NCBI GenBank assembly: GCA_016936535.1
Contig: JAFGXP010000017.1
Coordinates: forward strand, 124,001-188,000
Direction: 5' to 3'
Length of the DNA: 64,000 nucleotides
Source of the DNA: Thiotrichales bacterium
Lineage (GTDB): Bacteria > Pseudomonadota > Gammaproteobacteria > Thiomicrospirales > Thiomicrospiraceae
The position numbers and the translations under genes were made by a program. Under the pieces are notes generated by a model. The model was not told the origin of the DNA. It made no database searches and saw only the letters and a program-made list of their open reading frames with translations. How positions within the stretch are numbered: the first letter of the stretch is position 1; every line of letters begins with the position of its first letter. This document shows positions 1-64,000 of this stretch, in pieces.

Positions 1-1
1 C

Positions 2-232
2 GAACCCTGCCCAATGTGCCTCAGTGCCATTTGCTGGGCTAGAATAGATCAAGTTTTCTACGCCAACACCCGTGAAGACGCGGCTCGCATTGGCTTTGAC
101 GACGCTTTTTTCTACCAACAAGTTTGCGCACCGATTGAACAGCGTACAATCCCCTTTACCCAAATCGGTCGCGACCAAGCGCTCAATGCCTTTGCTCAAT
201 GGCAAGAAAAAGACGATAAGGTCAACTATTAA
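2..232 (+). CDS. guaD: Guanine deaminase-like protein, C-terminal part (5' end outside window)
   Basis: The open frame runs in from the window edge, so only the last 77 residues are present. It begins at the zinc-site motif EPCPMC, the second half of the cytidine/guanine deaminase zinc centre (PCxxC). The following residues CWARIDQVFYANTREDAA and GFDDAFFYQQV match the bacterial GuaD branch (guanine to xanthine plus ammonia) better than the tRNA adenosine deaminase TadA branch. The upstream HxE half of the active site is not visible. The stop lies 10 bases before the next gene's start, so the two are probably co-transcribed. Substrate is by family analogy only. Confidence 0.72.
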   Translation, partial: EPCPMCLSAICWARIDQVFYANTREDAARIGFDDAFFYQQVCAPIEQRTIPFTQIGRDQALNAFAQWQEKDDKVNY

Positions 233-242
233 GGAGAGTAAA

Positions 243-3200
243 TTGAGTGACTCCCAGCTCCCGTCTTTTTCTGTGCATGCCTGGCAAACATTAATTGATT
301 GCTTGCCTTGTCCTGTGGTGCTGTTACAACGCAACCCGCTTAGCCCCCATGATGAGCAGTTGGCGCTCGCAAACCAAGCCTTTCGACAAATCTTAACGCC
401 AAACTTTACCTCCATGCTTAGCCGTCGTGATTGGTTTGCCGAACTCTTTCCCAATCCAGATGTTCGCAATACGCATGAACAACAATGGCAAAACCAGTTG
501 AGTGTTGCGCAAGCGAATGCCTCGGCGGACAATGCATTTTCACCCCCCTGGCAATTGCCTTGCGACGACGGTCAGGATCGTTGGTATCGACTGTGCACCT
601 CAAATCATTACCCCCTTCGGGACACCTTTCGATTCTTGCTGTTGATTCCTTCTGAACAGGAACCGCCGGACCCAAAACGGGCTGACGCCACATGTGCTGA
701 GCCCACCGCCATGCCTTTTCAGGTTATTCCACAACAAAATCAAAAACTTGAGAATTTACTGCAACAAATTCAGCGCCTAGCCCGCGTTGGCTATTGGGAG
801 TTGGAGCTCGAAAGTGGTCAGTTGTATTGGTCTGACGAAATCTATCGAATGTACGGAACCGAACCAGGCAGTTTTCAGCCCACCTTATCCTATTTGTTAA
901 AAACCTCGATCGGCAAAGATGCTGTGCGCTTGCAACAAGCCTTGCAAGAGGCAATCCACAGTGGAAAGCAGCAACAGCTTACCCACCAAATTATGCGCAA
1001 AGACGGTACAGCGGCTACCTTAGAGTTGGCGGGATATATTGAATATGATTCGCAAGGTCGTCCGCTTAAGGCGATCGGCTCTTCCACCGATATCACTCAT
1101 CTAATGAATCTGCAGAACCAAAACAACGAGCTGGTGAAAATCATGGAACTGGCGCACTTGGAAATCTTAATTTACAGCTTAGAGCAACAATCTTATGTGT
1201 ATGCCAATCAAGATGCACTGCAAAATTTAGGCTACTCGCTGGAGGCATTATCTGAGCTACCACTTCAAGCCATTAATCCGGAACTCAGTCACGCTGGGCT
1301 GATTCACTTTGCGCAGCAGAAAGGCAAACATCCGAATAGGGACTTTGCGGTTTTAACCCAATTGCGTCAAGATGGCAGCCGTTATCCGGTGAAAGCCAAC
1401 CACCAAAGCATTCGTTTTCAAGAACAGGCTGCGATTGTGATGTTTCACACCGATATCAGCGAACTCAAAGCCGTAGAACAACGCCTGCGCGAACAGAATC
1501 AACTCTTTGAAAACATTCTACAAACGGTACCAACCCGAATTTTTTGGCAAGACCAAAATGGCGATTATCTGGGCGCCAATCAACCCTTTTTGGAAGATCT
1601 TAATTTAACGGACGTCAATCAGCTTCGCGGCAAAAATGATTTGCAAATTGCGTGGCCCTCAGGCCAAGGCGAAAACTATTTTCGTCAAGACATGGCCGTA
1701 TTGAAAAAAGGGGAACGCCTGGTTCAGGAAGAAGACGCTTTTGTTGACAGTCAGGGCAATATTCAGATTTGGCAACTGACTAAACTCCCCCTTCGGGATG
1801 CCAAAGGACGGATTACCGGCTTATTAGGTAGCTATCAAGATATCAGTAATCATCGGCTGCTGGAAATCAAACTGCGCGAACAAGCCCAGGTGTTACAGCA
1901 TCAAGCCTATCACGATGCGCTGACCAACCTCCCCAACCGAAGTTTACTCAGTGAACGCATTCAGCAGGCAATTCACCGCGCCCAGCGCAATGGCTCACAA
2001 TTTGCCATCTTGTTTATTGATCTTGACCATTTCAAACAGATTAACGACTCATTGGGACACGATATTGGAGATCTAGTATTGCGGGCGGTGGCCAAACGAT
2101 TGGGAGATCACTTACGCAAAGAAGATACCATTTCCCGATTAGGTGGCGATGAATTCACCATTTTGCAAGAGCGGCTCAAAGGCTATGAAGACGCCTCTGC
2201 ACTGGCGCAAAAACTGATTAATGCGACCAACCAACCCTTACAGGTTGAGGGTTATACTTTTTATCTTTCCAATAGTGTCGGCATCAGCATTTATCCTAAG
2301 GATGCTCAAACAGTGGATGCATTGCTTAAGGCAGCCGATGCAGCGATGTACCGCGCCAAAGACAAGGGACGCAATAACTTCCAGTTTTATACCGAAGATT
2401 TAACCGAAAAAGCATTTGAACTCTTATCCATGCAAACTCAGCTACGTCAAGCGCTCGATAAAGCCGCTTTTGTGCCCTTTTTTCAACCACAATATCATGC
2501 ACGCAGCGGCGAACTGATTGGGCTTGAAGTCTTAAGCCGCTGGCCCCGCGACGATGGCGAAATGACCCTGCCGAATGACTTTATTCCCGTGGCCGAAAAA
2601 ACCGGCTTAATTGTGGCTTTAGACCGCCAAGTGATGCACAAAGCAATCGCTCAATTTACACAATGGAAGCAACAGGGTTATCTTGCCAAGGCTGCACTGT
2701 CGCTAAACTTGGCGGTTAAGCAAATTCAACAAAATGACTTTTCAGACTTTATCAAAACCTTACTGAGCGAACTGGGCTGTCATGGCAGTTGGCTGGAGCT
2801 GGAAATCACCGAAAGCGATATCATGACCAACTTAGAGGAGATGTCGCAAAAGCTACATCAACTCAATGACCTGGGGGTTAAGATTTCGATTGATGATTTT
2901 GGTACGGGCTATTCCTCTCTCGCCTATCTGAAAAAACTACCGGTTAAAAAACTGAAAATTGATCAATCTTTTATTCGCGATCTTCCGGATGACGAAGAAG
3001 ATGCGATTATTACCCGCACGATTATTTCAATGGCGGAAAACCTTGGATTAGAGGTCATCGCTGAAGGCGTTGAAACCGCAGCGCAACGGGATTTTTTGTT
3101 GGCGAACGGTTGTGAGTTAATGCAAGGCTATTTCTACAGCAAACCTCTGCCTGCGGCCCAGTTTACCGAGCTTTTAAACAGCCGCGAGCCGTCAAAATGA
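243..3200 (+). CDS. Multi-PAS GGDEF/EAL cyclic-di-GMP enzyme
   Basis: A 985-residue cytoplasmic protein with no membrane segment. The N-terminal half holds three to four PAS-type sensor modules: a weak one near residues 10-130, then clearer ones near 175-290, 300-420 and 425-545. The GGDEF diguanylate cyclase domain follows, with an intact GGDEF at about 634-638 and an RKED inhibitory I-site (RxxD) five residues before it. The EAL phosphodiesterase domain has EVL at about 762, the DDFG motif near 883 and AEGVET near the end, so both activities are plausible. I chose the TTG start at 243 because AAGGAG sits at 231-236. The frame is open further upstream (ATG at 72), but that part overlaps the deaminase gene. 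Confidence 0.9.
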   Translation: MSDSQLPSFSVHAWQTLIDCLPCPVVLLQRNPLSPHDEQLALANQAFRQILTPNFTSMLSRRDWFAELFPNPDVRNTHEQQWQNQLSVAQANASADNAFSPPWQLPCDDGQDRWYRLCTSNHYPLRDTFRFLLLIPSEQEPPDPKRADATCAEPTAMPFQVIPQQNQKLENLLQQIQRLARVGYWELELESGQLYWSDEIYRMYGTEPGSFQPTLSYLLKTSIGKDAVRLQQALQEAIHSGKQQQLTHQIMRKDGTAATLELAGYIEYDSQGRPLKAIGSSTDITHLMNLQNQNNELVKIMELAHLEILIYSLEQQSYVYANQDALQNLGYSLEALSELPLQAINPELSHAGLIHFAQQKGKHPNRDFAVLTQLRQDGSRYPVKANHQSIRFQEQAAIVMFHTDISELKAVEQRLREQNQLFENILQTVPTRIFWQDQNGDYLGANQPFLEDLNLTDVNQLRGKNDLQIAWPSGQGENYFRQDMAVLKKGERLVQEEDAFVDSQGNIQIWQLTKLPLRDAKGRITGLLGSYQDISNHRLLEIKLREQAQVLQHQAYHDALTNLPNRSLLSERIQQAIHRAQRNGSQFAILFIDLDHFKQINDSLGHDIGDLVLRAVAKRLGDHLRKEDTISRLGGDEFTILQERLKGYEDASALAQKLINATNQPLQVEGYTFYLSNSVGISIYPKDAQTVDALLKAADAAMYRAKDKGRNNFQFYTEDLTEKAFELLSMQTQLRQALDKAAFVPFFQPQYHARSGELIGLEVLSRWPRDDGEMTLPNDFIPVAEKTGLIVALDRQVMHKAIAQFTQWKQQGYLAKAALSLNLAVKQIQQNDFSDFIKTLLSELGCHGSWLELEITESDIMTNLEEMSQKLHQLNDLGVKISIDDFGTGYSSLAYLKKLPVKKLKIDQSFIRDLPDDEEDAIITRTIISMAENLGLEVIAEGVETAAQRDFLLANGCELMQGYFYSKPLPAAQFTELLNSREPSK

Positions 3201-3528
3201 GTTTCGCTTTGTCCACAGAAACTGTGGATAACTCAAAACAGAAAGGCATAAAAAAAACGCTAAGTGCTTCTTGTACATTCAGTTTTTACACCCATGCTTA
3301 AAAAATAAGCAAAATTAAAAAATTTCGCTTTCCTGTCGAATTTTTTCCGAGTAAGCTTAAAGGCTTTTCTGCACTTTAATCGAAGGATGCTTAGGTGATT
3401 GCTTTGCCTATGGCAACGCAGAATCGGTCCAAAAGACCTTCGTAATGCAAGCCTAGAATTTTTACCTAGAAAGCCCCTTGAGGACAATCGGGACTTGTTC
3501 TGCGTTTCCCTAAATAAAAGGATTTTTT
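3201..3528. other. Intergenic region with DnaA-box hairpin and long inverted repeat
   Basis: No convincing gene on either strand. A perfect 7-bp hairpin (TCCACAG-AAA-CTGTGGA, 3212-3228) contains TGTGGATAA (3223-3231), the reverse complement of the consensus DnaA box TTATCCACA. Further on, AACGCAGAATCGGTCC (3415-3430) is nearly complementary to GGACTTGTTCTGCGTT (3491-3506), so a large leader stem is possible just before the ABC exporter gene. Confidence 0.5.
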
Positions 3529-5346
3529 ATGGCACGCTCTTCCGGCTTAGTGGATACTGAAACCTCCGCCAACCCAAATTCGCCTTACAGTTGGCAACGA
3601 ATTTACCAACTGGTCATTCGTCATAAAAGCGCTTTGGTAAAAGCGCATCTGATCGCTTTTCTGGCGATGCTGGCCACGGTTCCCCTTCCTTTACTCCTGC
3701 CCATCTTGGTGGATGAGGTGCTGTTGAACCAGCCGGGAACCATTGTTGCTACCCTGAACGCATGGGTGGATCCTGCTTGGCATGGCCCCATCTACTATAT
3801 TGTCGCCATTACCCTTATCACGATTGTGCTGCGCTTTCTTGGCCTCATTTTTGGTGTATGGCAAATGCAGCAGTTTACGGTTATCTCCAAGGAAGTGACG
3901 TTTCAGATCCGCCGCGATCTCTTATCGCGAGTGCAGCAGGTCTCCATGTCCCAATATGAGAATATGGGCAGCGGCAGCGTATCGGCAACCTTGGTGAACG
4001 ATGTTAATACCATTGACAGTTTTTTAGGCACCACCGTTGGCAAGCTGATTATTGCACTCTTCTCACTGGTTGGCGTCACCGTTATTTTGTTATGGCTGCA
4101 CTGGCAACTGGCTCTATTCATCTTGCTTATGAACCCCATTGTGATTCATTTAACCATGCGTCTAGGCCGCACCGTTAAAACCCTAAAACGCCAAGAAAAT
4201 AGCGCATTGGAACATTTTCAACAAGCCTTGACCGAAACGCTAGACGCCCTCGCACAAATTCGAGCCTCAAATAAAGAGCGTTCCTTTTTTGAACGCATAC
4301 GCGGCCAAGCACAAACCATTCGCAGCCACTCTGAAGCCTATACGTGGAAAAGTGATGCGGCCAGTCGCTTCTCTTTTATGGTATTTTTAGTTGGTTTTGA
4401 TATTTTCCGCGGCGTCAGTATGTTGATGGTTGTCTTTTCCGATTTGTCGATAGGGCAAATGATGGCGGTTTTTGGCTACTTATGGTTCATGATGGGGCCG
4501 GTGCAAGAGATTTTAGCCATCCAATACAGCTACAGCGCAGCCAGTGGTGCCTTACAGCGGATTAACCAAGTCCTCGATTTGGAACAAGAACCTCAATACC
4601 CTCCACAAAACAATCCTTTTTTGGACAAGAAACCGGTTGAAGTGAGAGTCGAAAACCTGCGTTTTCACTATCCCAAAAGCGACTTACCTGTTTTAAATCA
4701 TCTCAACTTTACCCTTAAGCCGGGAGAGAAACTGGCATTGGTTGGCGCCAGTGGCGGGGGTAAAACCACCCTCGTTCAATTACTTCTTGGCTTTTACCAG
4801 CCAGATGAGGGGCAAATATTGTATAACGGCTTGCCGATTGAACAGATTGGCCAAGCACAAATTCGTGAACAAGTGGCCACGGTTTTGCAAACGCCGGCCC
4901 TGTTTAACCAAACCATTCGCTTTAACCTGACGCTTGGCGCAGAAATGCCAGATGAAAAACTGTGGCAAGCCTTAGAAATGGCGCAGTTAGCCGACAAAAT
5001 TCGTCAACTGGAGCAAGGACTTGATACCGAAGTTGGTCGCAATGGCGTCAAGCTTTCTGGCGGTCAACGGCAACGTTTGGCGATTGCACGAATGATTTTG
5101 CAAGATCCGAAAGTGGTGATTATGGACGAAGCCACCTCAGCACTCGATATGCAAACCGAGCGCCAACTTTATGTCTCACTGGCACCCTTCTTGGCGGGAC
5201 GCACTACGCTCATTGTGGCGCATCGCCTCAGCTCCATTCGACAAGCCGATCGAATCCTGGTGTTTGAGGATGGTCAAATTATCGAAAGCGGCAGCCATGA
5301 AGAATTGATGGCCAGTCAAGGCACCTATCACACGCTTTATCGCTAA
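3529..5346 (+). CDS. ABC exporter, fused permease and ATPase (MsbA-like)
   Basis: A 605-residue half-transporter. The N-terminal ABC membrane domain (about residues 30-330) has several hydrophobic helices, and the ATPase domain is complete from about 365. Walker A is GASGGGKTT (about 406), the signature is LSGGQRQRLAIARM (about 510), Walker B is VVIMDEATSALD, and the H-loop is IVAHRLSS. This is the type of homodimeric lipid, peptide or drug exporter; the substrate cannot be read from the sequence. The ATG is preceded by AAAGGA (3517-3522). It is a single-gene unit that ends at a bidirectional terminator shared with folD. Confidence 0.93.
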   Translation: MARSSGLVDTETSANPNSPYSWQRIYQLVIRHKSALVKAHLIAFLAMLATVPLPLLLPILVDEVLLNQPGTIVATLNAWVDPAWHGPIYYIVAITLITIVLRFLGLIFGVWQMQQFTVISKEVTFQIRRDLLSRVQQVSMSQYENMGSGSVSATLVNDVNTIDSFLGTTVGKLIIALFSLVGVTVILLWLHWQLALFILLMNPIVIHLTMRLGRTVKTLKRQENSALEHFQQALTETLDALAQIRASNKERSFFERIRGQAQTIRSHSEAYTWKSDAASRFSFMVFLVGFDIFRGVSMLMVVFSDLSIGQMMAVFGYLWFMMGPVQEILAIQYSYSAASGALQRINQVLDLEQEPQYPPQNNPFLDKKPVEVRVENLRFHYPKSDLPVLNHLNFTLKPGEKLALVGASGGGKTTLVQLLLGFYQPDEGQILYNGLPIEQIGQAQIREQVATVLQTPALFNQTIRFNLTLGAEMPDEKLWQALEMAQLADKIRQLEQGLDTEVGRNGVKLSGGQRQRLAIARMILQDPKVVIMDEATSALDMQTERQLYVSLAPFLAGRTTLIVAHRLSSIRQADRILVFEDGQIIESGSHEELMASQGTYHTLYR

Positions 5347-5383
5347 TTAGATCGGCTAATTCAGCCCCATAATTCAAACCCAT

Positions 5384-5411
5384 AAAAAAACCCACGCAAT
5401 GTGGGTTTTTT
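5384..5411. terminator. Bidirectional rho-independent terminator
   Basis: The hairpin CCCAC-GCAAT-GTGGG is flanked by an A-run on the left and a T-run on the right, so it can terminate both the ABC exporter transcript (plus) and the folD transcript (minus), whose genes converge here. Confidence 0.85.
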
Positions 5412-5431
5412 AATCCGCGCTTTTTAAGCCA

Positions 5432-6286
5432 TTAATCGGCTTTAGAATAGGCGGCTTTCAAGGTATTTTCCAGCAAGGTCGCAATGGTCATAGGCCCAAC
5501 GCCGCCCGGAACGGGTGTAATCCAACTGGCGCGTTCTTTGGCGGTTGCATATTCCACATCCCCGACCAAGCGTCCATCCTCTAAACGATTAATGCCTACA
5601 TCAATCACAATGGCACCCGGTTTAATCCAAGCCCCCTTGACCATTTCAGGAATGCCTACGCCAACTACAACTAAATCGGCTTGGGCAATTTTTTCGGGCA
5701 GGTTTTTGGTAGCGCTGTGACAGATGGTTACCGTGGCTCGCTCATTCAACAACTCAAGCAGTTGAGGCACGCCCACAATGTTGGACGCCCCTACCACCAC
5801 GGCATCCAAACCTCGGAGCGCAATCCCCGTTTTTGCCAGCAGTGTCATCACGCCATGTGGGGTGCAGGGTGCCATAATCGGCATCCGTGTTGCCAAACGT
5901 CCAACATTATAGGGATGAAAACCGTCCACATCTTTGCGCGGATCAATGCGCTCAATAATTGTCTCAGGATTAATGTGTTTCGGAACCGGCAGCTGGACAA
6001 TAATCCCATGCACCTTTGGGTCAGCATTGAGCTGATCGATTAAAGCCAGAACCGCTTCCTGCGATGTATCCGCCGGTAACACCTCTGAAACATCATTGAA
6101 GCCCGCCGCTTCGCAGGCAATTTTTTTATTGCGCACATAGACTTGCGAAGCAGGATCTTCACCAACCAAAATCACCGCCAAGCCAGGACGTGCTTGACCC
6201 GCCGCCACCTGACGATCTACTTCTAAACGAATCGACTCACGCAACTCGGCCGCAATCGCTTTCCCATCTAAAATTTGTGCAGACAT
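5432..6286 (-). CDS. folD: Bifunctional methylenetetrahydrofolate dehydrogenase/cyclohydrolase
   Basis: A 284-residue protein of normal FolD length. It interconverts 5,10-methylene-THF and 10-formyl-THF using NADP. Visible family motifs are YVRNK with the catalytic lysine in the N-terminal domain, [32 protein letters not shown], the nucleotide-binding segment [12 protein letters not shown] and the C-terminal [18 protein letters not shown]. The usual Arg/Lys of VVGRSNIVGKP is Ala here, a small departure in the NADP-binding loop. Start ATG at 6286. It stands alone on the minus strand between two plus-strand units. Confidence 0.97.
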
Positions 6287-6641
6287 GCGCTCTCCCTATT
6301 ACTGCATAAATAAGGCCAATATCATACCGTAATTGAGCGAACACGAACAGACGACCTATTTACTGCCCTCCATTCATCAACACATAAGAAAACAGTTAAA
6401 TATCGAAATTAGTGCATTGCGAAATTAAATAGTCCAACGACGCCCCAAAAAATCAAAATATCAGTAAATAAGCATATTAAAAAATAATAAATTAATAATA
6501 AAATCAAACACTTAAATAACAAAAATTCTCGTTTTTTACTTATATAAACCATGCTGAGCGAACGATAAAAATTCTTTAAATGCTTAATTTGTAAAGATTT
6601 ATTACCTTAGAAAACGTCGCTAATTTGGAGTGCGTTTTACC
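6287..6641. other. AT-rich intergenic region upstream of the RND locus
   Basis: About 355 bases without a gene. The stretch 6400-6600 is strikingly AT-rich compared with its surroundings, with many A and T runs and a TATATAA-like element at about 6541-6547 that could serve as a -10 box. It must carry the divergent promoters for folD and the RND gene train. No operator or riboswitch was recognised. Confidence 0.5.
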
Positions 6642-7820
6642 ATGTCTGTATTCAAATCTTCCGTTCTTTCAACCTGGACTTTGCCAGTTGCCTTTGTCCT
6701 GATGACCAGTAATGCAGTGGCCTCAAGTACTGGCAAAATCGAATTTTTTTCGGTGAAAGAGGCAGCGTTTGATCAAACCGTGAAACTGGGAGGCACCGTC
6801 ATCCCCTTTAAAAAAGTCACCATCACCGCACAGACCGCAGGACAAATTGATTTTCTCTCTGGGCATGAAGGTGACAGTTTCCCATCGGGTAGCTTATTGG
6901 TTTCGGTCAGCGATACCGCATTGCGCGCTCAGCGTGAAGCCGCTTTAGCCCAGCTCAATCGCGCCAAGGCAGCCCACCAAAATGCTGTCAATCAATACAA
7001 CCGCGAGCTCTGGGCCCCCAAAGCAGAACAACCTATGCCTGGAATGGCGCTGCCGAATTTAATGGATCAAATGTTCACTCGCCCAATGGGGCAAGGAATG
7101 GGAATTGGTAACCAAGAGGTGGAAAAGCGCGCAGACCTTGCTAATGCCTCCAGCCAAGTTCAACAAGCTCTGGCCGATATTGCGATGGCTCAAGCAAAGA
7201 TTGATGAGATTGAGGTGCGCTTAAAAGACACCAAGTCCACCGCGCCTTTTGATGGTGTGATTGTTGAAAAAATGATTGAAGCCGGCGATACGGTGCAACC
7301 TGGCCAACCCTTGATGGTGTTTGCAAAAAGCAATCACCTCAGTATTGAACTCAATGTCCCCGTCAATTTGATGCATGGTCTGCAAAAGGGTCAGGTCTTT
7401 AATGCGCGTATCGGCCAAGGCGGTTGGATTCCGGTTCGGGTATCGCAAGTTTATCCCGTGGCGGACGGCAAACAGCATACGGTCATCGTCAAGCTCGATC
7501 TGCCATTAGGGGCAGCGGCGGCGCCAGGAATGTATGCGCAAGTGGTGTTAAAAAATGCGCAAGCCCAGGGCCGGAGTTTTCCAGTCATTCCCAAAAGCGC
7601 GGTGGTTAAGCGCGGCAGTCTGCCCAGTGTGTTCGTGTATCAACCCGATACCGCCAAAGTGACCATGCGGGTTATTCGCACGGCCGAGGCAGCCGATACC
7701 ACGCAATTGAGCGTGCTCTCAGGCTTAGTCAGCGGTGAACAAGTGTTGATGAACCCTCCGGCGGGCCTGGTTTCCGGCGATGAAGTTCGCAATGGTGAAT
7801 GGATTCCCAGTCGAAATTAG
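6642..7820 (+). CDS. RND efflux periplasmic adaptor (membrane fusion protein)
   Basis: A 392-residue adaptor with an N-terminal signal peptide (cleavage likely after SNAVA, about residue 28). The order is lipoyl half-motif, helical hairpin, second lipoyl half (STAPFDGVIVEKMIEAGDTV), beta-barrel and membrane-proximal domain, as in the HlyD/AcrA family. The hairpin carries an unusual insertion at about residues 131-157, rich in Met, Pro and Gly (MPGMALPNLMDQMF then RPMGQGMGIG). The frame is open from a GTG at 6630, but the ATG at 6642 has GGAG at 6627-6630 and starts a proper signal peptide. No outer-membrane channel gene accompanies it, so a TolC-type partner must be encoded elsewhere if one is used. 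Confidence 0.9.
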   Translation: MSVFKSSVLSTWTLPVAFVLMTSNAVASSTGKIEFFSVKEAAFDQTVKLGGTVIPFKKVTITAQTAGQIDFLSGHEGDSFPSGSLLVSVSDTALRAQREAALAQLNRAKAAHQNAVNQYNRELWAPKAEQPMPGMALPNLMDQMFTRPMGQGMGIGNQEVEKRADLANASSQVQQALADIAMAQAKIDEIEVRLKDTKSTAPFDGVIVEKMIEAGDTVQPGQPLMVFAKSNHLSIELNVPVNLMHGLQKGQVFNARIGQGGWIPVRVSQVYPVADGKQHTVIVKLDLPLGAAAAPGMYAQVVLKNAQAQGRSFPVIPKSAVVKRGSLPSVFVYQPDTAKVTMRVIRTAEAADTTQLSVLSGLVSGEQVLMNPPAGLVSGDEVRNGEWIPSRN

Positions 7821-7920
7821 CGCCTTTGATGATACTCAAAACGCCCCTTTACTTTACTGATTTCCTAGCTTTTTAGCAGGAACGATTGGCCGAAGAGTCG
7901 GCCCTAGAAGGATTTTGCTT

Positions 7921-10900
7921 ATGGCGCATTCTGATTCAAGTCACGATATTGCCGGCTCCATTGCCCGCAACTATATTCGCTCTCCACTCACGCCCCTGCT
8001 GTTAATTGCCAGTTTTTTAATTGGGATTTTTGGTGTGATGATGACTCCACGGCAGGAAGACCCCCAAATTTCGGTACCGATGGCCGACATTATGATTCAG
8101 TATCCCGGTGCCTCCGCTAAACAGGTTGAGGCTTTGGTTTCTGAACCTTTGGAACGTTTGCTTAAAGAAATTGATGGGGTAGAACACGTCTATTCGGCGT
8201 CAATGCGCGGCCAAAGTCTCATTACGGTGCAGTATAAAGTGGGCGAGAATATGGAAAAAGCCCTCGTGAACCTGTACAACAAAATGTCATCTAATGCCGA
8301 CGTTGTGCCACCTGGCATCCAACAGCCATTAATTAAACCTAAGGGCGCAGATGATGTTCCGATGATTACCTTTACCTTATCGTCGGATGTGCTGGACAAC
8401 AGTCAACTGCGTTTAATTGGCTTAGATGCTTTGCAAGCCTTGGGAGAAATTGATGGCGCGTCACAGGGCTATGTGATCGGCGGCGAGCCAAGCGAAGTCA
8501 AAATTAAAGTCCTACCCGAAAAACTATCCGGGTATCAACTCTCTTTAACTGACATCGGTATGGCGATTCAAGCTGCGAACAGCGAACTGGAAACAGGCTC
8601 GATTGAAGCTTGGCAAAAAGTGTTTACCGTCTATACCGGCGATTTCCTGCGCAGTGTTGAAGACATTAATAATCTGATTATTGCCATTCACAATGGTGCA
8701 CCGGTTTATGTTCGCGATATTGCTGAGGTCACAGCGCAAAATGCTGATGTGACGCGACAGGTTAATTTTTACACTGGCCCCGGATATGCAGGGGAAGCTC
8801 CAGCGGTAAACGGTCGCAATGCCATCACCATTGCCCTAGCCAAAAAACCCGGTACCAACGGCGTGAGTGTGGCACAGGACGCGATTGAACGAATGCAGCA
8901 GTTGCAAGGGGTCGTGATTCCACCAGAAGTTTACCTAAGCATCAGCCGCAACTATGGTCAATCGGCGAATGACAAGGTCAACAACCTCATCCTCAAACTT
9001 TTTATCGCCACTGGGGCCGTGACGCTACTGGTCTGGTTATTCTTGGGCTGGCGTGCGGGAACCGTGGTGGCGATTGTCATCCCTTCCGTTATTTTATCCA
9101 CTGTTTTTATGGCTTGGATTCTTGGTTTCACCATTGATCGCGTCAGTCTATTTGCCTTGATTTTCTCAATTGGCATTTTGGTTGACGATGCCGTTGTGGT
9201 GCTCGAAAACATCTATCGTCGCTGGCTGCTTTCAAACAAGTCCGATGATGCGACCTCGGTTTCTGCGGTTGCCGAAGTTGGTAACCCAACCATCATTGCC
9301 ACGCTTGCGGTCATTGCCGCATTAATGCCAATGGCCTTCGTAAGCGGCATGATGGGTCCCTATATGGCGCCCATTCCTGCCCTTGGCTCAGTGGCAATGT
9401 TTATTTCGCTGTTTGCGGCCTTCGCTTTCACCCCTTGGCTAGCAATGCGCATTAAACCGAGCATGGCTTACCTGCACAAAGCAGAAGAAAAAGAACATCG
9501 ACAAGCCGAACAATTTGAACGTATTTTCCGCAAAATCATGAATACGCTGCTGGGCACAAAAGTCAAAGGTTGGGGCTTTTTGGTGGCGATTTTGATTGCT
9601 TTCGCGATTTCAGTCTCGTTGATTTACAGCACTCTGGTGCCGGTAAAGCTTTTACCCTTTGATAACAAACCTGATATGAGCGTGGTGATTAACTTTCCGG
9701 AAGGCACTGCCATGCCCGTCACTGCGAACTTAACCCACACCCTGGTGAAAGCACTCCAAGAGATTCCTGAGGTCAGCACAATGGAATCTTATGTTGGCAC
9801 CGCTGCGCCCTTTGATTTCAATGGTTTGGTACGACACTACTACCTTCGTCAGAACCCATGGGAAGCCGATATTCAAATCCATCTCGTTGGTCTTGATCAG
9901 CGCCAACGCTCGAGTCATGAGATTGCCGAGGCGATTCGCGAACAGCTTCGTCCCTTGGTGAAAGACAGTCCAGCCACGCTGCAAATTGTGGAAATGCCTC
10001 CTGGGCCGCCAGTGTTGCAAGCCGTGGTTGCAGAGGTTTATGGCCCTGATGAAATCAGCCGCAAAGCCGCAGCACAACAGCTAACGGATACCTTCCAACA
10101 GGCCAACAATCTTAGTGATGAAGATAACTTTTTGAGCAGCCCTTATGAGTCTTGGCGCTTTGTAATCGATAAGCAGAAAGCCTTAGAAAGTGGCATCAGT
10201 GTCGCGACCATCAACCAAACCCTGAAAATGGCGATGGGCGGTTACAAGCTTGGTGATGTAAAACAAGGATTTGTGCGTGAAGCCACTTACATTACGCTTG
10301 AAGTGCCTTTAGAAGTACGCATTGATTTTGCCCGCTTGGGAACGATTCCAGTTAGCTCTGGCCAAGGAACCACCGTCCCGCTTTCAGAACTAGGAAGCTT
10401 TGAAATCGAACAAGAGCAAGGTGTGATTTACCACAAAGATCTAATGCCGGTGGAATATGTCACCGCCAACGGGATTGGTCGGCTAGGGGCTCCCATTTAT
10501 GGCATGCTTGAGGCGCAAGATTTGTTGAACCAAAATGCCGAAACCGAAGGTTTAAAAGGTCAGTTCATCAGTCGTCCCGACGGCGTGCGTGAAACCGGCT
10601 TTATGTGGGCCGGTGAATGGACCGTTACCTACGAAACCTTCCGCGACATGGGCTTGGCCTTTGGCGTTGCGCTGCTGATTATTTATATGTTGGTAGTGTG
10701 GGAGTTCAAAAACTTCATGATTCCATTGATTGTGATGGCCCCAATTCCTCTGACCTTAATTGGTATTGTGCCGGGTCACTGGTTGATGGGCGCTGAATTT
10801 ACCGCCACCTCAATGATTGGTTTTATCGCTTTGGCCGGAATTATTGTGCGTAACTCCATCTTGTTGGTCGATTTTACTCGCCAAGAACTGGAGAAAGGAT

Positions 10901-11526
10901 TGTCGGTCAATGAAGCCGTGATTCAAGCCTGTAAAGCACGGACACGGCCGATCATTATTACGGCTGCCGCTTTGGTCTTGGGCTCAAGTGTGATTCTGTT
11001 TGACCCGATTTTCCAAGGCATGGCAATCTCGTTAATGTTTGGGGTAATCGTTGCCACACTCTTAACCTTAGTGGTCATTCCGTTGGGTTGCGTGAGCGCA
11101 CGCCAAGCGTTTGAACAAGATTGCGAATCAACAGGTTGTCAAGCCGCCCCCGCAGCGAAAGAAAATTCCGAGCCATCCGCTCCAGAATTGTCTAACACCT
11201 CGATGGTGATTCCTTCAGCGGAGCAAAAGTCTATAGCCGAGGAAAAACCGACTGATAGTCTGATTCAAAGCAGTGATCCTCACTTAGCTCTAGTGAACCA
11301 TGCCGATGACCAACAACAACGCCTAGCTGAGACCTGTCAAGGTTGTTGTGGACCAAAAACCGATGCAACCGACAAGGACTTATCGGCAACATCTGGTCCC
11401 GTCAATCACCCTCAAGAAGAGGCTGACTGGGCTTCACCAACTCTGCAGCAGGGTTCTAGTCGCAAGGCGCTCCGCGCTCAACAAGATGCCAAAACGCATT
11501 TAAAGGAAGAAAATGATGAAAATTAA
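7921..11526 (+). CDS. RND-family inner-membrane pump with Cys-containing C-terminal tail
   Basis: A 1201-residue protein. About 1057 residues are a normal RND transporter: TM1 near the N-terminus, two large periplasmic loops, and a TM2-6 segment containing SIGILVDDAVVVLENIYRRW, whose Asp pair is typical of the proton relay. The last 144 residues are extra: hydrophilic, Ser/Gln/Glu-rich, with CESTGC and CQGCC clusters, and predicted cytoplasmic. It resembles the AcrB/HAE superfamily broadly; I see no methionine cluster or other feature that assigns a substrate. The start ATG at 7921 has AGAAGGA at 7906-7912; the frame also opens at TTG 7915. It overlaps the next gene by 14 bases, which argues for one operon. 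Confidence 0.9.
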   Translation: MAHSDSSHDIAGSIARNYIRSPLTPLLLIASFLIGIFGVMMTPRQEDPQISVPMADIMIQYPGASAKQVEALVSEPLERLLKEIDGVEHVYSASMRGQSLITVQYKVGENMEKALVNLYNKMSSNADVVPPGIQQPLIKPKGADDVPMITFTLSSDVLDNSQLRLIGLDALQALGEIDGASQGYVIGGEPSEVKIKVLPEKLSGYQLSLTDIGMAIQAANSELETGSIEAWQKVFTVYTGDFLRSVEDINNLIIAIHNGAPVYVRDIAEVTAQNADVTRQVNFYTGPGYAGEAPAVNGRNAITIALAKKPGTNGVSVAQDAIERMQQLQGVVIPPEVYLSISRNYGQSANDKVNNLILKLFIATGAVTLLVWLFLGWRAGTVVAIVIPSVILSTVFMAWILGFTIDRVSLFALIFSIGILVDDAVVVLENIYRRWLLSNKSDDATSVSAVAEVGNPTIIATLAVIAALMPMAFVSGMMGPYMAPIPALGSVAMFISLFAAFAFTPWLAMRIKPSMAYLHKAEEKEHRQAEQFERIFRKIMNTLLGTKVKGWGFLVAILIAFAISVSLIYSTLVPVKLLPFDNKPDMSVVINFPEGTAMPVTANLTHTLVKALQEIPEVSTMESYVGTAAPFDFNGLVRHYYLRQNPWEADIQIHLVGLDQRQRSSHEIAEAIREQLRPLVKDSPATLQIVEMPPGPPVLQAVVAEVYGPDEISRKAAAQQLTDTFQQANNLSDEDNFLSSPYESWRFVIDKQKALESGISVATINQTLKMAMGGYKLGDVKQGFVREATYITLEVPLEVRIDFARLGTIPVSSGQGTTVPLSELGSFEIEQEQGVIYHKDLMPVEYVTANGIGRLGAPIYGMLEAQDLLNQNAETEGLKGQFISRPDGVRETGFMWAGEWTVTYETFRDMGLAFGVALLIIYMLVVWEFKNFMIPLIVMAPIPLTLIGIVPGHWLMGAEFTATSMIGFIALAGIIVRNSILLVDFTRQELEKGLSVNEAVIQACKARTRPIIITAAALVLGSSVILFDPIFQGMAISLMFGVIVATLLTLVVIPLGCVSARQAFEQDCESTGCQAAPAAKENSEPSAPELSNTSMVIPSAEQKSIAEEKPTDSLIQSSDPHLALVNHADDQQQRLAETCQGCCGPKTDATDKDLSATSGPVNHPQEEADWASPTLQQGSSRKALRAQQDAKTHLKEENDEN

Positions 11527-12331
11527 AACACGCTCTTGGCTATCTGCCAGCCTAATCAGCACTGCGCTTTTTACCGGCGCCGCCCAGGCACAATATTGGC
11601 CTCAACCCGAACAAGCCTATCAAGGTGGGTTGCAGAGCCCACAATGGGTTGAGCAGAATGCATACACAGCTCAACGCAGCTATCCAGCTCATTCGGTACA
11701 AGGTGGGTATGGCGCACCCGCATATGCTAGGGTACAAGCGGTTGCGGTAAACACGCCCTACACCCAAAACGGCTATGCACAAACGCCTTATGCAGCTAGC
11801 ACACCGCAAACGTGGCCTGGCTACACAACACAATCTTACTCTGGAGTAGCAACGACACCACAGGCTTATCCAACTCAACCCAATTCAGCTTATCCAGCGC
11901 CCAGCTACGGGTATGGTTATGGTTATGCGCCCACACCACAGACTTATGGCTATGCTCCCGCACCCTATGGGTATGGCCAACAGCCAATGCCGAATGGGTA
12001 TTACGGCGCAATGCCCAATACTTGGAACAACGGGCCTTGGAACAACGGAGGGGCGGGCTATCCGCTCCCCCCTTCAAATTGGAATTTTGCCAATCTCAAC
12101 CCGTTTGACCGAAACAACAACGGATTTGGCAATGGCTTTCCAAATTTTCCAAACTTCAACAACTTTGAGATGCCCAGCCCCCCATTCAATATGCCAAATA
12201 TGAGTATGCCAAATATGAGTATGCCAAATATGAGTATGCCCAATATGGGATTCCCTGGCAGCGGCTTTCCTGGAATGGGCTTCCCAAGCATGGGAATGCC
12301 ATCGATGGGAATGCCGAGCATGGGTTGGTAA
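11513..12331 (+). CDS. Secreted Pro/Tyr/Gly/Asn-rich protein with Met-Pro repeats
   Basis: A 272-residue low-complexity protein with a clear signal peptide (cleavage after GAAQA, about residue 26). The middle is rich in Tyr, Pro, Gly, Gln and Ala (YGYGYAP, YGYAPAPYGYG). The part from about 195 is Asn/Phe/Gly-rich (FGNGFPNFPNFNNF), and the C-terminus is a run of MPNMS units followed by GFPGMGFPS and MGMPS units. No enzyme fold is visible. The composition recalls sulfur globule envelope proteins (Sgp/CV type) and other structural secreted repeat proteins; this is a resemblance, not an identification. AAAGGAAG precedes the start; ATG 11516 is equally possible. Confidence 0.75.
   Translation: MMKIKTRSWLSASLISTALFTGAAQAQYWPQPEQAYQGGLQSPQWVEQNAYTAQRSYPAHSVQGGYGAPAYARVQAVAVNTPYTQNGYAQTPYAASTPQTWPGYTTQSYSGVATTPQAYPTQPNSAYPAPSYGYGYGYAPTPQTYGYAPAPYGYGQQPMPNGYYGAMPNTWNNGPWNNGGAGYPLPPSNWNFANLNPFDRNNNGFGNGFPNFPNFNNFEMPSPPFNMPNMSMPNMSMPNMSMPNMGFPGSGFPGMGFPSMGMPSMGMPSMGW
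12191..12240 (+). repeat. Three tandem 15-bp repeats coding MPNMS
   Basis: The unit ATGCCAAATATGAGT occurs three times in direct succession, and a diverged fourth unit follows. Being identical at DNA level and a multiple of three, the array can expand or shrink without breaking the frame of the secreted repeat protein. Confidence 0.9.
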
Positions 12332-12352
12332 GCTTTTTTACTCTTTTTATCA

Positions 12353-12387
12353 TCAACTGGCTCTGTGCTCGGTCAGTTGAGTTTTTT
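12353..12387 (+). terminator. Rho-independent terminator or attenuator inside the gene train
   Basis: TCAACTG (12353-12359) pairs with CAGTTGA (12374-12380) around a 14-base loop, followed by G and six T. It sits between the two secreted-protein genes, so it probably sets different transcript levels upstream and downstream. Confidence 0.65.
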
Positions 12388-12416
12388 ATACGAGCATAAC
12401 TTAGGAGAATGAAGCA

Positions 12417-13028
12417 ATGAAAATGACAACAATCGCAATCGCCCTTTCTACCCTCGCTTTAGGCACCACTGCCCAAGCCAATTGGGGTGGCAACCCATGG
12501 GGTGCAAACCAAGGCTATGGCAATCAGCAAGGTCAGATGCAAGGGCAAATGGACCAGTACCGCCAAGGCCAAGGTCAAGCACAGGGTCAGGGCCAAGGTG
12601 ACGGTCAAGCGCAAGGCCAAGGAAAAGGCAATGCAAAAGGATCCTTCAATTTTGGCTTCAATGCCGAGTCGGACATGCAAGGACAAGCAGATGGACGTGG
12701 TCAAGGCAACCAAAACACCCAAGGTTACGGCCAAGGATACGGTCAGGGACAAGGCTATGGTCAAGGTTACGGGAATGGCAACGGTTATGGTTACGGCTAC
12801 CCAGCCTATGGTCAACCCTATGCACCAATGCCTTATTACTATGCGCCACAACCCATGCCAAATATGATGCCAATGCAACCGATGCCAATGCCTATGCAGC
12901 CAATGCCTGCGCCTAATATGGCACCGATGGCACCGATGCCAGCGCCCAACATGATGCCACCGCAAGCGGCTCAACCAGCTCCTGCTGCACCCGCAGCTGA
13001 AAAAACAGAAGACAAACCAAAGTCTTAA
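12417..13028 (+). CDS. Secreted Gly/Gln/Tyr/Met-Pro-rich protein
   Basis: A 203-residue protein. The signal peptide ends at about TAQA (residue 21). Blocks follow: WGGNPWGANQGYGNQQ, a Gly-Gln repeat region (GQGQAQGQGQGDGQAQGQGK), a short FNFGFN segment, Gly-Tyr-Gln repeats (GYGQGYGQGQGYG), and a Met-Pro section (MPMQPMPMPMQPMP) with an Ala/Pro-rich charged end. It shares the signal peptide, Gly/Tyr-rich core and Met-Pro end with the preceding gene, so the two are probably partners or distant paralogues. Sulfur-globule-like or cell-surface structural proteins are the nearest analogy. No function can be assigned from sequence. The start ATG follows AGGAGAATGAAGCA. Confidence 0.75.
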   Translation: MKMTTIAIALSTLALGTTAQANWGGNPWGANQGYGNQQGQMQGQMDQYRQGQGQAQGQGQGDGQAQGQGKGNAKGSFNFGFNAESDMQGQADGRGQGNQNTQGYGQGYGQGQGYGQGYGNGNGYGYGYPAYGQPYAPMPYYYAPQPMPNMMPMQPMPMPMQPMPAPNMAPMAPMPAPNMMPPQAAQPAPAAPAAEKTEDKPKS

Positions 13029-13079
13029 TGATAAGTGGCCTCGGCAAGTGCGTAATTGAACGTGCCGAGGCTAGATTTC

Positions 13080-13121
13080 GGTTCAACGCCCTGATTAACA
13101 AGGGCGTCCTGAACCCTTTTT
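13080..13121 (+). terminator. Strong rho-independent terminator
   Basis: Nested stems GGTTCA/TGAACC and ACGCCCT/AGGGCGT (13080-13115) are followed by CTTTTT. A further inverted repeat, GCCTCGGCA/TGCCGAGGC, lies just upstream at 13038-13071. Together they separate the secreted-protein genes from the TPR-like gene. Confidence 0.8.
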
Positions 13122-13192
13122 AACGCTTTTGCTGAATCGTCTTACCGACAAGAGACGCTTGAGCAAAAAGTAAGTTTTATGGAGTTAACCAA

Positions 13193-13978
13193 ATGTTTTT
13201 ATTGCGCTTTTTGCTTAACCATAGCTTTATATTCTTGCTCGCGTTTTTGGTGTTTGGACTGTCTCATTTTTACTTTGGTTCAACATCGCCTGCTTCGACA
13301 AGCTCATCTCTCAAATCGAATGCACCTGCCGCTTTGACAACGCACTCAAACGACGCTCCGCGCAACCTTGAAGCCCCCATAAGCCCATCGGTTCTAACCC
13401 CTGAAAAAAACCCAAAACAAGATTTAACGCTCGATTCGGTCACGCCTCCCCATTCAACACAAACTCTGATACCAGAAACGATCGAGTTTCCCGATTTGGA
13501 AGGGCAGACCACGCCAACCGCACCGTCCGTAGCGCAGCAAAAACTGCCACAAAATCAATTCCCTTCTTATGATGATCACAAGGAACCCTTAACGGCAACT
13601 CAAGCGCCCTCCTTAGCCCCGCAGCAACTGTTATATTTAGCCAGAGCGGCCGTAGATCAGGGGCAGCTCGAACAAGCACAACACTACTACACGCAAATGC
13701 TTCAGCAATACCCAAGCGCTGAGCTTTTAAATGAAATTGCTAGTCAACTCTACCGGGTCGGCGACTATGAACGGGCTCAACTGGCTTGGGTCGAAGCCTT
13801 GACTTTTTTACGCTATGAAGGCCGTTATCCAGAAGCTCAGCAACTGCTGCGGTATTTAGCGCAATTGACGCCGCAAACCTATCAAAACATCCTTCAGCAG
13901 TATCCACATTTGATCATGGTGCCTTCTGCTTCCAGTGCGCAGTCGCCTTTGCATCCATCCTATTCACCGATTCATTAA
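13193..13978 (+). CDS. Membrane-anchored TPR-like protein
   Basis: A 261-residue protein not recognised as a named family. One N-terminal transmembrane helix (about residues 8-28, FIFLLAFLVFGLSHFYF) is followed by a Ser/Thr/Pro/Gln-rich linker to about 140. A helical region (about 143-235) then fits two to three tetratricopeptide units (LARAAVDQGQLEQAQHYYTQ, YRVGDYERAQLAWVEAL). The end is Ser/Pro-rich. With one N-terminal anchor, the TPR part is likely periplasmic. GGAG at 13181 sets the ATG at 13193. It is followed after 21 bases by the coiled-coil gene, which suggests a shared transcript and a scaffold role; that role is inference. Confidence 0.7.
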   Translation: MFLLRFLLNHSFIFLLAFLVFGLSHFYFGSTSPASTSSSLKSNAPAALTTHSNDAPRNLEAPISPSVLTPEKNPKQDLTLDSVTPPHSTQTLIPETIEFPDLEGQTTPTAPSVAQQKLPQNQFPSYDDHKEPLTATQAPSLAPQQLLYLARAAVDQGQLEQAQHYYTQMLQQYPSAELLNEIASQLYRVGDYERAQLAWVEALTFLRYEGRYPEAQQLLRYLAQLTPQTYQNILQQYPHLIMVPSASSAQSPLHPSYSPIH

Positions 13979-13999
13979 CCCCTTAAAAGAAGACCCTTT

Positions 14000-14710
14000 A
14001 TGACTTTAGAATCTAAACCACAGCAAAACAACGACAATCCGACTCTCGTCCCGCCGCTTAGCGCTGCAGAGCAAATTACCCAACGCCATTCTGAAAATAT
14101 CGACCGTTTAGCATTGACGATGACCCATGGCATTCGCCGTTGGGAAAAGGTGATTTATCCAATGATGATTGCCTTTATTGTTTTGGCAATTTATGGTTTT
14201 TATCTAATCTACAACGTAACTCGGGATATGAATCAAATTACCAATAATATGGGCGCAATGACCGGTGCCGTGGTAGAAATTACTCAAACACTCAGTCAAA
14301 AAATGAACCAAATCGACCGTCAAATGGGGGCGATTAATATTCACATGGATAAGATGAATCAAAATATTAGCGCCGTTCCCAGTCTTGACAACAATATTGG
14401 TTTAATCACGCAATCTCTGCAAAACCTTAATCAACAAGTGACGGTCATGACAGAAAACGTTGGTCAGATGAACCAATCCGTTGGGCAAATGAATCAATCG
14501 GTGTACAGTCTTAACCATGCGGCAGGCAATATGAGCAACCATCTTGGTGAACTCAATCACAACTTCTCCGGCCCAATGAATGCCTTTAACTCGGTAATGC
14601 CTTGGTCGTTTATGCCTAACTTTAGCGGCAATCCATCATATTCGCATCCAGCGCCAGCTCCTTATTATCCAGTACCGGCTTCTCATCCCATTCCTGCCTC
14701 CGCCCCATAA
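14000..14710 (+). CDS. Membrane-anchored coiled-coil protein with Pro-rich tail
   Basis: A 236-residue protein of unknown function. A cytoplasmic N-terminal stretch (about 1-48) leads to one transmembrane helix (about 50-72, VIYPMMIAFIVLAIYGFYLIY). A long Met/Asn/Gln-rich coiled coil (about 73-195) carries recurring MNQ units such as VGQMNQSVGQMNQSVYSLN. The last 35 residues are Pro/Tyr/Ala/His-rich (HPAPAPYYPVPASHPIPASA), echoing the low-complexity ends of the secreted proteins upstream. It lies 29 bases before the dynamin-like GTPase gene, a pairing that suggests a membrane-remodelling complex; this is inference. Confidence 0.7.
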   Translation: MTLESKPQQNNDNPTLVPPLSAAEQITQRHSENIDRLALTMTHGIRRWEKVIYPMMIAFIVLAIYGFYLIYNVTRDMNQITNNMGAMTGAVVEITQTLSQKMNQIDRQMGAINIHMDKMNQNISAVPSLDNNIGLITQSLQNLNQQVTVMTENVGQMNQSVGQMNQSVYSLNHAAGNMSNHLGELNHNFSGPMNAFNSVMPWSFMPNFSGNPSYSHPAPAPYYPVPASHPIPASAP

Positions 14711-14739
14711 GACCACGCTACCTTGAAAAGAGAGAGATC

Positions 14740-16161
14740 ATGACGCCACAAGAACGCTACCAAAAGCTCAGCGCACTCTTAATGCAAGAAAGTCCAGAAC
14801 TGGTGGAGGTCTTAAGTGAGTACCAACTTTTAGACAAGGTCGGCTATAAAACGGGGCTGCTCAAACCGGAACACTCTTATGCAGAGAGCCTTTCTTGGTG
14901 GCCACTGATCTCGGTACTGGGAACCTTTTCCGCCGGTAAATCGAGTTTTATTAATGGCTTGATTGGGAAAAAAGTACAAACCACAGGCAACCAAGCCGTG
15001 GACGACAAGTTCACAGTTATCTGCTATGGCAATCAAGAAGCGGTTCTAACCCTTCCGGGGTTGGCACTGGATGCCGATCCGCGCTTTCCGTTTTATGGAA
15101 TCAGTGCTCAAATTGAGAAGGTTGAACAAGGTGAAGGCAAACGACTTGACAGCTATCTGCAATTGAAAACAACGGCTGCTGATATATTACGTGGCAAAAT
15201 TCTGATTGACTCTCCTGGTTTTGATGCCGACGCCCAGCGCAATGCTACGCTACGGATGAGCAAACACATCATCGACCTCTCAGATCTCGTGTTGGTGTTT
15301 TTTGATGCACGCCATCCCGAACCTGGGGCTATGCGCGATACCTTAAAGCATTTGGTACAGGCCACTCGACAGCGCCACGATGCCAACAAAATTGTCTATA
15401 TACTGAACCAAATCGATACGGCGGCGAAAGAAGACAACCTTGAAGAAGTGATGAGTGCCTGGCAAAAAGCCTTGGCTTCAGAAGGCTTAGTCGGCGGGCA
15501 CCTGCTCGCACTCTATCACCCCGCTGCCGCCGATCTCGGCGAGAACGCCTCTGTCAATGAGCGTTTTGCCAGACGGCGTGAACAGGATATGCAAGCCTTG
15601 CTCACACGGATGGAAAAGGTTCAAGTAGAACGTAGCTATCGGATTATCCATAGCTTAGAAAATTTGGCGCATGAAATCGAGTGGGTGCAAATCCCCAAGC
15701 TTAAAAACGAACTCAAGCGCTGGCGACTCCAGGTTTTGAGCATTGAGGCAGCCCTTCTGGCGACACTCATCAGCTTACTGACAACTCTATGGTTTCTTTA
15801 CGATTTCAATATCGCATCTATCACGGAGTCATCGATTTGGGCGCTTTTACAAAATTCAGCGATATTTGGATTTTCCACTGCACTGCTTTTGTTTTTCAGC
15901 ATTTTTGCGATGCATCATTGGCTTAGGGCTCAGCTGGTTCGCAGACGACAAACTCAACTTCAACAACAAAACGAACACGCGCTTGCCGATGCGCTGGCAT
16001 TCAATACCCCTTTTTGGCGAGGAATGTTCTATGCCTCACCGCGTGGCTGGAAAACCAAAACGCGTAAATGGCTGAGTAAAATTCATCAGTCAGCTAAAGC
16101 ACAAATTCAACGGCGAAACGACCGATATACCAATCCCAGTGGCGAAACCCTTCTCAAGTGA
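14740..16161 (+). CDS. Dynamin-like GTPase with C-terminal membrane hairpin
   Basis: A 473-residue protein of the bacterial dynamin-like / LeoA-type group. G1 is GTFSAGKSSFINGL (about 61-74), a candidate G2 Thr lies in the TTGNQAVDD segment, G3 is DSPGFD (about 157), and the G4 position reads LNQID (about 222), a variant of N/TKxD. Helical sequence follows, then two hydrophobic segments (about 337-358 and 370-395) that form a membrane hairpin, and a basic cytoplasmic end. Such proteins bind and shape membranes in a GTP-dependent way. Most bacterial dynamins occur as pairs; only one is present here. AGAGAG precedes the ATG. It is the last gene of the train. Confidence 0.85.
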   Translation: MTPQERYQKLSALLMQESPELVEVLSEYQLLDKVGYKTGLLKPEHSYAESLSWWPLISVLGTFSAGKSSFINGLIGKKVQTTGNQAVDDKFTVICYGNQEAVLTLPGLALDADPRFPFYGISAQIEKVEQGEGKRLDSYLQLKTTAADILRGKILIDSPGFDADAQRNATLRMSKHIIDLSDLVLVFFDARHPEPGAMRDTLKHLVQATRQRHDANKIVYILNQIDTAAKEDNLEEVMSAWQKALASEGLVGGHLLALYHPAAADLGENASVNERFARRREQDMQALLTRMEKVQVERSYRIIHSLENLAHEIEWVQIPKLKNELKRWRLQVLSIEAALLATLISLLTTLWFLYDFNIASITESSIWALLQNSAIFGFSTALLLFFSIFAMHHWLRAQLVRRRQTQLQQQNEHALADALAFNTPFWRGMFYASPRGWKTKTRKWLSKIHQSAKAQIQRRNDRYTNPSGETLLK

Positions 16162-16322
16162 AAGAGACCAACCCTTGCAATCGTAGAAAACCTTAGGTAG
16201 CGAGACTTAGCGTGATGTTGCACGCAATTCGGCATACAGGAATACGACCAATTAGAAAGCAATAAACCGAGAAAAACCGGAAATAAAAAGCGTGAAGAAA
16301 AGAGCAAAATTTAGAAAGGGAA

Positions 16323-16399
16323 TGGTCGGAGTAGAGGGATTCGAACCCCCGACCACCTGTACCCAAAACAGGTGCGCTACCAGACTGCGCTATACTCCG
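16323..16399 (-). tRNA. tRNA-Pro (anticodon TGG)
   Basis: A 77-base cloverleaf read on the minus strand. It begins CGGAGTA, has TTTTGGG in the anticodon loop, a GGTTCGAATCC T-arm and an encoded CCA end. It is identical over its full length to the second tRNA-Pro at 16681-16757. Confidence 0.97.
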
Positions 16400-16458
16400 A
16401 ACTGACTAGAAAAGAATATCTAGAACAGAAAACCTCGAATGATCAAGGCGAAAGAAAT

Positions 16459-16535
16459 TGGGGCGAATGACGGGGATCGAACCCGCGACAACAGGAATCA
16501 CAATCCTGGGCTCTACCAACTGAGCTACATCCGCC
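16459..16535 (-). tRNA. tRNA-His (anticodon GTG)
   Basis: A 77-base cloverleaf with encoded CCA. The acceptor has the extra G-1:C73 pair characteristic of tRNA-His (GGCGGATG pairs with CATTCGCC), and the anticodon loop reads ATTGTGA. Confidence 0.97.
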
Positions 16536-16567
16536 GTAATAGAAAATTTGATTGACGTACCAACGAA

Positions 16568-16644
16568 TGGCGCGCCCATCAGGATTCGAACCTGAAACCC
16601 TCGCCTTAGAAGGGCGATGCACTATCCAATTGTGCTATGGGCGC
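16568..16644 (-). tRNA. tRNA-Arg (anticodon TCT)
   Basis: A 77-base cloverleaf with encoded CCA. The acceptor is GCGCCCA/TGGGCGC and the anticodon loop contains CTTCTAA, giving TCT, which reads AGA/AGG codons. Confidence 0.96.
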
Positions 16645-16680
16645 ATAATCGAACCACCTATTTCTGAAACTTATCTTAAA

Positions 16681-16757
16681 TGGTCGGAGTAGAGGGATTC
16701 GAACCCCCGACCACCTGTACCCAAAACAGGTGCGCTACCAGACTGCGCTATACTCCG
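16681..16757 (-). tRNA. tRNA-Pro (anticodon TGG), second identical copy
   Basis: First gene of the minus-strand tRNA operon Pro-His-Arg-Pro. It matches the copy at 16323-16399 base for base, so it is a recent or concerted duplication. The CCA is encoded. Confidence 0.97.
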
Positions 16758-16774
16758 GATTCAAGATGGGGCGT

Positions 16775-16803
16775 ATTTTATAGAGGCACCCTATCGGTGT
16801 CAA
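16775..16803 (-). promoter_or_regulatory. Sigma-70 promoter of the tRNA operon
   Basis: On the minus strand TTGACA (16803-16798) is followed after exactly 17 bases by TAAAAT (16780-16775), close to the sigma-70 consensus and about 18 bases before the first tRNA. A GC-rich discriminator (ACGCCCC) follows, as is usual for stringently controlled stable RNA promoters. Confidence 0.88.
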
Positions 16804-16894
16804 CTGGCAAAAGCTAAAATAATCTGCTTTGGCCAAAAACCGAGGTAAGCTCGCGATATTGTAGTGGTCAAGCAAATCTGGCTACGTCTTTAAA

Positions 16895-17012
16895 GCGACG
16901 ATTACAGTCATCACCGACCAATTGATTCCGGAACTCAAAGCGTGGCAATCTCGTTCACTGGAAACACCCTACCCGTTTATTTGGCTGTACGCATTGGAAG
17001 CCAAATGAAGCG
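16895..17012 (+). pseudogene. IS256-family transposase fragment
   Basis: In one frame VITDQLIPELKAWQSRSLE then PYPFIWL matches the catalytic-core region of IS256/Mutator transposases, where the family reads about ITDKVLPEVxEWQxRPL and then FLDAIHxK. The following DAIH segment is damaged (it reads LYALEAK then stop), and neither the start, the end nor the terminal repeats remain. Confidence 0.75.
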
Positions 17013-17092
17013 CACAAAACCCGATTGTTATCAGCTATTGGCGGCGCAAATGATGGGATAACCTTACCGGCAGAAAGCGCATTGCTGAACAT

Positions 17093-17285
17093 TTGATAAG
17101 CGTATTTGAGTTGAGCGAACGCAACGCTTGCAGGCCAGCGCTTCCAATAATGGAGCCATCTTTAGCGAATGAGAGATGGTCTATGGACTTTTTATCGGAT
17201 CAACTCGCCAATGGCCAACGGTTTAGAGTGCTCAATGTTGTTGATGATTACACCCGAGAAATGATTCTGAGTTCACATCCAAAGC
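17093..17285 (+). pseudogene. IS3-family transposase (OrfB) fragment
   Basis: About 60 codons contain NERWSMDFLSDQLANG and RFRVLNVVDDYTRE, the integrase-core region of IS3-group OrfB proteins, with both catalytic aspartates of the first two DDE positions. Homology ends after TREMILS; the frame stays open to 17668 by chance, running into the tRNA-Ser gene. It is a decayed remnant next to the IS256 fragment. Confidence 0.75.
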
Positions 17286-17599
17286 CATGTTTTTCTGGTC
17301 AAAAGAATTTGGTATATGGCTTGTTTAATGACTGTAATTTGCGGCGCCTTGCATCCGTTAGCGTGGAGCGCTCTTTGACAGATTCGTACCCGTGGGAACC
17401 GCACATTTTTGGAAATTTTCTGAAAGCCCCGATTTTTCGGTGGTGTCCAAAAAAAGCGGGAAAATTGAATGCGGATAATGGGCAAGTGGTTTCGTCACTC
17501 TCAAGATTCCCCATTTTTTATCGGCTTTTGACACACACTTTGCAGCGCACAATACTCGTCAGCACACCTAAGTCGTTGATTTTACATTCTTTCAGGCAT
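17286..17599. other. Intergenic remnant region without recognisable gene
   Basis: About 310 bases between the IS3 fragment and the tRNA-Ser terminator. Short frames exist on both strands but show no domain or ribosome site. It is probably degraded mobile DNA, judging by its neighbours. Confidence 0.45.
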
Positions 17600-17622
17600 A
17601 AAAAAACCCGTTTAATACGGGT
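17600..17622 (-). terminator. Terminator of tRNA-Ser
   Basis: The stem AACCCG/CGGGTT around TTTAATA ends, on the minus strand, in seven T. It lies 14 bases past the CCA end of tRNA-Ser. Confidence 0.85.
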
Positions 17623-17635
17623 TAATTTAAGAATA

Positions 17636-17726
17636 TGGCGGTGGACTAGGGATTCGAACCCCAGGTAGGCTATAAACCTACAACGGTTTTCAAGACCGCC
17701 GCCTTAAACCACTCAGCCAGTCCACC
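17636..17726 (-). tRNA. tRNA-Ser (anticodon TGA)
   Basis: A 91-base class II tRNA with a long variable arm (GTAGGTTTATAGCCTAC). The acceptor is GGTGGAC/GTCCACC, the anticodon loop reads CTTGAAA, and CCA is encoded. Confidence 0.97.
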
Positions 17727-17743
17727 TTGTTTTGTTGGTGCGT

Positions 17744-17771
17744 ATTATAGGCAGCTCTTGCCGATTTGCAA
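17744..17771 (-). promoter_or_regulatory. Sigma-70 promoter of tRNA-Ser
   Basis: On the minus strand TTGCAA (17771-17766), a 16-base spacer and a perfect TATAAT (17749-17744) lie about 18 bases before the tRNA, followed by the GC-containing discriminator ACGCACC. Confidence 0.75.
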
Positions 17772-17867
17772 GGCAATTTTTTGCTTTTTTTAAGAAAATC
17801 TTGATTGTCTTTCTTCTAGACAAAAAACCGTAAAATATGGCTCAAGTCCCTTTCAAAGGAAATCAGA

Positions 17868-19512
<1,645 letters not shown>

Positions 19513-19574
19513 TTATCCATTCCTAACAATAAAACAAAATTCGTAAAGGGCAATTGGTTTGCACAAGCGCTTTG

Positions 19575-19970
19575 CTACAAGCTAAGCAACGCGCGACCGG
19601 CAACTAAGCCGACCCACACCGCCGCCACCGTCAACAAGACGTTGAGTGCCATATTCCAAAAGGCTTTCGCCAGCTCGCCTACTTGCAAATACTGCAGCGT
19701 TTCAAACGAGAAGGTTGAAAAGGTGGTAAAGGCCCCTAAAAAACCGACTAATAAAAACAGACGCCATTCAATCGACAACGCCCATTTATCAATTAACAAA
19801 ACACTTAAAAACCCCATTACCAGAGAACCCAGGACATTGACCCCAAGGGTTCCCCACGCAAAATCACGACCAAGCCAAAGATAGAGTTGGTGTGACAAGG
19901 CAAAACGTGCCATCGCACCCAAGGCCCCGCCTAATGCCAGAGCAGGCCATGCCCAAACGGTCATTGTCAT
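19575..19970 (-). CDS. crcB: Fluoride ion channel CrcB (Fluc)
   Basis: A 131-residue protein with four hydrophobic helices, the typical Fluc size. Family motifs are GGALGAMARF in the first helix and FLGAFTTFSTFSFET, whose Phe and Thr residues line the fluoride path. A single copy implies the homodimeric form. The start ATG at 19970 has AAAGGAG with a 6-base spacer; an in-frame ATG follows two codons later. It lies 11 bases after rarA, probably in the same transcript. No fluoride riboswitch is visible, as expected inside an operon. Confidence 0.94.
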   Translation of the reverse strand: MTMTVWAWPALALGGALGAMARFALSHQLYLWLGRDFAWGTLGVNVLGSLVMGFLSVLLIDKWALSIEWRLFLLVGFLGAFTTFSTFSFETLQYLQVGELAKAFWNMALNVLLTVAAVWVGLVAGRALLSL

Positions 19971-19981
19971 CTCATGCTCCT

Positions 19982-21358
19982 TTATCGACGTCTTTTGTTC
20001 CTTGCTTGCTGATTTAAAGTTTCCAAATGGCGCATTTTAGCGGATATCTTAATTTCTAAGCCTCTTTCAACAGGCTGGTAATAGTTTCGTTGCGCCATTT
20101 CTTCCGGAAAGTAGCATTCGCCAGCTGCGAAGGCCTCAGGCTCATCATGGGCATAGCGATAGTCTTTGCCATAATCCAGCTGGTTCATCAACTCGGTTGG
20201 TGCATTGCGCAGATGCAACGGCACTTCATAAGAGCCTTGTTCTTTAATCTCTTTTATCGCCAATTTATACGCCATGTAAACAGCGTTTGACTTGGGTGCA
20301 ACCGCCAAATAAGTAGCCGCCTGCGCTAACGCTAAATCCCCTTCGGGAGAACCCAAACGTTCATAGGCCTGAGCCGCATCCACGGTCACTTGCAACGCTT
20401 TTGGATCCGCATTCCCAATTTCTTCACTGGCCATCCGAATCAAACGCCGAGCCAAATAACGGGGATCAACGCCTCCATCCAACATCCGTAACAACCAATA
20501 AAGTGCTGCGTTCGGATCGGAACCGCGTACCGATTTGTGCAAGGCTGAAATTTGATCGTAAAAAGCTTCTCCACCCTTATCAAACCGACGTAACCCCCCT
20601 TGAATCACCTCTTTAACCGCCAACAATTCGAGAGTGGCTGCTTGTGTGAAGGACTCTGGCCAAACCACAAAATCCATTGCTTGCTCTAAAAAATTCAATA
20701 AACGTCGCGCATCTCCATCACTGGCTGCAATTAACGCCTGAGCCGCTGCCGGTTCAATTTGCACAGGCGGAACCGAGGATGAAAGCGAATCGTCCGCTCG
20801 ATGATTCGATGTAAAATCCTCCGCCAGTTTAGCCAAGCCCTGAGCCAAAACCTGCTGTAGTTCTGCTTCATCCAAAGGCGTTAAAACCAATACTTTGGCA
20901 CGCGACAAGAGCGCATTATTCAACTCAAAGGAGGGGTTTTCGGTGGTTGCACCAATAAAGATAAAGGTACCGTCTTCAACAAAAGGCAAGAAAGCATCTT
21001 GCTGAGCCTTGTTAAAACGATGCACCTCATCCACAAATAACAAGGTCCCCTGACCAAATTGGTCCCGCTGCTTTTGCGCTGATTCAACTGCAGAACGCAC
21101 CGCTTTCACCCCGTCCAGCACGGCCGACAAGCGAATAAAGTGTAGGTTCGATTGTTGAGCCAATAAGTGCGCCAAGGTGGTTTTGCCAACACCTGGTGGC
21201 CCCCAAAAAATCAGGGAATAGAGCGTTTTGGCTTGTAACATTCGGCTCAACACTCGGTTTTTTCCCAGTAAATGGGTCTGACCAATAAAATCTTCCAAGC
21301 GTTTCGGCCTGAGCCGTTCGGCCAGCGGCTGATAGCGTGATGAGGTTGGGGAATGCAT
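19982..21358 (-). CDS. rarA: Replication-associated recombination protein A (MgsA/RarA AAA+ ATPase)
   Basis: A 458-residue clamp-loader-like AAA+ ATPase acting at stalled replication forks. Walker A is GPPGVGKTTLAHLLA, Walker B is LFVDEVHRFNKAQQDA, sensor 1 is GATTENPSF, and an Arg finger lies in LLSRAKV. The C-terminal tetramerisation region has DGGVDPRYLARRLIRMASEE. It sits in the conserved gammaproteobacterial order ftsK-lolA-rarA-(crcB)-serS, which supports the assignment strongly. Confidence 0.96.
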   Translation of the reverse strand: MHSPTSSRYQPLAERLRPKRLEDFIGQTHLLGKNRVLSRMLQAKTLYSLIFWGPPGVGKTTLAHLLAQQSNLHFIRLSAVLDGVKAVRSAVESAQKQRDQFGQGTLLFVDEVHRFNKAQQDAFLPFVEDGTFIFIGATTENPSFELNNALLSRAKVLVLTPLDEAELQQVLAQGLAKLAEDFTSNHRADDSLSSSVPPVQIEPAAAQALIAASDGDARRLLNFLEQAMDFVVWPESFTQAATLELLAVKEVIQGGLRRFDKGGEAFYDQISALHKSVRGSDPNAALYWLLRMLDGGVDPRYLARRLIRMASEEIGNADPKALQVTVDAAQAYERLGSPEGDLALAQAATYLAVAPKSNAVYMAYKLAIKEIKEQGSYEVPLHLRNAPTELMNQLDYGKDYRYAHDEPEAFAAGECYFPEEMAQRNYYQPVERGLEIKISAKMRHLETLNQQARNKRRR

Positions 21359-21367
21359 TACAACGCC

Positions 21368-22012
21368 TTATTGCAATGGGAGCGGTGTGCCGACTAAATC
21401 ATTTCCCGGCGGCACCAAAAACTGAAATTGTGCCTCATTCAGCGTCTGGTTGATTTGAATATTGCTAAAGCGAATTTTGGTGATTTTATCGCTCCCTTCA
21501 TATAACCAGGCCTCACTCATCAGCCCGTCTTTCAAAGCGATTTCAATACTTTGAAAATAGGTTGCTTCTTTAGGGGCAAGGTTGTACCACTGCATCCCTG
21601 CCCGATTGCCGGCAAATATAATGGTAAATTTGTCTTCGATTGGCTCATCATAGAGCAACCAGCTCAGTGGAATATCCCCTTGCACCTCGGCAACTGGGCG
21701 GACGGTGACCTGCTTTAAATCCTTATCCCAAACCCACAAATTAACGCCATCCAGCACAATTTTCTGGCCGTCTTTCTGCGCATACTCCCAAACCAATCGA
21801 CTGGGTCTGGAAAGCTGAAAATGGCCTTTATCGGCCTTTTGCACAAATTCCATCAACCCATCTTCTTGCAATACCTGAGAAAAATCCGCTTCAAATGTTT
21901 TGAGCTGATTGACAAAATCTTGTAACGGATGCGCCCAGAGCGCGCCACTCAACAACATTGAACTGGCCATACTCAAGCCTAAAACCCAACCTTTCCACTT
22001 TTTACTGCGCAT
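21368..22012 (-). CDS. lolA: Outer-membrane lipoprotein carrier protein
   Basis: A 214-residue periplasmic chaperone that moves lipoproteins from the LolCDE complex to LolB. The signal peptide spans about residues 1-27 (cleavage after SGALWA). The mature part shows the LolA pattern: FEADFSQVLQ, RPSRLVWEY, LDGVNLWVWDKDLKQVTVRP and a C-terminal beta-rich region. The length is normal. It lies 9 bases before rarA and 20 bases after ftsK. Confidence 0.95.
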   Translation of the reverse strand: MRSKKWKGWVLGLSMASSMLLSGALWAHPLQDFVNQLKTFEADFSQVLQEDGLMEFVQKADKGHFQLSRPSRLVWEYAQKDGQKIVLDGVNLWVWDKDLKQVTVRPVAEVQGDIPLSWLLYDEPIEDKFTIIFAGNRAGMQWYNLAPKEATYFQSIEIALKDGLMSEAWLYEGSDKITKIRFSNIQINQTLNEAQFQFLVPPGNDLVGTPLPLQ

Positions 22013-22032
22013 TGAGACCCCTTAATACCTGA

Positions 22033-25000
22033 CTAATCACGGAAATGGTCACCGCCGACGAGCACTTCGCGTTGCCCACCGGATGTTTTGGCAGAAGCAA
22101 TCAAGCCCGAACGCTCCATCGCCTCAACAATCCGCGCCGAACGATTATACCCAATCGAAAATTGACGTTGTATCAGTGACACCGAAACCTTACGATTTTC
22201 AATGGCAAAATTCACAATTTGATCATACAAAGGATCTTCTTCAGCGCTTTTCGCTGAAGCGGCACTCCCGCCATTGTCTTCCGGTTCAAAAGATTGCGTG
22301 ATGGCTTGTAGGTACTGTGGCTCACCTTGCGAGCGCACAAATTCCGCAACGCGAATCACTTCTTCATCGGTCATAAAAGCCCCGTGCACCCGCTTGGGAG
22401 AACCGGATCCGGGTGCCAGATACAACATATCACCCATCCCTAAAAGCTGCTCGGCTCCGCCTTGGTCCAAGATGGTTCGCGAGTCGATTTTGGTGTTGAC
22501 CATAAACGAAATCCGCGTGGGAATATTGGCCTTAATCAACCCGGTAATCACATTTACCGAGGGTCGCTGAGTCGCAAGAATCAAATGAATGCCGGCGGCA
22601 CGCGCCTTTTGTGCAATACGAGCAATCAATTGCTCGACCTCTTTACCAACAACCATAATCATGTCGGCAAATTCATCGACCACCACCACAATATAGGGCA
22701 GGGGTGTCAAGGTCGGCGGCGCTTCGGCCATATCATGACCGTAACTGGCCAACTGCTGATAAAGCGGGTCCGCAATCGGCGTACCTTGATCGATCGCCGT
22801 CTGAACCTTAAGGTTAAAGCCGGCAATATTACGCACGCCCATCTTAGCCATTAACTGGTAACGACGGTCCATTTCAAAGACACACCAGCGCAATGCATTG
22901 GCTGCATCATTCATATCGGTGACCACCGGCGTAAGCAAATGCGGAATATCTTCATAGACTGATAATTCAAGCATCTTCGGGTCAATCATAATCAAACGCA
23001 CTTCTTGAGGGCTGGCCTTAAACAACATGCTCAAAATCATGCTATTGACCCCCACAGATTTGCCCGCTCCGGTTGTTCCCGCCACCAACAAATGCGGCAT
23101 TCTGGCAATGTCGGCCACCACAGGTTTGCCGGCAATATCTTTACCGATAGCAATACTTAAAGGCGATTTGGCTTTTTGAAATTCAGGAGACGAGAGCACA
23201 TCACGGAAACTGACAATTTCGCGTTTTTCGTTTGGAATTTCGATGCCGACTACCGACTTTCCAGGAATTACATCCACCACACGCACCGACTTCACCGACA
23301 ACACTCGTGCCAAATCTTTCGCCAAATTATTAATCTGCGATACCTTCACCCCTGGAGCGGGCAAGATTTCAAAGCGTGTCACCACCGGTCCTGGTTGCAC
23401 CATCTCAACCGTCACCTTGACATTAAACTCGGCCAAACGCTGTTCCAGTAAAAACGATAAATCGGTGAGTTCCTCTTCACTGAATCCATCTTCTTCTGGT
23501 TCGTATGGGTTCAACAACGCCAAATCTGGCAATTTAGGCGCTAAAGCACCGCTCAAGCGATTTGAAGCGGGAACGGGGGGATTCACTCGCGTTTTCTCTG
23601 CCGTCTGTTCCTTGCTGGCCTCTTCAGCTGGATGGGTCTCAACACTTTGCTCACGCGGTTTAACTTGAGCTTCTGCAAACACGGGATTGCCTGCTTGTGG
23701 CCCACTCGCCTGAACCTCAGTCCAAGGGGTAGAATCATCCTCTACCACCTTGTTTTGCTGTGGCTGCACTGGTGGCCTCGCCGAATCTTCTTGCGGGTCT
23801 TGAGGCAAAGGCTTTGACCAAGGTGTTAAAACAAACGCTTCTGCTTCCACCGATGTTTGCGTGTGAGATTCCGTCGGCATAGTCGGTTGAACCAGTGATG
23901 GATCCATTTGTGCCGAAGTCATCTGGCCGGCAAGCTTTATTGGTGCAGTTTCCATTGTCAATGGACTGGATGGGTTAAGAGGCGTTATGACCTTTTGAGA
24001 TTCGGCTTGTCCAGAATTAGGCGTCTCCCTATCCCACTGCTCAAGCCCCAACTCCTTAGCGGCTTCGGTTTTAACCCAATCGCGTGACGGAAGCGCCTGT
24101 GCTTTCTCTGCACGCTGTTTTAATTTTTCACGTTCCAGTGGTTGTAACGCCTCTCGTAACCGACAAACTAATTTCTGACAGCGTTCCGACGCCACGACTC
24201 GGCCTTGCCATTGCATTCGCGCCCAGTCGATAAAATTTAAGGTTAGTCGGCCCGTGACCTCCAGAATGGTCAGCCAAGACTGGCTCAGTAACAAACTGAT
24301 TGACAAAGCAAATAAACCTAGCAATATCAATGTAGTGGCTAATAAATCTAAACCGTTTAGCAAAAGGCTGCTAAAGACATCCCCCCAAATTCCACCTGGC
24401 GAAAACGGCAGTTCATTCGAGAAAACGCTGGGATGCAAAAACAAATTGGCCATGCCTGCACCGGCAGTAACCATCAAGAAAACCCCAAGCAAACTGAAAA
24501 AGAAGCGATAAAAATCAATCTCACCTTCCTCATCGTGCAAGGGTAATCGTAAGGTGAACCAACCCGCCAATAGAATGCCTATCGGAATTAAATACGCAAA
24601 AACACCCACCATTGACAACAGCAACGAAGCGATCCAAGCGCCTGTCTTACCGCCGTAATTTTGCACTTCTCCACTGCCTGAAGCACTGTTAAATCCCGGA
24701 TCTTCTTGGTGATAACCAACCAAAACAATGGTTAGGAACACCGCAAATAAAATGCAAAAAATCAGAACAATATCTTTTAAAACCCAGCCATACGAAAGCG
24801 AAACCGGCTGTGCCAGCATCGGTTTTTCAAGGGCTTTCAAGGATGAACTTAACTCAGCAGTAGGCGCAGGATCGGGTTGTGGCGGTTCAATTACAGGTTC
24901 AACTACAGGTTCAACCGGCAATTCGCCTGCGGTTTGAGACACATCAGTAGACTGTGATTCGGCGCGTAATGCCGCATTCTTACGCCGTGCGGCAGACATT

Positions 25001-25035
25001 TTGATGGCGGTGCGACTGGTTTGATCTAAGGGCAC
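22033..25035 (-). CDS. ftsK: DNA translocase FtsK
   Basis: A 1000-residue septal DNA pump that clears chromosomes and activates XerCD at dif. A cytoplasmic N-terminal extension of about 85 residues precedes four to five transmembrane helices (about 88-260). A Pro/Gln-rich linker (about 300-510) is followed by the motor: Walker [13 protein letters not shown], Walker [11 protein letters not shown], and [20 protein letters not shown]. The C-terminal gamma winged helix, which reads KOPS sequences, shows [19 protein letters not shown]. The linker is shorter than in E. coli FtsK. It is the first gene of the ftsK-lolA-rarA-crcB group. Confidence 0.96.
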
Positions 25036-26566
<1,531 letters not shown>

Positions 26567-26590
26567 GGGTCAATTTGGAGACCAAAAACG

Positions 26591-27307
26591 ATGCAATTAA
26601 GACTCCCTTTCGCACTGCTGTGCGCCCTCGGATTTACCGCTCAGACGGCCGTTGCACAATCACCAGCACCCCATCCTCAGCTGAGCACCATCGAGCAACA
26701 AGCGAGTTATACCCTAGGCGTGGACTTGGCGAAAAATCTGCGTCAAGAAGGATTGGAAATTGATGCCAAAGCGCTCAGCATGGGCTTACAGGATGCCCTA
26801 AATGGCGCGCCTCTGGCACTCAGCGAGGCTCAAATGAGCCAAGCGATTCAAGAAGCCCAAAAAATGATGCAAGCCAAACAAGAAGCGGCACGTAAAGTAG
26901 AAGCGGAAAAAAACGCTCAAGCGGGCAATGCGTATCGACTCAAATACGCAGAGCAATCTGGGGTTCTAACGACCAAAAGCGGCATTCTATATAAGGTGTT
27001 GACCCAGGGCGAAGGCCAATCACCAAGCACGGAAGACAGCATCTTTACCCACTATGAGGGGCGCTTTATTGACGACAAGGTGTTTGACAGCTCTTATCAG
27101 CGAGGCCGTGCTTTAAAAATTCGTGCAACGGATGTGATTAAAGGCTGGGGAGAAATCTTACAAATGATGAAGCCGGGCGATAAATGGGAAGTCGTTATTC
27201 CCCCTGAGCTGGCGTATGGCGAAAAAGGTGCTGGGGAAATGATTGGCCCAAATCAGACGCTGATTTTCACCATCGAGCTGATCTCTTTTGGTAAAGAAGA
27301 TTCTTAA
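26591..27307 (+). CDS. FKBP-type peptidyl-prolyl isomerase, periplasmic (Mip/FkpA type)
   Basis: A 238-residue protein with a signal peptide (cleavage after TAVA, about residue 23). The N-terminal dimerisation domain contains YTLGVDLAKNLRQEGLEID and a long helix (about 75-120, Gln/Lys/Ala-rich). The C-terminal FKBP domain shows FTHYEGRFIDDKVFDSSYQRG, VIKGWGEILQMMKPGDKWEVVIPPELAYGEKG (in parts) and LIFTIELI. This is the Mip/FkpA architecture, which folds periplasmic proteins. TTGGAG precedes the ATG at 26591. Confidence 0.93.
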   Translation: MQLRLPFALLCALGFTAQTAVAQSPAPHPQLSTIEQQASYTLGVDLAKNLRQEGLEIDAKALSMGLQDALNGAPLALSEAQMSQAIQEAQKMMQAKQEAARKVEAEKNAQAGNAYRLKYAEQSGVLTTKSGILYKVLTQGEGQSPSTEDSIFTHYEGRFIDDKVFDSSYQRGRALKIRATDVIKGWGEILQMMKPGDKWEVVIPPELAYGEKGAGEMIGPNQTLIFTIELISFGKEDS

Positions 27308-27324
27308 TCTTGACTGGATCGGCC

Positions 27325-27356
27325 TCGCGCAGGATTAGGAGTAAACTTCTGCGCGA
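27325..27356. repeat. Perfect 8-bp inverted repeat after the isomerase gene
   Basis: TCGCGCAG and CTGCGCGA flank a 16-base loop, with additional GCC/GGC pairing outside. No T-run follows, so it may be an RNA-stabilising 3' hairpin or a rho-dependent end rather than an intrinsic terminator. Confidence 0.6.
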
Positions 27357-27446
27357 TGGCAGCAAAAGAAGAGTTTTAAAACGCAGATAGAACGCATGAA
27401 CGAACGCGAAAATGGGGATTTAGCAGCGTAAAGATGAAATCGTAGG

Positions 27447-27485
27447 CAAAAAAAAGCCCCAAGCAATCATAAGGGTTGATTGGGG
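27447..27485 (-). terminator. Minus-strand rho-independent terminator
   Basis: Read on the minus strand, CCCCAATCAA..TTGCTTGGGG forms an interrupted stem followed by C and eight T. The nearest minus-strand gene ends 660 bases away (28144), so the transcript it ends is either a very long 3' tail or a separate small RNA. Confidence 0.7.
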
Positions 27486-28032
27486 GGGTTCCATATAACT
27501 GGGAACAATCTTAGCTCTTTTAGAGGAGTGTTGTAATGAAACAACGACTACAATCTTAAACTAAGCCATGCGGAATATCAATATTTTCTAATATTAAAAA
27601 GTGTGAATAAATCCTGACCTAATTAAATATTTATCAATACAAAAATACAGGATTAACACCAGTAACAAGTAGGAGCCATAAACTAAGTTAATTGAAACAC
27701 TTAAGAATTTGTTGCCAAACGCCCAATCGTTCCAAAGCTACATGAATCTCTATTAAGAGATGTCTCTATTAAAAGAGGTTTTAACCGAAAGCAACAAAAC
27801 CTTGGTTAACCAACACACCCAATCGACGCCTCCCCGAGTGACACAAATACTCAACATTCGAGACATCAACCCTTTAAAAAGACACAGAATAAATCGCCGT
27901 TAACTTCATCAAAATCCTGCAAGGCGCAAATTTTGGCTTGCTTCGACATTCATAGCCAAAGCAATAAATGAGAAGCGTAGAAATTAAATTGCCCCAGCAA
28001 AACGCACCCATATCTGCCTAAAACCATTTGGA

Positions 28033-28062
28033 TTTGTTCGGATTCTGTTTGTTCGGATACTG
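28033..28062. repeat. Two tandem 15-bp repeats
   Basis: TTTGTTCGGATTCTG is followed directly by TTTGTTCGGATACTG (14 of 15 bases identical). It lies beyond the 3' end of the NIF3-like gene, with no gene start near enough to make it an obvious operator. Confidence 0.85.
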
Positions 28063-28143
28063 TTTAAATTCAGCCAACCTCAAAAACCCAATCATCCCGA
28101 GCCGTTTCAATCAGACTAAATTACGAAGAGAAAGACAAATTGC

Positions 28144-28482
28144 TTAATCGAGAACCGAGCAGATTTGCCTTGCGTCTAATCCAACTTGCAAGAAATAAGC
28201 CGGTTCTTCATAAGGATGGGTGTTAAAAAACGCTTGTAATGCGGCTGTTAAGTGCGCTTCATCAATGACCATCTCAACCTTGTATTCCGCGAGACACTCT
28301 CGCTGTCCCACTTGACCAATAAAGGGCTGTGCTGCCAATAAGGGTTCAAATTGTCCCTGACCCAAAGTTTGCCAGGCACAGCGCTGATAATCGCCAATAC
28401 GACCCGCACCCGCAGCAAAGAGTGCTTCCTTAACCGCTTCGAGATGCGTTTCAGGTACATAAAATGCAAATTGATAAAGCAC
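28144..28482 (-). CDS. NIF3-like single-domain protein (YqfO/CutA-like fold)
   Basis: A 112-residue protein matching the small stand-alone relatives of the domain inserted in NIF3/YqfO proteins. Typical segments are FYVPETHLEAVKEALFAAGA, GRIGDYQRCAWQTLGQGQF, PFIGQVGQ and the C-terminal HPYEEPAY. Function is unknown for the family. The frame is open from ATG 28542, but GTG at 28482 has GAGGAG six bases upstream and yields the family's usual length of 105-112, so I prefer it. It is a lone minus-strand gene. Confidence 0.82.
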   Translation of the reverse strand: MLYQFAFYVPETHLEAVKEALFAAGAGRIGDYQRCAWQTLGQGQFEPLLAAQPFIGQVGQRECLAEYKVEMVIDEAHLTAALQAFFNTHPYEEPAYFLQVGLDARQICSVLD

Positions 28483-28651
28483 ACCTTTCTCCTCATATAC
28501 AACAAACCTAGCGTCCGCCGACAGATTCTTACCAAGCCGCACCGGAATTCCCTAAAATACGCCTTGATAAAACTCGTTCAGCCAATTGGCTCGACCAGAT
28601 CGTAGTTGACTCTGGACCCACCTAAAAATATTAAAGGAGCCTTTTCCGTCT

Positions 28652-28921
28652 ATGCGCTTATTACTGATTACCTACGCTGTAATTTTACTATTGGGCGTCA
28701 GCGCTTTTCTGACCGAAAAGCACTATCTCGCGAATATTGGCGGTTTTATTGCCGCAATTGGCTTTATGCTGGTTTACTTTAAAGATCGACCAGAAGAAGA
28801 AACACCGCAGCAGAAAAAGAAGCGTACTTACTGGTACCTCGTCTTTGCAACAGGACTGGTATTTAGCTTATTGTTCGGCAGTTTTTGGAATACCCACATG
28901 GGTAATATGGCGGTGCGTTAA
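28652..28921 (+). CDS. Small membrane protein of unknown function
   Basis: An 89-residue protein with three hydrophobic segments (about 2-18, 27-43 and 60-78), the second followed by a charged, Glu/Gln/Lys-rich loop (DRPEEETPQQKKKR). AAAGGAG nine bases upstream supports the start. No family was recognised. It ends 46 bases before the convergent chemoreceptor gene, and there is no clear terminator between them. Confidence 0.7.
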   Translation: MRLLLITYAVILLLGVSAFLTEKHYLANIGGFIAAIGFMLVYFKDRPEEETPQQKKKRTYWYLVFATGLVFSLLFGSFWNTHMGNMAVR

Positions 28922-28967
28922 ATCCACCGCTTGGGGAAGGCAGTGGAAAGCCGCAGGCAAAGCGCGG

Positions 28968-30230
28968 TTAGAAAAGCTCAATCTCACCTTCGTCCATTGA
29001 GTCGGTGTTCACGCGAGCCATTCTGCCATGCTCCATTTGTTCGCGTCGCTGCTGGATTTTTTCTCGCAACTGGACAACCCTTTGATGGTATTGCCCTTCG
29101 TCTTCCGCTGGTTGCTGTTGATTTTGCAGGGTAAAAGCGTGAACCTCATTGGAAAATTGCTGGAGCTGTTGCAGATGACTGATAATTTGTTCGACAAGCT
29201 GGCGAACAATGTCTTCAAACTGCAAAGAGCGCACCGCATTCGAGACGCTTTTTTCGATTTCGGTAATCATGCCGGAAACATCCCCTAACTTACTGGAAAT
29301 TCCCTCGTTCATTGCCGACAAGTCCCCCAACATCACACCCACTTTATTATGGGAAGAAACCGCGTGCTCCATGTCTTTACTCGCCGTTTCGCTGACAATA
29401 TGGCGGACCTGATCCACGGTCATTCGCGCTTTTTCAGCCTGTTTACGAATCTGCTCGTTCAAAATATTGGAGTTTAACGACAATTTACGTACTTCATCGG
29501 CCACGACTGCAAAACCACGCCCAGCTTCACCGGCTCGCGCCGCCTCAATCGCTGCATTCAGAGCTAATAAATTGGTTTGGTCAGCAATTCCCTTAACATC
29601 TTTGAGTAGATTGAAAATCGCTTCAATCTGCCCAACCATATCATCAATTTTCTCAACCGTTTCTTTGCTGCGCTGTGAGGCGTTCGTCAATAAATCAATC
29701 AAATACTGCAGCACCGATTTAATCTCTGCCGAAAACTGGTGAATAGACATTTGATTCCGGCCATCTCCTCCCAAATTATCGAGCAAAGACAAAACCAGTT
29801 GGTACTCCTCACGCGTTTGCTGATGCAATCCCGAAAAACTGTGATTTAAGGTTTCTATTGCCTCTCCAACCAAATCTTTCACTTGCGTCAGTTCGCCGCG
29901 TACCACGTCAACTTCTCGCTCAATCGCTGCGTCAAATTCCTGAACCACTTCCTGCAAGGCCTGCTCGGCCACTGCCGCATTCAATGTGACTGATTTTCGC
30001 GCAGCCACAACGGGGTGACCATTTGCCGCTTGCTGCAAGGCTTGACGCCGGTGCTGCTGGTTTTGTTGCGCAGCCTCTTGCTGCTGTTGCCACCACAAGG
30101 TGAACAACCAGCTTGCCGAGATCGACACCATTAAAATCAGACTTAACCAACGGTTTTCAATCAAGCTAAGCCCCATTGCAATCAGGGTAACAAGCAGAGG
30201 AATCCAATGGGATTTGATTAGGGGCAACAT
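28968..30230 (-). CDS. Short methyl-accepting chemotaxis-type receptor
   Basis: A 420-residue protein. Two adjacent hydrophobic helices at the N-terminus (about 8-45) leave almost no periplasmic part, so it senses an internal or membrane signal. A long helical region follows, and the conserved signalling tip [20 protein letters not shown] with [12 protein letters not shown] is intact. The region after the tip ends in an Arg/Glu-rich helix. I chose ATG 30230 because AAGGA lies eight bases upstream; the open frame reaches 30305. A sigma-54-like site lies 50 bases upstream. It follows cheR-cheB on the same strand. Confidence 0.88.
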
Positions 30231-30279
30231 GCAATTTTCCTTTTCTGTATCTTGGCGAACGCCGATGTTTTTGGTGAAA

Positions 30280-30294
30280 GCAGAAAATATGCCA
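30280..30294 (-). promoter_or_regulatory. Sigma-54 promoter candidate for the chemoreceptor gene
   Basis: The minus strand reads TGGCATATTTTCTGC: GG and GC separated by exactly 10 bases, with TGGCA at -24 and TGC at -12, about 50 bases before ATG 30230. This fits the sigma-54/FleQ-type flagellar regulon. Confidence 0.65.
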
Positions 30295-30338
30295 GCACCA
30301 AGCAACTAAAAGATTACTGTTCCTTTTTGCCGTTAAAC

Positions 30339-31454
30339 TCAAGCACGATTCGCAAGCTCTAAAATCTTTTGCGCAATCTGTTCTAATGGCAAAACGTAAT
30401 CAACCGCCCCCATTTTGACCGACTCACCAGGCATTCCCCAAACCACACTGGTTTTTTCATCTTGAGCCACGGTCTTTACGCCTTGGTCATGCAGTTCTTT
30501 AAGCCCTAAAGCACCGTCTGCGCCCATTCCTGTTAAGATCACCCCCACTGCGCGGTTGCCAACGGCCTGCCCAACGGAACGAAACAAAACATCTACCGAT
30601 GGCTTATGGCGATTCACCGGCGAACCGTCATTTAATCGACACACCAACTTAGCGCCCTCACGCATCACCATTAAATGCTGATCTCCCGGAGCAATATAGA
30701 CATTGCCTCGCTCAATCAACATGCCATCTTGCGCATGATGCACTTGTATTGCCGCAACACTGTTCATGCGCTTGGCAAAAGGGGCGCTGAAAGCCGCAGG
30801 AATATGCTGAGTAATTACGATCGGTGGGCTGTCTTCAGGCAAGCGTAACAACACCTCTTTAATCGCCTCGGTTCCCCCGGTTGAGGCGCCCAAAGCAATC
30901 AATTTGGGTCCACTACTCGGCGCAAAAGGTTGGATGGCTTTTTTGGGTAAAACCGCATTCACATCCCGTTTTTCTGGCACAGAGCTTTCCAACAGTTGTG
31001 GCGAACGTGATTGATTGGCTACATAACGTGCATACTGGCGTTCTAGCATGGGGCGACTGACATGAGCGGCAATTTTTACCTTACGGCGAATCTCTAGGGC
31101 GTAATCTTCAAAGGTGTTATGCAAATCGAATTTGGGCTTAGTCACAAAATCGACTGCACCTAAATCCATCGCCTCAAAGGTCACATCTGCCCCTTTTTCG
31201 GTTAAGGTTGAAATCATCACCACCGGAATGGGATGCAAGCGCATCAAATTTTTTAAAAAAGTGACGCCATCCATTTTGGGCATTTCCACATCCAAGGTCA
31301 GCACATCCGGATGCAATTGCTTGATTTTTTCACGCGCCTCAAAAGGATCGGCGGCCCCTCCTAACACTTGAATACCAGGATCACCGCTGAGCATTTCCGT
31401 GAGCATGTCACGTACCAGCTGAGAATCATCCACAATTAAAACTTTCACCGCCAT
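30339..31454 (-). CDS. cheB: Chemotaxis response regulator protein-glutamate methylesterase
   Basis: A 371-residue two-domain protein that removes methyl groups from chemoreceptors. The receiver domain (about 1-120) has DDSQLVRDML, the phosphorylated Asp in LTLDVEMPKMDG and a conserved Lys in VTKPK. The methylesterase domain (about 180-370) shows the Ser of GASTGGTEA, the His of ITQHIPAAF and the Asp of GMGADGALG. It follows cheR by 24 bases on the same strand. Confidence 0.96.
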   Translation of the reverse strand: MAVKVLIVDDSQLVRDMLTEMLSGDPGIQVLGGAADPFEAREKIKQLHPDVLTLDVEMPKMDGVTFLKNLMRLHPIPVVMISTLTEKGADVTFEAMDLGAVDFVTKPKFDLHNTFEDYALEIRRKVKIAAHVSRPMLERQYARYVANQSRSPQLLESSVPEKRDVNAVLPKKAIQPFAPSSGPKLIALGASTGGTEAIKEVLLRLPEDSPPIVITQHIPAAFSAPFAKRMNSVAAIQVHHAQDGMLIERGNVYIAPGDQHLMVMREGAKLVCRLNDGSPVNRHKPSVDVLFRSVGQAVGNRAVGVILTGMGADGALGLKELHDQGVKTVAQDEKTSVVWGMPGESVKMGAVDYVLPLEQIAQKILELANRA

Positions 31455-31478
31455 ATCGGCCTCTCTCTTTTTAATTTT

Positions 31479-32306
31479 TTAACGAATTTTGCGATAAATA
31501 GTTTTGCCTAAAAGTTCAAAGCGGTCACACACATTATGTAAAGACTCAGAATGGCCAACAAAAAGATGGCCGCCAATTGGCAGGAGTTCCGCATAACGGT
31601 CAAATAACTTTGCTTGGGTCGGCTTGTCAAAATAGATCACGACATTTCGGCAAAAAATGGCATCCAGTGGAGCGCGAATTGGCCACTCATCCATTAAGTT
31701 TAACTGGCCGAAATCAATGGCTTTTGCCAAGTCTGGTTTTACACGAGCCAAGCCCTCTTGTTCCCCCTTGCCTTTTAGAAAAAAACGCTTTTTGCGCTCA
31801 AGTTCTACCCCTTTCAAACGTTCAAGAGGATAGATGCCTTGTTGCGCTGTCGCTACAACATTTGAATCCAAATCGGTCGCCAGCACCCGCGCATCCCACG
31901 AAGCTGGCACACACTCTTTTAACACCATTGCAATCGAATAGGGTTCTTCACCGGTTGAACAACCCGCAGACCAAATACGAATCTTGCGCTCAGCCGCATT
32001 CTTTTTTAGACACTCTGGTAACAGAGTCTGACCAAGGTAATCAAAATGGTGATTTTCACGAAAGAAAAAGGTTAAGTTAGTCGTAATGGCGTTAATGAGA
32101 TGGACAAACTCCTCCTCCCCGTGATGCTGTACATATCGAACGTATTCGGCAAAACTCGACAGCTGTAAAAAACGCACTCGCTTTGCCAAACGGTTATACA
32201 CTAGATTTTTTTTGGATTCGTTCAAATCAATGCCGGCATAGTCATAGACAATTTTTTTAATTTTGGCAAAATCGGCATCGCTAAACGTAAATTCGCGCTC
32301 TTCCAT
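31479..32306 (-). CDS. cheR: Chemotaxis protein methyltransferase
   Basis: A 275-residue SAM-dependent enzyme that methylates chemoreceptor glutamates. The N-terminal helical domain (about 1-80) is followed by the methyltransferase fold: TFFFRENHHF, the SAM loop IWSAGCSTGEEPYSIAM, VLATDLDSNVV, and IFCRNVVIYFDKPTQ. There is no pentapeptide-binding or TPR extension. It is the first gene of the cheR-cheB unit and diverges from the FliK-like gene. Confidence 0.96.
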   Translation of the reverse strand: MEEREFTFSDADFAKIKKIVYDYAGIDLNESKKNLVYNRLAKRVRFLQLSSFAEYVRYVQHHGEEEFVHLINAITTNLTFFFRENHHFDYLGQTLLPECLKKNAAERKIRIWSAGCSTGEEPYSIAMVLKECVPASWDARVLATDLDSNVVATAQQGIYPLERLKGVELERKKRFFLKGKGEQEGLARVKPDLAKAIDFGQLNLMDEWPIRAPLDAIFCRNVVIYFDKPTQAKLFDRYAELLPIGGHLFVGHSESLHNVCDRFELLGKTIYRKIR

Positions 32307-32393
32307 AGTAAACGGGCCCTAATCAAAAATGAGTTAAATGAGATGCTGAAACTTGGCCCATTGTGACAAAAATGATCTCTTACGAGGCTTTGG

Positions 32394-33425
32394 ATGCTAA
32401 CAATTACGAAGAATCTTACCTTGGGTCAACTGGCTAGCAAACCAAGCGAACTCCTACTGAATACCCTGCGCGTCGGACAAACGCTGAATGCTCAACTCGA
32501 AAAAATAGAGGGGCAAAATGTTACCCTAAAACTGGGACAAATTACGGTTAATGCTACGAGCAAAGAGAGTGGCTTAACACCTGGCCCAGTGCAACTGACC
32601 GTCAAGCAAACGCACCCTTCCTTAATCTTAGCACTGAGCCCACCCCCTTCCGCCAAAGACCCTCAAACCGTTTTACCAACCGCTTTACGTCTGCACTTAA
32701 GCCAACAACAGCCATTAAATCAAATAACCGTTCAACTGAACCAATTACTCACTCAGCTGCCCAGTCATCTGCAAGCGCCCTTGAATGCGCTCTTAGAAAA
32801 TTTACGTAAGCCTTTAGTCGCTCAAACGGGATCTGAACTGAAACAGTTACTCGAAAATAGCGGCCTGTTTCTAGAAAACAAGCTGGCACAAGCCACTCCC
32901 CCAGCGAATATTAAATCGGATTTAAAAGCGCAATTATTGCAATTTCAACAGCTACTGCAAAGTAACCCATCCATGCAAGACTCGGATTCGGCGCTGAAGC
33001 TGGCCCATAAACTAACCGAACAAGCTATCAGTAAAATCACCCTTGGCCAACTGCAACTCTATGAAAATCCAGCTCTTAGCCGATTTGATTTCCTAACCGA
33101 CTCGCAACCGCTGATCGAAGAACGCCTAAGCTTCGCAAAAAAACAGAGCCCAAATGGCAACACTCGCTGGGAAGTTTTACTAAACTTGCAGACAGAACAA
33201 GGCGAATTACGAGCCAAACTCAGTTTACTGGGTCAGCAACAGCTGTATTGCGGTATTTGGTGTGCCGACCCTGAACTCGGCGCACGCTGGCAAAACGAAT
33301 TCAATGCTCTCAAGCCTTTATTGCTCAGCCTAGACTTTGAACAGGTCGAATTGCAATTACTGAACCAGCCACCTGTTGAAGAAAATTCCAGCCCGCAGCG
33401 AGCCTTGATTGATATCCGAATTTAA
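32394..33425 (+). CDS. FliK-like flagellar hook-length control protein (second copy)
   Basis: A 343-residue hydrophilic protein, Gln/Leu-rich in the middle and without a signal peptide. The C-terminal third (about 235-335: WEVLLNLQTEQGELRAKLSLLGQQQ, then LKPLLLSLDFEQVELQLLNQ) fits the Flg_hook substrate-specificity-switch domain of FliK. A typical FliK is also encoded at 52579-54537, so this is an additional, divergent copy. The N-terminal beta-rich part (about 25-90) resembles the extension found in this FliK-like group. It opens a plus-strand module that ends with an FlhB-like protein, the expected type of partner. Confidence 0.72.
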   Translation: MLTITKNLTLGQLASKPSELLLNTLRVGQTLNAQLEKIEGQNVTLKLGQITVNATSKESGLTPGPVQLTVKQTHPSLILALSPPPSAKDPQTVLPTALRLHLSQQQPLNQITVQLNQLLTQLPSHLQAPLNALLENLRKPLVAQTGSELKQLLENSGLFLENKLAQATPPANIKSDLKAQLLQFQQLLQSNPSMQDSDSALKLAHKLTEQAISKITLGQLQLYENPALSRFDFLTDSQPLIEERLSFAKKQSPNGNTRWEVLLNLQTEQGELRAKLSLLGQQQLYCGIWCADPELGARWQNEFNALKPLLLSLDFEQVELQLLNQPPVEENSSPQRALIDIRI

Positions 33426-33575
33426 TCTGACTCAATAAGCGGCAAACTTTGTTGACAGAGAATCTAGACCTTTCACCGCCAATCCGTTACTTTTAGCAAG
33501 AGTTGTGGAACACACCTTACCCTCACGACAAACCACCGGCAAGCCACCAACGCTAAAGCCCAAAAAGGAATTATC

Positions 33576-34097
33576 ATGAGTGCGCAAGAACTCGCTTCAT
33601 CTTGGCAGGAATCAACCTCATCTTCTCACCAGCAAGTACTCAGTTTTATATTGGGCAAAGAAGAATACGGCGTGGATATTTTGCGCGTTCAAGAAATCAA
33701 AGGCTGGGAAAAAACCACAGCGATTCCCAACAGCCCTCACTATGTCATGGGCGTTATTAATTTACGCGGAGCGATTGTACCGGTGATTGATTTGCGGGTT
33801 CGTTTTGGTCTAAAGTCGGTCAGTTATAATGACTCAACCGTTGTGATCATTGTGCGAGCGCAAAGCACTCAAGGAACTCAAAAAATACTGGGGCTTGTCG
33901 TGGATGGTGTCTCGGATGTTTATTCGATTTCGCCGCAACACTTGCAGGCTTCTCCCAGCTTATCCGGAACAATTCACACCGAATATGTCAGCGGGTTAGC
34001 CACCGTTGAGGAGAAAATGGTGATTCTATTGCAAATTGACCAGCTGATTTTTAACGGAATCCTATCGGAGATAAAAAAATCAATGAATGCCGAATAG
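33576..34097 (+). CDS. cheW: Chemotaxis coupling protein
   Basis: A 173-residue SH3-like adaptor that links receptors to CheA. The CheW fold covers about residues 20-165: LSFILGKEEYGVDILRVQEI, MGVINLRGAIVPVIDLRVRFGL, LGLVVDGVSDVYSIS and MVILLQIDQLI. The short N-terminus is Ser-rich. AAAGGA precedes the ATG. It is distinct from the CheW-like protein at 35184-35687, which has an N-terminal extension of a different kind. Confidence 0.95.
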   Translation: MSAQELASSWQESTSSSHQQVLSFILGKEEYGVDILRVQEIKGWEKTTAIPNSPHYVMGVINLRGAIVPVIDLRVRFGLKSVSYNDSTVVIIVRAQSTQGTQKILGLVVDGVSDVYSISPQHLQASPSLSGTIHTEYVSGLATVEEKMVILLQIDQLIFNGILSEIKKSMNAE

Positions 34098-34165
34098 CCC
34101 TTGTCATCCTTGAAATATGCCATCACAATAAGCCAATTTGCTTAACCGTTAAAAGAGAGAAAACG

Positions 34166-34525
34166 ATGTCAAGAATCCTAGCCGTAGACGATTCGAAATC
34201 CATGCGTCAAATGGTAACCATGTCCCTTCAGTCCGCAGGGCACGATGTGGCCGAAGCCGAAGATGGCATGGCTGCACTCGCTTTAGCCAAGCAGCAGCAA
34301 TTTGATTTGGTTGTCACCGATATCAATATGCCGAACATGAACGGTATTGAATTAATCACCGCCCTGCGCGCCATGCCAAATTACAAATTCACCCCGATTC
34401 TTTGTCTCACCACCGAATCTTCTGGCGATATGAAAACCAAAGGCAAAGAAGCGGGCGCAACTGGCTGGATTGTCAAACCCTTTAGCCCAGAGAAATTACT
34501 ATCGGTGATTGCGCGCGTACTTTAA
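34166..34525 (+). CDS. CheY-like single-domain response regulator
   Basis: A 119-residue receiver domain. Acidic pocket DD in AVDDSKSMR, phosphorylated Asp in VVTDINMPNMNG, Thr in CLTTES, and Lys in WIVKPFSPEKL are all present. The RILAVDDSKSMRQMV start and GWIVKPF end are typical of the CheY-like proteins found beside STAS and CheW genes. A separate CheY is encoded next to cheZ (38563-38967), so this one may serve another branch. AAAGAGAG precedes the ATG. Confidence 0.93.
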   Translation: MSRILAVDDSKSMRQMVTMSLQSAGHDVAEAEDGMAALALAKQQQFDLVVTDINMPNMNGIELITALRAMPNYKFTPILCLTTESSGDMKTKGKEAGATGWIVKPFSPEKLLSVIARVL

Positions 34526-34578
34526 TCTCACGGCGTCAGACCCGTCTGGGCTCATTGGCCTAGACGATGGAGAAAATA

Positions 34579-34878
34579 ATGAGTTCAAAAATTATCCTGC
34601 CAGATAGCTTACTGATTCAACAAATTGAAAGTCAATTTGAAAACCTCAAAACCGAGTTTAATGCTGCAGGTGAAGCAGTGTTATTAGATGCAGATGCGGT
34701 CGAAACCATTGACAGTGCTGGATTACAAGCGCTCATCGTGTTGATTCGCCACGCACAGCAACAAGGTAAACAGGTATTGTGGCAATCGCCATCTGACGCT
34801 TTATGCCAAGCCGCGAACAAACTGGGGTTAGGTTCGGCGCTGCAGCTCGATTGCGCACAGCCTTGCCGTGAAGCATGA
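34579..34878 (+). CDS. STAS-domain protein (anti-sigma-antagonist type)
   Basis: A 99-residue STAS fold. The conserved segment VLLDADAVETIDSAGLQALIVLIRHA holds the Ser that is phosphorylated in SpoIIAA-like proteins. GGAG at 34569 favours ATG 34579 over the ATG at 34567. It sits directly behind a CheY-like gene and overlaps the next start by four bases (ATGA). No partner kinase of the SpoIIAB type is visible in the window, so it may act in chemotaxis-type signalling. Confidence 0.85.
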   Translation: MSSKIILPDSLLIQQIESQFENLKTEFNAAGEAVLLDADAVETIDSAGLQALIVLIRHAQQQGKQVLWQSPSDALCQAANKLGLGSALQLDCAQPCREA

Positions 34879-35168
34879 GTGAAGCACGCTTTAAGGCCAT
34901 TACTTTACAATATGATGGTCAAGCGGCGCCCCGCGTAACCGCAAAGGGTGAAGGATATTTAGCGCAACAAATCGTGCAAACCGCCGAAGCGCATAAGATT
35001 CCAATCAAACAAGACAGCGAACTGCTCGGCTTACTGAGCCAAGTTCAGCTCGACCAAGAAATTCCGGAAAAACTCTATCAGGCAGTGGTACAGGTTCTCC
35101 TGTTCGCTTACCAGCTCAGCGGCAAAACACCGCCTGCTCCACCGACCTCTCAAACAGACGCTGAGTAA
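34875..35168 (+). CDS. FhlB-like protein (cytoplasmic domain of FlhB-type export switch)
   Basis: A 97-residue protein equivalent to the C-terminal cytoplasmic part of FlhB/YscU without the membrane domain. It shows RFKAITLQYDGQAAPRVTAKG, AEAHKIPIKQDSELLGLLSQV and IPEKLYQAVVQVLLFAYQL. The self-cleaving NPTH motif of FlhB is replaced (AAPRVTAKG), so it probably cannot self-cleave. It is translationally coupled to the STAS gene (4-base overlap). Full-length FlhB is encoded at 44034. Confidence 0.88.
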   Translation: MSEARFKAITLQYDGQAAPRVTAKGEGYLAQQIVQTAEAHKIPIKQDSELLGLLSQVQLDQEIPEKLYQAVVQVLLFAYQLSGKTPPAPPTSQTDAE

Positions 35169-35183
35169 GTAGGCCGCCATCGC

Positions 35184-35687
35184 TTATTCATAATGGCCAA
35201 ACAACGTATCGACATCGATCAAAATAATGACCTGCTCCTGAAAATGCGCGATGCCGTGGATATACCGTGACGGATTGTCTTTAGTCGAGGAGAGCGGCTC
35301 AAACTTTTTCTCAGGAATGTCTTTCACTTCCATAACAAAATCAACCAAGATACCAACCGTACGCTCAGAATCCAATTCCACAATAATAATCCGACATAAA
35401 TCATCTATGGGTTTGGGGTTCATATTGAAAAGCACCCGAGCATCCACCACCGTGACAATGACGCCTCGAACATTGATCACACCGAGGACTTGTCGGCCTG
35501 CGCCTGGTACGCGACGGATTTGTCCAACGCGCAATACCTCATGAATTTTGCTCACTTGAATGCCGTAAGTTTCACGATCTAACGCAAACATGACGCAACG
35601 AATGTTTGGACCTAAAAACGCCTCATCATCGTAGTCGTTTAATAAGGCGGCATTGCTCTCACTTTTTTGCAAAGTATAAAAAGACAT
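35184..35687 (-). CDS. CheW-like chemotaxis coupling protein
   Basis: A 167-residue CheW-fold protein. The core is FALDRETYGIQVSKIHEVL, VLGVINVRGVIVTVVDARVLF, TVGILVDFVMEVKDI and QVIILIDVDTLFGHYE, preceded by an acidic segment NDYDDEAFLG. I chose ATG 35687 because GAGG lies five bases before it; the frame reaches back to 35702. It directly follows cheA (21-base gap) and is the last gene of the long minus-strand block. Confidence 0.92.
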   Translation of the reverse strand: MSFYTLQKSESNAALLNDYDDEAFLGPNIRCVMFALDRETYGIQVSKIHEVLRVGQIRRVPGAGRQVLGVINVRGVIVTVVDARVLFNMNPKPIDDLCRIIIVELDSERTVGILVDFVMEVKDIPEKKFEPLSSTKDNPSRYIHGIAHFQEQVIILIDVDTLFGHYE

Positions 35688-35723
35688 ATTGACCTCAATC
35701 ATTCAACGGGGCTGGCGTCAGAC

Positions 35724-37769
35724 TCAAACAAAACGTTGAATCACACCGGGAAGATCCAAAATCAAAGCAATATTACCATTGCCAGTTATGGTCGCGCCTG
35801 CATAGCCTGCGACCTTTTTCAACATCACCCCAAGCGGTTTAATGACAACCTCTTCTTGACCATTTACCTGATCCACAACCAAACCAGCACGCTGATTTCC
35901 AATGGCCACAATCACCACTTTCTGGTTGTCTTTCTCCAATGGCCCTTCCGGCGCTAACCACTCGTTCAAATAGTAAAGGGGCACACTACGCTCGCGCAGC
36001 CGCACCATGCGCTGACCATCAATTTTGTTGGTTTTTAGCGGGTCATAATCAAAAATTTCCTGCACGCTGGTCAACGGAATCGCATAACTCTCCTCGGCAA
36101 ACGATACCATTAAGGTGGGCAAAATGGCTAAGGTTAAGGGCACGCGAATATTGATTTGTGTTCCTTGACCTAATACTGAGCGAATATCAATACTGCCATT
36201 AAGCTTGGTAATCATGGTTTTCACCACGTCCATTCCCACCCCTCGTCCAGAAATATCACTTATCTGTTCAGCGGTAGAAAAACCTGCGGATAGAATCAGC
36301 TCAAAAGCAGACTTATCATCCAACTGGTTAGCAGCCACTTCATCCAACAAGCCTTTTTCCACGGCTTTACGGCGCAGAACATCCGGATCCATCCCTTTTC
36401 CATCATCGGTAATTGACAGCAGAATATGATCACCCTCTTGCTCTGCCGCCAAAATCACCTTACCCACTTTGGATTTACCGGCAGCAAGACGAACGCTGGG
36501 CATTTCAATGCCATGATCGACCGAGTTACGGACCAGATGAACCAGCGGATCGGCAAGTGCCTCAACCAGATTTTTATCCAAATCGGTCTCTTCGCCTTTA
36601 AGCTCCAACTCAATTTCTTTGCCTAATTTACGCGCTAAATCGCGCACAACTCGGGGAAAACGACCAAACACTTTCTTGACTGGCTGCATCCGTGTTTTCA
36701 TTACCGAATTTTGTAAATCGGTGGTGACATGGTCAAGGTTACCGACCGCATTCGCAATTTCTTCCGAACTACCATGACTGCCGCGCAAGGTCAGCAAACG
36801 GTTACGAACCAATACCAATTCGCCGACTAAATTCATAATTTCGTCTAAACGACGTGTATCAACACGCACGGTTGATTCAGCATTCGCCTTGGTCGCGCTA
36901 TTTACGGCATCGGATTCATCGCGCTGAGTGGGCTGAGAAGGTGAGGAGCGTAATTCAGCTGTCGCGATTCCTGGCGTGCTTGGTGCAGCGCTATCCGAAA
37001 CTTCGCTTAGAGCCTTGCCCCCAGTCAATCGATCTCGTTGTTGCAAAAGCGCCTCAAACTCTTCGTCAGACATTTCACCGTCTGGGTCCACGCCCTCCGG
37101 CAATTTAAGCGGCGCAATAGGTGGCGTTTGTCCTAAACCGTCACGCTGCTGGAGCAAGGCTTCAAACTCTTCGTCGGTCATTTCCCCGTCTGGGTCCACG
37201 CCCTCTGGTAATCTGAGCGGCGGCGCATCAGGTCGCGTTTGTCCTAAACCATCACGCTGCTGGAGCAAGGCTTCAAACTCTTCGTCGGTCATTTCCCCGT
37301 CTGGATCGAGGTCTTCGGGCAATTGTAAGGATACGCTGCGAGGTGATGGCTGGAGAAAGGTGTTATTCGTCGAGGAAGGGACAGACAGCTGCCCTTTTGC
37401 TAAAAGATCGAGTTCGGTTAGTAACTGGGCATCATTTTTAGGGAGATCGCGCTCGCCAGCATTAAGCGCTTCAATGGCATCAGAAATCACATCAAAGGCG
37501 CGTAAAATCACGTCGGCGGCAACGGCATCATAGGCCAAATCACCATTGCGAATTTTATCGAAGACGTTTTCGGCTCGGTGACAGACTTCAACCAAAGGCA
37601 CAATCCCCAAAAAGCCTGCACCACCTTTAACGGTGTGAAAGCCGCGAAAAACCGCATTTAACAAATTGGCATCGGTGGGTGACTGCTCAAGGGCAATCAG
37701 TTGACCATTCAACTGTTCGACCAGCTCGGAGGCTTCTACCAGAAAGTCGCCTAAAATTTCTTCATCCAC
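35724..37769 (-). CDS. cheA: Chemotaxis histidine kinase CheA with three acidic linker repeats
   Basis: A 681-residue kinase. The Hpt domain (about 1-110) has its phosphorylated His45 in FHTVKGGAGFLG. There is no recognisable P2 domain; instead, residues about 148-250 hold three repeats of about 36 residues, each containing DPDGEMTDEEFEALLQQRD. A linker follows, then dimerisation (about 305-370), the ATPase domain with HLVRNSVDHGIE, DDGKGMD and SGRGVGMDVV, and a C-terminal CheW-like domain. It phosphorylates CheY and CheB. The repeats may replace the P2 docking surface; that is inference. It lies between cheZ and the CheW-like gene. Confidence 0.95.
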   Translation of the reverse strand: MDEEILGDFLVEASELVEQLNGQLIALEQSPTDANLLNAVFRGFHTVKGGAGFLGIVPLVEVCHRAENVFDKIRNGDLAYDAVAADVILRAFDVISDAIEALNAGERDLPKNDAQLLTELDLLAKGQLSVPSSTNNTFLQPSPRSVSLQLPEDLDPDGEMTDEEFEALLQQRDGLGQTRPDAPPLRLPEGVDPDGEMTDEEFEALLQQRDGLGQTPPIAPLKLPEGVDPDGEMSDEEFEALLQQRDRLTGGKALSEVSDSAAPSTPGIATAELRSSPSQPTQRDESDAVNSATKANAESTVRVDTRRLDEIMNLVGELVLVRNRLLTLRGSHGSSEEIANAVGNLDHVTTDLQNSVMKTRMQPVKKVFGRFPRVVRDLARKLGKEIELELKGEETDLDKNLVEALADPLVHLVRNSVDHGIEMPSVRLAAGKSKVGKVILAAEQEGDHILLSITDDGKGMDPDVLRRKAVEKGLLDEVAANQLDDKSAFELILSAGFSTAEQISDISGRGVGMDVVKTMITKLNGSIDIRSVLGQGTQINIRVPLTLAILPTLMVSFAEESYAIPLTSVQEIFDYDPLKTNKIDGQRMVRLRERSVPLYYLNEWLAPEGPLEKDNQKVVIVAIGNQRAGLVVDQVNGQEEVVIKPLGVMLKKVAGYAGATITGNGNIALILDLPGVIQRFV
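37018..37328 (-). repeat. Three direct repeats of about 108 bp within cheA
   Basis: Near-identical DNA units encode the DPDGEMTDEEF repeats, 36-37 codons apart. DNA similarity is high across units, as expected from recent tandem duplication. Confidence 0.85.
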
Positions 37770-37863
37770 AATTGCCCCCTCAAATCTTATCGCAGGACCT
37801 AGGGTCCATTTTCGTCCAAAATTTAAAGCAATGGATGTGCCAATCTAATTGAGAAATACGGAT

Positions 37864-38514
37864 TTAGATGCCAAGCTCGCTTAAGAGATCATCAACATCG
37901 GCTTGATTGTCCAGCGCATCTTGCCGACTGGCTTGCGTGACATTCGGCCCCACCCCTTGTTTAAGCTGCTCTGGTGTGAGTTGACGAGAGGGAATCGCTG
38001 CATAATCATGCCCCGCAGAAATAATCAGCGCCATCAGGCTCTGTTCTAATGCGCTGAGAACATAAATCACACGATTGAGTACTTGGCCGGTGAGGTCTTG
38101 ATAGGCTTGCGCACTGAGAATCGCTTCGAGCTCTTTGCGTAAGTCTTGTAGCACGGATGAGTGTGCTGCAGCAATTTCTGGACTTGACTGCAGTTGACTG
38201 AGCAACGCCATTGAATTTTCCAAGCGGGTTAAGGTGGTGTGACTGGCTTCATCAAGGATTTGAATCACCGATTGCAAACGCTCGGTCGCATCAGGGAGAT
38301 CGTTTTTAGTTTGTAGCAAAAGAGTATTGTCTGGCAGCTCATCCAGCGTTTGATGCAAATTTTGCGCCAGAGTACTGAGCTGCGTGTAAATTGACCCCTC
38401 TTGCAATTGGTTGAGTCGGTCAATAAGGGGCGCAATCTGTTCAGTTTGTTGAGCTTGCAATGCCCAAACCAATTGCTGCGCGGCCTCTAACAACGCGGGG
38501 TCTTGCTGGTTCAT
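37864..38514 (-). CDS. cheZ: CheY-P phosphatase CheZ
   Basis: A 216-residue, almost entirely helical protein. The active-site motif QDLTGQVLNRVI carries the Asp and Gln that position water for CheY-P hydrolysis in E. coli CheZ. The C-terminus ends DDLLSELGI, the amphipathic tail that binds CheY. It lies between cheY and cheA in the standard order of sigma-54-type flagellar clusters. Confidence 0.93.
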   Translation of the reverse strand: MNQQDPALLEAAQQLVWALQAQQTEQIAPLIDRLNQLQEGSIYTQLSTLAQNLHQTLDELPDNTLLLQTKNDLPDATERLQSVIQILDEASHTTLTRLENSMALLSQLQSSPEIAAAHSSVLQDLRKELEAILSAQAYQDLTGQVLNRVIYVLSALEQSLMALIISAGHDYAAIPSRQLTPEQLKQGVGPNVTQASRQDALDNQADVDDLLSELGI

Positions 38515-38562
38515 TCACGAACTCTCCTAGTTTGAAATACCAGAGGATACGCGGCCTAAGGA

Positions 38563-38967
38563 TTAGGCTTGTTGACGCTGCGCAACCCGTTCAAAGATTT
38601 TTTGAATTTTTTCGTTCAAGGTGGCTGCCGTAAATGGCTTAACGATATAACCGTCAACGCCCGCTTGCGCCGCCTCTAGAATCTGCGAACGCTTGGCCTC
38701 CGCCGTAATCAACAAGAAAGGCGTGTCTTTTAACTGCGCATCCGCGCGAACTCGGCGCAAAAGTTCAATGCCGGTCATCTCTGGCATATTCCAATCGCTG
38801 ACAATAAAGTCATATTTTCCGGTCTGAATCATTGGCCAAGCGGTTGAACCGTCGTCCGCTTCGTCGAATTTGCTGAAACCGAGTTCTTTGAGAAGGTTTT
38901 TGACGATGCGACGCATGGTCGAAAAATCATCTACCACCAAAATATTCATATCTCGATTAATTTGCAT
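38563..38967 (-). CDS. cheY: Chemotaxis response regulator CheY
   Basis: A 134-residue receiver domain that binds the flagellar switch. Acidic pair in ILVVDDFSTMRRIVKNLL, phosphorylated Asp in VSDWNMPEMTG, Thr in LLITAEA, and Lys in GYIVKPFTAATL match motor-binding CheY proteins of E. coli type better than the copy at 34166. AAGGA seven bases before the ATG at 38967 decides this start; an upstream ATG at 38988 exists. It follows fliA. Confidence 0.95.
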   Translation of the reverse strand: MQINRDMNILVVDDFSTMRRIVKNLLKELGFSKFDEADDGSTAWPMIQTGKYDFIVSDWNMPEMTGIELLRRVRADAQLKDTPFLLITAEAKRSQILEAAQAGVDGYIVKPFTAATLNEKIQKIFERVAQRQQA

Positions 38968-39010
38968 CTGCCGTTCCTTGGAATTCATTAAAAAAATTGG
39001 CCAAATTCTA

Positions 39011-39736
39011 TCACAACCAATCTTGCATCCGCGCGCGGATACGTTTTATGGCTTGTGAATGAATCTGACTGACTCGCGATTCACTGACCTCTAAAACCTG
39101 GCCAATCTCTTTGAGGTTTAATTCCTCATCGTAGTAGAGCGCCATAACCAACTGCTCTTTTTCAGGAAGGCGGGCAATCTCTTCCGCCAGCGCCTGACGA
39201 AACCGTTCATCCGCCAAAATTTGTAAAGGCGTGGCTCCACCGCTGACCATACGATCTTCTGATAGCGCATCATGGTCCGGCTCATCGATCGATAAAAGTT
39301 GAGCCGAGCTGGTGTCATTGAGCGCGCGATGGTATTCCTCTAACGAAATGCCCAGTGTCTCCGCGACTTCATGGTCATGCGCTTCACGACCCTGCTGCAC
39401 CTCAACCTGATGAATGGCCTCGCTGATTTCACGCGAACGCCGATGCACCGATCGTGGCGTCCAATCGCCTTTGCGAATTTCATCAAGCATCGCACCACGA
39501 ATACGAATGCCCGCATAGGTTTCAAAACTCGCACCATGCGCATCACTGAACTTTTGCATGGCCTCAATCAAACCAATAATGCCGGCCTGAATCAAATCCT
39601 CTACCTGGACACTGGCTGGCAAACGCCCTTTAAGATGATAGGCAATGCGCTTTACCAGTGGAAGATAGGCTTCAAGATTTCCGACTTGGGTGTTGGTTTG
39701 TTTTTGCACCTGCTGATAAATCTGCGCGCCCGACAT
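39011..39736 (-). CDS. fliA: RNA polymerase sigma-28 factor FliA
   Basis: A 241-residue sigma factor for late flagellar and chemotaxis genes. Region 2 contains LVKRIAYHLKGRLPASVQVEDLIQAGIIGLIEAM in several motifs, followed by GIRIRGAMLDEIRKGDW (2.4), region 3 and the region 4 helix-turn-helix LNLKEIGQVLEVSESRVSQIHSQA. No FlgM anti-sigma gene is present in the window. Confidence 0.96.
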   Translation of the reverse strand: MSGAQIYQQVQKQTNTQVGNLEAYLPLVKRIAYHLKGRLPASVQVEDLIQAGIIGLIEAMQKFSDAHGASFETYAGIRIRGAMLDEIRKGDWTPRSVHRRSREISEAIHQVEVQQGREAHDHEVAETLGISLEEYHRALNDTSSAQLLSIDEPDHDALSEDRMVSGGATPLQILADERFRQALAEEIARLPEKEQLVMALYYDEELNLKEIGQVLEVSESRVSQIHSQAIKRIRARMQDWL

Positions 39737-39812
39737 AAACTGGATGATCCTCGTGGGTTTACGATTTGAAAATGTCAGGCTTGGCGTTTAACAACGCACA
39801 CGACCTTAACCA

Positions 39813-40742
39813 CTAATGCCCTTGAAACAAGTTTTCGACAAAAAACTGTATATAACCAGTGGCATCCGTTTTCACCGGCCAACGTTGTACGGTTTGGGCC
39901 ATCGACTCAAACGATCGGGCTGCCATGCTGGAAGGTCGATGCAAAATGACCGGTATCTGCCGCTGAACCGACTCTTTCAACGCCATATCGTAAGGCACGG
40001 CGCCAAGATAATCCAACGACACCTCCAAAAACTGTTCCGAAACCCGAGCTAACTTGTCGTACAGTTGACGACCGTGGGCCGGTGAGTTCACCATATTGGC
40101 CAGCAAGCGAAAGCGTGTGACCTTGTAATCGCGATTTAATACCTTGATTAAGGCATAGGCGTCTGTAATCGAAGCCGGCTCGTCAGTCACCACCACGATG
40201 ACTTCTTGTGCAGCACGGCAAAAACTCACCACACTGTCGGCAATGCCCGCCGCAGTATCCACAATCAGCACATCGAGTTCATCCGCTAACTCGGCAAAAG
40301 CATTAATAATACCAGCATTTTCCAGTGCATTGAGTTGCGCCATCCGTTTGACACCGGAAGCGGCAGGAATAATTTGCAATCCGCCAGGTCCTTGCTGAAT
40401 CACTTCACGCAAGCTTTTTTTACCCTCTAGAACGTGCGACAAATTATACTCAGCGTGGATGCCTAACATGATATCGACATTCGCTAACCCCATGTCAGCA
40501 TCCATCAGCAAAACGCGATGGCCTATTTTTGACAACGCAATGCCTAAATTGACCGAAACATTGGTTTTGCCCACCCCACCTTTGCCACTGGCAACCGCCA
40601 AAACGCGTAAAGGTCGGCTACGCTCCCTTGTTATCGGCGGCATAGCCGAGCTATTTTGTTCGAGCGCCGACGTTTTTGACGAGGCATTTTGTTGTGCCGA
40701 GGTGTGCAGGGCACGCAGCCCCGCGGCCTGATCACTGAGCAT
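39813..40742 (-). CDS. flhG: Flagellar number regulator, MinD-like ATPase
   Basis: A 309-residue ParA/MinD-family protein (FlhG/FleN). The deviant Walker A is ASGKGGVGKTNVSVNLG, Walker B is LLMDADMGLANVDIMLG, and DTAAGIADSVV follows. An N-terminal extension of about 40 residues (SDQAAGLRALHTSAQQNASS) holds the DQAxxLR motif that binds FlhF. It limits flagellar number with FlhF and restrains FleQ. It overlaps flhF by 11 bases. Confidence 0.95.
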   Translation of the reverse strand: MLSDQAAGLRALHTSAQQNASSKTSALEQNSSAMPPITRERSRPLRVLAVASGKGGVGKTNVSVNLGIALSKIGHRVLLMDADMGLANVDIMLGIHAEYNLSHVLEGKKSLREVIQQGPGGLQIIPAASGVKRMAQLNALENAGIINAFAELADELDVLIVDTAAGIADSVVSFCRAAQEVIVVVTDEPASITDAYALIKVLNRDYKVTRFRLLANMVNSPAHGRQLYDKLARVSEQFLEVSLDYLGAVPYDMALKESVQRQIPVILHRPSSMAARSFESMAQTVQRWPVKTDATGYIQFFVENLFQGH

Positions 40743-41895
40743 TTGACATCTCCTTTGCCAATCCTAAACGTAAACCCCGCTCATCCAGGGGTTGCGGCTG
40801 CTGCTGGCCGAGCACCATGGCACGATCAATTAAATCTGCCGGGCGCGCTCGCTCCAAATCTTCTGGCACTCGCTGCCCAGTACTTAAATAACTCAGCGGT
40901 AAGTTCGATTCGCTTAAGACCGTCAACGCATTTCCCAAACCGGTGGCTTCGTCAAGTTTGGTGAGGATGCAACCCCGTAAAACGACTTCACCGAACGAAC
41001 GAACAATGTCACGCATGACACTCAACTGCGTTGCCGCCGACATCACCAAATAATTGTGTACCATATTAATGCCCTGATGACCTGAGGTCAGCTGACGGGA
41101 CAGCTGTAAATCACGCTGACTCATTCCGGCCGTATCAATTAGCACCAGTTTTTTATGAGCCAAAGAGGTTAATAAGCTGTACAGCTCGCCTTGCGTATTG
41201 GCGACATAAACCGGTACCTGAATCAAATCGGCAAACAACTTTAGTTGAGCTTGAGCGCCAATTTTATAACCATCGGTTGTAATCAAGGCCAAATCGGTTG
41301 GGCTATGGCGAATCACAAAACGACTCGCCAACTTCGCAATTGTGGTGGTTTTCCCCACCCCTGTTGGTCCAACTAAAGCCAAAATGCCGCCGCGTTCGAG
41401 AGGATCGCGCTCCTCTTCTTGTAAACCATTTTGTAAATGCTGCAAAATTCTGGGCCACTCTAGAGCGCCGCTCGCTGCCGTTTGTTCGATCAACATTTCG
41501 CTGAGCTCCCAACCGAGCCCTAACGCCATTAAACGCTTTAGCAGTGCGACTTTTTCCGGCTTAGCAAGCGCTTCTTGCCCCCAGGCCAAACCCGAAACCT
41601 GACTTTCCAGCAGATGACGAACCTGAGCCAATTCTTGCGCCATGCGCTGTATATCGGCGGTTGAGGCAGAGGGCGCTTCAAATCCGCCTAAGGGCGAGGA
41701 AGTATTGGTCTTCAGTGGATTTATTGGGGTAGGCGGCTCGGATTCGGGGGAATCGGAAGGCTCCAAGGCTGCCACAATTTCGACACCTTCTTCGGTCTCT
41801 CTTGTCGATAAAATGACAGCTTCATCGCCATGCGCTGCGCGGACAGCATTCATCGCTTGACGCATCGTCGGTGCGAAATAGCGTTTAATGTGCAT
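40732..41895 (-). CDS. flhF: Flagellar biosynthesis SRP-type GTPase FlhF
   Basis: A 387-residue SRP GTPase that places the polar flagellum. The basic N-terminus begins MHIKRYFAPTMRQAMNAVR, a linker and N domain follow, and the G domain has G1 GPTGVGKTTTIAKLA, DGYKIGAQAQL, G3 LIDTAGMSQRD, and LTKLDEATGLG. Its presence with FlhG points to a polar flagellum. It lies between flhA (the stop directly precedes its start) and flhG. Confidence 0.96.
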   Translation of the reverse strand: MHIKRYFAPTMRQAMNAVRAAHGDEAVILSTRETEEGVEIVAALEPSDSPESEPPTPINPLKTNTSSPLGGFEAPSASTADIQRMAQELAQVRHLLESQVSGLAWGQEALAKPEKVALLKRLMALGLGWELSEMLIEQTAASGALEWPRILQHLQNGLQEEERDPLERGGILALVGPTGVGKTTTIAKLASRFVIRHSPTDLALITTDGYKIGAQAQLKLFADLIQVPVYVANTQGELYSLLTSLAHKKLVLIDTAGMSQRDLQLSRQLTSGHQGINMVHNYLVMSAATQLSVMRDIVRSFGEVVLRGCILTKLDEATGLGNALTVLSESNLPLSYLSTGQRVPEDLERARPADLIDRAMVLGQQQPQPLDERGLRLGLAKEMSNAQ

Positions 41896-44010
41896 CTAGC
41901 CTCCTTGCCCTACGTTAGCAACCACACTAATTTGGCGATTTTCCGGCACCTCTGAATAGGCCAAAATCACCAAATTTTGCAAGCTAAAGCGGAATAAACG
42001 CGCCAGTTGCGCTCGAATCTGCGGTGCAACCAGTAAAACAGGCGTTTGCCCGCCTACTTCGATTTTTTGCGCCTGCTCTTTAAGCGTTCCATGCAACCGT
42101 TCAGCCAACCCAGGATCAATCGCTAACTGCCCTTCCGGTGCGCCTTGAGTGGCTTTAAGCAAAAGTTGTTCCAAACTTGGATCCAAAGTAATCACCTTGA
42201 GTTCACCCTCATTCCCAACCAACTGCTGAACAATCGATCGACCGAGAGCCGCTCGCACTAACATAGTGAAATCCGCAGCACTTTTCACCGAATCAGCGGC
42301 CGCCGTTAGGGTTTCAAGAATGGTGCGCATATCCCGAATGGAGACCTTTTCTTGCAAGAGATTCTGTAACACCTTAACCAAAGTGGCTAGAGCCATTTTT
42401 TCAGGAATCAGTTCCGCCACCAATTTGGGAGAGCTTTGCTTGAGCTTATCCAATAATTGCTGAACTTCATCATGCCCAAGCAGCTGATAAGCGTAATCTT
42501 GAATCAATTGACTGATGTGAGTTGCCACGACCGTACTGGCATCCACCACCGTATAACCTAATGCCTGAGCCTGATCTTGCACTTCAGGAGCAATCCAGAC
42601 CGCTTCGAGACCAAATGCCGGATCAGTGGTTTTCAGCCCATTTACATCGCCGAAAACTTGGCCTGGGTTAATGGCCAGCTCTTTATCAGGATAGATTTCC
42701 CCTTGGCCCGAATCCACTCCCATCAGCATAATCCGATAGTGATTGGGTTTTAGGTCGAGATTATCGCGGATATGCACGGGCGGAACCAAAAAACCCAATT
42801 CTTGCGAAACCTTACGTCGCACCCCTTTAATCCGATCCAGCAGTTGACCATTCTGGCTTTGATCAACCATAGGAATTAAACGGTAACCCACCTCTAAGCC
42901 CAAAACATCAACATTTTGGACATCCTCCCAAGTCAACTCTTTGGGTTTATTCACCTCTACACCACTCTGTTCCAACGGCATGGAAGTAGTTTGGACTTGC
43001 TGCTGTTGCTGGCGATGAATCCAGTAGGCTCCTGCTCCAGCAACACTGGCGAAAGTTAAAAAAGCAACATTAGGCATTCCGGGAATCAAGCCCATAAAAC
43101 CAATCACCCCAGCCGTGGTACCAAGCGCTTTTGGATGGGAAAACATCTGGGCTTGCATCTGTTCGCCCATGTCTTGCCTTTCTGTGCCGCTAACTCGGGT
43201 CACAATAATCGCCGTCGCGGTGGAGAGAATCAATGCGGGAATCTGTGCAACTAAACCATCACCCAGTGTCAAGATGGTGTAAATCTCCGCCGCCTCAGAA
43301 AAGGCAAGATCGTGTTGCGCCATGCCAATTGCAAAACCGCCCACCAAGTTGATAAACAGAATAAACAGGCCAGCAATCGCATCGCCGCGAACAAACTTGC
43401 TAGCTCCATCCATCGACCCATAAAACTCAGCCTCGGTCGCTACTTCAGCGCGTCTTTGCTGAGCCTGCTCTTGGGTAATCAAACCCGCGTTCAAATCCGC
43501 GTCAATCGCCATTTGTTTACCAGGCATCGAATCCAGCGTAAAACGGGCGCTGACTTCCGCAACGCGTCCAGCCCCTTTGGTAATCACCACAAAATTGATC
43601 ACCACTAAAATCGCGAACACCACCAACCCCACGGCATAGTTGCCGCCAATTACAAACTCACCGAACGCCTGAATCACTTCACCGGCGGCATCTTCACCTT
43701 GATGTCCTTCTAGTAGAATCACGCGAGTTGAAGCGATATTGAGCGATAAACGAAATAGGGTGGCAACGAGAATAATGGTGGGGAAAACCGCAAAATCTAA
43801 CGGGCGTTTGGCATATAAGGTCACCATTAACACCACCAGTGATAACGCGATGTTAAAGGTAAAGAAAATATCCAACAGAAATGGTGGCAGTGGGATGGTC
43901 ACCATGCCTAAGAGCGCTAAGACCGCAATGGGCACCATGAGGCTCTTGCTTAAACGATCCTTAGCGATATTTGCAAACAGATTGAGTTTCATCACCCTTT
44001 TCCATGTCAA
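41896..44010 (-). CDS. flhA: Flagellar export gate protein FlhA
   Basis: A 704-residue inner-membrane protein with about eight helices in the first 330 residues, including SARFTLDSMPGKQMAIDADLNAG (the conserved FHIPEP loop, in parts), and a cytoplasmic export-docking domain. It forms the nonameric ring that receives chaperone-substrate complexes. The frame starts at TTG 44010, which has AAGGAAGG upstream; the alternative ATG at 43992 (MKLNLFANIAKD) is closer to homologues' starts but has a cramped ribosome site, so the exact start is uncertain by six residues. Confidence 0.95.
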   Translation of the reverse strand: MTWKRVMKLNLFANIAKDRLSKSLMVPIAVLALLGMVTIPLPPFLLDIFFTFNIALSLVVLMVTLYAKRPLDFAVFPTIILVATLFRLSLNIASTRVILLEGHQGEDAAGEVIQAFGEFVIGGNYAVGLVVFAILVVINFVVITKGAGRVAEVSARFTLDSMPGKQMAIDADLNAGLITQEQAQQRRAEVATEAEFYGSMDGASKFVRGDAIAGLFILFINLVGGFAIGMAQHDLAFSEAAEIYTILTLGDGLVAQIPALILSTATAIIVTRVSGTERQDMGEQMQAQMFSHPKALGTTAGVIGFMGLIPGMPNVAFLTFASVAGAGAYWIHRQQQQQVQTTSMPLEQSGVEVNKPKELTWEDVQNVDVLGLEVGYRLIPMVDQSQNGQLLDRIKGVRRKVSQELGFLVPPVHIRDNLDLKPNHYRIMLMGVDSGQGEIYPDKELAINPGQVFGDVNGLKTTDPAFGLEAVWIAPEVQDQAQALGYTVVDASTVVATHISQLIQDYAYQLLGHDEVQQLLDKLKQSSPKLVAELIPEKMALATLVKVLQNLLQEKVSIRDMRTILETLTAAADSVKSAADFTMLVRAALGRSIVQQLVGNEGELKVITLDPSLEQLLLKATQGAPEGQLAIDPGLAERLHGTLKEQAQKIEVGGQTPVLLVAPQIRAQLARLFRFSLQNLVILAYSEVPENRQISVVANVGQGG

Positions 44011-44033
44011 CGCCTTCCTTGGCTCTGCAGCGT

Positions 44034-45158
44034 CTATTGCGTACGTAAGCCCTGCGGAATCGGTAAGTTGGCAAAATCCAATGTCTGAGCGGTGCCCTGC
44101 TCTTTCAGTTGATAAACATAAGCCAGAACGGCAGCCACCGCTTTAAAAAGATCGTACGGAATCGGTCGATCAATTTCGGCATTATAGTACAAAGCCCGCG
44201 CCAAAGGCGGCGCCTCAATCATTGGCACCCCATGCTCTTTTGCAAGGGTGCGAATCTGCGCTGCCATAAAATCACTGCCTATCGCCAAGACGAAAGGTTC
44301 ACTCATCTGCAAAGGATCGTATTTTAGCGCCACGGCAAAGTGTGTTGGGTTGGTGATCACCACATCGGCTTGTGGCACTTTTTGCATCATTCGTCGCTGC
44401 GACATGGCTCGTTGCATCTGGCGAATTCGCCCTTTTACCTCGGGATTCCCTTCCTGCTGTTTAAACTCTTCTTTAACTTCCTGCTTGGTCATTTTCAACT
44501 GACGGTTATAGTTCCAGAGTTGAAAAGGCACATCAATAATAGCCACCAAAAGTAGGGAAAGACTCGCAAAAATAAAGGCTTGTACGATTAAGCTCGCCGC
44601 ATGTGCTAACGCAAAATCTTTTGGCTCAACCCCCAACCCTAGCAATTCACCAAAGGTTAAATAGACAAATGCCCCCGCCATGCTCATCACGAGCAAAAAC
44701 TTCGCCAATGCCTTAAACAGTTCCATTAAAGCTTGAGTTGAAAAAAGCCGTTTCAGCCCTTTGATTGGGTTTAGTTTGGAAAATTTGGGCGCCATGGCCT
44801 GCGCACTAAATGCCCAGCCGCCCAACAACATCGGCGAAAGAATCGCAATCAAAACCATCAGTAAAAGGAAAGGCAACGTCATCCATAAAGATGCCAAGAG
44901 TAAGGCCAGAATTTGATCGGTCAGCTTAAGCGTATCAAACGCCACTTCGCGCGGAAAACTCAGTCCGCCGCTTAAAATCATGGCGAAATCCGCCATCATA
45001 CCTTGACCAAAAACATAGAAAAACAGCGCTGCACCGAGTGTCATCAGTAAGGTGGTGAGCTCTTTTGAACGAGGGATGTCGCCTTTTTCACGGGCGTCAC
45101 GTAGTTTTTTATCGGAAGGGTCTTCGGATTTTTCGCTGCCGTCTTCGTTTTCTGCCAT
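44034..45158 (-). CDS. flhB: Flagellar export switch protein FlhB
   Basis: A 374-residue protein. The N-terminal membrane domain has four helices (about 30-215), and the cytoplasmic domain carries the self-cleavage motif NPTH in VVITNPTHFAVALKYD. It switches export from hook to filament substrates in response to FliK. SEDPSDKKLRDAREKGDIPRSKE in the N-terminus (in part) is typical. It sits between fliR and flhA. Confidence 0.96.
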   Translation of the reverse strand: MAENEDGSEKSEDPSDKKLRDAREKGDIPRSKELTTLLMTLGAALFFYVFGQGMMADFAMILSGGLSFPREVAFDTLKLTDQILALLLASLWMTLPFLLLMVLIAILSPMLLGGWAFSAQAMAPKFSKLNPIKGLKRLFSTQALMELFKALAKFLLVMSMAGAFVYLTFGELLGLGVEPKDFALAHAASLIVQAFIFASLSLLLVAIIDVPFQLWNYNRQLKMTKQEVKEEFKQQEGNPEVKGRIRQMQRAMSQRRMMQKVPQADVVITNPTHFAVALKYDPLQMSEPFVLAIGSDFMAAQIRTLAKEHGVPMIEAPPLARALYYNAEIDRPIPYDLFKAVAAVLAYVYQLKEQGTAQTLDFANLPIPQGLRTQ

Positions 45159-45173
45159 TACTCTCTCTCCGCG

Positions 45174-45956
45174 TTATGGCGTATGCAGTTGCAATTGGCG
45201 CAGGGTCTGCACCGCCTGATGCACCAAGTCCTGAAGATGCGGCAAAATGATTGGCGTAGTCAATGCCAACATCAACAAACCGGCCAATAAGGTCACCGGA
45301 AAACCGACCGCAAAAATATTTAATGCAGGTGCGGCGCGGGTCACGACACCGAACGCAATATTGATTAGCAAAAGCGCGGTGATGGCCGGCAGAGCAACCA
45401 ACACACCGGCGCTGAACATATAACCACCAAACTCGACAAGCGTCCACAGACTCTGTGGCGTAAAAAGAGAGGTTCCGACCGGTAAATAATCAAAACTGTC
45501 AATCACCACCTGTAATACCAGCAAATGTCCGTTTAATGCCAAAAAAAGCAAGGTAACAAAAATCACAAAATACTGTGACACCACCGGTGTACTCACGCCA
45601 CTGGTTGGATCCGCCATTTGTGCAAACGCCAAACCCATGCCCATTGCAATTAAATAACCGGCCATCACAAAAGCCTGAAACACCACTAAAAACATCAAAC
45701 CCATCGCCAAACCAATCACCACCTGTTGCAAGAGATAACCGATTCCCTGCGCACTGAATGGATCAACTGGCGGTGGCAAACTCAGCGCAGGCGCGGCAAC
45801 CAGAGTAATAAAAAATGCCAACAACACTTTGGCGCGCGCGGGATAAGCACGCACACCAAATATAGGAATAATCGAGAGCATCGCGCCGATTCGCACAAAC
45901 GGATAAAAATACAACCCTACCGCTTGCAAAAATTCCGCGTAGGAGAAACTCATCAC
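45174..45956 (-). CDS. fliR: Flagellar export pore protein FliR
   Basis: A 260-residue hydrophobic protein with about six helices, one subunit of the FliP5Q4R1 pore. Family segments are YFYPFVRIGAMLSIIPIFG, GLAMGLMFLVVFQAFVMAG and the DPTSG loop. It ends 15 bases before flhB and begins two bases after fliQ. Confidence 0.94.
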   Translation of the reverse strand: MMSFSYAEFLQAVGLYFYPFVRIGAMLSIIPIFGVRAYPARAKVLLAFFITLVAAPALSLPPPVDPFSAQGIGYLLQQVVIGLAMGLMFLVVFQAFVMAGYLIAMGMGLAFAQMADPTSGVSTPVVSQYFVIFVTLLFLALNGHLLVLQVVIDSFDYLPVGTSLFTPQSLWTLVEFGGYMFSAGVLVALPAITALLLINIAFGVVTRAAPALNIFAVGFPVTLLAGLLMLALTTPIILPHLQDLVHQAVQTLRQLQLHTP

Positions 45957-45958
45957 CG

Positions 45959-46231
45959 CTACCCGATATAGGCCGGAATGTTCATAATCAATTCACGGCT
46001 AAACGAAATTAAGGTCGTCAACATCCAAGGACCAGCGACAATCAAGGCCACCACCACTATGGCTAATTTAGGGATAAAGCTGAGCGTCATTTCATTGATT
46101 TGAGTCGCTGCTTGAAACATCCCGACCAATAAGCCGATAATCAAAGCGGGAATCAACAAGGGCGCTGAGAGGAGAACGGTAATTTCTAACATTTTCTCAC
46201 CCAAGGTCAACACAAATTCCTGTTGCATCAA
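45959..46231 (-). CDS. fliQ: Flagellar export pore protein FliQ
   Basis: A 90-residue protein with two membrane helices, normal FliQ size. Conserved segments are [28 protein letters not shown] and [12 protein letters not shown] (in parts). Its start overlaps the fliP stop by four bases, indicating translational coupling. Confidence 0.95.
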
Positions 46232-46971
46232 ATACCTCCGGGTACCACAAAACTATTGGCTAAAGTGCCAACTACCAATGCCCAACCGTCAATCAGCACA
46301 AACAGCATTAGCTTAAACGGCAGCGAAATAATCATCGGTGAAAGCATCATCATCCCCATTGACATCAATAAGCTCGACACCACCAAATCAATAATGAGAA
46401 AGGGAATAAACAACATGAACCCAATTTGAAAAGCCGTTTTAAGTTCGGACGTCATAAAAGCCGGTACCAGAACTCGAAAGGGTACGGATTGCGGCTCGGT
46501 TAGCGTCACTTCGGCCATCTCGGCAAACATCGCCAAATCATCTTCACGCGTTTGCTGCAGCATAAATTCGTGCATTGGCTTTGCCGCCACCTCAACCGCG
46601 TCTCGAAATGGCATCTGCTCTTCCATGTAGGGTTGCACGGCTTGATCATAGATTTTGTCAAACACCGGCGCCATGATGAACAAGGTCAAAAAAAGCGCTA
46701 AACCAATCAAGACTTGGTTTGACGGGGTTTGCATGGTGCCAAGAGCTTGACGCAAAAGCGCCAGCACAATCACTATCCGCAAAAAGGAGGTGGTCGCAAT
46801 CAAAGCCGCTGGTAAAAGCGTTAACCCCGTCATCACTAGCAAAATTTGCAAGGTCAAACTGTAATCTTGATTGCCTTCGGCATCGGTTTCTACTGTAAAA
46901 GCGGGAATCCCCGGTTCGGCCCAAACCAAAGTCGGGAAGAGTGGCAATAACAACAGTAAAAATCGAATCAC
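46228..46971 (-). CDS. fliP: Flagellar export pore protein FliP
   Basis: A 247-residue protein with a cleavable signal peptide (about 1-18, cleavage near VWA) and four helices. Signature segments are [61 protein letters not shown] and [18 protein letters not shown]. It overlaps fliO and fliQ by four bases on either side. Confidence 0.96.
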
Positions 46972-47510
46972 AAGTTAGGCTCCTTTGACTCCGAACCAGC
47001 GGATTGAGAGGAATCGGCTGCGGCCGGCATCGCATTCTTACGCTGTAGCGCCTCTTGCAAACGCTGTGCAAACGCCCCCGAAAACGGAGCCACAGAGGTT
47101 TCGGTTGGCAAACTCACCGGTTCCGCCAACTGATGCAACGCACTGATTTTATTGGCAGTCACCCCAACTAAAATTTGCTCTTTCCCCACTTGTAACAGCA
47201 GAATGCGCTCACGTGGCCCAACGGACAAAGCACCTAATACCTTTAGTTGACCTTCCGCAACCCCGGCAAAGCGCCCATAACGCCGTAATAACCAAGCAGA
47301 AATAAAAATAATCAACAGAATCAGTAAAAGCGAGAAAAAGATTTGGGCAAAATAATCTGTCGGCTGCACCACCGATTCACCAATCTGAGGGGTTTGGCCA
47401 AGCGTTTGTTCAGCTAAAAGAGCGCTTGAGAATCCACCAAGGAACAATCCCAAAAATCCGTGGAACAGCCTGGTTACAAATATTGACCAAGAAGAGGCAC
47501 TGAGCTGCAT
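46968..47510 (-). CDS. fliO: Flagellar biosynthesis protein FliO
   Basis: A 180-residue protein. The N-terminal hydrophobic stretch (about 10-30) may be a signal peptide, a second helix (about 60-82, [19 protein letters not shown]) anchors it, and the cytoplasmic part has [19 protein letters not shown] as in FliO. AAAGGA seven bases before ATG 47510 decides the start; the open frame extends to 47555. FliO assists FliP assembly. Coupled to fliP by a four-base overlap. Confidence 0.88.
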
Positions 47511-47576
47511 GAAACCGTCCTTTGCAGGCATTCTTGGCAAGCCACTTTGCTGCAACCGCTAAGAATGCGTTAACGC

Positions 47577-48002
47577 TTATTTGAGCTTACGAATCCGCTC
47601 TTGTGGGCTGATCACATCTGTCAAGCGCACACCAAATTTATCATTAATAACGACCACTTCACCGTGGGCAATCAGCGTGCCGTTGACCAACAAATCCAAA
47701 GGCTCACCCGCCAAACGATCCATTTCAATGACTGAACCTTGGGTATAGGAAAGCAAATTGCGAATCGAAACCTTTGCGCGGCCAATTTCCAATTGCAGGG
47801 TAACGGGGACATCCAGCAGAACATCCAAATCCACTTTGCTTTTACCCGAGCCAGTACTGTCAGAAATCTCTTCAAAACTGGCTTTATCCGCCTGTTCGGC
47901 GAGGGCCGCACCCCATGGGTCTTCATCGTTGGCTTTTTTTTCAGCCTCGGCCTGTTCGGCAAGCGCATCACCCCAAGCGCTTAGATCATCCTGTTCACTC
48001 AC
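47577..48002 (-). CDS. fliN: Flagellar C-ring protein FliN
   Basis: A 141-residue protein. An acidic N-terminal segment (about 1-55, with repeated DALAEQAE-like units) precedes the SpoA domain: LDVPVTLQLEIGRAKVSIRNLL, GSVIEMDRLAGEPLDLLVNG and GEVVVINDKFGVRLTDV. It forms the switch complex with FliM and FliG. Its start overlaps the fliM stop by eight bases. Confidence 0.95.
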   Translation of the reverse strand: MSEQDDLSAWGDALAEQAEAEKKANDEDPWGAALAEQADKASFEEISDSTGSGKSKVDLDVLLDVPVTLQLEIGRAKVSIRNLLSYTQGSVIEMDRLAGEPLDLLVNGTLIAHGEVVVINDKFGVRLTDVISPQERIRKLK

Positions 48003-49014
48003 TGTACCACTCCTTTACGTTTTCCACTGTGCGTTCCAAGTAGGCGGGATGATGCAAAATCTGTTCCACCTTGACTGCTTTTTTGTCGCGGCTGCGTCCG
48101 AGTTTCCCGCGCAAAATTGCAATGTCTTCTGCCTTGACAGTGACCTGCTCGGGCATTTCAATCGGAATAATATCGCCGGTTTTCATTTTCATCAGACCGT
48201 CAAAACTCATAACAATCTCAAGCAGATTGACGCTCAAATCAATTTCAATATTTTTTGCCTCTTCGCGCAGCGTTCGCGACCAACGATTGTCGCCCTCACC
48301 TTGCAGGTTTTGCATCCCTTCTTCCAGCTTATCGCGCACCGGTTCTAACATGGCGTAAGGCATGACAATATCTACTCGACCTTCAACACCTTCAAAACGG
48401 ATATTAATTGGGCTGACCACAATCATATCGGTCGGATCGACAATCCCAGCAAACTTAGGATTCATCTCCGAGTGCATATACTCAATCTCAATATCCATCA
48501 CAGGGCCCCATGCCTTGCGTAAATTTTGGGCAATGATATTGAGAATGCTGCGGACCATGCTCATTTCAACCGGGGTGTATTCGCGCCCCTCGATTTTGAA
48601 CGGCAGTAACCCGGTGCCACCAAAGTAAATATCAACCGCAGTAAAAACCAATTTACTGTCTAAGGTGAACAAGGAAACGCCATTGAGTGGATTAATTCGA
48701 TAGATATTCAGACTGGTTGGCACATACAAATTACGCAGATAATCAATCATCTTAATGATTTTGACCTCGGAAGCAGTGACCTCCACACTGGCCATAATCA
48801 TCTCATTAAAATGGCGCTGAAATCCTCTGGCAAAACGCTCGTTGATAATATCCAAGGCTGGCAAACGGCCGCGTACAATCCGTTCCTGATTGGTAAAATC
48901 ATAGACCTTAGCGCCCGCCGCCTCTGCGCCGCGATCGGTTTCGGTTTCAATATCACCGCCCCCCATCCCTTTGAGCAGAGCATCTACTTCATCTTGACTG
49001 AGAATATCATCCAT
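47995..49014 (-). CDS. fliM: Flagellar motor switch protein FliM
   Basis: A 339-residue protein. The N-terminal CheY-P-binding peptide is DILSQDEVDALLKGM. The middle CheC-like domain contains IINERFARGFQRHFNEMI, and the C-terminal SpoA domain pairs with FliN. FGGTGLLPFKIEGREYTPVE carries the GGXG motif that binds FliG. Length is normal. Confidence 0.97.
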   Translation of the reverse strand: MDDILSQDEVDALLKGMGGGDIETETDRGAEAAGAKVYDFTNQERIVRGRLPALDIINERFARGFQRHFNEMIMASVEVTASEVKIIKMIDYLRNLYVPTSLNIYRINPLNGVSLFTLDSKLVFTAVDIYFGGTGLLPFKIEGREYTPVEMSMVRSILNIIAQNLRKAWGPVMDIEIEYMHSEMNPKFAGIVDPTDMIVVSPINIRFEGVEGRVDIVMPYAMLEPVRDKLEEGMQNLQGEGDNRWSRTLREEAKNIEIDLSVNLLEIVMSFDGLMKMKTGDIIPIEMPEQVTVKAEDIAILRGKLGRSRDKKAVKVEQILHHPAYLERTVENVKEWYSE

Positions 49015-49037
49015 TTTACCTGTCCATCGTTAGGCGC

Positions 49038-49592
49038 TTACTGCATCACAAAGCGGGTCATGTAAACATCTTCGACCAACTCTGGATAAATTTTGTGTTG
49101 TTCCAGCACCTGACGTACCACGACCAACAGATCCGCACGTAACTTATCTGGCCCTTCGGCAGTAATCAAATCGTTGTAATGCTGGTTGCGCAGTAAGCGT
49201 TGAATATCATTTTTAAGAATGGGACGCAGCGGTTCCATATCCGTGACCACCTGCGGATAAAAGGTCATAAACTGCAAATCCACCGCCAAAAATTTGGCTT
49301 TCCCATCTCCATTAAAATTGACGACAAACTTATCCATCACAAAATAATTCGGTGCCGCGTCCGCGGCCGGAGCTTCATATTGTTTATACTTCGGTGAATA
49401 GTTTTTGGTGTGATTATTTCCCTCTTCAAGCTGGGCATGCACTTCTTCAGTGGCGGCATTCTGTGGATTTTGTGCATTTAAGAGCAGATAAGCCATTGCA
49501 CCCATGCCAACCAGCAGCAAAATCACTACGACCAGTAGGATAATGATCATGCCTTTGCCACCACTTTTTTTTACTTCTGTCTCTTCAGCCAT
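49038..49592 (-). CDS. fliL: Flagellar basal-body protein FliL
   Basis: A 184-residue single-pass membrane protein. A Lys-rich cytoplasmic N-terminus precedes the helix (about 14-36, GMIIILLVVVILLLVGMGAM). The periplasmic part has YFVMDKFVVNFNGDGKAKFLAVDLQFM (in parts) and ends in the conserved YMTRFVMQ. FliL stabilises stators, and here it lies directly behind motB, which is less usual than following fliK. Confidence 0.94.
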   Translation of the reverse strand: MAEETEVKKSGGKGMIIILLVVVILLLVGMGAMAYLLLNAQNPQNAATEEVHAQLEEGNNHTKNYSPKYKQYEAPAADAAPNYFVMDKFVVNFNGDGKAKFLAVDLQFMTFYPQVVTDMEPLRPILKNDIQRLLRNQHYNDLITAEGPDKLRADLLVVVRQVLEQHKIYPELVEDVYMTRFVMQ

Positions 49593-49635
49593 CTTGCACT
49601 CTCTTTTAGGTTTAGAACTCAGCGGATTCTTACAA

Positions 49636-50517
49636 TCAAGGCGATGGTAACACCTGACGCTGACTTAAATCTTCGTACTGCGGTGCCTCACTGAGACTGC
49701 GCAGTCGAGCCTCCGCTTCCTCATTCAACACAATAATACTGATTCTTCGGTTGCGCGGATTATAAGGATTTTCTTTATCAAATGGCACCGTATCAGCCAT
49801 GCCTACCACTTGCGCCAAATCGCCGGCTTGCACACCGCCTTCTAATAATAAACGACGCGCGGCATTGGCTCGATCCGCAGAAAGCTCCCAATTGGTGTAT
49901 TCCGAGCTCGAATGGTAACCCGATGAGTCCGTATGCCCAGCGATACTGATTTTTTTATCGGTTTTTGCCAAGACACTGCCCACCTCTTTGAGCAATTTAG
50001 CCGCATAATCTTTGGGTAAATCTACCCCCGTGCCAAACATGGGTCGCTTACGGTCGTCCAAAATCTGTACCTGCAAACCGTTCGGGGTAATTTCAATTTT
50101 TAGCTGCTCTTGCAGAGGACTGAGCACCTCATTTGCGGCAACACGCTCTTCTATCTCTTGCTTTAGGGCTTCCATTTCGGCTTGTTCAGCGGCCTTATCC
50201 GCGCCATCCTGCTCGCCTTCAGTACCCTTGGGCGCATCTTGATAGCCCCCCATATCAATCACTGCATCGGTCGGACGCCCAGCATTTTCAGACTCTACTA
50301 GGGTTGCAGGAGACGACTCAATCACTGAGGGATCGCGAAAGTATTCAGCCATCGCCTTCATCTCTTCATCATTGGTGCCACCAAGCACCCACAGCATCAA
50401 GAAAAACGCCATTGCTGCCGTCATGAAGTCGGCAAATGCAATTTTCCAAGCCCCTCCATGGGCGCCATGCGGGCATTTTTTAATCCGTTTTATAATGATC
50501 GATTGCTGATCGCTCAT
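49636..50517 (-). CDS. motB: Flagellar stator protein MotB
   Basis: A 293-residue stator subunit. The single helix (about 27-48) contains the proton-binding Asp30 in FADFMTAAMAFFLMLW. A periplasmic plug/linker, Glu/Ala-rich, is followed by the OmpA-type peptidoglycan-binding domain (SIAGHTDSSGYHSSSEYTNW, ELSADRANAARRLLLEGGV, NRRISIIVL). It follows motA by 70 bases. The Asp and flanking residues favour a proton motor, but ion choice is inference. Confidence 0.94.
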   Translation of the reverse strand: MSDQQSIIIKRIKKCPHGAHGGAWKIAFADFMTAAMAFFLMLWVLGGTNDEEMKAMAEYFRDPSVIESSPATLVESENAGRPTDAVIDMGGYQDAPKGTEGEQDGADKAAEQAEMEALKQEIEERVAANEVLSPLQEQLKIEITPNGLQVQILDDRKRPMFGTGVDLPKDYAAKLLKEVGSVLAKTDKKISIAGHTDSSGYHSSSEYTNWELSADRANAARRLLLEGGVQAGDLAQVVGMADTVPFDKENPYNPRNRRISIIVLNEEAEARLRSLSEAPQYEDLSQRQVLPSP

Positions 50518-50587
50518 GCTGACTCCAAATGCCGAAACATCGCGGTTGTCGTCTTATTCGTTATCGTCTGACGAAAGGACAATTAAG

Positions 50588-51439
50588 CTACTTCAAGGTC
50601 TGAAGATATTCATCCAGCTCTTTAAAACTGGGGCGATCATGACCCGGAACCGCTTTACGTCCGAATTCAACCGCAATCTGTGGCGCATAGCCATTAAGAT
50701 TTGCAGTTAAACAGGTCTTCAACACTAAAAAATAGGCACTTTCTAATTCCGCGCGATTGGCCATTTCCGAGGAGATGGGCGCGACCACACCGTAAGCCAC
50801 TAAAATTCCCAAAAAGGTTCCCACTAGGGCAACCGACATATGATGCGCAATCTCCATCGGGCCGGCATCCAAATAGGTCATAGTAACAACAATCCCGAGC
50901 ACGGCGGCAACGATACCAAAAGCCGGTAAGGCTTCAGCTACCTTGCCCACTGCGGCACTCGGCATCAAGGCTTCGTGATGGTGTGCATCAAGCTCTAACA
51001 ACATTAAGTCTTCAAGCTGATAGGGATTGCTGGCACCACTGACCATTAGGCGTAAGTAATCGCAAATAAAATCGACCGCATGATGGTTTTTCATCACACT
51101 GGGAGCACTGTTAAATAATTCGCTGGCGTGGGGTTCTTCAATGTCGGCTTCAATCGACATCATCCCTTCGCGACGAGCCTTATTGAAAATCTTAAACATT
51201 AAACCGAGCGCTTCGAGAAAAACCTGTTTGTTGTAAGCCGACGCCTTGGCTAGGCCCAGAGCACCCGAAAAACCGGCTTTTACCACCCACCCTGGGTTGG
51301 CAATGACATAGGCACCTATCGCGCCGCCACAGATAATCAAAACTTCTAGGGGCTGAATCAAAATCCCAAAACTGCCGTGCGGAAGATATCCGCCCAACAA
51401 GGTTCCAAACACCACTAGGGTCCCGATAATTGCCTTCAT
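50588..51439 (-). CDS. motA: Flagellar stator protein MotA
   Basis: A 283-residue membrane protein with four helices, full-length MotA type. Conserved segments are VEALPAFGIVAAVLGIVVTM (with the Pro residues of the ion path) and VALVGTFLGILVAYGVVAPI. The large cytoplasmic loop with charged residues (IFNKARREGMMSIEADIEEP) contacts FliG. It is located between a receptor-like gene and motB inside the fliK-fliL interval, where most clusters have no stator genes. Confidence 0.94.
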   Translation of the reverse strand: MKAIIGTLVVFGTLLGGYLPHGSFGILIQPLEVLIICGGAIGAYVIANPGWVVKAGFSGALGLAKASAYNKQVFLEALGLMFKIFNKARREGMMSIEADIEEPHASELFNSAPSVMKNHHAVDFICDYLRLMVSGASNPYQLEDLMLLELDAHHHEALMPSAAVGKVAEALPAFGIVAAVLGIVVTMTYLDAGPMEIAHHMSVALVGTFLGILVAYGVVAPISSEMANRAELESAYFLVLKTCLTANLNGYAPQIAVEFGRKAVPGHDRPSFKELDEYLQTLK

Positions 51440-51531
51440 CTTTTCTACTTCCTAATAGCGGCTCATGGGTTAGGCTGTGTGCCAAAGGTTTGACATCATA
51501 CCGATAGGGATGACTGACATCTCTTTGGTTT

Positions 51532-52515
51532 TCAAGGCTTACGCAAAAGTTGCGCCAACCCTGCCTGAGTCTGTTGTAACTGCTGCGAAGTTTGTGCAAT
51601 CTGTTGCAACATCGAATGCAAAATGCTCGCTTCCTGTTCGGTCGCTTCTACCCGTTTCTGACCGTGATACATCACCGAAACCGCCGAACGCGCTCGCTGT
51701 TGTAACTCCTCAATGATGCCCTGAATTTCGGTGGTAGCCTGCTGGGTTTTCCCTGCTAGGATGCGCACTTCATCCGCAACAACCGCAAACCCGCGACCAT
51801 GCTCACCGGCACGTGCGGCTTCAATCGCCGCGTTCAAGGCCAAAAGATTGGTCTGCTCGGCAATATCGCGAATCAAAACCAGAACGGTTCCTATGTTGCT
51901 GGAGTCCTCTTCCAAGCGCTGAATCACGGCAGCGGCTTGACTCACTTCACTGGTCAATCCCGATACTTCTTTCATCACTTTTTGAGCGGAACTCATGCCT
52001 TTTTGTGAGCCTTGCCCTAAGGCATCGACCCAAGTATCCAGTTGTTTCGCTTGATCTCGTAAAGCCGATTTATCAGCTTTGTCTACCACGTCCGATTGGC
52101 AGGTCTTTAATTGTCCATAGAGCGTTGCTAACTGCTGATTCAGCTCTTCTTGTTGATGCTCATGCGCATTTTGTTGCTGTTTGGCATTCTGTTGTTGCTG
52201 CAACACCTGCTGCTGTAAACGGTGGCGATCGGCAAAAACTTGATTCAGCAAAGTCACCAGACTGGGTTCGGCAAGCTCTGCGCTCAAAGGCTCGGTAACC
52301 GTCGGATTTTCTAACCGGTACCTTAACTCTTGAATCAAAGCCAGTGGTAAAACGGGCTTATTACACCAGAAAAGATAAACCAAAGCACCGACAATTGCCG
52401 CCGAAACCAACGCAACCAATCCAATAAAACCCCATACCGGAACCCCAGCAATCGCTGAACTGGCCTGTGCCGAAGGACTCAGTAAAACACCAAAAATCCA
52501 TAAGCCTTTTAACAT
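51532..52515 (-). CDS. Short chemoreceptor-like protein in the flagellar cluster
   Basis: A 327-residue protein. A signal-like hydrophobic N-terminus (about 1-20) and a second helix (about 28-50, [21 protein letters not shown]) leave no real periplasmic sensor. A Gln-rich coiled coil follows, and then the conserved receptor tip [20 protein letters not shown] with [13 protein letters not shown]. The cytoplasmic part is shorter than in standard receptors. GAGGAG before ATG 52515 supports the start. It lies between fliK and motA. Confidence 0.87.
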
Positions 52516-52578
52516 CTCTCACTCCTCAGTAAGCTTGCACCTGCCCAAACCCGTGCAAACTCAAATTATTTTCGGCTT

Positions 52579-54537
52579 TTAGGCATAAAAATCGACTAAA
52601 CCTTGCGCAACATTAGGCAGCAAAAGGCTCTCCCCCTGAGGGGCATTGTGCTCTTCACCCCATCCTAAGCCAACGGGTTGTCCTCCCTTTTCTAATGGCG
52701 ACTGGTGCGCTTGCGACGACGAATCTTGGCTACCCAAATTCATTGACCCTAAATCAATTCCCGCTTGCTCCAAAATCTCTTTTAACCGAGGCAAACTTGC
52801 CTCGACTGCTTCACGGGCGGAGCCGGCTTGAGTCAAAACCGTTAACTGTAACTGTTGGTCTTGATCAAACTGTAATTTAATATGAATCGGCCCAAGTTTT
52901 TCCGGATTAACAGTAATCTGCGCTTGTTGCACTTGGGCATGAATCATATAACCAATACGTTGACCAAAAGCTTGTCCCCATTGCGGATGGCGCATTGGCA
53001 GCGGAATCATCAGCATTGCAGCCGGCAGAACAGAACGCCGTTCAGGGGTCAACCCTTGAGTGCTCTCTGGGCTCAAAGTAACCGAACGATGCTGTGCTTC
53101 TTCTGTGGCTTGGCGTTTTGTTTGCTCAAGCCCGCTGCGCAAAGACTCTGAAACCGGTGCCATCAAACGAGTTTCCATGCCCACCGAAGTGGATGCCTGC
53201 GAATTTTGACCACTTGCTGGGGGCGTCACTGGATTGGTGGGTGAGTTCGGGGAAAAATCTCCCCCTGATCGGTTCGGTTTTTTTGGTGCATTCGCGGCTG
53301 CGTCTGCAAAAGCAAAAGCAGAAGCAGAATGTCCCCGACCCTCACGTTGTGATTGTCCTCTCGAATCACTGCCTGCGCTTAAAGCCAAAGCGGGATCACT
53401 GCCTGAACCGGATACCGGCTCTGCCGCTGCAGTCGCCGTTTGCGGCAAGCGGTTTACAGGGCTAGGAAGCGGCTCAGCAAGCCCTTCAACCCCAGTCTTT
53501 TCGGACGCCACTTCAAAAAGCGCTGCGGCAGAAACCTCGTCAAAACTTGCCTCAGGCGGTGAGGATTGCGGCTCCACTAAAGCCGCTTGCACATTAACCG
53601 AATCAGCGACTTTGCCGACCGTAGCTGTCGCAACGGACGGATTGGACGCAGGGATCGTCTCGGTTGACAAGGTGGATTCATACATAATCGGTTCATCTAT
53701 CGCCGGTTCATCTGTAGTCGGCTTATCTATGGTCGGCTCAGCCTCCAAACTTGGTAACTCGTTGGGGGCTTGAACCGCATTAGAAAGCCCCTCCAGCGGG
53801 TTGCTCAAAGATTCAGGCAAGCCATCATCCTTAACAGTAAAGGTTACGACAGGCGGATTCTCTTGTTCTGATTGCGTACCTTTCCTGCCAAGCCCATCCA
53901 CTCCGGTTGAAACCGTCTTTGGCTCTGTATTAGCCGATTTAAAATCGGACACGACCGAGCGATCTTGAATGCCTTGAATGCCTTGAATACCTTGAATGTC
54001 TTGAACGCCCGACGCTCGGTTTTCAAAACGGGTTGCGATAGGCATGACCTCTCGTCCAATCGCCGGAATTTGTGTCTCAAAATTCTCTTGCGCTTTTTTA
54101 GACCCAGTTTGATATTGAAAATCCGCAGGCACTTCCGCTTTCTGAAGCGCGGAAGTTTGGGTTAAAGCTTCAGCCGACTCTGCCGATTTTAGGGAAATCG
54201 AATCGGCAAGATTGACCGAAGGCGGCAAGGCAAGGGGTCGTAACGATTCTGCTTCTGAGTGTGGAGAGACCCTTTTTTCAAACGAATGGCTTCGAACCTC
54301 TGCCGCAGCTTGAGCGATGAGCGGTGCCTTGGTTATGGGCGAACCCACTTGGGACAATGACGAAGGCCGTAACGGGGGCTTGCTCGATGCATCCTGCTCG
54401 ACACTGAGTGGTTTGGCTTGCAAGAGACTGTGAAACAGGGACGGGTTCCCATCCTCCCTAGAGGAAATGCGTTTATCCGGCTTGACAGGCATCGGCGCAG
54501 TAGAGCGAGCAGTTTCGGTAAGCGGCAGAAGGGACAT
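52579..54537 (-). CDS. fliK: Flagellar hook-length control protein FliK
   Basis: A 652-residue secreted ruler protein. The long N-terminal part is Ser/Glu/Pro/Thr-rich, with short repeats (GIQGIQGIQD, and EPTIDKPTTDEPAIDEP) typical of fast-evolving FliK linkers. The C-terminal Flg_hook domain (about 530-640) shows WGQAFGQRIGYMIHAQVQQA, ITVNPEKLGPIHIKLQFD and ASLPRLKEILEQAGIDLG, which trigger the FlhB switch. I chose ATG 54537 (MSLLPLTE) with GAGAAAG upstream; the frame is open to 54585. It follows fliJ. Confidence 0.92.
   Translation of the reverse strand: MSLLPLTETARSTAPMPVKPDKRISSREDGNPSLFHSLLQAKPLSVEQDASSKPPLRPSSLSQVGSPITKAPLIAQAAAEVRSHSFEKRVSPHSEAESLRPLALPPSVNLADSISLKSAESAEALTQTSALQKAEVPADFQYQTGSKKAQENFETQIPAIGREVMPIATRFENRASGVQDIQGIQGIQGIQDRSVVSDFKSANTEPKTVSTGVDGLGRKGTQSEQENPPVVTFTVKDDGLPESLSNPLEGLSNAVQAPNELPSLEAEPTIDKPTTDEPAIDEPIMYESTLSTETIPASNPSVATATVGKVADSVNVQAALVEPQSSPPEASFDEVSAAALFEVASEKTGVEGLAEPLPSPVNRLPQTATAAAEPVSGSGSDPALALSAGSDSRGQSQREGRGHSASAFAFADAAANAPKKPNRSGGDFSPNSPTNPVTPPASGQNSQASTSVGMETRLMAPVSESLRSGLEQTKRQATEEAQHRSVTLSPESTQGLTPERRSVLPAAMLMIPLPMRHPQWGQAFGQRIGYMIHAQVQQAQITVNPEKLGPIHIKLQFDQDQQLQLTVLTQAGSAREAVEASLPRLKEILEQAGIDLGSMNLGSQDSSSQAHQSPLEKGGQPVGLGWGEEHNAPQGESLLLPNVAQGLVDFYA
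53965..54009 (-). repeat. Five tandem 9-bp repeats in fliK
   Basis: The plus-strand unit TTGAATGCC occurs five times with one or two base changes, coding GIQ/DIQ triplets on the minus strand. It is in frame, so copy-number changes would lengthen or shorten the FliK linker. Confidence 0.85.
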
Positions 54538-54659
54538 GGTCTTTCTCACTGGCAAAAATGGGGCGATTGATACCAGAACAAGCAAAGCCTGTGCCGATTA
54601 TTGATTTTATTGCCACGCAACATGGTCGCGCACAGCAAAAATTCGAATCCTTCTCTATT

Positions 54660-55115
54660 TCAATCGGAACGCGCCTTGACCACTGCTTTTATTACCGCTT
54701 GCGCCGCCAACTCATCCAACTGCTTTTGTTCTTGACGATTTTGCCGCTGCGTTTGTGCCTGTTGTTTTTTTTGCCGCAATTGCTCAAGGGCCTTGGCTCG
54801 GGCACGCTTTTCTTGCCAAGCTTGCAACGCTTTATCCACCATCAACTGCTGCTGCTCTACCTTTTCTTGCTGCGCCGATACGGCTTGTTGAACCTTCTGG
54901 CCAAATTGCAACTGGGTTTGTAAACGCAAAATGGACATGGGGGCAGAGGGCAATCGTGGCTGTGTGTAATCGGCTAGATAGCTTTGTAAGGTGGTTAATT
55001 GCTGTTCGCCCTCTTGCAATTGCTGCTGCAAGTAAGCGACTGTTTTAGCGGCATTCTCCATTTCAATTTCCGCTAACTCGACTAGTTTTTGCCAACGCTC
55101 CAGTTCTCGATTCAT
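54660..55115 (-). CDS. fliJ: Flagellar export chaperone FliJ
   Basis: A 151-residue protein made almost entirely of two long coiled-coil helices (Gln/Glu/Lys/Leu-rich), as in FliJ, the stalk of the FliI ATPase. The start is not well marked: ATG 55115 (MNRELERWQKLVELAEIE) gives the family N-terminus but lacks a clear ribosome site, and the frame reaches 55142. It follows fliI. Confidence 0.85.
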   Translation of the reverse strand: MNRELERWQKLVELAEIEMENAAKTVAYLQQQLQEGEQQLTTLQSYLADYTQPRLPSAPMSILRLQTQLQFGQKVQQAVSAQQEKVEQQQLMVDKALQAWQEKRARAKALEQLRQKKQQAQTQRQNRQEQKQLDELAAQAVIKAVVKARSD

Positions 55116-55169
55116 TACGCCACTACCCACTACACATTCCACTACTAACCATTACGTTCTAAAACGTTG

Positions 55170-56546
55170 CTAACTTAACACGCGAGCCAAGACTTTAAGC
55201 CCTTCTTCATAAGCAAAGCGTTCTTTCATGCCTTGCGTTAAAAACTGGGTCAGTGCAGGGTGTTTTTCAATCGCTTCGTCAATTAACGAGTCCGATCCGC
55301 GTCGATAGGCGCCAACATGAATCAAATCTTGGTTCTGCTGATAGGCTGAATAAAGTCGTTTAAAACGGCGAGCCAGTCGCATCTGCTCTTCGCTTACCAC
55401 TTCTACCATGACTCGGCTAACCGAAGATTCAATATCAATCGCCGGGTAACGACCACTGTCGGCCACATCACGCGACAACACAATGTGCCCGTCTAAAACG
55501 CCACGCGCAGAATCCACTACCGGATCGGCTTGGTCATCGCCCTCCGCCAAAACGGTATAGATGGCGGTAATTGAGCCCCCGCCAACCTGGCCATTGCCTG
55601 CACGTTCGACCAGCTGCGGCAATTTCGCAAATACCGAAGGGGGATAACCTTTACTGGCCGGCGGCTCACCTACTGCCAAAGCGATTTCCCGCTGCGCTTG
55701 CGCAAAGCGCGTCAGTGAATCCATTAATAACAAAACGTTTTTGCCTTGGTCTCGAAAATACTCGGCAATTGCCGTGGCCAACATCGCACCGTGCAGACGC
55801 ATTAATGGCGGGTCATCGGCAGGGGTTGCCACCACCACTGCGCGCTTCAAACCCTCTTCACCTAAGTTGTTGCGGACAAAATCATTGACTTCACGCCCAC
55901 GTTCGCCAATCAGACCAACCACCACGACATCGGCATCAGTAAAACGCGTAATCATCCCTAAAAGCACGCTCTTGCCGACTCCGGTACCGGCCATTAAACC
56001 TACCCGCTGCCCTTGTCCCAACGTCAGCAAATTGTTAATGGCTTTAATCCCAACATCCAAAGGCTGACGAATCGGGCGGCGACTTAATGGGTTGATTTTT
56101 TTCCCACTTAAAGACACATACTGCTCAATTTCAATGCTGCCTTTGTCATCCAACGGCTGCCCCGCGCCATCAATGACTCGTCCCAAAAGCTTCGCCCCCA
56201 CACCGACCTTCACGCCGCCATGCATAGGAACCACCTTAGCATTCGGTGCCAAACCATGCGTTTCCCCAATCGCCATTAAGAATAGACGGTCTTGCTGGAA
56301 ACCGACCACTTCGGCTTCAATTGGAGCCAGACACTCTTGCAAAATCTGACAGCGTGAACCGATCGCTGCCTGGGTCCCAACCACTTCTAAAGTCATTCCA
56401 ACCATGCGCACCAAACGCCCAGTAACCACCAGTTTCGATGGCGGCATCGGTCGCGCTTGCAGCTGCTGAAATTGGGCAATGAGCCTTTGATTCAATCGCT
56501 CTGCCATCGCAGTTGGCGGCACTGGGGGATTAGGTTGGGTTGTCAT
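55170..56546 (-). CDS. fliI: Flagellum-specific ATP synthase FliI
   Basis: A 458-residue ATPase of the export apparatus, of normal length. P-loop GLMAGTGVGKSVLLGMI, Walker B VLLLMDSLTRFAQAQREIALAVGE (in parts), and the family GYPPSVFAKLPQLVERAGN. I chose ATG 56546 (MTTQPNPP), which has AAGG seven bases before it; the frame is open to 56717 within fliH. It overlaps the fliH end by 17 bases. Confidence 0.95.
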   Translation of the reverse strand: MTTQPNPPVPPTAMAERLNQRLIAQFQQLQARPMPPSKLVVTGRLVRMVGMTLEVVGTQAAIGSRCQILQECLAPIEAEVVGFQQDRLFLMAIGETHGLAPNAKVVPMHGGVKVGVGAKLLGRVIDGAGQPLDDKGSIEIEQYVSLSGKKINPLSRRPIRQPLDVGIKAINNLLTLGQGQRVGLMAGTGVGKSVLLGMITRFTDADVVVVGLIGERGREVNDFVRNNLGEEGLKRAVVVATPADDPPLMRLHGAMLATAIAEYFRDQGKNVLLLMDSLTRFAQAQREIALAVGEPPASKGYPPSVFAKLPQLVERAGNGQVGGGSITAIYTVLAEGDDQADPVVDSARGVLDGHIVLSRDVADSGRYPAIDIESSVSRVMVEVVSEEQMRLARRFKRLYSAYQQNQDLIHVGAYRRGSDSLIDEAIEKHPALTQFLTQGMKERFAYEEGLKVLARVLS

Positions 56547-57471
56547 TTTCGGCCTTGGGGGCAGGCGCGGCATCGCCATTAAGCGGATAAGACGATGGTG
56601 AGGGCTGGGAACGAGAGACCGAAGGAGAGGCCGAATCAGAATCCTGCTCCCACGGCAAAGAAGAGAGGGGCTCTTGCGTAAGAGACTCGACAGAAGCAAG
56701 TGCCGTATCTTCGGCAAATTCGAGCGTTTGCGCTTGCTGTAACAGTTGCTCTTGAACCGCCAAAAAACGTTCTTGCCAATGGTTATGCACCAAGCTATCC
56801 GCTCGCTTTACATCACAATTTCCAGGTTGAACCTGAGCATCGGCTTGAATTGACCACTGCTGCAACCAGTGCGGCTGCAAAGTTTGAATAAAGGCATAAT
56901 CTTCTGGATTCAATGCCACTTCTAAGGGGGCATCACTTGGCGGCAAGGTGGCAATGGCTTGCTCAATGGCCTGCTGTAGCCAGTCACTATTTTGTGCGAT
57001 GTGCTGATTAAGCACTTGCTGCGCCGCAAAAAGGGCAAAATCGGTCAGCTGAACAAACACTGAACTTTGCAACTGGGCATAGGGCGTTTGTAGCGTCTGC
57101 AACAATTCTGAAATCTGCGCCAATTTCGTAAATAAATAATCGCGCGCTTCACTATAAGCTTGTGCCTTACCGGTGGCTTCGCCCTCGCTTTGGCCTAATG
57201 CAAAGCCGGCTTCGTAACCCGCTTGATAAGCATCATCGTAAATTTCTTGTTTTAGTTGTGCCCTACGCTTTTGTAGCTCAGGTGCTAACTGCTTCTCTAC
57301 TTCTTGTAGAATCTGCGCTTGCTTTTGCTGAGCTTGCGCTTCTTGCTGCTCGGCAAAATCCTGTAGGGTCCAAGGCACAATCGCCCCTTCTGAAAGATGA
57401 GCCGCTAGGTGCTTGGAATCAATCAACTGTCCTTTTATCAAGGGCGATTTGGCTTCAGCATCCTGCCCCAT
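56530..57471 (-). CDS. fliH: Flagellar export regulator FliH
   Basis: A 313-residue FliH with a central region of helix-forming Glu/Gln/Ala residues and the family GYEAGFALGQSEGEATGKAQ Gly-repeat heptads. The C-terminal FliH domain (about 140-240) contains ALNPEDYAFIQ. An additional C-terminal tail of about 60 residues (Ser/Pro/Asp-rich) exceeds the usual 210-270 length. It inhibits FliI and links it to the C-ring. The stop overlaps the fliI start. Confidence 0.9.
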   Translation of the reverse strand: MGQDAEAKSPLIKGQLIDSKHLAAHLSEGAIVPWTLQDFAEQQEAQAQQKQAQILQEVEKQLAPELQKRRAQLKQEIYDDAYQAGYEAGFALGQSEGEATGKAQAYSEARDYLFTKLAQISELLQTLQTPYAQLQSSVFVQLTDFALFAAQQVLNQHIAQNSDWLQQAIEQAIATLPPSDAPLEVALNPEDYAFIQTLQPHWLQQWSIQADAQVQPGNCDVKRADSLVHNHWQERFLAVQEQLLQQAQTLEFAEDTALASVESLTQEPLSSLPWEQDSDSASPSVSRSQPSPSSYPLNGDAAPAPKAENDNPT

Positions 57472-58491
57472 TTACAAAAATTCCTCTCCAGAGCCGGGCA
57501 TCATCAGCTTCTCTTCCTCGGCCAAACGGCGCACAATTTGAATGATGTTTCTTTGCGCATCTTCGACCGCACTGAGCTTAACCGGACCGCCGGTCTCCAA
57601 GTCATCTCGAATGATTTCCGCTTGACGTTTAGAGACATTCGATAAGAACTTATCACGCAATTTTGCATCGGCCCCTTTCAACGCCACAACCAACACATCA
57701 CTGGGTATCTCACCGACTAAGGCTTGAATACCGCGGTCATCAATGCCAATGATGTCATCAAACACAAACATCTTATCTTGAATGGCACGGCTAATCTCTT
57801 CATGTTCCAACGCAATATCATCCAGTATTCGGGTATCCATCCCGCTGCCCACCAGGTTCAGAATTTCCGCCGCCCGTTTTTCGCCACCAATGGCGGCGAG
57901 TTTTCCACCTTCACCATCGCCTGAAGCCGCCTCCAAAACATGATTTAGGTCAAACAAGGCACGGGGTTGAATCGTGGACAAGGTAGCAATCCGGTAAATC
58001 ACTTCCGCCTGGAATCGTTGCGGAATACCGCGTAATACAGCGGCTGCCTGATCGGAATCAAAATAAGATAAGACAATCGCCACCACCTGCGGGTGCTCAT
58101 TACGTAACATATTGGCAATGGTTGAGGGATGCATCCACTTCAGGGCTTCCAAACCTTTAACTTGATCACCCAACATGGTCGCATCGAGCATGCTGCCAGC
58201 TCCCTCGCCCAGGGCATCCGCCATCAACGACTGTGCATACTCACTCGGATCGACACCCAACGCATCCTCGCCTAACTCATCCAAAAATGCGCGCATGACT
58301 TGGTGAATATCACCGTGGCTGACTGCATCGACTGCCGTCATCGCCGACCCCAACTGTTGAACTTCACGGGGATTCAGATGCGTTAAGACCTTCGCAGCCG
58401 TTTCTTTACCCAAGGCCAGCAAAAAAATCGCTGCCTTTTCGCTGCTGGTGATGTCGCGCAGCGCTTCCAGTTGTGCCCTTGCTTCTGCCAT
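57472..58491 (-). CDS. fliG: Flagellar motor switch protein FliG
   Basis: A 339-residue switch protein joining the MS-ring to FliM. Conserved parts are KAAIFLLALGKETAAKVLTH, HPQVVAIVLSYFDSDQAA, the middle EHPQ motif, and the C-terminal torque domain with FDDIIGIDDRGIQALVGEIPS and FLSNVSKRQAEIIRDDLE. I chose ATG 58491 (MAEARAQL), AGAGG six bases before; upstream frame reaches 58530. It starts right after the fliF stop. Confidence 0.96.
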   Translation of the reverse strand: MAEARAQLEALRDITSSEKAAIFLLALGKETAAKVLTHLNPREVQQLGSAMTAVDAVSHGDIHQVMRAFLDELGEDALGVDPSEYAQSLMADALGEGAGSMLDATMLGDQVKGLEALKWMHPSTIANMLRNEHPQVVAIVLSYFDSDQAAAVLRGIPQRFQAEVIYRIATLSTIQPRALFDLNHVLEAASGDGEGGKLAAIGGEKRAAEILNLVGSGMDTRILDDIALEHEEISRAIQDKMFVFDDIIGIDDRGIQALVGEIPSDVLVVALKGADAKLRDKFLSNVSKRQAEIIRDDLETGGPVKLSAVEDAQRNIIQIVRRLAEEEKLMMPGSGEEFL

Positions 58492-58493
58492 TG

Positions 58494-60194
58494 TTAGCCT
58501 CTGCCTTCTTTTGCATTGCTGTTTATCCACTGACGCAGAACATGCGCCGCCACCTTGGGATCTTTTTCAACAATTGAACGCACCTTATCGAGCAGTTCAT
58601 GCTCGGCTTTGGACTCCGCTTCAACCGAAGCAGCGGTTTTTTGCACCTCTTCGTTCATTTGCTCAAGGGCTTTGGAGATTTCATCAATGTTTTCAATCTC
58701 TTCTATCTCTTGTGGAACCTCTTCTGGGTACTCCAAGACCGTTTTTTCACGCTGAGTCAATTCACGAAGCAGCGGACGCACGACCACCAATAAAATAATC
58801 AGTACCGCCAAGCCAGCTAACAGCTGCTTGACCAGCTCCCAAAACCAAGACTCCTGCCAGATTGGTGTTGCTTGAACCTGCTCCTCGGAAACCACCGCAA
58901 AAGAAGCATTCACCACCGTTAAGGTATCGCCGCGCGCTTCATCCAGCGCGACCGTATCACTGACCAACTGACGGTAACGCTGCAACTCTTCTTCGCTGAG
59001 TGCAAGGCGTTCGACAGTGCCTTCCGTATTCAGCGTGATTTTGTCATCCAGTACCACCGCCACCGATAAACGCCGGATCGAACCAATTGAATTTTTAACA
59101 TGGCTGATAGTACGGTCTAACTCATAATTCCGCGTGGTCTTTTCGCTGGAGTTTTTCACATTCGGATCGGTGTTAGGATTATAGCTCTCTTCGGGAGCAA
59201 GACCGGCGCGGGGCGGTTGATTGGTTAAGGCACCTGGAACCCCTGCTGGACCTTGCTCACGGTTGATTTCGCGCACCTGCTGTTCAGAGCGCACAGCATT
59301 CGGATCTGGCTGGTAATTTTCACGCGTTAACTCTTCCTGGGTAAAATCCAAATCCGCAGTGACTTGAGCGCGCACCTTATCCACGCCGCCAACAATGGGC
59401 GCGAGTAAATCGACAATCCGGTTAGAAAGGGTTTGCTCCACCTGCCGAGTATAGTCAAGCTGCTTCATGCTCATATGCAACATACTATTGCTGGTTCGGC
59501 TTTCGTCGGTCAATAAATTACCGTTTTGATCTACCACGGTTACCGACGTTGGCTCCATGTTAGGAATACTGGAGGAGACGAGATAGACAATTGAGCTGAC
59601 TTGCTCTTCGTTCAGGGAACGACCGGCGTGCAGTTGGACCACTACCGAAGCCGTCGGCTTTTGCTCCTTACGCACAAACACTGAACGTTTTGGTAAGCCG
59701 AGCATCACGCGTGCCGACTTCACCGCATTGATGCTGGCCACCGATTTCGCCAGTTCCCCTTCAAGAGCGCGATGATACTGAGTCGTCTCTTTAAATTGGG
59801 AAATACCAAAACCCTGGTCGCCATCCAACAATTGATAGCCCGTCGCCGCCTGTTTGGGGTAGCCTGCGGCCGCAAGTTTAATTCGAAGTGCATGAACCTG
59901 TTCGGTGGGAACAAGAATCGCTCCGCTGCCACTATCCAACTTATAAGGAACCGCCTCTTGATCAAGCTGCTGAAGGATTTCACTCATCTCTTGGGCTTCA
60001 AGACTGCCCAAAAGCAAGGTATAAGGTTTGGATTGCGCCCAAAACAGAATGCCAACAATCAATGCTAAAGTGGCTGCCAACGCAATCACCAAGCCAACCT
60101 GTTTCGCCACGGGCAAAGCGGTTAAATTGTCAACCATCCGCGAACCCGCACTGGGGTTTAGGGATGAATTAAGGGTCACTTGCGGTTCAGCCAT
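58494..60194 (-). CDS. fliF: Flagellar MS-ring protein FliF
   Basis: A 566-residue ring protein with two membrane helices: about 30-50 (QVGLVIALAATLALIVGILF) and about 445-470 (LVKQLLAGLAVLIILLVVV). Ring-building motifs RMV and YQLLDGDQGFGISQFKE are present, followed by LEGELAKSVASINAVKSARV. The C-terminal cytoplasmic tail (about 530-566) binds FliG. Length is normal. Confidence 0.96.
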   Translation of the reverse strand: MAEPQVTLNSSLNPSAGSRMVDNLTALPVAKQVGLVIALAATLALIVGILFWAQSKPYTLLLGSLEAQEMSEILQQLDQEAVPYKLDSGSGAILVPTEQVHALRIKLAAAGYPKQAATGYQLLDGDQGFGISQFKETTQYHRALEGELAKSVASINAVKSARVMLGLPKRSVFVRKEQKPTASVVVQLHAGRSLNEEQVSSIVYLVSSSIPNMEPTSVTVVDQNGNLLTDESRTSNSMLHMSMKQLDYTRQVEQTLSNRIVDLLAPIVGGVDKVRAQVTADLDFTQEELTRENYQPDPNAVRSEQQVREINREQGPAGVPGALTNQPPRAGLAPEESYNPNTDPNVKNSSEKTTRNYELDRTISHVKNSIGSIRRLSVAVVLDDKITLNTEGTVERLALSEEELQRYRQLVSDTVALDEARGDTLTVVNASFAVVSEEQVQATPIWQESWFWELVKQLLAGLAVLIILLVVVRPLLRELTQREKTVLEYPEEVPQEIEEIENIDEISKALEQMNEEVQKTAASVEAESKAEHELLDKVRSIVEKDPKVAAHVLRQWINSNAKEGRG

Positions 60195-60244
60195 TGCACA
60201 TTCTTTCTAATTTATTTGCAATCCATTCGATTAACACAAGGCCG

Positions 60245-60589
60245 TTAAATTGGCATTTGCGTCACTTCTTTATAAGCTTCGACCAGTTTGTTGCGCACCT
60301 GAGTCATGGCTTGAAAGGCCAAGCTGGCTTTTTGCGCTTGCAACATGACCTCAGAAAGCTCAACCCCTGCCTCACCTCGCTCAAAAGCTTCCCTTTGCGT
60401 CTTCGCCATTCCTTGTTGCTGATTCACCGCTTCAATTGAGTGGCTGAGAAGTTGCGCAAAATTATCCGGCTTTTGCCCAGCTTCGACACCCTGAGGCGCA
60501 GCACCAACCGGTTCAATCGCTTGCGCTTGGGCCTGTGCCGCCAAGGAGCGCATTTGCAACAGTAAACTTTGCGTATCAATGGTGCTCAT
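60245..60589 (-). CDS. fliE: Flagellar hook-basal body protein FliE
   Basis: A 114-residue protein that joins the MS-ring to the rod. C-terminal segments [29 protein letters not shown] (in parts) and the preceding [16 protein letters not shown] are typical. It is the first gene of fliE-fliF-fliG-fliH-fliI-fliJ, with a sigma-54 promoter candidate 60 bases upstream. Confidence 0.95.
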
Positions 60590-60648
60590 GAAACCCTTCT
60601 CTCCTTAATATCTGCAGCGCTGAAAGCGGTGTACACCAAAAATTTTAA

Positions 60649-60663
60649 GCATGAGTTATGCCA
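60649..60663 (-). promoter_or_regulatory. Sigma-54 promoter candidate for fliE operon
   Basis: The minus strand reads TGGCATAACTCATGC: GG and GC exactly 10 bases apart (-24 TGGCA, -12 ATGC), about 60 bases before the fliE ATG and downstream of fleR, matching the FleR-dependent class III promoter position known in Pseudomonas and Vibrio. Confidence 0.75.
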
Positions 60664-60740
60664 TATTCTCGCCAAGCGCCAACTCTAGAGTAAAAACTTT
60701 ATACCAGCCGAGTTTAGCTCTTACATCGTGATTCTATTGA

Positions 60741-62123
60741 TTATGGTACCTCATGCCCCTGTTCCTTCAAACGTGCGAGCTTATAGCGTAAGGTTCTTGG
60801 ACTCAGATTGAGCGCTTCGGCAGTTTTTTGACGATGACCACCGTGCTTTTTTAACGTGTGTAGAATCAATTGAATCTCATGTTCCTTTAAATCGTTGACA
60901 GAGAAGTCGCCCGTCGAACCATCCGCGGTCGCTTTTTTGCTGGCGGATTTTAAAACCTCGGGCGCAGCCGCCTCAGCCGAAAAAAAAGCCGCATCGGAAT
61001 CCAATCCATCGTCCAGCAGTATATCGACTTCTTGAATTGTGTCCGAGCTCATTAACAACAAGGCGCGTTGAATCACATTGTCGAGTTCGCGAATATTGCC
61101 AGGCCAAGAATGCTGCAGCAATCGACGCATCGCTTGAGCGGATAAGACCGGCCGTACACGATTGCTGCCACAATGACGCTGAATCAAACGCTCAGCGATC
61201 GCTACAATATCTTTTGGCCGTTCTTTTAGCGGTGCCAAACGTAATGGAAAAACGTTCAGCCGGTAATAAAGGTCCTCACGAAATCGTCCCTGCGCAATGG
61301 CCGTTTTCATTTCGATATTCGACGCACTCAGCACTCGAACATCTAATTGAATCGGCTTGGTGCTGCCAATGCGTTCCACCTCTTTTTCCTGCAACACACG
61401 TAATAATTTGGCTTGTAAATCGGCTTTCATCTCACCGATTTCATCTAAAAACAGTGTTCCACCCTGCGCCTGTTCAAACTTTCCAGGCATGGCTTTGATG
61501 GCACCCGTAAAAGCCCCTTTCTCGTACCCAAACAAGGTCGCTTCAAGCATATTTTCTGGAATCGCTGCACAGTTTATCGCAACAAAGGGCGCCTTGGCTC
61601 GCGGTGATTGCGCATGCAGATAACGCGCTAACACCTCTTTACCGGTACCACTGGCACCACTGATATAAATACTGGCATCACTCTGCGCGACCTTTTTGGC
61701 CATCGCTTTCAATTGCAGCGTCATCGGATCCGCCGCCACAAAATCTTCTTCACTGGCCGCATTACGATTGAAATAAGCTTGGGCTTTTTCCACCAAGACC
61801 TTGGCCGCAAAGGGTTTTTCCAAATAATCGACTGCGCCAAATTTCATCGCTTCAACGGCCTGTTGTACCGTGCCGTAAGCGGTCATCAGCACAATCGGCA
61901 GATAGGGTTTTTGAGCACGAATTTTCTGCATCAGTGTAAAGCCATCCATTCCATCCATGCGAATGTCACTAAACACCATACCAATATCTTCTTCCAGCGC
62001 CTCCAGTGCCTGCTCCGCACTGCTCACCGCCAGAACGTCAAATTGATGCAAATTGAGGATATCGACCAGTGCCTCTTGCAGCTCAGGATCGTCTTCTATC
62101 ACCAAAATTTTGGCAATGCTCAT
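60741..62123 (-). CDS. fleR: Sigma-54-dependent flagellar response regulator FleR/FlrC
   Basis: A 460-residue NtrC-type activator. The receiver (about 1-118) has phosphorylated Asp in VFSDIRMDGMDG. AAA+ domain: Walker A GASGTGKEVLARYLH, the sigma-54 contact GAFTGA, Walker B GGTLFLDEIGEM, and Arg finger region [15 protein letters not shown]-terminal Fis-type helix-turn-helix: HRQKTAEALNLSPRTLRYKLA. It switches on fliE-type promoters after phosphorylation by FleS. Confidence 0.95.
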   Translation of the reverse strand: MSIAKILVIEDDPELQEALVDILNLHQFDVLAVSSAEQALEALEEDIGMVFSDIRMDGMDGFTLMQKIRAQKPYLPIVLMTAYGTVQQAVEAMKFGAVDYLEKPFAAKVLVEKAQAYFNRNAASEEDFVAADPMTLQLKAMAKKVAQSDASIYISGASGTGKEVLARYLHAQSPRAKAPFVAINCAAIPENMLEATLFGYEKGAFTGAIKAMPGKFEQAQGGTLFLDEIGEMKADLQAKLLRVLQEKEVERIGSTKPIQLDVRVLSASNIEMKTAIAQGRFREDLYYRLNVFPLRLAPLKERPKDIVAIAERLIQRHCGSNRVRPVLSAQAMRRLLQHSWPGNIRELDNVIQRALLLMSSDTIQEVDILLDDGLDSDAAFFSAEAAAPEVLKSASKKATADGSTGDFSVNDLKEHEIQLILHTLKKHGGHRQKTAEALNLSPRTLRYKLARLKEQGHEVP

Positions 62124-62173
62124 CGCTTATTTCCTCCAAACTCAACTGCGGCTAGGCCGTCACATCTAAAAAT

Positions 62174-63301
62174 TTATCCATGACGCGGTAAACGCAATCC
62201 AAATTGTGATCCAAATCCTAAAATCGACTTAACCCAAGCCTCACCTTGATGCGCCTCCGCCACCGCTCGCACTACCGCTAACCCCAGACCCGTGCCCTTG
62301 GCGCGACTGGTGTAGAAAGGCTCAAAAATTTTTTCAAGTTTTTCGGTTTCAATCCCTGGGCCATTATCCGACACAATTAGGTCAATAAAATCCCCATTAG
62401 CTTGCACACTGAGTCGAATCACCGCTTGCGGACCGCGGCTGTGCTCCAGAGCATTATTGATTAAATTTTGCAGCGCGGTAGAAAGCGCATCCATATCCCC
62501 CAAAACCTGCAGATTACCCGCACTTTGATCATAATGCACCTCGGCTGAACTCTGCTCAATCCGCGCCTGCATATGCGCTAGGGTTTGGGTCATTAAGTCT
62601 GACACTTTGAGTGGTGTTTGCGAACTTTTTCCGCCTTTAGCGTACTGCAACATATCTTGCACCAAAGCTTCGAGGTGCTGCAGACTGGTCAAAATTTTGG
62701 CGCTGAATTTTTGCTGTTGCACGGGTGTTAATTCGGCTTCGTCCAATTGAGAGGCATAAAGCAATGCCGAGGCTAAGGGGGTGCGGATTTGATGCGCTAA
62801 AGACGCGGCCATCTCCCCCATCGAAGAGAGTCGTTGCTGGCGGCTAATCTGCTGTTGTAAACGTCGTGCCTCGGTGACCTCTTGCAGCAAAAGAATTCGC
62901 CCAAGCTCCGCATCGAGCGCCGTATTAGTCAATTGAAAAATACGACCTTGAGGGGTAATCAACTCACCGCCGCGCTGGCGTTTTTCGAAGGTGCGCGCCT
63001 GAACATCGAGCCACGGCTGATTCAAGACCTCACCCAACAAAACCTGGGCACTGGGATTGAGTTCGGTCACTTGATTATCGGGGTTGAGCACCACCACTGC
63101 GGCAGGCAAAAGAGCCAATAAACGGGTTAAACGCTCTGCAACGCGCGCTTTTTCCATGTCACTTTGCGCCAGTTGCGCCTGCAACTGAGCGGTGCGGGCT
63201 TGTAAAGCATGATAGCTTTCGGTTAAGCGCTCGGACGTCTCGGTAAAAAGAACAAAAGCTTCTTCTAACTGTTGGAGGCGTTGCTGATCGGCTGTGTGCA
63301 A
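62174..63301 (-). CDS. fleS: Flagellar sensor histidine kinase FleS/FlrB
   Basis: A 375-residue cytoplasmic kinase. A coiled coil (about 1-70) leads to a PAS domain (about 65-155, VVLNPDNQVTELNPSAQVLL). The H-box is SLAHQIRTPLASAL, the N-box QNLINNALEHS, and the ATP lid DNGPGIETEKLEKIFEPFYTS. The start I prefer is TTG 63301 (AGGGG about 8 bases upstream), which avoids overlap with fleQ; the frame is open up to 63391. It phosphorylates FleR. Confidence 0.92.
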   Translation of the reverse strand: MHTADQQRLQQLEEAFVLFTETSERLTESYHALQARTAQLQAQLAQSDMEKARVAERLTRLLALLPAAVVVLNPDNQVTELNPSAQVLLGEVLNQPWLDVQARTFEKRQRGGELITPQGRIFQLTNTALDAELGRILLLQEVTEARRLQQQISRQQRLSSMGEMAASLAHQIRTPLASALLYASQLDEAELTPVQQQKFSAKILTSLQHLEALVQDMLQYAKGGKSSQTPLKVSDLMTQTLAHMQARIEQSSAEVHYDQSAGNLQVLGDMDALSTALQNLINNALEHSRGPQAVIRLSVQANGDFIDLIVSDNGPGIETEKLEKIFEPFYTSRAKGTGLGLAVVRAVAEAHQGEAWVKSILGFGSQFGLRLPRHG

Positions 63302-63311
63302 GAATGGACCC

Positions 63312-64000
63312 CTAATTGAGTTCGTATTTACGAATTTTTTCAACCAAGGTGGTGCGATTGGTTTTAAGCAACTTAGCGGCTTGCGAAACATTTCCTTCGG
63401 TCGCGCTTAAGGCACTTTGAATCAATTTGACCTCCATTTCAACCAAATAGGATTTCAGATCGACCCCACTTTGCCAATCCACCGCCGAGTCCACATTCAA
63501 ACTGGCAGACTCTTGCGCTATTGCTTCCTGCGTATTCAAGGACTGGATGTCACAATCGGCACTCGCATCGGTTGCAATATCCGGGTCTGCTAACACAGTG
63601 GCTTCGATTTGATAACGTGATGGCAGATCAATAAAATCGACAGTGCCGCCCTCAAATAAAATGCTCAAGCGCTCGGCCAAATTACCAAGTTCGCGCACAT
63701 TCCCAGGCCAATCGTAGGCTTGTAAAGCAGCAGAAGCCGCCTCGGTTAAGCTGGGCGTTGCTCTGCCATTTTGTTGCATTTGGCGAAACATAAAGTCGAG
63801 TAGTTCAGGAATATCTTGCGGTCGCTCGCGCAAAGCCGGCATTTCAATCGGAAAAACATTAAGACGATAATACAAGTCTTCACGGAAATAGCCGTCGGCA
63901 ATGTGATTTTCCAATTGACGATGCGTCGCGGCAATCACCCGTACATCGCATTGAAAAGTGCTGTTGCCTCCGACTCGCTCATAACGACGCTCCTGTAGAA
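63312..64000 (-). CDS. fleQ: Master flagellar activator FleQ/FlrA, C-terminal part (5' end outside window)
   Basis: About 229 residues of an NtrC-family protein; the frame runs off the window. It enters at [11 protein letters not shown] in the AAA+ domain after the Walker B region. [12 protein letters not shown] and [26 protein letters not shown] (in parts) follow, then NLAERL and the Fis-type DNA-binding helix-turn-helix [20 protein letters not shown]. Position upstream of fleSR and lineage order identify it as FleQ/FlrA, which starts the flagellar cascade; its N-terminal receiver-like domain cannot be seen. Confidence 0.88.

Follow-up and report, generated by a model that had tools for sequence, protein, structure and literature searches.

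The window analysed here, a stretch of 64,000 nucleotides from a Thiotrichales bacterium, contains seven consecutive genes that are probably the local version of a conserved sulfur-globule operon, that is, a system of assembly, anchoring and cargo movement; judged from sequence comparisons, we put the chance of this at about 60%. The gene set is widely conserved and apparently undescribed, and no description of the cluster was found among the matches listed in the available portions of the open-licence literature. The adaptor, the RND pump, the coat-like proteins, the membrane anchors and the GTPase have been passed on together as neighbouring genes, and the pump subfamily accompanies sulfur oxidation and sulfur-globule coat proteins (SGP). 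Since the gene set travels with the coat proteins of sulfur droplets, it probably builds, holds or empties these droplets.

The seven open reading frames called in the window lie on the plus strand from 6630/6642 to 16161 (Table 1), with gaps of 94, -14, 85, 164, 21 and 29 bases in order, in agreement with the first-pass annotation, which had described seven adjoining plus-strand genes with short gaps. The adaptor frame opens with GTG at 6630, and the in-frame ATG at 6642 is its likely start. A single transcript is uncertain because a terminator-like hairpin separates the two secreted genes; this hairpin may reduce read-through or indicate that the transcripts are separate. The signal is weak, as 6 such hairpins were found in the region and 13.7 were expected in shuffles.

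Table 1. Features of the gene run, in positions of the window
Feature	Position	Strand	Basis
RND periplasmic adaptor (HlyD/MFP), tip loop Met/Gly/Pro-rich	6630..7820	+	HlyD_D23, RND_mfp
Adaptor hairpin-tip insertion, Met/Gly/Pro-rich	7014..7112	+	residues 125-157 from ATG 6642
RND permease, HAE-type, distinct subfamily, cytoplasmic tail of about 140 residues	7915..11526	+	ACR_tran, score gap, tree
Secreted protein 1, Pro/Gly/Tyr/Asn/Met-rich	11513..12331	+	slot, WPQxE signature in family
Secreted protein 2, Gly/Gln/Tyr/Met/Pro-rich, SGP-like	12417..13028	+	slot and layout; 13/13 family loci
TPR protein, single N-terminal membrane anchor	13193..13978	+	TPR_2, hydropathy, cluster conservation
Membrane-anchored coiled-coil protein, DUF948-like (sub-threshold), Pro-rich tail	14000..14710	+	Pfam, cluster conservation
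Dynamin-like GTPase, two hydrophobic segments (possible membrane hairpin)	14740..16161	+	Dynamin_N, motifs, hydropathy
Terminator-like hairpin followed by T run, between the secreted genes	12353..12380	+	pattern match, weak

The assignment of the first two genes as RND adaptor and pump holds, with both over the Pfam cut-offs: the adaptor scores 55 bits against HlyD_D23 (and 154.5 bits against RND_mfp, cut-off 94.9), and the permease 497.2 bits against ACR_tran (cut-off 28). The permease falls below every NCBIfam RND permease cut-off, the best being NF033617 (474.8 bits versus 1250). The Asp-Asp proton relay is present in the TM4 motif SIGILVDDAVVVLENI, which we take to be the mark of the HAE type, and most of the closest chains with solved structures are HAE multidrug pumps. 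In the class sample the permease belongs to a subfamily that is monophyletic in the tree, is set off by a score gap and shares at most 46% identity with the remaining RNDs. A plasmid search with the RND gave at least 5000 matches, all under 60%, the best 10 of 5000 being at 39-43%. Heavy-metal export of the CusA/CzcA kind was rejected, with 246.3 bits against TIGR00914 and a cut-off of 701.45, and with the TM4 Asp-Asp of the HAE type also speaking against it. Among the roles proposed earlier, metal export thus finds no support; the one with the most support is the sulfur globule, through the association of RND and SGP in sequence data.

In tripartite pumps of the HAE1 type, such as AcrAB-TolC, TriABC and MdtABC, the permease family, the TM4 Asp-Asp and the adaptor architecture are the same as in the window. 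The window's system differs from them in its own permease subfamily, in a Met/Gly/Pro-rich adaptor tip and in the lack of any outer-membrane channel gene among the seven genes in the Pfam search. The hairpin tip of RND adaptors is the usual docking site of TolC. In the AF2 model of the window's adaptor, the Met/Gly/Pro loop sits between helices 92-124 and 158-196. The aligned tip segment has a median of 75 residues and a mean of 5.5 Met in 73 subfamily adaptors, versus 43 residues and 0.45 Met in 20 control adaptors, one of which reaches 99 residues; the subfamily segments thus depart from the canonical short TolC-docking tip. The Met-Pro stretch noticed earlier in the adaptor is a conserved hairpin-tip insertion, absent from the 20 controls, and the tip motif itself is matched by only 7 of the 20 adaptors from other classes.

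Of 274 class genomes, 55 carry the RND subfamily; SoxB or DsrA is present in 53 of these, and DsrA in 47. (For SoxB, G171 and G265, below the cut-off, were removed and the partial G099 kept, so that 113 of 115 genomes were counted; for DsrA, 91 genomes were counted, 5 of them below the cut-off.) When the sample is reduced to about one genome per GTDB family (n=158; G000-G158 minus G053, from the listed family numbers), soxB and/or dsrA occur in all 31 RND-positive genomes. The Pfam SGP was detected in 42/274 class genomes, and 38 of these 42 carry the RND subfamily. In the one-per-family subset, RND is present in 23/24 SGP-positive and 8/134 SGP-negative genomes; restriction to sulfur oxidisers leaves 23/24 with SGP versus 8/48 without. 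Genomes that carry another RND (E 1e-200 or better) and lack the subfamily have SGP in only 1/70 cases. Within 3.3 kb of the RND lie 15 of 119 SGP places, in 14 genomes; the majority of the 119 are elsewhere. A phototroph search (Photo_RC) of 99 genomes gave 0/55 and 0/44. In the window's own family the RND is present in only 14/62 genomes and therefore is not needed for sulfur oxidation there.

A link with sox and dsr would also be expected from detoxification, in which the pump would expel polysulfides, organosulfur or metal-sulfide complexes, and the secreted proteins and the GTPase would maintain a stressed envelope. The HAE type of the RND fits this explanation. Moreover, RND pumps of Azospira suillum are raised during H2S oxidation, including an operon of sulfide:quinone oxidase and RND genes, Dsui_3440-3443, the deletion of which did not slow H2S oxidation (PMC5358917). 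According to the available part of that paper, the operon shares with the window's set the presence of RND pump genes, which in Azospira are highly expressed under H2S oxidation, and it differs in its sulfide:quinone oxidase and a protein of unknown function, with no anchors or GTPase named. However, detoxification leaves unexplained why SGP predicts RND among sulfur oxidisers (the 23/24 versus 8/48 above), why SGP genes adjoin the RND and why the adaptor tip is altered, and the seven genes include no channel. We regard it as unlikely.

The two secreted proteins are the coat candidates of the sulfur-globule reading. They had been described as low-complexity secreted proteins, which is borne out by signal-peptide-like N-terminal stretches (judged by inspection only) and by compositions of 14.7% Pro in protein 1 and 18.2% Gly in protein 2. 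Secreted protein 1 has a mature part from near QYWPQPE and C-terminal MPSMGMPSMGW repeats, and it has no match in Pfam or NCBIfam. Its slot with the WPQxE signature was recovered by regular expression in 9/13 family loci and by eye in two more (L216 and L227); neither method found the signature in L224 and L226. In 13/13 fetched family loci a homologue of secreted protein 2 is found in the corresponding slot, which follows closely on the RND and precedes ParA/TPR. Secreted protein 2 is not a formal Pfam SGP, with 14.8 bits against PF17228 and a cut-off of 26.7. None of 9 family homologues passes this cut-off (8 at 15.1-17.3 bits, 1 unlisted), and nothing in the window's genome exceeds the Pfam SGP threshold; several RND-adjoining SGPs of other genomes are over it, e.g. 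at 32.1 bits. Against a profile of SGP-like proteins, secreted protein 2 scores 9.3 bits, a value reached by 0/1000 full and 2/1000 block shuffles. In leave-one-out scoring of that profile, 22/23 members obtain 17.2-111.4 bits, and L112 obtains -20.3, less than its own shuffles do. The profile gives no match to secreted protein 1 (729/1000 shuffles reach its score).

A profile built from SGP-like proteins of the fetched loci finds two genes of Allochromatium vinosum near the expected sgpA and sgpB positions, with 57.2 and 69.7 bits. SgpA, SgpB, SgpC, SgpD and the Pfam SGP are secreted coat proteins rich in Gly, Tyr, Trp and Asn, which the coat-like secreted proteins of the cluster resemble; the available parts of the open-licence literature name for them no partner of the RND, anchor, GTPase or ParA kind. 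SgpD is located on globules, is reported to be non-essential for their formation and is encoded beside a hydrophobic/amphiphilic exporter, according to the accessible portion of the source (PMC10386293). This exporter was considered as a subfamily RND and rejected, with 298 bits versus at least 1583 for complete members; the adaptor there scores 58 bits and lacks the Met loop. As it is a different RND, the sgpD neighbourhood was dropped as support. No subfamily member was present in the 435 kb of the A. vinosum genome that were read; together with the non-subfamily exporter, this indicates that SGPs can sit apart from the cluster.

Conservation of the neighbourhood was tallied at loci with at least 7.5 kb downstream, each scored by whether two or more of six downstream families are present; loci with less downstream sequence were omitted, as were L150-L152, where the RND locus is partial. 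This left 8/13 loci of the own family, 24/52 of other gamma, 16/20 of other classes (20 loci fetched, from 39 genomes with RND), 7/10 of a cluster-less clade and 20/20 ordinary RND loci. Two or more downstream families are present in 8/8, 17/24 and 11/16 of the first three groups, versus 0/7 in the cluster-less clade and 0/20 at ordinary RND loci; fewer than two were found in 7/24 evaluable gamma loci. In the own family, adaptor, RND, TPR, coiled coil and GTPase form one run at all 8 loci with enough sequence, so that the genes do stay neighbours in related genomes. Cultured strains with the cluster include Sedimenticola selenatireducens (locus L041) and Cocleimonas flava (L069). Clusters of other lineages have additional genes for ParA, a LolA-fold carrier (fold matches LolA, EPDR1, RseB and LprG), an SCP2-like protein and DUF302; the SCP2-like label is weak, with Pfam SCP2 matched by 1/17 members at E 0.0092. 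In the window, as in the two relatives nearest to it, no ParA gene lies between the secreted and TPR genes, and elsewhere in the window's genome only a ParA-like protein at 26% identity was found.

The TPR protein (TPR_2, 30.8 bits, over the cut-off) has one hydrophobic segment by hydropathy, at 2-20. The coiled-coil protein is just under the DUF948 cut-off (33.8 versus 37.2 bits), and its segment lies at 52-70; a single N-terminal anchor, claimed earlier for both, thus fits the former, and in the latter it is not at the very N-terminus. The description of the last gene as a dynamin-like GTPase with a membrane hairpin agrees with Dynamin_N at 60.4 bits (over the cut-off), with P-loop, DSPG and NQID motifs, and with hydrophobic segments at 332-350 and 373-391 as a possible hairpin. 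Dynamin_N, the GTPase motifs and the predicted membrane-inserting segment place it in the dynamin superfamily, and these features are shared with bacterial dynamin-like proteins and EHD ATPases; weak profile matches are to EHD4 and EHD2 chains. It differs from these in being a compact family of 473 residues, with 60% mean column identity over 26 members from two phyla, and in scoring 24.8 bits against the NCBIfam dynamin model NF052648 (cut-off 1600).

Part of this evidence would suit a loose neighbourhood of genes that serve the envelope independently of one another, in which only adaptor and RND, and perhaps TPR and coiled coil, cooperate. The hairpin between the secreted genes points this way, and parts come and go, as with the ParA missing from the window. 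The GTPase is often solo, at most Campylobacterota loci and at a second site in the window's own genome, and cannot be regarded as cluster-specific; the closest relatives of the cluster copy are the solo GTPases. On the other hand, the run is retained across families and classes, and the coiled-coil gene tracks the RND within the family, in 13/14 RND-positive genomes versus 0/10 RND-negative genomes checked of the 48 that exist. We consider the loose neighbourhood highly unlikely; the earlier proposal of a functional unit stands for the run and for the co-occurrence of RND and coiled coil, and the GTPase is separable.

The secreted proteins may instead be a surface or extracellular coat that attaches cells to elemental sulfur or excretes it, with pump and adaptor transporting sulfur or coat outward. 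Members of the window's family excrete sulfur, the secreted proteins resemble low-complexity coats, and the search for DsrA gave no match in the window's genome. The DsrA pathway serves the re-use of stored sulfur, and its presence in most other bearers (47/55) argues against an extracellular deposit, as do the absence of a channel gene among the seven and the predicted inner-membrane or cytoplasmic place of the anchors, GTPase and ParA. This explanation appears decidedly unlikely.

Under the preferred reading of a sulfur-globule operon, a sulfur deposit on the periplasmic side would have an envelope that the secreted proteins form or line, and the Met/Gly/Pro tip of the adaptor would touch this coat in place of the outer-membrane channel. 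Because the tip is proposed to contact the coat and not a channel, the proton-driven pump may shift hydrophobic cargo, such as lipid or chains of sulfur, from the inner membrane to the coated deposit or back; cargo identity and direction of transport are guesses. In many lineages the LolA-fold carrier would aid the transfer. Tethering of the deposit at the inner membrane would fall to the TPR and coiled-coil proteins, and curving of the membrane around it to the GTPase; in lineages with ParA, this protein would share globules among daughter cells. A tentative extension, to which we give somewhat less than an even chance, is a dedicated organelle operon in which the adaptor of a repurposed RND pump docks a coated deposit instead of TolC, and carrier, scaffolds, dynamin-like GTPase and ParA make, tether, fill or empty, and pass on periplasmic globules in a magnetosome-like manner. 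Magnetosome clusters and carboxysome-positioning ParA systems bring together a transporter, TPR and membrane-shaping proteins, and a partition ATPase at an inclusion; the likeness is a functional analogy with no homology claimed, and their cargo and parts are unlike those of the cluster.

Storage of sulfur in globules is common among sulfur-oxidising bacteria and symbionts. In the open-licence literature found, as far as its available parts go, only the coat proteins of globules are named. A conserved operon of pump, carrier, anchors, GTPase and ParA supplies named candidate genes for the movement of sulfur in and out and for the enclosure, holding and sharing of globules at division. The RND subfamily together with the adaptor loop provides a genomic marker that predicts globule proteins, and the system may represent an RND pump that works without an outer-membrane channel.

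All seven plus-strand genes that the first-pass annotation had proposed as an envelope unit were found in the window, part of a 2.12 Mb draft genome, with intergenic gaps of -14 to 164 bases. Profile searches upheld the proposed families: HlyD-type adaptor, HAE-type RND permease, TPR protein, coiled-coil protein and dynamin-like GTPase. The remaining members are two secreted low-complexity proteins; the TPR protein has an N-terminal anchor, the coiled-coil protein is membrane-anchored, and the GTPase contains two hydrophobic segments (332-350 and 373-391). A terminator-like hairpin with a T run separates the two secreted genes and could control their relative amounts. Just past the cluster, an ORF partly matches the integrase core (rve) at 27 bits, under the cut-off of 32.6, and is perhaps a transposon remnant.

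Location of the cluster and associated features (G, genome; C, contig; L, fetched locus; G000, window genome)
Feature	Location	Strand	Remark
Window in the draft genome	G000:C34:124001-188000		
Seven-gene cluster	window 6642-16161	plus	
Terminator-like hairpin	window 12353-12380		
ORF past the cluster	window 17093-17668		
Second, solo GTPase copy	G000:C24:6001-6504 (L153:5197)	minus	59% identical
SCP2-like gene upstream of the adaptor	L034:9200-9592		also in 34 other loci
Cluster-less RND subclade	L117, L121, L124, L108, L138, L145, L148, L143, L135, L139		

In the family of the window genome, the RND was present in 14 of 62 genomes, the 13 relatives showing 63-80% identity. The order adaptor-RND-secreted-(ParA)-TPR-coiled coil-GTPase is kept in all 13 fetched relatives as far as contigs extend (L220, L225 and L226 are cut by contig ends). 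A gene resembling the sulphur globule protein (SGP) family occupies the same slot in 13/13 family loci; the first secreted gene was recognized by pattern in 9/13 and by eye in two more, and was found by neither in L224 and L226. ParA is absent from the window cluster and from its two nearest relatives (L216 and L217); elsewhere the window genome has only a ParA-like protein, 26% identical. The coiled-coil gene occurs in 13/14 RND-positive family genomes versus 0/10 RND-negative ones tested, and at the sole miss, in G291, the locus is ended by a contig end. As neighbors in relatives, the genes thus behave as the conserved unit proposed, except for the GTPase, which also stands alone.

This GTPase family is solo in 21/23 Campylobacterota rows (labelled in this analysis), such as Sulfurovum and Hydrogenimonas, and the solo copy in the window genome lies beside a gene that we take to be ModE-like. 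The cluster GTPase falls in a group with Thiomicrorhabdus and the solo paralogue from the window genome; among the matches listed, its nearest named relative is Thiomicrorhabdus sp. 6S3-12 (60%). The GTPase profile weakly matches EHD4 and EHD2.

When the RND was used as a query against 274 genomes of the class, scores were bimodal: 49-60% identity and at least 1128 bits if complete, versus at most 46% and 950 bits. The higher-scoring group, here the RND subfamily, forms a single clade (SH-aLRT 100, quick method). The window RND falls inside a 28-row subclade (support 98), and the cluster is visible in many of its rows. A second subclade of ten (support 94) retains the adaptor and a related loop, with the rest of the cluster absent; 7/10 are second copies within their genomes. 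Long, Lys-rich cytoplasmic tails are common in the subfamily (for example L041, L028 and L069), and a short terminal motif like RRGIRLK, possibly a docking motif, was detected by regular expression in 46/79. Several own-family members have KRGIQLK; the window RND lacks a motif of this type and has a Cys-rich stretch (CQGCC).

Neighborhoods were tallied for loci with at least 7.5 kb downstream, using six families (LolA-like, ParA, TPR, coiled coil, GTPase and DUF302). At least two were present in 8/8 loci of the own family, 17/24 other gamma loci and 11/16 other-class loci, and in 0/7 of the cluster-less subclade and 0/20 ordinary RND loci (DUF302 in one, a TPR match in one). Seven gamma loci fell short of two families. 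L140 and L147 are each the second copy in a genome whose other copy (L090 and L105) has cluster genes; L134 and L136 are both copies of G015, and L136 carries secreted genes along with a GTPase of divergent sequence; a single downstream family is present in L100 and L130, and none in L115. When named genomes were scanned with the GTPase, the genes for adaptor, RND, coiled-coil protein and GTPase occurred together in 9 of the best 80 of 557 loci, many others being short or cut. Genes between the cluster members there encode additional Pro/Gly/Tyr-rich secreted proteins, a beta protein of the periplasm, a ParA-type ATPase and DUF302, and an SCP2-like protein is encoded upstream. The latter is strongly conserved, with 17 members compared and identities of 56-90% to the first of them, and matches no Pfam family over the cut-off. 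In phylum genomes outside the class (L229-L246), clusters with SCP2-like, LolA-like, ParA and coiled-coil genes were seen, with SGP-like proteins in L229 and L246 and no GTPase match in the fetched stretches.

In known pumps, the adaptor hairpin tip is the TolC docking site. In subfamily adaptors this tip bears a loop resembling PGMGxPsmFDqmFTRpm. Across 73 subfamily adaptors, that of the window included, the aligned segment at the tip has a median length of 75 residues and a mean of 5.5 Met, compared with 43 residues and 0.45 Met in 20 controls. A loose motif occurs in 70/73 versus 0/20; own-family adaptors have it in 12/12 and other-class adaptors in 7/20. An AlphaFold adaptor model (pLDDT 81, pTM 0.49) places the loop, whose blocks have pLDDT 47-57, between helices 92-124 and 158-196. 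None of the seven cluster genes encodes a channel. The periplasmic beta protein found in other lineages and absent from the window has a well-predicted structure (pLDDT 88.5) with Foldseek matches to LolA, EPDR1, RseB and LprG (best E 6.9e-07, query TM-scores about 0.2-0.4), folds that bind hydrophobic ligands.

Among the 274 class genomes, 113 have SoxB (two below cut-off removed), 91 have DsrA, 86 of them over the cut-off, and 42 have Pfam SGP, 41 of them over the cut-off. The RND subfamily occurs in 55, of which 53 have SoxB or DsrA; the others are G219 and G238 (55% complete). It is present in 38/42 SGP genomes versus 17/232 without SGP, and the four SGP genomes lacking it (G042, G186, G187 and G233) each have an RND-bearing same-family genome in the sample. 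SGP occurs in 1/70 genomes having another RND (E 1e-200 or better) and no subfamily member. After thinning to about one genome per GTDB family (n=158), only a rough control for phylogeny, the RND coincides with sox or dsr in 31/31 and is found in 23/24 SGP genomes versus 8/134 others, or 8/48 when only sulfur oxidizers are considered (again 23/24 with SGP). Only 15/119 SGP places fall less than 10 kb from a subfamily RND; these 15, in 14 genomes, are all no more than 3.3 kb away. Most SGP places thus lie elsewhere.

A profile of 23 SGP-like proteins, chosen by pattern from fetched loci, matches two genes of Allochromatium vinosum (69.7 and 57.2 bits, at about 0.42 and 2.18 Mb), which we infer to be sgpB and sgpA from the position expected by locus numbers; no match appeared around the expected sgpC position. 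Thus, the SGP-like proteins are homologous to the coat-protein family described in PMC10386293. According to the same paper, sgpD adjoins a hydrophobic/amphiphilic exporter. A search with the terminator sequence printed there hit a single site among 210 genomes from the order of G141, and the gene ahead of it fits SgpD, with a mature start at Trp. The exporter was rejected as a cluster RND: it is a different RND, scoring 298 bits, and its adaptor is ordinary (58 bits); sgpD was therefore not counted as support, and the result agrees with the remark in that source that the gene after sgpD is not sulfur-regulated. No subfamily RND was found in the examined 435 kb of the A. vinosum genome, where the single RND, split across two stretches (963 and 215 bits), scores near controls. 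G141 and G254, of the same family, both have a subfamily RND.

The gene linkage, the RND subfamily, the adaptor loop and the association with sulfur oxidation and SGP are established by these data. The cluster likely provides a periplasmic coat and inner-membrane anchoring for a sulfur deposit. Speculatively, the pump would move a cargo, its identity and direction being equally conjectural, the GTPase might shape the membrane, and ParA might perform partition. The globule role is less sure in the window genome itself, which contains SoxB, because no DsrA was matched there and no SGP exceeds the cut-off (26.7 bits, PF17228), and because secreted protein 2 is only a possible match to the SGP-like profile, its score being reached by 2/1000 block shuffles. 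This protein lies in the SGP slot and resembles SGP-like proteins in layout, with a signal-like start, Trp-Gly, FNFGFN at the centre, Gly-Tyr repeats and an Ala/Pro tail; secreted protein 1 has no match to the profile. Among the matches listed in open-licence literature (including PMC11267869, PMC10892978, PMC10609205 and PMC7787665), no paper on such a cluster was found, and the sulfide-induced RND operon of Azospira suillum (PMC5358917) is different. Every part of the cluster is a known kind of protein; their assembly and its tie to sulfur globules appear to be new.
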